This document shows positions 1-33,498 of a stretch of 33,498 nt of DNA, piece after piece. The stretch is from a candidate division WOR-3 bacterium (GTDB taxonomy: Bacteria > Hydrothermota > Tepidihabitantia > SM23-42 > JAOAFX01): NCBI GenBank assembly GCA_039802205.1, contig JBDRWD010000023.1, forward strand, positions 1 to 33,498. Reading direction: 5' to 3'. Numbering within the stretch: the stretch's first letter is position 1; each line of letters begins with the position of its first letter. The position numbers and the translations under genes were made by a program. Under the pieces are notes generated by a model that was not told where the DNA came from, did no database searches, and was given only the letters and a program-made list of their open reading frames with translations.

Positions 1-756
1 ATGAAGTTTATTTTGACGAATACGGGTAGTGCTACGTTGAGCAATTTGTATGCGGCGGTTTTCATGGATTGGGATATTGGTAGTTATGGGAGCAATTATG
101 GGAATTCGGATGCGGCGCGGAAGTTGACTTATATGTATTATACGAGTTCTTATCCGTATGTGGGGGTTGAGATTTTGGATCCGCCGCGGACGGTGCCGGC
201 GCGTAATTTAGCGATAATTGACAATCAGACTTATGTTTATCCTTATTATGGTTTGCCGGATAATATACAGATTCAGTTTATGGATGGGACGATACAGAAT
301 CCTTCTGGGGCGACGGCAAATGATTGGTCGACTTGTAATTCGGTTGGTCCGTTTACTTTAGCTCCGGGTCAGACTCAGACAGTGGCGTTTGCGGTTCTGG
401 GTGGGACGAATTTAGCGGATTTGCAGGCGAATGCAGATACCGCATATAATCGGTATTGGAGCTGGACAGGGATTAAGGAGCAAGAAGGACAGGCAGTTAA
501 AGCACGGTTTGGTATTTATCCAGTGGTTACGGGTGGTGGTTTGAAGTTAGTCTACAGTGATTATACTGGTGATGTTGGCGTTGTAGTTTATGATGTGATG
601 GGTCGTAAGGTTTCAGAGCGAGTTTGGAAGAATGTCAATGGTGAAGGGATATTAAGTATGGATCTTTCTCATCTCGCCAACGGGATATACTTTGTGGGTG
701 TCAAAACCAACGGTTTTGCTCAATCGATGATTCAGAAAGTGATCCTCACCAAATAA
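1..756 (+). CDS. Secreted surface protein, 3' part, with T9SS-type sorting domain
   Basis: The reading frame is open from the first base, so the gene almost certainly starts upstream and only the last 251 codons are seen. The first 150 or so residues look like a beta-rich extracellular domain (many Tyr, Asn, Gly, Thr; no membrane segment). The last 70 or so residues resemble the type A C-terminal sorting domain of type IX secretion: a 'VYDVMGRKV' strand, then 'LSHLANGIYFVGV' and a final 'KVILTK'. In known systems this domain directs export through the outer membrane and is then removed. The protein's own activity cannot be read from this fragment. Codon use in the first 140 or so codons is strongly biased to third-position G or T and relaxes towards the 3' end. 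A terminator follows 20 bases after the stop. The sorting-domain call is fairly secure; the secretion machinery is not in this window. Confidence 0.75.
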   Translation: MKFILTNTGSATLSNLYAAVFMDWDIGSYGSNYGNSDAARKLTYMYYTSSYPYVGVEILDPPRTVPARNLAIIDNQTYVYPYYGLPDNIQIQFMDGTIQNPSGATANDWSTCNSVGPFTLAPGQTQTVAFAVLGGTNLADLQANADTAYNRYWSWTGIKEQEGQAVKARFGIYPVVTGGGLKLVYSDYTGDVGVVVYDVMGRKVSERVWKNVNGEGILSMDLSHLANGIYFVGVKTNGFAQSMIQKVILTK

Positions 757-775
757 CCAATAGCCGCGAGCATCT

Positions 776-816
776 ACCGGGTCAGGAAGGAAAAACCTTC
801 CCGACCCGGTTTTTTT
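776..816 (+). terminator. Rho-independent terminator of the surface protein gene
   Basis: A 15-base arm (776-790) pairs with 796-810, with one A:C mismatch and a five-A loop (791-795). The second arm runs directly into a T tract (810-816). This is a textbook intrinsic terminator, and it separates the upstream gene from the chaperone operon whose promoter starts two bases later. Confidence 0.93.
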
Positions 817-817
817 C

Positions 818-845
818 TTGACTTTCTCCAAATTTTGGTTATAAT
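818..845 (+). promoter_or_regulatory. Sigma-70-type promoter of the chaperone operon
   Basis: TTGACT (818-823) and a perfect TATAAT (840-845) are separated by 16 bases, immediately after the upstream terminator. Transcription should start near 851-853. This decides the start of the next gene: possible start codons at 835 and 844 lie in or before the -10 box and could not be in the mRNA. Confidence 0.85.
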
Positions 846-864
846 GAATAAGATGGAGGTTAAA

Positions 865-2163
865 TTGCGCAGGATAATCTTTTTGATGCTCGGTCTTTTT
901 TTTATTATCAGATGTGCCAAGGATGATACCTTGGTAGTGATCGGCAGAGAAAAATTTACATTAAGAGATTTTAATGATTTTTATCAATTTACACCTGCAG
1001 ATGATTCCTCACATCGGACGAAGATAATTGAGGACTTTATAAATCAAAAGATGGCGCTTATTGAGGCAAAAGCAATGGGTTATGCTGAAGACCCTGTGGT
1101 CCGGGCTTCCATGGAGACGAATAAAAGGGATGTGCTCATTCGTGCTTATTATAAAGCTAAAGTGCTCGATAAGATAAAAGTGCGGGAAAGCGAAGTGCGT
1201 AAAGTTTATACGCAATTTATTAACCAATACCATCTTGCAGAGATTGTGGTTAAAGAGGATTCCATTGCCAATCAGATTTTAACTGAATTAAAAAAGGGAA
1301 TTCCTTTTGAGTCTTTGTTGGTTTATTCCCTTGATACCATAACGCCGGGTGGTGATATCGGATTTAATTCCGAATTTCAGATACCGCCAGAAGTGTTAAA
1401 GGTTTTAAAAAGAACTCGTCCGGGTAAAGTGGCAGGACCAATCAAACTTGGTGATTATATTTACTTTTTTAAAATTGTGGAGGTTAAAAAATTGAGCACA
1501 CCCCGTTACCAGGATGTGAAAAATAATATTAGAGATAATCTTCTCCGTCAAAAGGCAATGGATTACGGCACACAATTTATTGAACATCTTTTAAAGCAGG
1601 CAAGGGTTGAATACAATCAAACCGGTCTTGATCTGCTATTGAAACCTGAATCAACCCTAACCGAAGAAGAGTTGAATACCTGGGTTGTAAAAAAATATGA
1701 CACAAATTTGGTTCGGGTCAAAAACATCATCAAGGCTGTGCAAATCCACTTAAAAAAAGCGCCGGATTTGAATCCTAAATTTTTAATTGAACGGGAATTG
1801 ATTCCGGATTTGGTCTATGATTTAGCACTGCGTGAGAAAGCCGAAAATAATCCCGTAATGAAAAAGGAATTATCAAAAACTTTTGAAGCATTAATTTATC
1901 AAAAGTATTACGCCGATAATGTCACTGATAAGGTCAAGATTGATTCGCAGCAGGTAGAAAATTATTATCAGCAGCATAAAAATGATTATCCGGATAAAAA
2001 ATTGAAAGATGTCTATACGGTAATTTATGCAAAACTTCGTGATGAGGCGATAGCTCAATTGCGGGATAGTTTGTTCACAGCCCTCCGTGCTAAATACCAA
2101 CCGGTGGTAAATCAGAAAAATTATGCAAGATTATTGAAAGGAGAAAAAAATGAAAATCTTTAA
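865..2163 (+). CDS. Parvulin-type peptidyl-prolyl isomerase-like lipoprotein
   Basis: I place the start at TTG 865. GGAGG lies at 855-859, five bases upstream, and the promoter's expected start site near 852 excludes the upstream starts (835, 844); ATG 853 would be leaderless and would have the SD inside the coding sequence. The 432-residue product begins with two Arg and a hydrophobic run ending in Cys17 (I-I-R-C), read as a lipoprotein signal, although Arg before the Cys is unusual. The SurA/PrsA-type N-terminal helical part comes next, then a diverged parvulin domain at about residues 125-225 (including 'PGGDIGF' and 'RPGKVAGPI'), then a long helical C-terminal region. Such proteins assist folding of exported or outer-membrane proteins in the periplasm. 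Whether the domain is catalytically active is uncertain because the usual His and Cys/Asp positions are poorly kept. It is the first gene of a three-gene set and overlaps the next by 14 bases. Confidence 0.8.
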   Translation: MRRIIFLMLGLFFIIRCAKDDTLVVIGREKFTLRDFNDFYQFTPADDSSHRTKIIEDFINQKMALIEAKAMGYAEDPVVRASMETNKRDVLIRAYYKAKVLDKIKVRESEVRKVYTQFINQYHLAEIVVKEDSIANQILTELKKGIPFESLLVYSLDTITPGGDIGFNSEFQIPPEVLKVLKRTRPGKVAGPIKLGDYIYFFKIVEVKKLSTPRYQDVKNNIRDNLLRQKAMDYGTQFIEHLLKQARVEYNQTGLDLLLKPESTLTEEELNTWVVKKYDTNLVRVKNIIKAVQIHLKKAPDLNPKFLIERELIPDLVYDLALREKAENNPVMKKELSKTFEALIYQKYYADNVTDKVKIDSQQVENYYQQHKNDYPDKKLKDVYTVIYAKLRDEAIAQLRDSLFTALRAKYQPVVNQKNYARLLKGEKNENL

Positions 2164-3013
2164 AAAGAAAATACTTGATGCTGTTAAAATTCAAGCATTA
2201 TGTCTTTTAATCTCGGTTTTGGTTGGATTGATGTTAAGTTGTGCCAAAAAAGAAAAAAATGTTCTGGTTCGGGTGGATGGTTCTACTTTAACGCTGGAAG
2301 AGTTCCAAAAGTATATTCCGGAATCAGAATATAAAAATCTCCCCGAAACAACGATTACCGAAATTTTGAATAATTGGGCAAATCAGGAGATATTGTATCT
2401 GGAAGCTAAGAAGAAGGGTATTGATAAAGAAGATTCGGTGCGGATACTCATCGAACAATACACCAAAAATTTAATGGCGATGGCGTTGATCCGCCGTTCC
2501 TTCGGTGCCACTACCGTTAACGAGATGGAGATACTCAATTATTTTAATGCCCATCAGGAGGAATTTACTTATGCAGTGAAATTAGCGCAGATTGTTTTGC
2601 CCAGTTATGAAGCAGCGCTGGTTACTTACAACGAAATCCAATCCGGTGCCGATTTTATGAAGATTGCCAAAGAGAGGACTTTGGCGCGGATCGAAAATCA
2701 AGAAAATCCGCGAATTGTAACCGAATATCTTCCCCGGGGTAAGATTGGTGATTTTGCTACGGAAGAGGCGATATTTAATATGAAAATAAACGAAGTCTCT
2801 CAACCTATTCCTTATATCCAGGGGACATATCTGGTTGTTAAGCTTTTGGACAAGAAAAAAATTTTAGCGAAAGCCGAATTGAGTGACGAATTAAAGGGGC
2901 AGATCTATAATTATCTGATGGCTAAGAAATATCAGGAATTCTTTCAAAAGTTTATTGATAGCCTGAAAACAGTTTATAAGGTAACCACGGACTTAACGCC
3001 ATTAAAAAAATGA
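2150..3013 (+). CDS. SurA/PrsA-like peptidyl-prolyl isomerase lipoprotein
   Basis: The 287-residue protein has a basic N-terminus, a hydrophobic segment (about residues 16-30) and a lipobox with Cys31 (M-L-S-C), so a lipid-anchored envelope protein is predicted. The 'VLVRVDGSTLTLEEF' stretch after the Cys is the typical opening of SurA/PrsA N-domains, followed by helices with 'NQEILYLEAKKKG'. A parvulin-like domain follows at about residues 140-240; it keeps 'KLAQIVLPSYEAA' and 'GADFMKIAKE' but has diverged in the catalytic loops. The start is well supported by AGGAGA about 5 bases upstream. It overlaps the gene before by 14 bases and the gene after by 4, so all three chaperones are probably made together. 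Substrate preference cannot be read; a role in outer-membrane protein folding is inferred from the family and neighbours. Confidence 0.83.
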   Translation: MKIFKKKILDAVKIQALCLLISVLVGLMLSCAKKEKNVLVRVDGSTLTLEEFQKYIPESEYKNLPETTITEILNNWANQEILYLEAKKKGIDKEDSVRILIEQYTKNLMAMALIRRSFGATTVNEMEILNYFNAHQEEFTYAVKLAQIVLPSYEAALVTYNEIQSGADFMKIAKERTLARIENQENPRIVTEYLPRGKIGDFATEEAIFNMKINEVSQPIPYIQGTYLVVKLLDKKKILAKAELSDELKGQIYNYLMAKKYQEFFQKFIDSLKTVYKVTTDLTPLKK

Positions 3014-4239
3014 TTTTATTCTTTTTGAGTATTTTTGCGACACTGGCCGATAAAATTGTTGCTGTGGTTGATGAAGAGGTGATTTTAAAAAGCGAGGTTG
3101 ACAATTATGTATCTTTTGTTTTATCAGATCCACTGGTCGTGAAGAATTTTTCCGCAAATGAGATACGCCAGAATGTCATAAACGGAATTATCGCTCGAAA
3201 ACTTCTTCTGCGTGAAGCCGAAAAAGAATCAATTCAAGTCTCCCGGGAAGAGGTTTTAAAAAGGATGGAGGAGCGGATCGAACTGATTAAACAACGCTTT
3301 CCCTCAGAAGCGGATTTCTATAGGGCACTTGAGGAACAGGGTTTAGATATTGAACGCTTGAAAAAAAATTATGAAGATAGCATAAGAACGGAAGTTTTAA
3401 TGCAGCAACTGGTTCAGAAAAAGCTCGCCACAAAGATCATGATTTCCCCGGTAGCAGTTAAGAAATTTTATGAAATGAATAAAGACTCCATTGCCATATT
3501 ACCTGGAAGGGTGAAATTGGCGCATATTCTGATTCCACTCCGCCCAAGTGAAGATTCTTTAAAAAAGGGTTTTGAACGAGCAGCAGAAATTTACCAGTTA
3601 TTAATGGGGGGTGCGGATTTTGCAACGGTTGCTAAAGAATTTTCTGATGATAAAAATTCGGGGAAAAACGGTGGCATGTTAGGGAGAATAAAAAAAGGTG
3701 AGATGATTGAAGAATTTGAGAGAGTGATTTTTAATTTGAAACCTGGGGTTATATCGCAACCTTTTCCGACAAGATTTGGCTACCATATTGTCGAGGTTTT
3801 AAATAAAGGAACTGACTGGGTTTTGGCACGGCAAATATTGGTGAAAGTAATACCCACAAGGGCCGATACCCTGCGTTTCGAAAGGCTGGCCCACAAGATA
3901 AAAGAACTTGTCAGACAAGGTGCAAACTTTGATAGTTTGGCAAAGATATATTCTGCTGTTCCTGAAGTTGATATTGGTGAATTTTTTATCAAACAGTTTA
4001 CACCACCGTATGACACAATCATTGCCCAGTTGGCAGAAAATGAAGTGAGTGAGCCAATCTTGACTCCCGATGGTTACCATCTCCTCTTTGCTCGGGAGAA
4101 AATTCCGGAAAGGATATTGAGTTTTGAAGAAATGCGGGAACAGATATACCAATATCTCTATTGGCAGGAGTTGCAGAATTTATACACTGCCTATGTAAAG
4201 GAGGTCGAAGAAAAGACATTCGTGACCATATTTGAATGA
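3010..4239 (+). CDS. surA: SurA-like periplasmic chaperone with two parvulin domains
   Basis: The 409-residue protein opens with a short hydrophobic stretch ending 'ATLA' at residue 13, a minimal signal peptide without a basic N-region, and then the 'DKIVAVVDEEVILKSEVD' stretch that is the hallmark of mature SurA. The N-domain helices follow. A complete first parvulin domain sits at about residues 170-265 ('KLAHILIPL', 'FATVAKEFSDD', 'GGMLGRIKKGEM', 'FGYHIVEV'). A second, weaker copy sits at about residues 270-370 ('LARQILVKV', 'DGYHLLFA'). This is the E. coli SurA layout at nearly the same length (428 aa there). SurA escorts unfolded outer-membrane proteins across the periplasm, so its presence supports a diderm cell. 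The start overlaps the preceding stop by four bases (ATGA). It is the last gene before a 180-base gap and the dcw cluster. The family is secure; orthology to E. coli surA is likely but not proven. Confidence 0.86.
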   Translation: MILFFLSIFATLADKIVAVVDEEVILKSEVDNYVSFVLSDPLVVKNFSANEIRQNVINGIIARKLLLREAEKESIQVSREEVLKRMEERIELIKQRFPSEADFYRALEEQGLDIERLKKNYEDSIRTEVLMQQLVQKKLATKIMISPVAVKKFYEMNKDSIAILPGRVKLAHILIPLRPSEDSLKKGFERAAEIYQLLMGGADFATVAKEFSDDKNSGKNGGMLGRIKKGEMIEEFERVIFNLKPGVISQPFPTRFGYHIVEVLNKGTDWVLARQILVKVIPTRADTLRFERLAHKIKELVRQGANFDSLAKIYSAVPEVDIGEFFIKQFTPPYDTIIAQLAENEVSEPILTPDGYHLLFAREKIPERILSFEEMREQIYQYLYWQELQNLYTAYVKEVEEKTFVTIFE

Positions 4240-4273
4240 AAACACTACTCACGCTTATCCCCTCCTCTATTAA

Positions 4274-4320
4274 TTTTTGATAATAAACAATCAAAAAATC
4301 AGCACACTTATTTTTGATAA
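4274..4320. repeat. AT-rich TTTTTGATAA repeat and hairpin upstream of mraZ
   Basis: TTTTTGATAA occurs at 4274-4283 and again at 4311-4320. The first copy also forms an 8-bp inverted repeat with ATCAAAAA at 4290-4297. There is no GC stem and no clean T tract, so it would be a poor terminator. It may be a weak regulatory site or simply AT-rich spacer. Nothing else is recognisable between the surA-like stop and the mraZ promoter. Confidence 0.3.
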
Positions 4321-4374
4321 ATAAAACTCACGAAATTTCGCGGATTTTTGGTGATAAAGCAGTGATTTTCCCCC

Positions 4375-4402
4375 TTGACAAATTATAAATAATATGTAAA
4401 AT
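4375..4402 (+). promoter_or_regulatory. Promoter of mraZ and the dcw cluster
   Basis: A perfect TTGACA (4375-4380), a 16-base spacer and TAAAAT (4397-4402) lie directly upstream of mraZ. The expected transcription start is about 4409, giving a leader of only about 12 bases before ATG 4421. The last base of the -10 box is the first base of the first MraZ-type TGGGG repeat, so a bound repressor would cover the promoter. Confidence 0.8.
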
Positions 4403-4426
4403 GGGGTGAAATGGGGTAAAATGGGG
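4402..4426 (+). promoter_or_regulatory. MraZ operator: three TGGGG repeats
   Basis: TGGGG is repeated at 4402-4406, 4412-4416 and 4422-4426 with 5-base spacers (TGAAA, TAAAA), giving one copy per helical turn. MraZ of E. coli is known to bind direct TGGGN-type repeats with 5-base spacers upstream of its own gene and repress the dcw operon. Here the array overlaps the end of the -10 box, the transcription start, the only plausible ribosome-binding sequence (GGGG at 4413-4416) and the mraZ start codon. Confidence 0.85.
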
Positions 4427-4915
4427 AATATAAGGTTTAGAGGATTTTTTAAACACGCCCTTGATGATCGGAAGAGGCTGGCAATACCGAGTCAGTTTAG
4501 GGCGGTTCTGATTGCCGAATCTGAAGGTCGGGTGGTTATGACGCCGGGATACGATCATGAAATCGCTGTTTACGCCTTAAGGATTTGGCAGGAGTTTGAA
4601 GATAAAGAATTGCTCACTCTTTCTATGGATAAAATCCAGGCACGCCGTTATCGCCGTCATTTTACTTTTGGAATAAAAGAAGATCATCTTGACGCGCAGG
4701 GTCGAATTTTAATTCCAGATTTTCTCCTTGAGTACTCAGGTATAACCAAAGATGTGATTATTGTAGGAGAGATTAACTATTTCACATTATGGTCACCGGA
4801 GAATTATCAAAAGATAAAAGAAGAGATTGATAAACATTATCTTGAAGATGCAGAAACAATTGAAAAAATAAGGAGGTATCATGAAGATCCAGGTCGTGGA
4901 AGCGATGAAAAATAA
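4421..4915 (+). CDS. mraZ: Transcriptional regulator MraZ
   Basis: From ATG 4421 the product is 164 aa and begins 'MGNIRFRGFFKHALDD', matching the family N-terminus (usually 'MFRGEYEHTLDDKGR'). An upstream in-frame GTG at 4406 would add five residues but lies at or before the expected transcription start. The protein carries two SpoVT-AbrB half-folds, each with a DxxxR motif: residues 15-27 ('DDRKRLAIPSQFR') and residues 91-102 ('DAQGRILIPDFL'). MraZ forms a ring-shaped oligomer and represses the dcw operon by binding direct repeats in its own promoter; a matching operator is present here. The C-terminal 15 or so residues are charged and beyond the core fold. The gene overlaps the following STAS gene by 35 bases, an unusually long overlap. 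Confidence 0.95.
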   Translation: MGNIRFRGFFKHALDDRKRLAIPSQFRAVLIAESEGRVVMTPGYDHEIAVYALRIWQEFEDKELLTLSMDKIQARRYRRHFTFGIKEDHLDAQGRILIPDFLLEYSGITKDVIIVGEINYFTLWSPENYQKIKEEIDKHYLEDAETIEKIRRYHEDPGRGSDEK

Positions 4916-5222
4916 AAAGGTCTCATTCTTTCTCCCCAGCGGAGAGATCAATGAAGGGGAGTTTGAGACCATGGCTGAAAAACTTAAAAACTTGCTGGAC
5001 AAGGGAGAGTATAATGTAATCATTGATCTCTCCCGGGTCACCCATATCAATTACAAGATCGTTGGCGACTTGATTGAATTCCAGAAGAAATTCAAAGAAT
5101 TCGGTGGTGATATAAAGCTGGTGAATGTCTCGCCTTACCTTTTTAACATTCTGAGGCTTTACGGTTTTTATCCCTTTGAGATATACCCTTCGCGGCGGGC
5201 AGCGTTGAAAAGTTTCCAGTGA
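4881..5222 (+). CDS. STAS-domain protein (anti-sigma factor antagonist-like)
   Basis: The 113-residue protein is a single STAS domain like SpoIIAA/RsbV: an opening beta strand, an amphipathic helix (about 27-41), the central 'NVIIDLSRV' strand (45-53) and the alternating helices and strands after it. The family's phosphorylated Ser, in 'DLS..xFMDSSG', is replaced: the aligned residues here are Asn57-Tyr58-Lys59. The usual kinase-controlled partner switch is therefore unlikely, and a structural or other binding role is possible. AGGAGGT lies four bases before ATG 4881, so translation is well supported even though the start lies inside mraZ. The place between mraZ and rsmH is normally empty in dcw clusters; a link to division or envelope control is inference from position only. 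Confidence 0.8.
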   Translation: MKIQVVEAMKNKKVSFFLPSGEINEGEFETMAEKLKNLLDKGEYNVIIDLSRVTHINYKIVGDLIEFQKKFKEFGGDIKLVNVSPYLFNILRLYGFYPFEIYPSRRAALKSFQ

Positions 5223-5228
5223 TTTGAT

Positions 5229-6107
5229 GTGGATAAATTCCACGAGCCAGTCCTGGTAGCCGAGGTCATCGCCTGGATGAACCTAAAAGATGATGGCATC
5301 TACTGTGACTGCACGGTGGGTGGAGGAGGACATCTTTTGAAGATGCTCGAATACACTCGAAACGCCCGGTTTGTCGGTATTGATTGGGATCCCGAGGCGA
5401 TTGCATACGTCCAAAAATGTTTGGGTGATTTTCGCGAACGGGTGGATCTTTATGAGGAAAACTATATATACCTTGACGAATTAGCAGCGAGAATGAATAT
5501 CAAAGGATTTAATGGGATATTATTTGATCTTGGTGCTTCCTGGCATCAATTGACGACACCAGAAAGGGGTTTCAGTTTTAACCTTGAGGGAAAATTGCTG
5601 ATGCAGATGTCACCGGCAGTTTTTCCTCTTTATGAAAAGTTGCATCGGACAAACCCGGTGGAACTCTATGGAATTCTCAAGGAATATGGCGATGTGCCCA
5701 ATGCCCGGAAGTTGGCTAAGTTCATATACCAGCGGCGTAACGAACTAAAAACGACTATCGATTTACGCAGGTTAATCGAGCGTCATTCCCCCCAAAAATT
5801 GCTCAAGAAAAATCTACATAAAGTTTTCCAGGCATTACGTATCTGGACTAATGAGGAATTGAAAAATCTTAGGGTAGGACTTGAAAAGGCAATAAATTTA
5901 TTGCAACCCCAGGGACGGTTGATTGTGATCGCCTATCACTCCGGTGAAGACCGAATCGTCAAAGAAATTTTTAAAAAATTTGAAAAAAACAAAACATTAA
6001 AGCTTCTTCACAAAAAAGTTATTCGACCCAATGCTGAAGAAGTTCGACGGAATCCAGCCGCGCGCAGTGCTCGAATGCGGGTAGGTGAAAAATGCGCTTC
6101 CTGCTGA
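5229..6107 (+). CDS. rsmH: 16S rRNA (cytosine1402-N4)-methyltransferase RsmH
   Basis: RsmH (MraW) methylates N4 of C1402 in the ribosomal P site using S-adenosylmethionine. The GTG start at 5229 gives 'MDKFHEPVLVAEVIAWM', the standard N-terminus. The SAM-binding motif 'DCTVGGGGH' (about residues 30-38) and 'GILFDLGAS' (about 97-105) are present. The C-terminus has the conserved 'FQALRIWTNEEL' and 'NPAARSARMRVGEK'. Two conserved motifs are altered: 'GPLDMRMD' reads G-K-L-L-M-Q-M-S from residue 121, and 'FHSLEDR' reads 'YHSGEDR'. Length (292 aa) is slightly short against about 313 in E. coli. It starts six bases after the STAS stop with no clear Shine-Dalgarno and overlaps the next gene by 16 bases. 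Confidence 0.92.
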   Translation: MDKFHEPVLVAEVIAWMNLKDDGIYCDCTVGGGGHLLKMLEYTRNARFVGIDWDPEAIAYVQKCLGDFRERVDLYEENYIYLDELAARMNIKGFNGILFDLGASWHQLTTPERGFSFNLEGKLLMQMSPAVFPLYEKLHRTNPVELYGILKEYGDVPNARKLAKFIYQRRNELKTTIDLRRLIERHSPQKLLKKNLHKVFQALRIWTNEELKNLRVGLEKAINLLQPQGRLIVIAYHSGEDRIVKEIFKKFEKNKTLKLLHKKVIRPNAEEVRRNPAARSARMRVGEKCASC

Positions 6108-6343
6108 TTGTTTTTGCCATAATGGTATACCTTTTTGTGTTAGTTTATATTGAAAGCGAACTGGTTAAATTTAATATTCGCAAAGAACAGTTAAAAAATC
6201 AACTCCAGGAACTGAAAAACGAGAAAGTGAATTTATTGGCTAAGATTGCACCATTGACAAATCCGGCGCACATTGAAGCGGAAGCCAAAAAGCATGGTTT
6301 TATTTTTCCGGACCGTGGTGACATTTTGGGAACAGTAAAATGA
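6092..6343 (+). CDS. ftsL: FtsL-like divisome protein
   Basis: The 83-residue bitopic protein has one N-terminal membrane segment (about residues 3-20), then a charged coiled coil (about 26-52), then a short tail with 'PAHIEAEAKKHGFIFP', which fits the FtsL/DivIC pattern of 'ppeRIeeiAre.lGm'. FtsL with FtsB and FtsQ forms the complex that activates the FtsW/FtsI septal synthase. Sequence similarity in this family is always low; position between rsmH and ftsI is the strongest support. AGGTGA precedes the start, which lies 16 bases inside rsmH, and the stop overlaps ftsI as ATGA. Confidence 0.82.
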   Translation: MRFLLIVFAIMVYLFVLVYIESELVKFNIRKEQLKNQLQELKNEKVNLLAKIAPLTNPAHIEAEAKKHGFIFPDRGDILGTVK

Positions 6344-7965
6344 AAAAAATAAAAGTTTTCAATGCCCTGCTTTTTACCCTTTCTTTGATTTTCTTCGGTT
6401 ACATCTTTTTTATTCAATGCATTCGCTACCGCTACTACCAGGATATTTCCCGGCGTGCGCATCAAAAAAAGATGATTCTTTACGGCGCACGGGGTAATAT
6501 TTTTGACCGTAATGCCGTTCCTTTAGCACTATCCGAACCATGCTTTTCGATCTTCTGTACTCCTCTTTATTCACGGAATAAAGAAAAATTGATTCGAAGT
6601 ATTGCTCAGATATCGGAAAGACCATGGAGCGAGATTAAAAATTTAGTGGAAAAGAAAAAATTTTTCTGGATTGAGAGAAAGGTGAGTTTGAAAAAGCGCG
6701 ATGAATATCTTCATTTGGATGACCCGAGCATCGGTTATACCCACGATTTGAATCGTATCTATAATATGCCTGAAATCTTCGGCAGTCTTATCGGTAAATG
6801 CAGCATTGATAATCAAGGTCTGGAAGGTTTGGAATTATTTTTTGACGAAGTACTTGCGGGTAAAAGCGGTTTCATCATTTATCAGAAAGAACCAGATGGA
6901 GATTTCTTCCCTTACTATCGTTATCCAGAAAAAGTGCCGATACCGGGAAGGGATTTATACCTGACAATTGATTTCCAGTTTCAAACAATCCTTTATTCTA
7001 ATCTGATGGCATGTTTGGAAAACGAACAGGCTCGTGGTGCGGCAGGGTTGATCATTAATCCCAAAACCGGAGAGATTCTGGCGATGGTGAGTATCAATGC
7101 TGATATTAAAGAACGCAATTTAACAATTTGTGATGAGTTTGAACCCGGCTCGACATTCAAATTTCTGGGATTGGTTTATGCCCTCCAGACCGGGATAAAA
7201 GAGAATGAAAGATTTGATACCCATGGCGGTAAGATAACAATTGCAAACCATACCATTCATGATTATAAAAATTTAGGCACTTTGACCCTTCGCCAGGCGA
7301 TTGCCCATTCTAGCAATGTGGTTATGGTGGAACTATCAAAGAGGTTCGATCAAGAAAGTTTTTTACTCCTGATAAAAGATTTCGGCTTTACTCAACCCAC
7401 GGGCATAGAATTACCGGGCGAGGCACGCGGACGATTGATGAAAGAAAAGAATCTTAATGACCTGGAATTTGCAACTTTACTCTTTGGTCAGGGTATTACC
7501 TGTACCTTACTCCAGCTGGCGATGGCTTACCAGGCTGTTGCCAATCATGGGGTTTTGAATAAACCCTATCTTATTAAAAAGATAATGGATCGTAGCCGGG
7601 TGCTTTATCAAGCAAAACCCCTGCGCATCCGGCGGGTCATGGATGAGGAAATTGCCCGTAAGGTTACCGATATTTTATGCAGTGTCGTGGAAGAAGGTAG
7701 CGGCATTGAGGCAAAAATTGAGGGGATGAAGATCGCCGGTAAAACCGGGACCGCCCAAAAAGCTATTGATGGGAAATATTCAAATTCCGCGGTCATCGCG
7801 ACATTCATCGGGTATTTTCCAGCCGAAAACCCAGAATATCTTGTGGCGCTGCTTGTTGATGAACCGAAAAAAGGTGCCTGGGCTGGCACGATTGTTGCTC
7901 CGGTATTTAAAAAGGTTGCCCAGAGTATCTGCCAACTCACAAATTTGCAGTATGCGATTAAGTGA
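6340..7965 (+). CDS. ftsI: Septal peptidoglycan transpeptidase FtsI (PBP3)
   Basis: This class B penicillin-binding protein cross-links septal peptidoglycan with FtsW. A short cytoplasmic tail and one membrane segment (about residues 8-26) are followed by the pedestal region with 'GARGNIFDRNAVPLA' (about 49-63). The transpeptidase domain has all three active-site motifs: S271-T-F-K274 (acylated Ser271), S324-S-N326 and K468-T-G470. At 541 aa it is close to typical. There is no C-terminal PASTA repeat, so it is of the FtsI rather than the SpoVD type. The start overlaps ftsL by four bases and the stop lies 14 bases into murE. One conserved Glu-rich loop ('YSNSAVIATFIGYFPAENPEY') follows the KTG motif as expected. 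Confidence 0.95.
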   Translation: MKKIKVFNALLFTLSLIFFGYIFFIQCIRYRYYQDISRRAHQKKMILYGARGNIFDRNAVPLALSEPCFSIFCTPLYSRNKEKLIRSIAQISERPWSEIKNLVEKKKFFWIERKVSLKKRDEYLHLDDPSIGYTHDLNRIYNMPEIFGSLIGKCSIDNQGLEGLELFFDEVLAGKSGFIIYQKEPDGDFFPYYRYPEKVPIPGRDLYLTIDFQFQTILYSNLMACLENEQARGAAGLIINPKTGEILAMVSINADIKERNLTICDEFEPGSTFKFLGLVYALQTGIKENERFDTHGGKITIANHTIHDYKNLGTLTLRQAIAHSSNVVMVELSKRFDQESFLLLIKDFGFTQPTGIELPGEARGRLMKEKNLNDLEFATLLFGQGITCTLLQLAMAYQAVANHGVLNKPYLIKKIMDRSRVLYQAKPLRIRRVMDEEIARKVTDILCSVVEEGSGIEAKIEGMKIAGKTGTAQKAIDGKYSNSAVIATFIGYFPAENPEYLVALLVDEPKKGAWAGTIVAPVFKKVAQSICQLTNLQYAIK

Positions 7966-9385
7966 ACTGATAAATGGCTTAAATTGCCGGATTTATAATT
8001 TCAAAGACATCCGGATTGACTCACTCGAATATGATTCGCGCCGGGTAAAACCGGGGGCATTCTTTATTGCTATAAAAGGTAGTAAATACGATGGCCATGA
8101 ATTTGTGAAGGAGGCCGAAAGATTAGGCGCGGCAGCAATTGCTACCCAGCGCAAGGTGGCAAGTGTTCTACCCCAGGTTGTCTTTCCAGATACACGGGCG
8201 GTGCTGGGTAAGATTGCCCGCAATTTTTATGGAGATTTTGCCGGTCTCTTGCTCATTGGTGTCACCGGGACCAATGGAAAGACGACCACAACCTTTTTGA
8301 TTCATTCAATCCTCAAAGCCGCCGGACTGGCGCCGGGTTTGATCGGCACGATATATTATCTGGGGCAGGAAAAGATTAAAGCCGAGCGCACCACCCCGGA
8401 GAGTCTGGATATATTTAAATTGATCGCTAATTTCCAGAAAAATGGACTGCGAAGCGTGGTGATGGAAGTTTCGTCCCATGCCCTGGCACTGAAAAGGGTT
8501 GAAGAATTAAGGTATCGGGTTGCCGTCTTCACCAATCTTTCACAGGACCATCTCGATTTCCATAAGACAATGGCGGAATACAAAAAGGCAAAGTTTCATC
8601 TCTTTGACCTTTTGCATGAGCAGGGTGTGGCTGTTTATAATTACGATGATCCGGTTGCAGATGAGATTAGAAAACTGAATCTTCCTATGACCTTGAATTA
8701 TGGGTTTAATAAAGAAGCAGTGATACATGGTGAGATTATCAATGATGAACTTTCGGGTTTAGCAATGAATATTTTTTATCAGGAGAAAAAAATACCGATT
8801 TATTCCAAACTTATTGGAGCGTATAATGGTTATAACATCTTAGCAAGTTTTGCGGTGGGGGTCGCATTAAAAATTGATTTTGAAACAATCCGAAAGGGTA
8901 TTGCATCGCTTGAGGGCGTCCGGGGAAGATTGGAACGCGTAGCAGATAATATCTTTGTGGATTTCGCTCATACTCCGGTGGCTCTGGGCAATTTGTTGAG
9001 GTCCTTACGTAAATACACCACGGGTAGATTAATAATTGTCTTCGGCTGTGGTGGTGATCGGGATAAGGAAAAACGGCCCCAGATGGGATCGATTGCCAGT
9101 GCCCATGCCGATCTGGTAATTCTCACTTCAGATAATCCTCGCAGCGAAGATCCAGACCAGATCATCAGGGATATCGCGGCAGGAATAAAAGATGATAATT
9201 TTAACATCATCACCGATAGAAGAGCAGCGATTGAATACGGTATAAGGGTGAAAAAACCCGAAGATATTCTGGTGATTGCCGGTAAGGGACACGAGGAGTA
9301 CCAGATAATCAAAGACCAGATAATTCCATTTGATGATGCCCAAGTGGTGCGGGAAATTTTAGGAATAAAAGATTATGCAAGTTGA
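7952..9385 (+). CDS. murE: UDP-MurNAc-L-Ala-D-Glu:meso-diaminopimelate ligase MurE
   Basis: MurE adds the third stem amino acid in the cytoplasm using ATP. The open frame reaches back to 7766, but the family N-terminus begins at ATG 7952 ('MRLSELINGL'); the extension would lie entirely inside ftsI. The 477-residue protein has the Mur N-domain with 'DSRRVKPGAFFIAIKG', the P-loop 'GVTGTNGKTTTT' and the substrate loop 'TTPESLD'. D394-N-P-R397 is the motif that in characterised MurE enzymes selects meso-diaminopimelate over lysine. Peptidoglycan is therefore predicted to be the DAP type. No good Shine-Dalgarno is visible; translation probably depends on coupling to ftsI. Confidence 0.95.
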   Translation: MRLSELINGLNCRIYNFKDIRIDSLEYDSRRVKPGAFFIAIKGSKYDGHEFVKEAERLGAAAIATQRKVASVLPQVVFPDTRAVLGKIARNFYGDFAGLLLIGVTGTNGKTTTTFLIHSILKAAGLAPGLIGTIYYLGQEKIKAERTTPESLDIFKLIANFQKNGLRSVVMEVSSHALALKRVEELRYRVAVFTNLSQDHLDFHKTMAEYKKAKFHLFDLLHEQGVAVYNYDDPVADEIRKLNLPMTLNYGFNKEAVIHGEIINDELSGLAMNIFYQEKKIPIYSKLIGAYNGYNILASFAVGVALKIDFETIRKGIASLEGVRGRLERVADNIFVDFAHTPVALGNLLRSLRKYTTGRLIIVFGCGGDRDKEKRPQMGSIASAHADLVILTSDNPRSEDPDQIIRDIAAGIKDDNFNIITDRRAAIEYGIRVKKPEDILVIAGKGHEEYQIIKDQIIPFDDAQVVREILGIKDYAS

Positions 9386-10652
9386 GATAATGCTTAAAAA
9401 GGCATTGAAGGTAATGAAGGGAAGGTCTCGCAATATAAGAGATGATTTTATTCGGGGAGTAAGTATTGATTCCCGAACACTCCAGCCCGGAGAGATATTT
9501 TTTGCCCTTAAGGGCGAAAATACCGATGGGCATAACTATACCGGCGCCGCGGTCAAAAAAGGAGCCCTGGCGGTAGTAGTGCAGAGGGAAACCCAGGTGC
9601 CGAAGGAGATTATGGTTGATGATACACTTTTTGCCCTGGGTGAACTGGCGATTTATTACCGGAGTTTTTTTGATGTCCCGGTCGTTGCTATTACCGGGAC
9701 CAACGGAAAGACCACTGTGAAAAATTTAATCGCTCAAATCCTCGCGTGTAAGTATAAGGTCCTCTGGACAAAAAAAAGTTATAACTCGCTCATCGGTTTA
9801 CCTTTGATGATATTTGAGATTTCGGGTACGGAAGATTATGTGGTACTGGAGATGGGAACCAGCAATCCCGGAGAGATAAAAAGATTGTGTGAGATAAGCA
9901 AACCGTTTGTCGGCATTATTACCAATGTAGGACCCGGACATCTCAAGGGATTGGGTTCTATTGAGGGTGTGAGAAAGGAGAAAGTTACCCTGATTGAATC
10001 ATTACCACCAAAAGGGATGGGATTTGTGGGCCCAGGTGTTGGGGTGATGAATAAAAATAATGTATGGAATTTTTCTTTTGATAATATTACAAATGTTTGT
10101 ATTGACGAATTCGGTTCCCGCTTTATTTTTGATAATACCGAATTCTATACACCCCTCCTCGGTTTGAACAACATCTACAATTGTTATATTGCCCTTGCAG
10201 TAACCGAAAAACTGGGGGTGGAAAGAGAAAAACAAAAAGCAGTTTTAAAACAAATACGACCCGAAAGAGGAAGAATGGAACCAATAAGGCAGGGGGATTT
10301 ACTAATAATTGATGACAGTTACAATGCTAATCCAGTCTCTATGAAAGCGGCTTTGGATTTCGTCCGGGGGTTAAAACGGAAAAAAATATTGATACTTGGT
10401 GACATGTTGGAACTGGGCGAAGCCGCTGAAAGATATCATCGGGAAATTGGAAACTATGCGCGGGATTGTGGAGATCTCCTTCTGACCTTAGGAACTGATG
10501 CAATAAACTATGGAGGGTTGCACTTTGATGATCGTGACAGATTGGTGAACTATTTATGCGGGATCTTAAAGGGAAATGAAGTGATACTGGTAAAGGCGTC
10601 GCGGGCCATGCACTTTGAGGAAATAGTACAAAAAATTTTACGGAGGATATAG
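9375..10652 (+). CDS. murF: UDP-MurNAc-tripeptide:D-Ala-D-Ala ligase MurF
   Basis: MurF completes the UDP-MurNAc-pentapeptide by adding D-Ala-D-Ala. The 425-residue protein shows the N-domain 'GVSIDSRTLQPGEIFFALKG', the P-loop 'ITGTNGKTTVKN', 'ILEMG'-type motif ('VVLEMGTSNPGEIKRL') and the C-domain 'DDSYNANPVSMKAAL' and 'ILGDMLELG'. The length is close to E. coli (452). ATG 9375 starts 11 bases inside murE; a second in-frame ATG at 9390 with GAG four to six bases upstream is an alternative that would shorten it by five residues. No ddl gene for making D-Ala-D-Ala is in the window. Confidence 0.95.
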   Translation: MQVEIMLKKALKVMKGRSRNIRDDFIRGVSIDSRTLQPGEIFFALKGENTDGHNYTGAAVKKGALAVVVQRETQVPKEIMVDDTLFALGELAIYYRSFFDVPVVAITGTNGKTTVKNLIAQILACKYKVLWTKKSYNSLIGLPLMIFEISGTEDYVVLEMGTSNPGEIKRLCEISKPFVGIITNVGPGHLKGLGSIEGVRKEKVTLIESLPPKGMGFVGPGVGVMNKNNVWNFSFDNITNVCIDEFGSRFIFDNTEFYTPLLGLNNIYNCYIALAVTEKLGVEREKQKAVLKQIRPERGRMEPIRQGDLLIIDDSYNANPVSMKAALDFVRGLKRKKILILGDMLELGEAAERYHREIGNYARDCGDLLLTLGTDAINYGGLHFDDRDRLVNYLCGILKGNEVILVKASRAMHFEEIVQKILRRI

Positions 10653-10653
10653 T

Positions 10654-11739
10654 ATGCTTTACTTACTTTTATATCCCTTAAAGGAAGTCTTTGGACCATT
10701 TCGGTTATTTGGTTATATAACTTTCCGGGCAGCCTATGCATTAATTATGGCAATTTTAATTGTGCTCTGGATGGGCAATTATTTCACCAACTTAATGAAA
10801 AGAAAAGCAATCACCCAGAAAATCCGGGAAGAAGTTCCCAAACATCATAAGGCTAAGGAAGGGACACCCTCCATGGGAGGATTGATGATTCTGCTCTCAA
10901 TAATAACTTCGGTATTACTTTTTGCGGATCTTTCCAACACCAATATTTTGATTTTAATAATCGCAACGGTTTATTTTGGGATATTGGGATTTGTTGATGA
11001 TTATATCAAGATTTTTAAAAATAAACCCAGAGGTTTGTCAATACGCACCAAACTTCTCTTCCAAATTATCTTCGGGTTGGCTTTGGGTGTTTATTTGTAT
11101 TGCTACGGACCGGCGGACTATAATACCAAGACCAATCTATTATTTTTGAAAAATTATGTAGTAAATTTCGGGATTTTTTATCCGTTATTTGTGGCTTTGG
11201 TTGCGGTAGGCACATCAAATGGTGTGAATCTCACTGATGGTCTTGATGGTCTGGCCGCCGGACTTTTGGGGATCAGTGGCTTAGCATATACTGCGTTAGC
11301 TTATGCAAGTGGCCATAGTGGAATAAGCAGCTACCTCAATATTATCTTTATCAAAAATGGCGGGGAGGTGGCAGTTTTTTGTGCCGCAATGGTGGGGGCG
11401 CTGTTGGGATTTTTGTGGTTCAATGCCTATCCGGCACAGATCTTTATGGGTGATACTGGTTCTTTAAGTTTAGGGGCAATACTGGGCACCGTTGCCATTC
11501 TTATCAAACATGAGTTCCTCCTGATCTTTGTCGGTGGAGTATTCGTTATTGAAGTGCTCTCAGTGGCCCTCCAGATAATCTATTTTCGCAGGACAAAGGG
11601 TAAAAGATTGTTTTTAATGGCTCCTCTGCATCATCATTACGAGTTAAAGGGACTAGCGGAACCAAAAATTGTTGTCCGTTTCTGGATTGTGGGCATCATC
11701 TTCCTGATGCTCGCCCTTTCTACATTGAAAATCCGATGA
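10654..11739 (+). CDS. mraY: Phospho-MurNAc-pentapeptide translocase MraY
   Basis: MraY transfers phospho-MurNAc-pentapeptide to undecaprenyl phosphate at the inner membrane, making lipid I. The 361-residue protein has about ten membrane helices and all the diagnostic motifs: 'GTPSMGGLMIL' in the first cytoplasmic loop, the 'GFVDDYIKI' Asp pair, 'NLTDGLDGLAAG', 'FMGDTGSLSLGA' and the 'PLHHHYELKG' loop. GGAGG lies about eight bases before the ATG, and murF ends one base upstream. The stop overlaps murD as ATGA. Confidence 0.97.
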   Translation: MLYLLLYPLKEVFGPFRLFGYITFRAAYALIMAILIVLWMGNYFTNLMKRKAITQKIREEVPKHHKAKEGTPSMGGLMILLSIITSVLLFADLSNTNILILIIATVYFGILGFVDDYIKIFKNKPRGLSIRTKLLFQIIFGLALGVYLYCYGPADYNTKTNLLFLKNYVVNFGIFYPLFVALVAVGTSNGVNLTDGLDGLAAGLLGISGLAYTALAYASGHSGISSYLNIIFIKNGGEVAVFCAAMVGALLGFLWFNAYPAQIFMGDTGSLSLGAILGTVAILIKHEFLLIFVGGVFVIEVLSVALQIIYFRRTKGKRLFLMAPLHHHYELKGLAEPKIVVRFWIVGIIFLMLALSTLKIR

Positions 11740-13037
11740 AGGTCTTGCTTTTAGGTTTAGGAAGGGCTAATCTTAATGTGGCACGTTATTTGCTGGGTAG
11801 AGAGAATGAGGTATTTCTTTACGAGGAAAACCTGAATAATTTGAGTGCCGAAGCACGCCTATTGCTCACTGAGGGAAAGATAAAAGAATATCAAGAAATC
11901 GATTATGACTTGGTTGTCTGTTCACCAGGTTTCCCCGATGCCAAACCCATTCTTCAGCATCTGCGTCAGAAAGGGTTGCGAATCATTGATGAAACAGAAT
12001 TTACCTTCAGTAATTTAAAAAATCCCCGAGTGATTGCCATAACCGGGACTAACGGTAAGAGTACTACTGCAGCACTGATAAGCAGTATTCTTGGTGCTGC
12101 GGGCTTCAAAAATTTTTTGGGTGGTAACATTGCACCCGGAATGCCCTTTTCTGCAGCACTCTTTGCCGAACCCTATGATTTTTATGTTATTGAAATGTCG
12201 TCATTCCAGTTGCTGCGGATAAACACTTTCCATCCGTTGATTGCCATGCTCACCAATATTGCAGTTGATCATCTCAACTGGCATAAAGATTTAAACGAAT
12301 ACTTCATGGCTAAAAAAAGAATTTTTATGAATCAAGATGAGCACGATTATGCAGTATTGAATTATGATGATGAAGGAGTTCGTTCCCTGGCAAACGAGAT
12401 AAAAGCACGAGTGGTTTTTTTTGGCACCCAATGTCACGATGGAGCATGGGTAAACGGGGTAATACATTTTGCAAATGAAGAGATAATGACCAGTGAAGAA
12501 ATTCCTCTGGTGGGGTTCCATAATCGGCTGAATGTCCTGGCTGCAATAGCCACCGCCAAGATTTTAGAAATCCCGAATGAATTCATACAAAAGGGGATAA
12601 AACAATTTAAAACTCTGCCCCATCGCCTTGAAGACCTTGGAATTATTAACGGTATAAGGTATATCAACAATTCGATGAGTACCAATGAAGCATCGGCGAT
12701 TGCTTCTTTCCGGGCGATACCTGGGAATAAGGTTGTTATCGTTGGGGGAAGAAGCAAGGGAGATCCGGCTCTTAATTATCTCCAGATCCTGATTGCCGAA
12801 GCAAAAGGCGTGGTAATTCTCGGGGAGAACGCACAGGATATCGCCCGATTCTTTATTCAAAATGGATTTCTAAAATATGCGATTGCTCAGAACATGGATG
12901 AAGCTATTGCGTGGGCGCGAAAATTTGCTCAGCCTGGCGATGTGATCATGCTCAATCCGGGTTTTGCTTCCTTCGGGCATTTTCGTGATTTTCAAGAAAG
13001 AGGCGAGGCATTCAAAAATGGTATATTCAAGGATTGA
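11736..13037 (+). CDS. murD: UDP-MurNAc-L-alanine:D-glutamate ligase MurD
   Basis: MurD adds D-Glu as the second stem residue. The 433-residue protein begins with a small Rossmann-like N-domain ('LLLGLGRANLNVARYL'), then the ATP site 'AITGTNGKSTTAAL' (about residues 104-116), 'VIEMSSFQL' and 'NIAVDHLNWH', and ends with the C-domain 'INNSMSTNEASAIASF', 'VIVGGRSKGDP' and 'LNPGFASFGHF'. The usual 'NDSKATN' motif reads N-N-S-M-S-T-N, replacing the Asp and the Lys-Ala pair; the Lys is a common but not universal feature. It overlaps ftsW by 20 bases. Confidence 0.94.
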   Translation: MKVLLLGLGRANLNVARYLLGRENEVFLYEENLNNLSAEARLLLTEGKIKEYQEIDYDLVVCSPGFPDAKPILQHLRQKGLRIIDETEFTFSNLKNPRVIAITGTNGKSTTAALISSILGAAGFKNFLGGNIAPGMPFSAALFAEPYDFYVIEMSSFQLLRINTFHPLIAMLTNIAVDHLNWHKDLNEYFMAKKRIFMNQDEHDYAVLNYDDEGVRSLANEIKARVVFFGTQCHDGAWVNGVIHFANEEIMTSEEIPLVGFHNRLNVLAAIATAKILEIPNEFIQKGIKQFKTLPHRLEDLGIINGIRYINNSMSTNEASAIASFRAIPGNKVVIVGGRSKGDPALNYLQILIAEAKGVVILGENAQDIARFFIQNGFLKYAIAQNMDEAIAWARKFAQPGDVIMLNPGFASFGHFRDFQERGEAFKNGIFKD

Positions 13038-14079
13038 CCATATTCTCCTGCTCACTGTTATCGTGCTCCTCGTACTGGGTTCGATTTTCGTATTTTCTTC
13101 ATCTTATTTTCAAGCCTTGCGGCAGGGCGAGAGCACCTTGTACTATCTCATCGGTCATATCAAGCGGCTGCTGGTGGCGTTGCTTTTTTTCTGTGCGGGA
13201 TTGTTAATTCCGTTGGATAAGTATCAGCGGTTGATCTTCCCTGGTTTCCTTTTACTTTTGTTGATATTAATCTTCACCATTGTGATGGGTAAGATGCAAT
13301 ACGGGGCGAAAAGGAGTATATTCATATCATCCTTTGGTATTCAAATTTCAGAATTTGTTCGGGTCTGGATTGTGTTCTTTTTGGCAAACTTTTTTACCCG
13401 CCATCCGGATACCGCCAATAAAGGCAAAGGGATGATAATTGCCACTCTCCTTCCTATGTTCTTAATAATCTTGGTAGCGGCGCAACCTTCGATCTCCGTA
13501 GCGATAATCACCTTTTTAACACTGGTGAGCATGATGATTTATAGTGAGGCAAAATTAAAATTTTTGATGCCGGTGATTCTGATCGGCGTCCTGCTTTTTG
13601 TAGTCGCGGTTCTGCTCTATCCTCATGTCCGGCTGCGTCTTTTCAGTTTTATATCCAATCCTACTTATCAGGTCCGGCAGTCATTGATTGCTATCGGAAG
13701 TGGGGGATTGCTGGGTCGAGGAATTGGTGCCGGAATTCAAAAGTTTCTCTTTCTGCCCCGCATCCACAATGATTTTATATTTGCGCATATTGCGGAGGAA
13801 ACAGGTTTTATGGGGACTTTTATAGTTTTTTTGCTTTACTGGGAGATATTCCTGCGGGGTATATCAATCGCCCAATCTGTAGTGGATGAATTCGCCAGAC
13901 TGGTGGTGATGGGTTTGAATACTACTATTTTCCTTATCTTTCTTGTGCATGTGGGGGTGAGTATTGGACTTTTGCCTCCCACTGGTATTCCCCTGCCATT
14001 CGTTTCTTACGGTGGATGGTCGCTTTGTGCCAATCTTTTTTCGATGGGTATAATTTTGCAGATTTCTCGGATGGGGTGA
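13018..14079 (+). CDS. ftsW: Septal peptidoglycan glycosyltransferase FtsW
   Basis: FtsW is the SEDS-family polymerase that joins lipid II into septal glycan strands with FtsI. The start chosen is ATG 13018, with AGAGGCGAGG about 8-17 bases upstream; a longer reading from 12964 would lie inside murD. The 353-residue protein has about ten membrane helices. Family motifs include 'YGAKRSI' for the usual 'NGARRWI' region, 'SNPTYQVRQSLIAIGSGGLLGRGIG', 'RIHNDFIFAHIAEETGFMG' and 'GLLPPTGIPLPFVSYGG'. The last motif continues with Trp instead of the usual Ser. Placement between murD and murG supports FtsW rather than RodA. Confidence 0.94.
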   Translation: MVYSRIDHILLLTVIVLLVLGSIFVFSSSYFQALRQGESTLYYLIGHIKRLLVALLFFCAGLLIPLDKYQRLIFPGFLLLLLILIFTIVMGKMQYGAKRSIFISSFGIQISEFVRVWIVFFLANFFTRHPDTANKGKGMIIATLLPMFLIILVAAQPSISVAIITFLTLVSMMIYSEAKLKFLMPVILIGVLLFVVAVLLYPHVRLRLFSFISNPTYQVRQSLIAIGSGGLLGRGIGAGIQKFLFLPRIHNDFIFAHIAEETGFMGTFIVFLLYWEIFLRGISIAQSVVDEFARLVVMGLNTTIFLIFLVHVGVSIGLLPPTGIPLPFVSYGGWSLCANLFSMGIILQISRMG

Positions 14080-14083
14080 TAAA

Positions 14084-15115
14084 ATGCAAAAGATTTTAAT
14101 CATTATTGCGGGAATAGGCACTGGCGGTCATTACTTCCCTGCGGTGGTGGTAGCAAAAGAATTTATGGAGAATAACTATCCCACCATTTTCTTGGCCCGT
14201 AAAGGTTATCCTGAAGAGCGGGTTGCTCAGAGATATAATTTAAAACTCTTTTATATCTCTCCACGCCCTTATTATGGCAAATCAATCGTAAATAAGTTAT
14301 GGGCGATAGAGAGAGTTTTTGAGTCGGTTTTGAGATTGCACAGTCTAACGAAAAAATGCGCGGGCATTTCTTTTGGTGGATTCGGTTCTTTACCTTTGAT
14401 TGTCTCCTGTATGATCAATAATCAACCATTCTTTTTATTTGAGCCCAACACCATTCCTGGACGGACCACGCGCATGTTCTCCCGGTTTGCTCGAAAGATA
14501 TTTCTGGGTTTACCGAGTGTTATGAATTTGTGCGGAAATAGTGTTATCAGTGGTATCCCGGTAAGAGAAGAATTTAAACAGGCTAAGGAAAAGACTGTGC
14601 ACACGGGAACGAAGACCGTCCTTTTTATGGGAGGGAGTCAGGGGGCAAGAAGATTGAACGAAATCGCCTTGCGTTTTCAACGGATTTTACCCGAGAATTA
14701 TAAAATTATCATCATCAGTGGCCAACGGGATTTTGAGTGGGTAAATGAGGCAAAAGATTTCCGGACCGAAGTAATTTCTTTTACGACTGAGCCCTGGGAG
14801 ATAATAAGCCAGGCGGATGTGGTCGTCTCCCGGGCTGGCGCCCTGAGTGGCTACGAACTTTTGTTAATGAAAAAAAAGGTGATATTCATTCCTTTTCCTT
14901 ATGCCATTGATAACCATCAGTTTTACAATGCTCAATACTTCTGCCGGATGCCCAATATCCGCATGATTGAGGAAAAGGATTTGAATGAGGAGAAACTTCT
15001 GAAAATGGTACAAGAACTAATGAATCTTCCAGAAATTGAGAAGGAAGGAGGTTTGATTGTCAGGAATGATGCAGAGAAAATCATCGTGGAATATGTGCGG
15101 AGAGAATTACGATGA
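14084..15115 (+). CDS. murG: Lipid II synthase MurG (UDP-GlcNAc transferase)
   Basis: MurG adds GlcNAc to lipid I on the inner face of the membrane. The 343-residue GT28/GT-B protein has the N-terminal glycine loop 'GIGTGGHYFPAVVVA', the lipid-facing 'GISFGGFGSLPLIVS', the second-domain loop 'GGSQGARRLN' and the nucleotide-sugar site 'VVSRAGALSGYELLL' followed by 'IPFPYAIDNHQFYNA'. The first loop has Gly-Ile-Gly in place of the common Gly-Gly. It starts four bases after the ftsW stop and overlaps murC as ATGA. Confidence 0.95.
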   Translation: MQKILIIIAGIGTGGHYFPAVVVAKEFMENNYPTIFLARKGYPEERVAQRYNLKLFYISPRPYYGKSIVNKLWAIERVFESVLRLHSLTKKCAGISFGGFGSLPLIVSCMINNQPFFLFEPNTIPGRTTRMFSRFARKIFLGLPSVMNLCGNSVISGIPVREEFKQAKEKTVHTGTKTVLFMGGSQGARRLNEIALRFQRILPENYKIIIISGQRDFEWVNEAKDFRTEVISFTTEPWEIISQADVVVSRAGALSGYELLLMKKKVIFIPFPYAIDNHQFYNAQYFCRMPNIRMIEEKDLNEEKLLKMVQELMNLPEIEKEGGLIVRNDAEKIIVEYVRRELR

Positions 15116-16485
15116 ATAACCTTTTGGGGCGGACGAGTCGTATTCACTTTGTAGGAATCGGGGGAATCGGGATGAGTGGTCTGGCACTGATTTACCATAA
15201 TCTGGGTTTTAAGATTTCCGGTTCTGATATTAAGAATTCCCCAGTGATTGAACGCTTGAGGAAATCAGGAATCAAGGTGAAATTGACGCATATGAGGGAA
15301 AATGTTAAACATGCCGATGTTGTCGTTTATTCGACGGCAATCCGTGCGGATAATTGTGAAATCGTTGAGGCTAAGAGGCTCAATATTCCGGTGATCCACC
15401 GGAGTGAACTTTTAGCAGAGTTGACCCGGATTAAAAATTCAATCTGTATTTCCGGCACCCATGGTAAGACTACCACTGCCTCTATGGTCGGTGAGGTTTT
15501 GGAAAAGGGAGGATTAAAACCCACAACGATTATTGGGGGCATTGTTAAGGGAAAGAGTCAGGCACGCTTTGGTCGGGGTGATTATCTGGTTTGTGAGGCG
15601 GATGAATCCGATAAGTCATTCCTCCGCCTCTTGCCTGCCTATGCTGTGATCACAAATATTGAACTTGAGCATCTTGATTTTTATAAGGACCTGAGAGAGA
15701 TAGAAGATAATTTTACATACTTTGCCAATCATGTACCGTTCTGGGGATGTGTCTTTTTAGGGACAGATACCCCCAGTAGTTTAAATATAAAAGAACGCAT
15801 TAAAAGGAGAGTGGTGTTATACGGATTGCATGAACTGGCACATTTAAGGGCCAAGGAAATTGAAAAGGTCGATTTTGGCTCGCGGTTTAAGGTTTTTTGG
15901 CATAATAAAAATCTTGGTGAATTCCGAATTAATTTACCTGGTAGACATAATGTGATAAATAGCCTTGCCGCAATTGGTGTCGGATTGGAATTGGGAGTAG
16001 CGATTAAAAAGATAAAAGAGGCACTGGAGAATTTTAAAGGCGTGCATCGGCGGATCGAATATCGGGGTACAGTCCATAAAGTTATGATCTTCGAAGATTA
16101 TGGTCATCATCCCACCGAAATTAGTGTTACTCTCCAGACTTTAAAAGATTATTTCCCCCAGCGTCGAATAATCTCAATTTTCCAACCGCATCGGTATACC
16201 CGGACATATCACCTCTTTGACCAGTTCAGTAGGGCATTTATATTTGCCAACATCGTAATTATAACCGAGATTTACGCCGCTCACGAGGTCCCGATACCGG
16301 GAATAGATGGTGAAGCCCTTGCCCGCCGGATTGCCCAGGAACACGGAAATGTTTTCTTTGCTCCAAATTTCGCAGCGGTGATAAAGAAAGTAAGGGAAGT
16401 TATCCAGCCTGATGATATTATTGTAGTCCAGGGCGCAGGGGATATAAACCATATTATCCCTTTATTATTTGAGGCGTTGAAATGA
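15112..16485 (+). CDS. murC: UDP-MurNAc:L-alanine ligase MurC
   Basis: MurC adds L-Ala, the first stem residue, to UDP-MurNAc. The 457-residue protein has the Rossmann loop 'FVGIGGIGMSGLALIY', 'SGSDIKNSPVIERL', the P-loop 'ISGTHGKTTTASM' (His form, diagnostic for MurC), 'VCEADESDKSFL', 'NIELEHLDFY' and the C-domain 'FEDYGHHPTEI' and 'FQPHRYTRT'. All expected regions are present at normal length. ATGA overlaps link it to both neighbours. Confidence 0.97.
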   Translation: MNNLLGRTSRIHFVGIGGIGMSGLALIYHNLGFKISGSDIKNSPVIERLRKSGIKVKLTHMRENVKHADVVVYSTAIRADNCEIVEAKRLNIPVIHRSELLAELTRIKNSICISGTHGKTTTASMVGEVLEKGGLKPTTIIGGIVKGKSQARFGRGDYLVCEADESDKSFLRLLPAYAVITNIELEHLDFYKDLREIEDNFTYFANHVPFWGCVFLGTDTPSSLNIKERIKRRVVLYGLHELAHLRAKEIEKVDFGSRFKVFWHNKNLGEFRINLPGRHNVINSLAAIGVGLELGVAIKKIKEALENFKGVHRRIEYRGTVHKVMIFEDYGHHPTEISVTLQTLKDYFPQRRIISIFQPHRYTRTYHLFDQFSRAFIFANIVIITEIYAAHEVPIPGIDGEALARRIAQEHGNVFFAPNFAAVIKKVREVIQPDDIIVVQGAGDINHIIPLLFEALK

Positions 16486-17366
16486 AGGCGCTCTTCAATG
16501 GTATCAAAGGTTTGAAAGTTTTGGAGAATGAAACACTCAGCGCTTATACCTCTTTTCACATTGGGGGCAAGGCGCGTTATTTGCTCAAAGTGTATAAGCA
16601 ACCCGCGTTGTTTGAGGCGATGACGATTATAAAAAAGAGGAAATTGAAATATTGCGTGTTAGGTGCTGGAACAAATCTGCTTTTTGGCGATAAAGGTTTT
16701 GCAGGAGCAGTGATAAAATTACTGGGAGAATTTCAAAGGATTGAAGGACAAAAAGGGATTTTCTCATGCGGTAGTGGGGTGTTGATAAAAGATTTAATCA
16801 AAAAGGCAATGGAGGAGGGTTATGGGGGGATTGAATTTCTCAGTGGGATTCCGGGGACAATCGGAGGGGCGGTGAAAGGTAATGCTGGTGCCTTTGGGAA
16901 GGCGATTGCTGATGTTTTGTTGAGTATTACCGTGCTTGATCCTAAGCTCCGCATTAAAAAGATACCCCGGGATGAATTAAAATTTGCTTACCGGTCCTCA
17001 AGTATTCCCGAAGGTTACATCATCCTCGGGGCGGATTTTAAATTACGCAAGATGGATAAACGGATGATTGCGGCGAAGGTTTCCGAGATTTTGAAAATCC
17101 GACGCCAACGACAACCCCGCGGTTTTTCAGCGGGTTCATTTTTTAAAAATCCACTGCCTTTGAGCGCAGGAAAATTGATTGAGGAGTGCGGTCTTAAAGG
17201 TTTAAGAATTGGTGGAGCAATGGTAAGCAAAAAACACGCCAATTTTATAATGAATGTAGGAAATGCCCGGGCTGAAGATGTTTTGCGATTAATGAGAATA
17301 ATCAAAAGGAAGGTAAAGTTATTAAAAGGGGTTGAACTGGAACCGGAAGTGAGGATTATAAAATGA
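16482..17366 (+). CDS. murB: UDP-N-acetylenolpyruvylglucosamine reductase MurB
   Basis: MurB reduces UDP-GlcNAc-enolpyruvate to UDP-MurNAc with FAD and NADPH. The 294-residue protein shows 'TSFHIGGKARYL', the FAD site 'CVLGAGTNLLF' and 'GIPGTIGGAVKGNAGAFG', the 'FAYRSSSI' Tyr-Arg region, 'FSAGSFFKNP' with the catalytic Ser, and 'GVELEPEVRII' with the catalytic Glu. The E. coli-type inserts are absent, so it is a type II MurB. It overlaps the next gene as ATGA. MurA, which makes its substrate, is not in the window. Confidence 0.96.
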   Translation: MKALFNGIKGLKVLENETLSAYTSFHIGGKARYLLKVYKQPALFEAMTIIKKRKLKYCVLGAGTNLLFGDKGFAGAVIKLLGEFQRIEGQKGIFSCGSGVLIKDLIKKAMEEGYGGIEFLSGIPGTIGGAVKGNAGAFGKAIADVLLSITVLDPKLRIKKIPRDELKFAYRSSSIPEGYIILGADFKLRKMDKRMIAAKVSEILKIRRQRQPRGFSAGSFFKNPLPLSAGKLIEECGLKGLRIGGAMVSKKHANFIMNVGNARAEDVLRLMRIIKRKVKLLKGVELEPEVRIIK

Positions 17367-17674
17367 AATGGATCATGGTGCTAAGCGTAATTTCCCTATT
17401 TATCGGACTGGTGATAATGAGTAGGTTCGCTTTATATAAGAAAATAAGCAAGGATGAATATATAACTTTGATGGAAGTGCTCCCGGGCGCTGAGATTATC
17501 TCCGAGAGCGAAGGAATTCTGGAGTATCGGGGTAAGAAGTTTATCGTTGGATTGGATAATTTGAAGAAAAAGAAAGAATACATAGAAATGCTGCGACTGG
17601 ATACGCTTGAGGGATATAAGATAATCGACTTGCGCTATCGCCGACAGATAATAGTGAGGAAAGATGACTTTTAG
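17363..17674 (+). CDS. ftsQ: Very short FtsQ-like divisome protein
   Basis: This 103-residue protein sits exactly where ftsQ is expected, between murB and ftsA. It has a short cytoplasmic tail, one membrane segment (about residues 4-22) and about 80 extracytoplasmic residues. The end, 'YKIIDLRYRRQIIVR' (85-99), matches the last strands of the FtsQ/DivIB beta domain (commonly 'iDLRy..rvivr'), and 'GKKFIVGLDNLKKKKEYIEML' resembles the lG....K...l helix before it. Normal FtsQ proteins are 220-280 aa with an N-terminal POTRA domain; there is no room for one here. The sequence is in frame with its neighbours and shows no stop or frameshift, so this appears to be a reduced protein rather than a broken gene. 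FtsQ assignment rests on position, topology and the C-terminal motif. Confidence 0.65.
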   Translation: MKWIMVLSVISLFIGLVIMSRFALYKKISKDEYITLMEVLPGAEIISESEGILEYRGKKFIVGLDNLKKKKEYIEMLRLDTLEGYKIIDLRYRRQIIVRKDDF

Positions 17675-17724
17675 AAGTAAAATTATTTTTAATTTAATCA
17701 AATCAAGCACCCCAGGAGGTGTGC

Positions 17725-18957
17725 ATGGCAAAAAAGGATAGAATTGTTGGTGTTGACCTCGGGACGACTAAGGTGGCGGCAATCATTGCCGAGGTAGAAG
17801 ATAATGAATTGAAAATTGTGGGTGTTGGTTCCACCCCTTCTTATGGATTGAAGCGGGGGGTTATTGTTAATCTGGAAAAGGCTATAACTTCTATCAAGAA
17901 AGCTGTAGAAGAGGCTTCCAAAATGGCAGGGGTGAAGGTGGACTCCTGCTATGCGGGTATTTCTGGTTCTCATATTGAAAGCATCAATGCCCATGCAATG
18001 ATTGCTACGTCCCGAACCGGGGGAATAATCACCAAACGTGACATTGAACGCGTTATTGAGCAGGCGAAGGCGATAATCCTACCGATGGATCGAGAGATCA
18101 TCCATGCCATACCCATTGAATACATTGTGGATAATGAACGCGGCATTAAAGACCCCATCGGGATGAGCGGTGTGAAACTTGAGGCAGAAGTTCACATTGT
18201 GACCGCGGCGATTGCATCTGCCCAGAATATTTATACCGCACTCAACCGGGCCGGCTTAAAGGTAAAGGATCTCGTGCTTCAGCCACTCGCGTCCTCTTAT
18301 GCCGTATTGCAACCTGATGAGTTGGATTTAGGTGTCTGCTTGCTCGATATTGGCGGAGGCACGACCGATTTGGCAATCTTTTATGATGGCTCCATCCGTC
18401 ATTCCCAGGTCATACCATTGGGAGGAGAATATATTACCAATGATATTGCGATTGGCATCAGAACACCCCACAATCAGGCCGAGATTATCAAAAAGAAATA
18501 CGCCACCCTGAGTTTAAGTGAAGAAGAAAAAAAGGAAGAAATTAAGGTCCCGGGGATTGGGGGAAGGGAAGACCGGACGATAACCAAAGAGACATTATAC
18601 AATATCGTCAGTCCTCGGGTGGAAGAGATTCTGATGATTGCCAATCGGGAGATAAAAAAGAGCGGTTATGCAGATGTATTAGGTGCGGGGGTCGTAATCA
18701 CTGGTGGCACAGCACGGTTAGCAAATCTTGATAAGTTCGCTGAGGAGATTTTCAATCTTCCCGTTAAAATTGGTATCCCTAAAAAGATTGGCGGACTGAC
18801 CGACATCATTCTTGATCCCATCTATGCCACTGGTGTGGGATTGATTCTTTACGGCTTTGAGAAAAAGAATGTTTCACTTATTCAACGCGAAAGGGGTATG
18901 AGTATCATTGAGGCAATCAAAAAACGTTTTGAAGACCTTTTTAACAAATATTTTTGA
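17725..18957 (+). CDS. ftsA: Cell division actin-like protein FtsA
   Basis: FtsA tethers FtsZ filaments to the membrane and signals to the late divisome. AGGAGG (17714-17719) lies five bases before ATG 17725; the GTG at 17719 overlaps the Shine-Dalgarno and is rejected. The 410-residue protein has the actin phosphate-1 loop 'VGVDLGTTKVAAII', the SHS2-type 1C domain (about residues 80-165), phosphate-2 'CLLDIGGGTTDLAIF', the adenosine motif 'GVVITGGTARL', and a C-terminal amphipathic helix ('IIEAIKKRFEDLFNKYF') that serves as the membrane anchor in this family. The 50-base AT-rich gap upstream and the strong Shine-Dalgarno suggest expression set separately from murB/ftsQ. ftsZ follows after 12 bases. 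Confidence 0.96.
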   Translation: MAKKDRIVGVDLGTTKVAAIIAEVEDNELKIVGVGSTPSYGLKRGVIVNLEKAITSIKKAVEEASKMAGVKVDSCYAGISGSHIESINAHAMIATSRTGGIITKRDIERVIEQAKAIILPMDREIIHAIPIEYIVDNERGIKDPIGMSGVKLEAEVHIVTAAIASAQNIYTALNRAGLKVKDLVLQPLASSYAVLQPDELDLGVCLLDIGGGTTDLAIFYDGSIRHSQVIPLGGEYITNDIAIGIRTPHNQAEIIKKKYATLSLSEEEKKEEIKVPGIGGREDRTITKETLYNIVSPRVEEILMIANREIKKSGYADVLGAGVVITGGTARLANLDKFAEEIFNLPVKIGIPKKIGGLTDIILDPIYATGVGLILYGFEKKNVSLIQRERGMSIIEAIKKRFEDLFNKYF

Positions 18958-18969
18958 AAGGAGGTTAAT

Positions 18970-20082
18970 ATGTTGACTTTAGCTCAAGAACCGAGATTCA
19001 AAGCAAAAATAAAACTGATAGGAGTTGGAGGTGCTGGTTGCAATACCGTAAGTTTTGCATCGGAATACGGAATTGAAGGAGTAGAACTAATTGCAGTCAA
19101 TACCGATGCCCAACACCTCCAGTTTCAAGTACGGGCTGCAGAAAAACTCCAAATCGGCGTAAATCTTACCCGGGGGTTGGGTGCAGGAGGCGACCCGGAA
19201 ATTGGTCGTAAAGCAGCTGAAGAATCCCGCGAAGAGATCCGGAATATCGTTCAGGATACAGATATGGTATTCATCGCTTGCGGGGAAGGCGGAGGAACAG
19301 GAACCGGGGCATCGCCAGTAATTGCCAAAGAAGCCAAAGATGCCGGTGCCCTGGTCGTCGCTGTGGTAACAAAACCTTGGAGCCATGAAGGACCGCGGAA
19401 GATGAAGATCGCGGAGAGAGGGATTGAAGAATTGAGCGAGATTGTAGATACCCTCATCTGTATTCCCAATGATAAAATAAATATGGTTTTTCCCCAAGAC
19501 CAGAGTGCGGTGGAAATTTTACGCGGTGGAAATGTGGTGCTTTTTAATGCCATCAAAGGGATTGCAGAACTGGTAACCAAGCCCGGATTTATCAACCTGG
19601 ATTTCGCGGATGTGCGGGCAGTGATGACCGAAAGGGGTAAGGCAATTTTGGGTCTCGGAATTAGCGAAGGAGAGAATCGGGCAATCCAGGCCGCCCAAGC
19701 CGCAATTTCCTCACCATTGCTTGATAATATATCCCTAAGCAGTGCCAAGGGTATTTTGATAAATATCAGTGGTGCGGATGTAAAAATGAAGGAAGTCTCC
19801 GAAGCTTCAAATCTGATCATGGGAGCGATCAATAACCACGAAGTTAATGCCAAGGTGGGATTGGTGGTTGATGAGAGTCTCAACAACAAGATTCAAATTC
19901 TGGTGGTAGCTACAGGGATTACTGAGGAACCCGTTGAGTCAAAGATTGACCTGGGACTTCGAGGAGAGAATATGGAATTGCCTACCTTCAAACGCCGGGA
20001 GCCTAAAAAGGAAATAAAAGAACGGGCATACAATCCGAATGACCTTGAAGTGCCAACGTTTCTACGCCGGCAGGTGGATTAA
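18970..20082 (+). CDS. ftsZ: Cell division GTPase FtsZ
   Basis: FtsZ is the tubulin-like GTPase that forms the division ring. AAAGGAGG lies about six bases before ATG 18970. The 370-residue protein has '[10 protein letters not shown]' (about residues 18-27), the G-box '[16 protein letters not shown]' (about 104-119; the usual Met is Glu) and the T7 loop '[14 protein letters not shown]' with the catalytic Asp pair. The '[12 protein letters not shown]' segment replaces the usual 'TkPF.fEG..R'. The tail carries two related peptides, 'MELPTFKRR' (335-343) and 'LEVPTFLRR' (359-367), both resembling the single conserved peptide that binds FtsA, 24 residues apart. The core looks fully functional though diverged. 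Confidence 0.97.
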
Positions 20083-20124
20083 AGATATTTATTTGTTAAA
20101 CCGATCAGCTGAAGAGTAGGGACT

Positions 20125-21048
20125 ATGAATCAAAACATTTATGATTTATTAATCATTGGAGCTGGTCCGGCAGGATTGAGTGCGGGTATCTATGGTTCTC
20201 GGGCTGGTCTAAGGTGTGCAATTATTGAAAAAGGAATGCCTGGTGGGACGATAATGCTTACCGATATTATTGAAAATTATCCAGGGTTTCCGGAAGGAAT
20301 AACGGGTAGTCAGCTGGCGGAATTAATGAGCAGGCAATGTACCCGTTTGGGTACTGAGATATTAGCTAATACAGAGGCAAAAAAAGTAAAGGCAGAATCA
20401 GGATTGTTTCATGTTGTAACCGATAAAGCTGAGTATCTTGCCCGGGCGTTGATAGTTGCTACAGGTTCTCGGGCAAAAAGATTGAATATTCCTGGGGAAG
20501 AAAAACTTATTGGCCGCGGAGTTAGCTATTGTGCCACTTGCGATGGTCCGCTCTTTAAGAATGCGGATATCGCCATCATTGGTTGTGGCAATTCGGGTCT
20601 TCAGGAAGGAAGGTTTCTTCATAAATTCGTTCGTTCGATTACTTTTGTTGAATTCCTGCCCCGGCCGACCGCGGACAAGATTTTAATTGATTATTTCCAG
20701 GGCAAGGCAAATGTCCAATTCTTTTTAGGACACGAATTAACAGAGATTATCGGTGAATCCGCAGTTGAAGGAATAAAAATACGGGATCGCACGAGCGGGC
20801 AGGAAAGTTTTATAAAAGTAAGGGGAGTTTTCATTTATGTTGGCTTGATACCCAATTCCCAACTGGTCAGAGATCTGGTAAAAACAGATACATCAGGTTT
20901 TATTATTACGGATGAAGAACTCAATACTTCTGTGTCAGGAATCTTTGCGGCGGGTGATGTGCGGTCCAAGAAAATCCGCCAGGTGGTTGTTGCATGTAGT
21001 GAAGGAGCGCAGGCCGCAATCAATGCCTATCATTTATTAAATCCTTAA
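20125..21048 (+). CDS. trxB: Thioredoxin reductase-like flavoprotein
   Basis: The 307-residue protein has the low-molecular-weight thioredoxin reductase plan: FAD loop G12-A-G-P-A-G17, redox pair C136-A-T-C139, nucleotide loop G153-C-G-N-S-G158, and the C-terminal FAD motif 'GIFAAGDVRSKKIRQVVVA'. It would reduce thioredoxin or a similar protein. The NADPH-binding 'HRR..FRA' of normal TrxB is missing; the aligned stretch is 'FVEFLPRPTADK' (174-185), close to the 'LLEFAPEMKAD' of NADH-using AhpF. NADH rather than NADPH is therefore the likelier donor. It lies 42 bases after ftsZ on the same strand, so could be read through from the dcw cluster. No thioredoxin gene is nearby. Confidence 0.88.
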   Translation: MNQNIYDLLIIGAGPAGLSAGIYGSRAGLRCAIIEKGMPGGTIMLTDIIENYPGFPEGITGSQLAELMSRQCTRLGTEILANTEAKKVKAESGLFHVVTDKAEYLARALIVATGSRAKRLNIPGEEKLIGRGVSYCATCDGPLFKNADIAIIGCGNSGLQEGRFLHKFVRSITFVEFLPRPTADKILIDYFQGKANVQFFLGHELTEIIGESAVEGIKIRDRTSGQESFIKVRGVFIYVGLIPNSQLVRDLVKTDTSGFIITDEELNTSVSGIFAAGDVRSKKIRQVVVACSEGAQAAINAYHLLNP

Positions 21049-21053
21049 TAGAA

Positions 21054-22205
21054 ATGGGTCAGGTGCCAGTCTATATTGCTATCATTCTCCTTTTGGTATT
21101 CATGCTGATAGCGAAAGTTTTTTTGCCGATTGGCCTGCTATTTTTGATACTTATTATACTCTGGCCACAGCGCAAGGAGAAAGGAGCGAAAGAATTATTC
21201 GGCGCCACAATCCTGTTCTTGTTATTATATATTATCATTCGCTATTTCTCCATCTTATTACCTTTTATCATTGGTGCTGGGGTTTCTTATATCATTGCCC
21301 CACTTATTGATTCACTGGAAAGGAGGAAGATACCCCGGGTCATTGCGATTCTATCCGTTCTTATACCTCTCCTGGCAATCGTTCCCGCAGTCCTTTTTTT
21401 ACTTGCGAGCAACCTGATCAACGAACTAAGATTTCTCATCACCAGGATTCCAGAATTTGTTGACCAGAGCAAATTGCTTATCAACAGTTTGGTTGAGCGA
21501 CTTAATAAGATTGGTTTCAATATTACACCGGAACTCATAATGAATGCCTTCAATAATTACTTGGGCACAATCCTGAATGGTCTGCTCCAAACCGTTTTTC
21601 AAATCGGTCAGGGTGTGAAAGGTATCGTGCTGTTAATTTACAATTACATTCTTATCCCCATCATTACTTATCTCCTGCTCAATGACCGGGAAAAAATCAA
21701 GGCATGGATAGAGAGCCAATTATCCGAATCCGAACGGAATAGTTTCAATTTATTGCTAAAGAAATTGAATATCAGTCTTGCTCGGTATTTTCGTGGGCAG
21801 TTTTTGATGATGATCATTGTAGGTTTTATCATTGGTTTTTTTCTTTGGCTCTTAGGAGTTAGATACTATGTCATTCTGGGTATCACCGCAGCTTTTTGTA
21901 ACCTCATCCCTAATGTAGGATTTATAATAAGCCTCATTATAGCCCTGGTGATGGGCTTTTTGACACCTCCCTATATGATTACCATTGTCAAGGTGGTGGC
22001 GGTCTATCTTGGGGAGCAGTTGCTCGAAAATCTTCTATTAGGCCCACTCATCATCGGTAAGGCAGCACAGCTCCACCCAGCAGTGGTTATGTTGGCTTTG
22101 ATTCTGTGTGGAACAGCCGGTGGGTTTTGGGGATTGGTCCTGGCAATACCTATCCTTATCTTTGCCCGTGAATTATTAAATCACTTATTGGATTTTAAAC
22201 TGTAG
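21054..22205 (+). CDS. AI-2E family transporter (PerM/YdiK type)
   Basis: The 383-residue polytopic protein has two or three N-terminal membrane helices, a paired helix region ('FIIGAGVSYIIAPLIDSLERRKIPR'), a long amphipathic central segment (about residues 120-215, with 'LLNDREKIKAWI') and four to five C-terminal helices including 'GVRYYVILGITAAFCNLIPNVGFI', the hallmark of the AI-2E/PerM family (UPF0118). Some members move autoinducer-2 or act as Na+/H+ antiporters; many have no known substrate, and none can be read here. The N-terminal 40 or so residues form an extra hydrophobic hairpin before the family core. It starts five bases after trxB and is the last + strand gene before the convergent rpoC. 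Confidence 0.88.
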   Translation: MGQVPVYIAIILLLVFMLIAKVFLPIGLLFLILIILWPQRKEKGAKELFGATILFLLLYIIIRYFSILLPFIIGAGVSYIIAPLIDSLERRKIPRVIAILSVLIPLLAIVPAVLFLLASNLINELRFLITRIPEFVDQSKLLINSLVERLNKIGFNITPELIMNAFNNYLGTILNGLLQTVFQIGQGVKGIVLLIYNYILIPIITYLLLNDREKIKAWIESQLSESERNSFNLLLKKLNISLARYFRGQFLMMIIVGFIIGFFLWLLGVRYYVILGITAAFCNLIPNVGFIISLIIALVMGFLTPPYMITIVKVVAVYLGEQLLENLLLGPLIIGKAAQLHPAVVMLALILCGTAGGFWGLVLAIPILIFARELLNHLLDFKL

Positions 22206-22215
22206 ATATTCTAAT

Positions 22216-22229
22216 CGGGAATTATCCCG
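22216..22229. terminator. Short hairpin between convergent genes (weak terminator candidate)
   Basis: CGGGA (22216-22220) pairs with TCCCG (22225-22229) around a four-base loop, which contains the rpoC stop codon. It could serve both converging units, but the stem is only five pairs and neither side has a T tract. I regard it as a possible but unproven stop signal; no better candidate is seen between the genes. Confidence 0.25.
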
Positions 22230-25200
22230 CTTCAACTTCAGTAGCTTTTTCCGGGAGTAACTCTACTTTCTGAAAATCTCTAAAACCGGTTCCAGCCGGA
22301 ATGATTCTTCCTACAATTACATTTTCTTTTAATCCTTCCAGATAATCAGTCTTTCCTTCAATTGCCGCATCGGCGAGGACCTTTGCAGTTTCCTGGAATG
22401 AGGCGGCAGAGAAGAAAGATTCACTGGAAAGGGCGGCACGGGTTATACCTAATAGGACCGGACGATAGGTTGCGGGTTTTACCTGTTCGCCTTCTGAATT
22501 GGACAACAACTTCTGGTTTTGCTCAATCACACGTCTTTTGTCCACGATTTCACCACTCACAAAGCGTGTTGTTCCTGGATCTTCAATTTTCACCTTTTGT
22601 AACATCTGACGCACGATGACTTCAATATGTTTATCATCAATCTTCACATCCTGGATACGGTAAACCTCCAGGATTTCGTTGACCAGGAATCGCTGGGTTT
22701 CCATTGGTCCTTTTATGCGCAGAATGTCATGGGGATCGATTGGTCCTTCACATAACGGGTCACCGGCTTTTACCTGTTCACCAGAGTGGACCTTTAAATA
22801 ACGTGAGGTAGGAATTTTATAAACCTTTTTCTCGCCTACCTCGGGTGTTACTGTGACTATCCAGGTTCCTTTTTCTTCTTCTACATCAACAATTCCGTCA
22901 ATTTCTGAGACCACCGCCGCATCTTTTACATACTTTGCTTCAAAGAGTTCTTCGACTCGGGGTAGGCCACCGGTGATATCCTTGCTTTTACCGATCTCCT
23001 TGGGAATTCGGGCAATCATCGTGCCCGGAGTAATCTTTTCATCCTTTTTAACCATGAGATAGGCACCAGCCGGGATGGAGAAACTTTTTATCTCTTTATC
23101 TGTCTCAGGATCGCAGATGATAATCTTAGGATGGAGCTTTCGCATACGGTCTTCCACGATTATCGCCTGTTTACCACCGGATCTTTCATCCACCCAGTTC
23201 TCCTGGAGCGTCAATCCCAGTTCGATATCCTTGTATTTAACTTTACCGCCGACCGGAGAGATTATGGGGATGGAATAAGGATCCCAGATAAATAGGATAT
23301 CACCTTCATTTACTACTTGTTTGTCTTTGACAAAAATGGTGGCACCTGTAGGGATATTATAGGTTATCCGCCGGAGTACTTTATCCTTGGACTTATTTTT
23401 ATCCCTTGCTATTTCTTTTAAAATTATGCGTCCCTTATCGTTCAGGCTAACCAGTTTGCCTTCTACATTTTGCACTGCAGAAATTTTTTCAAAAATTATT
23501 TCACCATCAAAATCAGCATAGCGTTCGGTGCTTTCAGCAATGCGCAATGCGGCTCCACCCACATGGAATGTTCTCAGGGTAAGCTGGGTTCCGGGTTCAC
23601 CGATCGACTGGGCTGCCATGATACCCACGGCTTCGCCGAGTTCTACCATCCGACCGGTCGCAAGGTTTCGACCATAACATTTAGCACAGAGCCCAACCGG
23701 TGCTTCGCAGGTAAGGATTGACCGGACTTTCACCCGGTCAATACCCCGTTTTTCAATGATTTCGGCCTTTTCATCAGTAATCTCCTCACCCGCCTTGACG
23801 ATTACCTCATTATTGATCGGGTCAACCACATCAATCAACGCTACCCTACCTTTAATCCTTTCGCTCAAAGGCTCCACGATTTTTTCACCTTCTTTCAATG
23901 CGGTGATTTCCTGTCCCATTATCGTTCCACAATCCTCCATGGTTATTGTAACATTCTGGGCGACATCAACCAGCCGGCGAGTTAGATAGCCAGCATCCGC
24001 AGTTTTCAAAGCTGTATCAGCCAATCCTTTGCGTGCACCGTGGGTGGAGATGAAGTATTCAAGAACTGAGAGTCCTTCTTTACAGGAAGATTTTATCGGG
24101 GTTTCGATTATCTGGACAGCACTTACCTTCCGCTGGGGTTTGGACATCAAACCTCTCAGTCCACATATCTGGTTTGCCTGATTGCGGGAACCACGGGCAC
24201 CGGATTCCACCATCATGTATAAAGGATTGAATCCGAAACGGTCTTCGCCCAGTTCTTTGATCAGTTCATCTTCAATATCGCTGGTAACTCTGGTCCAGGT
24301 ATCAATAACTTTGTTGTAGCGTTCGGTTTCGGATATCAAACCTTTCTTGTGGGCACTGTTTATTTCTGAGACTTCGGCCAATCCTTCATTCCAGATTTTT
24401 TCTTTATTTTTCGGACTTTTCATATCATCAATGCCGATCGTCAATCCGGAACGGGTCGCATATTCAAATCCCAGATCCTTCAGGTTATCAAGCAATTCTA
24501 CGGTCTTGGCGGTTCCAAATTTATTTAAACACTCATCAACGATTGCAGTGATTTTTTTCTTGGTGAGCGTTTCATTCTTAAAACGCATCTCCTCAGGAAG
24601 AATCTGGTTGAAGATTACCCTGCCGGGCGTGGTTTCAATCTTTTTGCCCATGAACTTATAAATGATTTTATCATGCAGGGAAAGGTAATTATTTTCGAGA
24701 GCAAAGTTGATTTCATCGACATCATCATAAATTTTCAATGGCCCTTCCGATTGTGGCTTTTCCTTTGTGAGATAGTGAAGTCCGATGACAATATCCTGAG
24801 TAGGATGCATTAAAGCACGACCATTTGCCGGGCTACGGATGTTGTGAATAGAAAGCATGAGCAGGTAGGATTCCATGATTGCTTCCGGAGAGAGGGGGAT
24901 GTGGACACTCATTGTGTCACCATCGAAATCTGCATTATAAGGAACACAGACAAGCGGATGGATTGCAATCGCTCTGCCTTCTTTTAGAACCGGCAGAAAT
25001 GCCATGATGGAGACACGATGTAGGGTAGGTGCTCGGTTAAGCAATACCGGATGTTCTTTTATTACTTCTTCCAGAATTTCATACACTTCTGCCGAACGCG
25101 AACGCACAAGCCGGCGGGCACTCCGTTCAGAGTCAACAACTCCACGTTCTTCAAGTTTTCGGATAATCATCGGTTTGAATAATTCCAGTGCCATTTCCTT

Positions 25201-26298
25201 GGGTAAGCCACATTCATAGAGGCGGAGTTTGGGGTCTACAACGATGACGGAACGTCCCGAATAATCCACTCGCTTACCGAGCAGGTTCCTCCGAAATCTG
25301 CCTTGTTTACCCTTCAGGGCATCGGCAAGGGATTTCAGAGGTCGATTGCCGCGACCTTTAATCGGGCGGGTTCGCCGGGAATTGTCCAATAGGGCATCGA
25401 CGGCATCTTGAAGCATCCTTTTTTCATTCCGCACAATCACTTCCGGCGTTTTTATACCTGAAAGCAGTGCCTTTACCCGATTATTTCTGGTTATCACTCT
25501 TTTATATAAATCATTGAGGTCGCTGGTGGCGTATCTCCCGCCTTCCAGGGCAACGAGAGGGCGAAGATCAGGGGGAATGACCGGGATCCGAGTTAGCATC
25601 ATCCATTCCGGGCGATTCCCGGATTCTCTAAGCGCCTCTACGAGTTTAAGTTTGTTTATCAATTTAATCCGGCGGGCTTCCAGTGTCTCCTTATCCAGTT
25701 TTACCCGTAAATCCGATGCCAGATTGTCCAGGTCGATTTCTTTCAATAGATCATAGATAGGTTGGCCTCCGGTATCAGCACGAAAACCTTCGTACTTTGT
25801 CTTGGCTTCATGGTATTCTTCTTCGTTGATCACCCGTCCTTTAGGATAGGGTGAATTCCCGGGTTCAACCACTATGTAATCTTCATAATTGAGTATCCTT
25901 TCTAATTGATTGATGGTTAAGTCCAGAAGCAAACCGATCTTGCTGGGCGGGATTTTGTAAAAGAAGATATGTGCCACGGGCACGGCGAGGTCAATGTGTC
26001 CCATACGTTCCCGGCGGACGGAAGCAGGCAGTACTTCGACACCGCATCGATCGCAGACGGTGCCGCGGTATTTCGCCTTTTTGTATTTTCCACAGGCGCA
26101 CTCATAGTCCTTAACGGGCCCAAATATTTTTTCGCAGAATAATCCATCCTTTTCCGGTCGTTGGGTCCGATAATTTATGGTGTCTGCCCGGGTAACTTCT
26201 CCTTTGGACCAGGAAAGGATTGTCTCGGGTGAGGCAAGACTCAATTTTATTCCAATAAAATCTGATAGATCGATTAAATCTGGAGGATTATGTTTCAT
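22222..26298 (-). CDS. rpoC: RNA polymerase beta' subunit
   Basis: RpoC is the catalytic-clamp subunit of RNA polymerase. The 1,358-residue protein has the N-terminal zinc ribbon (C67, C69, C82, C85), the '[14 protein letters not shown]' and '[10 protein letters not shown]' regions, the catalytic loop N455-A-D-F-D-G-D461, the bridge helix ('[25 protein letters not shown]'), the second zinc site ('[15 protein letters not shown]') and the trigger loop ('[18 protein letters not shown]'). The catalytic loop is followed by Thr462-Met-Ser-Val instead of the near-universal Gln-Met-Ala-Val. No large lineage insert like those of Thermus or E. coli is evident. It overlaps rpoB by 11 bases and is a separate protein, not a fusion. 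Confidence 0.98.
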
Positions 26299-29200
26299 TA
26301 TTTTCCTCCTTATTTTCCTTATTTTCCTTCATAAAGCTTACATTGAGACACAACCCTTGCAATTCTTTGAGTAACACATTAAACGATGCCGGTGCTCGAG
26401 GTTTGGGTGGATTTTTGCCCCGGATTAATGCTTCATACATTGCCGCCCGACCATCAACATCGTCGGATTTTACAGTTAACATCTCCTGGAGGGTGTAAGC
26501 TGCCCCATAAGCCTCGAGTGCCCAAACTTCCATTTCACCCAGCCGCTGGCCACCAAATTGCGCCTTTCCGCCAAGGGGTTGCTGGGTGATGAGAGAGTAG
26601 GGACCGCTGGAACGGGCATGCATCTTTTCATCAACCATGTGGATCAACTTCAGCATATACATATATCCTACGGTCACCTTGGAATCAAAAGGCAATCCGG
26701 TCCGGCCATCGTAAAGCGTTACCTGACCAGACTCTGGTAATCCCGCCTCCTTTAATTTCTCTTTGATTTCTTCTACCGTGGCACCATTGAAGACTGGGGA
26801 GAGGGCATAAAATTGCATTTTATGAGCGGCCCAGCCTAAATGAGTTTCCAATATCTGTCCCACATTCATCCGCGAGGGAACACCGAGAGGATTTAAAACA
26901 ATATCCACAGGCGTGCCGTCAGCAAGATAAGGCATATCTTCTTCCGGAACAATCTTGGCGACCACCCCTTTATTTCCATGCCTGCCGGCCATTTTATCGC
27001 CAACCGAAATCTTGCGCTTTTGGGCGATATAAACCTTGACAATTTTTAAAACACCATAGGGTAATTCATCCCCCCTTAATAACTTGTCTTCTTCAATCTT
27101 CTTATCCGCTTTCAATTGTTGAATTTGTTCTTCATATTCCTTAATAATTTTCGCCACCTGCTCATTAATTTTACTGTTTTCAACAAAATTTTCGTCCGCC
27201 GTGATTTTTTCGCTATTTAAATCCTCAAAGAATTTTTCATCAAATTTTTGACCTTTTTTTAGAATCACGCGTCCTTTATCATCCCGAATCGTGGAATCTG
27301 CAGTCTGCTCGCAGAGTAGATTCTTAAGTAATTCATTACGGGTGTGAATTATTTCATTATGCATCTGGGCGAATTCCTGTTTTATCTTCCGCTCTCTTTC
27401 TTCCATTACTGCCTTTGCTAATGGGTCATTGGTACGGCGGGTCAAAACCCGGACGTCAATAACCACGCCTTCTACACCGGGTTCCACCCGGAGCGAAGTA
27501 TCTCGGACGTTGGCAGCTTTTTCGACAAATATGGCACGCATTAATCGTTCTTCAGGGGTGAGTTCACTCTCACCCTTAGGTGTGATTTTTCCTACCAGAA
27601 TATCATCCGGTCCAACCTCGGCTCCGATTCGTACAATCCCGAACTGATCAAGATCTTTACATAATGACTCCGGTACCCCGGGAATATCCCTGGTGATCTC
27701 TTCTGGTCCGAGCTTTGTTTCACGAACTTCGCAATCAAATTCCAAAATGTGAATAGAAGTAAAGGTATCTTCTTTTAATAATCGTTCACTCACCACAATT
27801 GCATCTTCAAAATTGTAGCCTAGATAGGGAAGGAAGGCAATAAGAACATTTTTACCCAGGGCGAGAGTTCCCTCTTTAGTTGCGTAGCCATCGGCGAGAA
27901 CCTGACCTTTTTTCACTACCTCTCCAATTTTGACCAGCGGACGTTGATGGATACAGGTATTCTGATTAGAACGGATGAATTTTGCGAGCTGGTACTTGTA
28001 CCTCTTACCCTTTTCCGTTTTGACGATTATTTGATTTGCATCTACATATTCCACGGTTCCATCTTCTTCAGCGATCAATAATGTTCCGGAATCCCGAGCA
28101 ATCTTACTTTCCATCCCGGTCTGAACCAGAGGAATATCAGGGTTAATCAAAGGCACGGCCTGACGTTGCATATTGGAACCCATCAGGGCGCGGTCCGCAT
28201 CATCATGCTCTAAGAATGGTATTAAGGAAGTTGTGGGACTGAATACTTGTTCTGGTGAAACATCCATGTAATTGACCTCTTCAGGTGGCACCATTGGAAA
28301 TTCCCCTTTGCGCCGGCAGAGGACACGGTCGACAAGAATTTTCCCATTTTTATCAACCGGGGTGTTGGCTTGAGCAATGGTGCATTTATCTTCTTCATCA
28401 GCACGGAGGTAGACACATTTGTTTTTCACTATCCCATTCTGGACTTCCCAATAGGGTGAAACGATAAAACCATAATCATCAATGCGCGCATAACTGGAAA
28501 GACTGGAGATTAAACCGATATTTGGTCCTTCCGGGGTTTCAATCGGGCAGATACGTCCATAATGGGAATGATGGACATCGCGGACTTCAAAACCAGCGGT
28601 CTGGCGAGTGAGACCACCTTGACCCAGCGAGGAGATACGCCGTTTGTGGGTTAACTCAGAGATAGGGTTTGTTTGCTCCATAAACTGGGAGAGCTGGGAG
28701 GTTGTAAAAAACTTCATTAAAATGTTGGAAACAAGATGGGGATTGATCAATTCCTGTGGTGAAAGGTTTTCCTCTTCCAAGAGCGATGCTTTTTCCCTAA
28801 TGCTCTGGATTAATTGGGTTATCGCCTGTTTAAATTGGTTTTCGAGTAATTCACCAACTCGGCGCACCCGGCGGTTCCCTAAATGATCAATATCATCGGG
28901 TTCAAATTCTTTATTAGCAAAGCGGAATAATTCCCGCAGCACCATGATTAAATCGTTGATTGTGAGTGTGGTAGACTTAGGTTCTTCTTTAATATCAAAA
29001 CGTTGATTGATTTTAAAACGCCCGACTTCTCCCAGATCAAAATACGACTTGTTGAAGAGAAGATCGTTGATAAAATTACAAGCAAATTCAGGGGTGGGCG
29101 GCGGGATGGTTCTTAATAGAGAATATATCTTTTTTGCCGCATCTTCCCGGGTTTTAATATTGCTCGGGTCTTTTTTAATGGTGTTGGCTAAAATTGAAAC

Positions 29201-29971
29201 CCCAGGCTCTCGAGAGTCTACTATTTTAACCTTTTTCACTCCGTGATTTTTTAATATCTCATAATTAGTTTCGTCAATCAAATCCAGCACCCGAAAATTG
29301 ATGTTGTCTCCGATGGTTATTTCCTCAGCCAGAAAACAGTTTTTCGCTTCGTCAATTTCCACAATCTTGGTTTTAAAGAAGAGATTGACGATTTCCTCCT
29401 CCTGGTACCCAAGGCTTTTCAAAAAGAGGGTCCCTGAAATCCTTTTTTTCCGATCAAGTATAGCCCAGAAATAATTTTGAGGATCAACGATGAATTCAAT
29501 CCATTGACCATGGTAAGGTATGATCATCGCCGAATAGTTATCGTTTTCTTCGCTGTAATAGACGCCTGGAGAGCGGTGAATCTGGTTGACGATAACTCGT
29601 TCCACACCATTGATTACAAATGTGCCTCGGTGTGTCATTAATGGTAGATCGCAAAGATAGATTTCCTGTTCCGTCACTGAACGCAGGGTATTGTCGTTTT
29701 CCTTGCACAATAATTGGAAGGTCACGCGGAGGGGTATGGAATAGGTAACCCCCTTCTCAATAGCTTCCTGGACTGTGTATTTAGGAAGGCCCAAACGATG
29801 TGATACATACCGCAATTCGTAGCGATTGTGAATGCCAGTTATCGGAAATAACTCTTTGAATACCTTACCAATCGCAACATCCCGGAATTTTTTGTAAGAT
29901 TCGGTTTGAACCTCAAGAAGATGGGGCATGTTGAAGGTGACTTTATTTTTTGAAAAATCTATGATGTTCAT
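26288..29971 (-). CDS. rpoB: RNA polymerase beta subunit
   Basis: RpoB forms the other half of the active-site cleft. GGAGG lies about four bases before the ATG at 29971. The 1,227-residue protein is complete from 'FSKNKVTFNMPHLLEVQTESY' to the C-terminal 'MEVWALEAYGAAYTLQEMLTVKSDDV', with 'GPNIGLISSLSSYARI', 'FEDAIVVSERLL' and 'KMAGRHGNKGVV' between. The rifampicin pocket (about residues 426-452) is close to consensus, with Glu432 at the place of E. coli Asp516 and Gln451 at Pro535. It is shorter than E. coli (1,342) because lineage-specific inserts are missing. A predicted coiled segment ('IIKEYEEQIQQLKADKKIEED') occupies one insertion site. The last residues are a charged '[13 protein letters not shown]' tail overlapping rpoC. 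Confidence 0.98.
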   Translation of the reverse strand: MNIIDFSKNKVTFNMPHLLEVQTESYKKFRDVAIGKVFKELFPITGIHNRYELRYVSHRLGLPKYTVQEAIEKGVTYSIPLRVTFQLLCKENDNTLRSVTEQEIYLCDLPLMTHRGTFVINGVERVIVNQIHRSPGVYYSEENDNYSAMIIPYHGQWIEFIVDPQNYFWAILDRKKRISGTLFLKSLGYQEEEIVNLFFKTKIVEIDEAKNCFLAEEITIGDNINFRVLDLIDETNYEILKNHGVKKVKIVDSREPGVSILANTIKKDPSNIKTREDAAKKIYSLLRTIPPPTPEFACNFINDLLFNKSYFDLGEVGRFKINQRFDIKEEPKSTTLTINDLIMVLRELFRFANKEFEPDDIDHLGNRRVRRVGELLENQFKQAITQLIQSIREKASLLEEENLSPQELINPHLVSNILMKFFTTSQLSQFMEQTNPISELTHKRRISSLGQGGLTRQTAGFEVRDVHHSHYGRICPIETPEGPNIGLISSLSSYARIDDYGFIVSPYWEVQNGIVKNKCVYLRADEEDKCTIAQANTPVDKNGKILVDRVLCRRKGEFPMVPPEEVNYMDVSPEQVFSPTTSLIPFLEHDDADRALMGSNMQRQAVPLINPDIPLVQTGMESKIARDSGTLLIAEEDGTVEYVDANQIIVKTEKGKRYKYQLAKFIRSNQNTCIHQRPLVKIGEVVKKGQVLADGYATKEGTLALGKNVLIAFLPYLGYNFEDAIVVSERLLKEDTFTSIHILEFDCEVRETKLGPEEITRDIPGVPESLCKDLDQFGIVRIGAEVGPDDILVGKITPKGESELTPEERLMRAIFVEKAANVRDTSLRVEPGVEGVVIDVRVLTRRTNDPLAKAVMEERERKIKQEFAQMHNEIIHTRNELLKNLLCEQTADSTIRDDKGRVILKKGQKFDEKFFEDLNSEKITADENFVENSKINEQVAKIIKEYEEQIQQLKADKKIEEDKLLRGDELPYGVLKIVKVYIAQKRKISVGDKMAGRHGNKGVVAKIVPEEDMPYLADGTPVDIVLNPLGVPSRMNVGQILETHLGWAAHKMQFYALSPVFNGATVEEIKEKLKEAGLPESGQVTLYDGRTGLPFDSKVTVGYMYMLKLIHMVDEKMHARSSGPYSLITQQPLGGKAQFGGQRLGEMEVWALEAYGAAYTLQEMLTVKSDDVDGRAAMYEALIRGKNPPKPRAPASFNVLLKELQGLCLNVSFMKENKENKEENNET

Positions 29972-29999
29972 ATGCCTCCTGTTTCGGTGACTTAAGGTC

Positions 30000-30048
30000 T
30001 ATTGAGCAGGGTTTTAAAAATGATAAGGGAGAATAACCCAACTCAATA
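30000..30048 (-). other. Hairpin in the rplL-rpoB gap
   Basis: TATTGAG..GGGTT (read on the - strand from 30048) pairs with AACCC..CTCAATA (ending at 30000): 14-base arms with a two-base internal mismatch and a loop of about 21 bases. There is no T tract after it, so it is not an intrinsic terminator. In E. coli the same gap holds an attenuator and an RNase III site that adjust rpoB relative to ribosomal proteins; a similar processing role is plausible by position. Confidence 0.5.
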
Positions 30049-30054
30049 ATGATT

Positions 30055-30453
30055 TTACTTTATTTCAACCGTTGCCCCTACTTCTTCAAGTTTCGTTTTA
30101 AAGGTCTGGGCTTCTTCCTTGGTAGCACCCTCTTTTATTACCTTGGGTGGATTGTCGACAAGCTCTTTGGCTTCTTTCAAACCCAACCCGGTGAGTTCTC
30201 GTAATACCTTCAGGACCTGAATTTTCTTATCACCACTGGCAGTAAGGGTAATTGTATATTCACTTTTTTCTTCCGCAGCCGCTTTGGCTGTTTCCACACC
30301 CCCTACAGGTTGGGCGACCATTTGAACAGGCGCAGCCGCGGTGACTCCAAATTTGTCCTGGAGGGCTTTTACCAACTCGGAGAGCTCCAGAACTGTGAGA
30401 TTGCTTATATCTTCGACTAATTGCTCAACACTTCTTTTTTCTTTAGTTGTCAT
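30055..30453 (-). CDS. rplL: 50S ribosomal protein L7/L12
   Basis: The 132-residue protein has the N-terminal dimerisation helix pair (about 1-36), a flexible Ala/Val/Gly-rich hinge (about 37-63) and the conserved factor-binding C-terminal domain ('[24 protein letters not shown]', ending '[11 protein letters not shown]'). As multiple copies on L10 it forms the ribosomal stalk that recruits EF-Tu, EF-G and IF2. GGGGG lies about six bases before the ATG. It is twelve bases after rplJ. Confidence 0.98.
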
Positions 30454-30465
30454 TGCTAACCCCCT

Positions 30466-30981
30466 TTATTTTTGACTGTTTATTTTATCTCTAATTGCAT
30501 CAATGGTGAATAATAATTTTTGTATAACACCGTTTAAGGTGTTTACGAAATTACCCACGATATTTAATGAACCAACCACACTTTGTATTAAAAAACTTTT
30601 TGAAGGTATCCGAGCGAGTTCAGCCACACCTTCTGCATCAAAAACACTTCCTTCAACAAAGGCACCTTTGATTTTTAAACCCTCAACCTCCTTTAAAATC
30701 TTTGTCGGCACAAGTGGGTCGTCATAGGCGATGGCAATACCCAATGGACCAAAAAATAATTTCCTGAGGGATTCGACCTCATAACCAAGGTTTTGCAGGG
30801 CACGCAGTCCAATAGTATTCTTTACGACCAGATAATTGCAACGATTTTTCTTCAATTCTCGGCGCAGTTTTTCCATTTGCTGGACATTGAGCCCGGTAAA
30901 ATCAGTAAAGTAGAATGCCTTAGCATCCTTCAAGAGTTCCGTACTTTTTTTGAGGATTTCAACATTTCGTGGCGATGGCAT
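30466..30981 (-). CDS. rplJ: 50S ribosomal protein L10
   Basis: The 171-residue protein anchors the L7/L12 stalk to 23S rRNA. It shows the family N-terminus ('KSTELLKDAKAFYFTDFTGLNVQQMEKLRRELKK'), 'VVKNTIGLRAL' and the C-terminal helix that carries L7/L12 dimers. GGGAGGAACCG precedes the ATG. In many bacteria L10 represses its own operon by binding the leader before rplJ; here the gap to rplA is only 36 bases and no such leader fold is obvious. Confidence 0.97.
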   Translation of the reverse strand: MPSPRNVEILKKSTELLKDAKAFYFTDFTGLNVQQMEKLRRELKKNRCNYLVVKNTIGLRALQNLGYEVESLRKLFFGPLGIAIAYDDPLVPTKILKEVEGLKIKGAFVEGSVFDAEGVAELARIPSKSFLIQSVVGSLNIVGNFVNTLNGVIQKLLFTIDAIRDKINSQK

Positions 30982-31017
30982 CGGTTCCTCCCATCTTGTT
31001 GAATCAGAAAATATTGA

Positions 31018-31716
31018 CTACTTTGTTTTCAAAAATTCTTTTTCATTGATTTTTATCCCGGGACCAAATGTAGAGGAGACGGTAATAGACTTAATAAACT
31101 GCCCTTTGACGGTCGGTGGTTTGGCTGCAATCAGGTCATTGATAAAGGTCTGGATGTTAGCCTCTAGATGTTCCGATGGAAAAGAGACCTTTCCTACCAG
31201 GGCATGGACACAGCCTCCTTTATCCGATTTAAATTCGATTTTCCCTTTCTTTAAGGCTTTAACCTGGGGACCGACTTCAAAGGTTACAGTGCCAGTTTTA
31301 GGTGAAGGCATCAGCCCCTTGGGACCGAGAATCTTTCCTAATTTACCGACTTCAGGCATGGCATCCGGAGTTGCAATTACACTATCGAAATCAATCCAGC
31401 CTGATTTTATTTTTTCAATATATTCTTCAAACCCAACATAGTCTGCACCCGCTTCCTTGGCCTCTTTTTCTTTTTCGCCTTTGGTGAGCACGAGGATTTT
31501 TTTGGTCTTTCCGGTACCGTAAGGTAGTTCCGATGTCCCCCGTACCATCTGGTCTTGTTTCTTGGTGTTGATATTCAATTTTATTGCCAGGTCAACCGAT
31601 TCACTGCACTTTGCCGTAGCCGTATTTTTAAGAATCTCAATTGCTTCTTTTAAAGAATATTTTTTGTTTCGGTCAAATTTGGCTAATGCTTCGTTATAAC
31701 GTTTTGATCTCTTCAT
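31018..31716 (-). CDS. rplA: 50S ribosomal protein L1
   Basis: L1 forms the mobile stalk at the ribosomal E site. The 232-residue protein runs from '[29 protein letters not shown]' through '[12 protein letters not shown]'-type ('[15 protein letters not shown]'), '[35 protein letters not shown]' and the C-terminal '[14 protein letters not shown]'. Normal length and complete. The start overlaps the rplK stop by four bases. Confidence 0.98.
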
Positions 31717-32141
31717 TCCTGCTCCACGATGATACCCATATTCCGAGCCGTTCCTTCAATTATTTTCATTGCCTTTTCTAAACTATCACAGTTGAGGTCT
31801 TTCATTTTTTTCTGGGCGATTTCTTCCAGTTGTTTCCGGGTGATTTTACCCACTTTTTCGCGGTTGGGCTGGGCAGAGCCTTTGGCGATGCCTGCCGCCT
31901 GTTTTAGTAAAACCGACGCAGGTGGACTCTTCAAAACGAAGGTGAAGGAACGGTCATTATAAATTGTCACCACCGCCGGGACGACTACACCCGCCATATT
32001 CTTCGTCTCGGCGTTGAAGGCTTTGCAGAATTCCATTATATTTACACCGTGTTGCCCGAGGGCGGGTCCCACCGGCGGTGCCGGCGTCGCACCTCCACCC
32101 GGAATCTGCAGCTTAACAACAGCTACAACTTTTTTTGCCAT
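31713..32141 (-). CDS. rplK: 50S ribosomal protein L11
   Basis: L11 binds the GTPase-associated region of 23S rRNA. The 142-residue protein has the Pro-rich N-domain ('[30 protein letters not shown]') and the C-terminal RNA-binding domain ('[21 protein letters not shown]', '[14 protein letters not shown]'). AGGAGAG lies a few bases before ATG 32141. It is followed directly by rplA with a four-base overlap. Confidence 0.98.
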
Positions 32142-32151
32142 AACTCTCCTC

Positions 32152-32676
32152 TCAAAAACTCTTCAATTGATGAAAACCGAGTTCGATAGGTGTTGGTCTG
32201 CCAAATATGAGCACAATAACTTTTACTTTTTCACGTTCGGGATAGATCTCTTCCACCGTACCAACAAAATCCGTAAATGGACCGTCGATCACCGTGACCC
32301 GCTCGCCCTTGGTGAAAGGAATTTTGGTGACGACCTTTTTCTTTGATTCTTCTACCTGGGCGAGAATGCTTTCAACTTCCTCTTTTTCCAGAGGCGTGGG
32401 TTTGTAACGCGTGCCTAAAAAATGGGTGACCCCGGGGATGGAACTTACCAGTTTGAGGGCTTCATCGGTTGGTTCCATTTCAATCACAATATACCCTGGA
32501 AATAATCGCCTTTCTTCTATCACCTTTTTACCTTTTCGGATCTTTATCAAATTCTCCACCGGAATGATTATCCGCCCGAAAAAGCTTTCCATACCTTTTT
32601 CCTTTATCACTCTTTCCAGCACCTTTTTGACCTTCTGCTCATGGCCGGTTAGGGTGTGGACTACATACCAGTTCAT
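32152..32676 (-). CDS. nusG: Transcription elongation/antitermination factor NusG
   Basis: NusG binds RNA polymerase and links it to Rho or the ribosome. The start is ATG 32676 ('[16 protein letters not shown]'), the family N-terminus; the open frame extends to 32811, but that extension lies over secE. The 174-residue protein has the NGN domain with '[11 protein letters not shown]' and '[10 protein letters not shown]', and the KOW domain from about residue 121 ('[25 protein letters not shown]'). It has no extra domain insert. secE ends eight bases upstream and no clear Shine-Dalgarno is seen, so coupling to secE is likely. Confidence 0.97.
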
Positions 32677-32684
32677 AGTTTGCG

Positions 32685-32882
32685 TCACTTTATGACAATC
32701 CCCAGGAGCAAGGAGAAGATGCGGTCGAGGACGAATATTATCAGGGCAACGAAGACAGAAAGGATGATAACGATTATCGTAGAACTGATAAGCTCGTTCT
32801 TGGTTGGCCAAGTAACTTTTTTCATTTCCAAATAGACATTTTTTATATAATCAAGGGCGCGATTTAGCACTGTTTTTCCCAC
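32685..32882 (-). CDS. secE: Preprotein translocase subunit SecE
   Basis: The 65-residue protein is the single-helix form of SecE: a cytoplasmic amphipathic helix with the signature 'EMKKVTWPTKNEL' (about residues 19-31) and one membrane helix (about 34-56). SecE clamps SecY in the protein export channel. GTG 32882 is one base after the 3' end of tRNA-Trp, and a second GTG at 32870 (fifth codon) is an alternative. There is no Shine-Dalgarno outside the tRNA itself, an odd arrangement discussed as a finding. The family is secure, the exact start is not. Confidence 0.92.
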   Translation of the reverse strand: MGKTVLNRALDYIKNVYLEMKKVTWPTKNELISSTIIVIILSVFVALIIFVLDRIFSLLLGIVIK

Positions 32883-32883
32883 A

Positions 32884-32956
32884 CAGGCCTGGAGGGATTT
32901 GAACCCCCAACCCTCCGGTTTGGAGCCGGATGCTCTACCGTTAGAGCTACAGGCCT
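32884..32956 (-). tRNA. trpT: tRNA-Trp (anticodon CCA)
   Basis: A complete 73-base cloverleaf can be folded: a perfect 7-bp acceptor stem (AGGCCTG/CAGGCCT), D arm GCTC/GAGC with a GG pair in the loop, a 5-bp anticodon stem TCCGG/CCGGA with loop CTCCAAA, and a T arm GGGGG/CCCTC with loop TTCAAAT. The anticodon CCA reads UGG. The discriminator is G, as in bacterial tRNA-Trp. The 3' CCA is not encoded and must be added. A tRNA-Trp upstream of secE is common in bacteria. Confidence 0.96.
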
Positions 32957-32965
32957 ATTCACCAT

Positions 32966-33112
32966 TTATTTAACTTCTTTATGGAGGGTATGTTTCCGGC
33001 AGAATTTGCAGTATTTTTTGAGCTCCAGCCGCGCCTGTTTCTTCTTGTCCTTCGTAGTGGTATAATTCCGGTTATTGCAGACCGTACAGGCAAGACTGAT
33101 TATTACTCTCAT
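32966..33112 (-). CDS. rpmG: 50S ribosomal protein L33
   Basis: This short gene reads '[20 protein letters not shown]', continues through a basic stretch and ends 'HTLHKEVK' (48 aa). It has the L33 zinc-ribbon with two Cys pairs (C9/C12 and C34/C37), so it is the zinc-binding form. It lies five bases after the tuf stop and nine bases before tRNA-Trp, its usual place in this operon. No strong Shine-Dalgarno is visible. Its codon use is ordinary, unlike tuf. Confidence 0.95.
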
Positions 33113-33117
33113 ATGGT

Positions 33118-33498
33118 CTATTCAAGAATCTGGGTGACAACCCCGGCACCCACCGTCCGACCACCCTCACGAATCGCAAACCGCAAACCCTGCTCAATCG
33201 CCACCGGCGCAATCAACTCCACCTCTAAATTCGCATTATCACCAGGCATCACCATCTCCACACCCTCCGGCAACTTCACCACACCCGTCACATCCGTCGT
33301 CCTCATATAAAACTGCGGCCGATACCCATTGAAAAACGGCGTATGCCGACCACCCTCCTCCTTCTTCAACACATAAACCTCAGCCTTAAACCGCCGATGC
33401 GGATTGATCGTCCCAGGCTTCGCCACCACCATCCCACGATAAACCTCATCCTTACCTACACCCCGCAACAATATCCCAATATTATCCCCAGCCTCCGC
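33118..33498 (-). CDS. tuf: Elongation factor Tu, 3' part
   Basis: Only the last 126 codons are in the window; the frame is open to the edge. The sequence covers the end of domain II and all of domain III: '[25 protein letters not shown]', '[24 protein letters not shown]' and the final '[18 protein letters not shown]'. EF-Tu delivers aminoacyl-tRNA to the ribosome. Codon use is extreme: nearly every codon ends in G or T, unlike all the other genes on this strand, and it relaxes only in the last ten codons. Identity is certain; the rest of the gene and the operon promoter lie outside the window. Confidence 0.98.

Follow-up and report, generated by a model that had tools for sequence, protein, structure and literature searches.

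For bacteria, Lassalle et al. 2015 (PMC4450053) proposed a gene conversion biased to GC (gBGC), which resembles what we describe here in being a non-adaptive, recombination-linked base bias that mimics selection at silent sites. In the present case, however, pyrimidine sites favour C to T, a change away from GC, and the bias goes with the coding strand; the words strand, transcription and keto were not found in the portions of the main text of that study that were covered (PMC4450053). Duplicate tuf genes are known to evolve in concert, from work on Salmonella (PMC5485169) and from a survey of prokaryotes (PMC6053082), and the likeness to our case lies in two copies held alike by conversion. 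No base or strand bias was found in the parts of those two papers covered, whereas most scored members of the order studied here have a tuf rewritten to 72-93% G/T endings. In Salmonella, MutS is said to detect most mismatched tuf heteroduplexes, which are probably destroyed (PMC5485169, in part); that something similar might lie behind the present bias would be a step taken by analogy.

Two other systems touch on transcription. Vertebrate genomes show transcription-associated mutational asymmetry, with strand-specific base changes in transcribed DNA, according to the part of PMC2927911 covered; here, in contrast, adjacent genes are skipped, and in one resolved case the bias starts at a paralogy border. 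Trypanosome VSG switching involves RAD51-mediated R-loops, i.e. RNA-DNA hybrids in gene-family recombination (PMC10691351, in part), which sets a precedent for such hybrids in recombination, but a eukaryotic one. Among the titles and abstract openings covered, no work was found on coding-strand G/T bias in converted genes.

A G/T tract in a secreted peptidase gene

The window, i.e. the whole stretch of 33,498 nucleotides that was analysed, is the entire contig C23 of a 2.65-Mb genome in 95 contigs (G000). GT3 denotes the share of codons with G or T at the third position. The features that matter here are:

1..756, + strand: 3' part of a gene predicted to encode a secreted S8 (subtilase) peptidase, an ORF with 251 codons visible
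1..432, + strand: G/T tract, codons 1-144, GT3 0.92, from the maximum-scoring segment and the change point
433..756, + strand: rest of that gene, GT3 about 0.64, dropping to 0.42 over the last 12 codons
514..744, + strand: T9SS type A sorting domain, amino acids 172-248 (TIGR04183, E 4.8e-8; PF18962, E 4.5e-7)
777..816, + strand: terminator-like hairpin and then a T run, 3' of the stop codon, found by eye
33118..33498, - strand: 3' part of tuf (EF-Tu), truncated at the far end of the contig, GT3 0.93
33148..33498, - strand: G/T tract within tuf, GT3 0.96
33118..33147, - strand: final 10 tuf codons including the stop, GT3 0.60, where A/C-ending codons are back

Position 1 of the contig cuts the peptidase gene and the catalytic part lies beyond the window; the first ATG is therefore not necessarily the start of the gene. 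A relative in genome G002, a subtilase some 960 aa long, has Peptidase_S8 in its N-terminal half and the same T9SS tail; its C-terminus is 72% identical to the visible product. The sorting domain scores 32.9 bits with TIGR04183, over a curated cut-off of 23. The gene's five closest named relatives all come from MAGs of candidate division WOR-3 / Candidatus Stahlbacteria, and G000 itself is a WOR-3/Stahlbacteria MAG.

A preliminary description of this DNA had noticed that the first 140 or so visible codons end mostly in G or T, and that the style switches near base 430. Both observations hold: 131 of 143 codons before base 430 have G/T endings against 70 of 108 after it (Fisher P 1.7e-7), and the change point that fits best, which follows codon 144 (base 432), was matched by 0 of 2000 permutations. 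The sliding-window analysis that it had called for, applied to the visible part of the gene, gives the same change of composition, with GT3 in 20-codon bins of 0.85-1.00 to codon 140, 0.65-0.75 over codons 141-220, and then 0.55 and 0.42. The switch had also been placed near the border of the sorting region; it is real, but it falls about 28 codons ahead of the domain. GT3 of the whole visible gene is 0.80, 5.5 SD over the mean (0.54) of sampled ORFs and rank 2 of the 615 ORFs with 100 aa or more (a 29% sample of G000), rank 1 being the tuf fragment. The remaining 28 window genes, tuf excepted, span 0.45-0.63 (murE 0.56), and over the first 100 bases past the stop of the peptidase gene G+T is 0.50.

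The likeness to the codon style of tuf was seen correctly (GT3 of the fragment 0.93), as was the fading of the bias near the gene end in tuf too (0.60 in its last 10 codons). The two genes do lie on opposite strands, the peptidase gene on + and tuf on -. Replication strand as the cause, discounted from the outset, is ruled out: tuf shares its strand with those window genes that are lower in G/T. A general trait of sorting-domain proteins is ruled out as well: the proposed comparison with other sorting-domain genes of the genome gave GT3 of only 0.46-0.66 for tail-bearing frames, as far as these were fetched (30 of 144 matches). The 144 matches are the type IX sorting-domain matches in the 2.65 Mb of G000, the last three listed being below the cut-off.

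The peptidase gene has a single match in its own assembly, and the contig ends inside the tract; on our reading a second copy would have been lost from the assembly. The counterpart contig in G001 (33,262 bases as against 33,498) also starts in the same gene and stops in tuf. Tract position varies among the homologues. In G002 the gene is intact within a contig, and it is the catalytic half that bears a tract while the part homologous to ours has none; in G025 the tract lies in the C-terminal half. The G000 and G001 copies carry it at least in the C-terminal half, their catalytic halves being outside the visible sequence.

Tract-bearing genes and the tuf copies

A maximum-segment scan of nine genomes, in a sample partly picked for known matches whose tract rate is thus not a genome-wide one, found 36 G/T tracts (29 with a score of at least 16) in 1645 ORFs with 80 aa or more. 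Mirror (A/C) tracts in the same ORFs number four; one is the tuf end of G005, one was read as tuf backwards, and the other two score about 14. The excess of tracts over mirrors means that the bias follows the coding strand. Within the part sampled, the bias is confined to a few gene classes: tuf; transposases (DDE_Tnp_1, Mutator and IS481-like); secreted peptidases of the S8, M14 and C25 families; and some genes of unknown family. No tracts were found in 384 kb of G000 picked irrespective of tracts (L177-L196), and in 400 kb of G005 tuf was the only tract gene. A 60-codon G/T pattern, allowing up to 3 mismatches, was found in 20 of 27 genomes among the matches listed, simple repeats included (e.g. 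G003 C32); such counts are of overlapping matches, not tracts. A reversed-pattern control is uninformative for NNK repeats, and the mirror tracts served as control. Two proteins of unknown function with tracts were seen in G000 (L116:13725-14315 on C2, and L107:1825-2217 at the end of C48), one weakly like DUF6055 and one without a Pfam family.

Across the order, tuf GT3 is 0.72-0.93 in 12 of the 13 members scored; the thirteenth, G018, has 0.68, or 0.79 without its N. The genes beside tuf have ordinary values: those read as rpsJ, rplC and rplD, abutting tuf in G001, G005 and G006, have GT3 0.40-0.52 where tuf has 0.83-0.89, and the ribosomal genes adjoining tuf in the window have 0.45-0.50. 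Class members outside the order have tuf GT3 of 0.49-0.70. Copy numbers there come from the matches listed and are indicative only: family f4 (tuf 0.60-0.66, five scored) has two copies visible in at least G028, G030 and G036, families f3, f5 and f7 (0.49-0.54) have one copy among the matches listed, and family f6 (0.61-0.64, with neighbours equally high) and G040 (0.70) blur the relation of copy number to GT3.

Two tuf copies are visible in several genomes, and in G000 the tail of the second is on contig C8. Tail pairs are identical over the last 123-183 bases compared in G003, G004, G008 and G012, and differ at 3 sites in G000, 4 in G001, 2 in G017 and 11 in G018; no tuf tail was recognised in G007, G013 and G015 in this comparison. 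The single-contig assemblies G011:C1, G016:C1 and G018:C1 have N gaps inside or beside tuf, and are thus scaffolds rather than closed genomes.

Profiles of seven tuf genes of the order, from the start codon, are mostly G/T from the first codons on, less so in G001. In most of them the G/T endings stop 10-25 codons ahead of the stop codon and A/C endings return, in several species to a G/T share under background. Over the last 10 codons that share is 0 to 0.30 in G004, G005, G008, G012 and G026 (L295, L045, L059, L303 and L046); two copies agree in these A/C-ending tails in G004, G008 and G012, and one copy was seen in G005 and G026. In G003 and G017 the 45-57 tail codons seen show weak bias. 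That tuf ends are merely unconverted parts is not supported, since the copies agree there too. The A/C tuf tail, along with the ribosomal genes of G005, which fall below the mean, suggests that translational preference in the order may be for A/C endings, opposite to the tract.

Base-level bias and near-identical paralogs

Codons were pooled from the 34 tracts with scores of at least 14, namely three of tuf, nine labelled transposase and 22 others, the last making up 4908 codons. When silent families are counted and pooled by group, A drops relative to G, and C relative to T, in the tracts. Thus in the 22 tracts AAA/(AAA+AAG) goes from 0.62 to 0.08, GAC/(GAC+GAT) from 0.29 to 0.06, and C/(C+T) is down in 16 of the 16 codon families compared, the reverse of GC-biased conversion. 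The change of ATA to ATG is non-silent, and the ATA share of Ile hardly moves in these tracts (0.26 to 0.24; it is 0.19 in the transposases and 0.07 in tuf), while at a silent first position CTG/(CTG+TTG) falls from 0.48 to 0.12. Non-silent sites were compared in 677 columns aligned across homologs, with Leu and Arg left out; G/T in tract rows is higher by 6.5% at position 1 (CI 4.1-9.0) and by 3.3% at position 2 (CI 1.1-5.6). The S8 and C25 families agree in this, but M14 goes the opposite way at position 1 (-6.6%, CI -12.1 to -0.9) and is flat at position 2. With ATA kept, CTG giving way to TTG and amino acids shifting as A-to-G changes would have them (one family excepted), the bias acts on bases of the coding strand, not on codons. 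Extra context effects are also seen: TTA and GGA resist (0.50 to 0.32 and 0.63 to 0.35), and in NCN boxes the drift is to G, not T. These speak against a pure transition bias, which predicts neither.

In three relatives the tracts coincide with near-identical paralogous DNA whose flanks have diverged. (i) In G004, the C25-type peptidase genes of C16 and C3 encode proteins that share 50% identity across 787 aligned residues, and in DNA the two are 97.8% identical from codon 655 onward. In 10-codon bins, identical codons jump from 0-2 to 9-10 at codon 660, where G/T endings go from 4-8 to 8-10 in both genes; the tract stops 8 codons ahead of the stop codon. Searching G004 with this tract at the DNA level turned up two more contig ends (98% and 99%) as well as a short match at 81%; its end is seen again on C9, at 98.8%. 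(ii) In G008, an S8 peptidase (C87) and its cut paralogs (C12, C93) share 97-98% of their DNA over the tract, with GT3 0.78-0.82; a further paralog on C91 (frame L271:7795), 72% identical to the C12 copy, has GT3 0.59 in the tract part. (iii) In the M14 pair of G001, identity is 0.94-0.98 and GT3 0.77-0.83 over codons 120-210, both being high over codons 90-210, and the values are 0.67-0.70 and 0.53-0.63 over codons 240-330. This pair has misfits, at codons 30-60 (identity 0.99, GT3 0.73) and 480-497 (0.98, 0.63). The contig of one member ends about where the second tract of the other begins.

The transposons present a mixed picture. The DDE_Tnp_1 insertion sequence of G000 (L111:14018-15181) has 39 matching places, at least 26 of which reach its 3' end, and its transposase carries a tract at codons 142-352 of 388; the first 120 or so codons are unbiased despite their repeat status. 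In diverged copies of the transposon the bias is lower in some parts and nearly equal in others. The same element marks many of the contig ends of the genome.

Repeats as a sufficient cause are ruled out by near-identical pairs that lack the bias. The tandem genes on L279 of G004 are 92.8% identical over 1172 bp with GT3 0.52; G004 L283 (95.2%, GT3 0.51) and G005 L210 (93.3%, GT3 0.41) are also unbiased, though both lie in reading frames shorter than 100 aa, which may not be real genes, and G008 L273 (97.1%, GT3 0.64) shows little bias. The tandem pair consists of L279:4910, a metallophosphoesterase by Pfam, and L279:7986. Among the pairs listed, the unbiased near-identical ones (at least four) are all local, within one 20-kb stretch, and the biased ones are dispersed.

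Origin of the tracts

We favour, at a probability of roughly 0.55, the reading that the G/T tract is a product of concerted evolution, through ectopic gene conversion biased to G/T on the coding strand. Multi-copy coding DNA of the order (the two tuf genes, transposons and secreted peptidase paralogs) would be repeatedly overwritten by ectopic conversion, and conversion, or the DNA work that accompanies it, would, on the coding strand, prefer G to A and T to C. A converting segment would over time shed nearly all its silent A and C, and unconverted neighbouring parts of the gene would retain ordinary usage, whence the sharp switches inside genes. An earlier remark that the switch hints at domain shuffling comes close to this. 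Conversion as the cause of the bias is what we infer; as to why the bias should follow the coding strand, we can offer a speculation. Perhaps the invading strand is sense, either non-template DNA or transcript. A G or a T/U on it could still wobble-pair (G.T/G.U) with a mismatched template, while A or C would give A.C mismatches and might be rejected. A strand-specific heteroduplex that tolerates G.T wobbles and not A.C mismatches would fit with the dispersal of the repeats, the polarity along the coding strand and the strong loss of A as well as C. A full sense-strand conversion ratchet, in which transcripts or non-template strands pair with the template of the other copy, each round favours G and T, and multi-copy genes are slowly rewritten at silent sites in two letters (G/T), is a good deal more doubtful.

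Several observations weigh against conversion: the near-identical pairs without bias; the window gene, which has no second copy in the assembly and whose intact G002 relative has no tract in that part; the tuf copies, which agree through their last 10-25 codons yet are A/C-rich there in many species; the weakly biased tuf tails of G003 and G017; the unbiased start of the transposase and the bias that persists in parts of its diverged copies; the misfit codons and opposite shift of M14; the fall of ATA in tuf; and the behaviour of TTA, GGA and the NCN boxes.

The main alternative to conversion, possible though we would not bet on it, is deamination of an exposed strand, in which R-loops in strongly transcribed genes lay open the non-template strand to C-to-T and A-to-G changes and repeats only spread the result. 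Transcription-associated asymmetry leaves G and T in excess on the coding strand, and here the bases and the strand are right, both changes running from amino to keto on the coding strand, with 36 tracts to 4 mirrors and with non-silent shifts that agree in two of three families. However, the genes directly downstream of tuf, assumed to be co-transcribed, are untouched; G+T is 0.56 in the 100 bases past the stop of the G001 gene, so that the bias does not extend over the whole unit; and one tract has its start at a paralogy border within a gene. Chemical deamination attacks A far more slowly than C, yet both are strongly depleted. Nor would transposases be expected among the most transcribed genes.

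A G/T-rich cassette, foreign or mobile, shuffled among genes and keeping the codon style of its donor, seems improbable. It would produce the sharp internal borders, the near-identical segments in otherwise diverged genes and the presence of the style in transposases, but tuf is no cassette and has the style in 13 of 13 order members scored, the tract sits in different halves of the window-gene homologues of G002 (catalytic) and G025 (C-terminal), and the retention of ATA and the non-silent shifts speak for changes made in situ. Translational selection acting where expression is very high, a reading that the preliminary description had raised, fares worse and we think it quite unlikely. True, no gene in the window shows the bias more strongly than tuf, in which ATA is rare too, but the ribosomal genes beside tuf (0.45-0.50) lack the bias, transposases share it, and the tuf end itself reverts to A/C endings. 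Outside tuf, moreover, ATA is not avoided, CTG yields to TTG, and first-position and non-silent bases shift too. Conserved and variable columns barely differ (0.90 and 0.86), which leaves translational accuracy a weak candidate also.

It is very unlikely that the changes are written by reverse-transcribed mRNA (retro-conversion or a diversity-generating retroelement). Coding-strand orientation would be explained, and G004, with the strongest tract, has one reverse transcriptase match, but in these incomplete assemblies PF00078 matches occur in only 3 of 41 genomes (G004, G015 and G022), and none was found in G000, G001, G002, G005 and G008. An assembly artefact at contig ends is hardly credible: 11 of the 36 tracts do reach a frame end cut by the sequence end, but others lie inside contigs in open frames (G000 C4, G001 C1 and C3, G004 C16, G005 C1) and the pattern recurs in 20 of the 27 genomes searched, some simple repeats among the matches.

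If biased conversion is the right reading, silent-site composition would show which genes convert and on which strand, in an uncultured lineage and from one genome. Extreme codon bias in tuf, often a yardstick for high expression, could then be a recombination scar. Biased conversion would also offer a reason for the breaks of several metagenome contigs of the order in tuf and in secreted peptidases, and it would make the strand polarity of bacterial gene conversion testable. The sense-strand ratchet, if true, would be a base-composition signature that reveals the strand used in ectopic recombination; we know of no other that reads it out.
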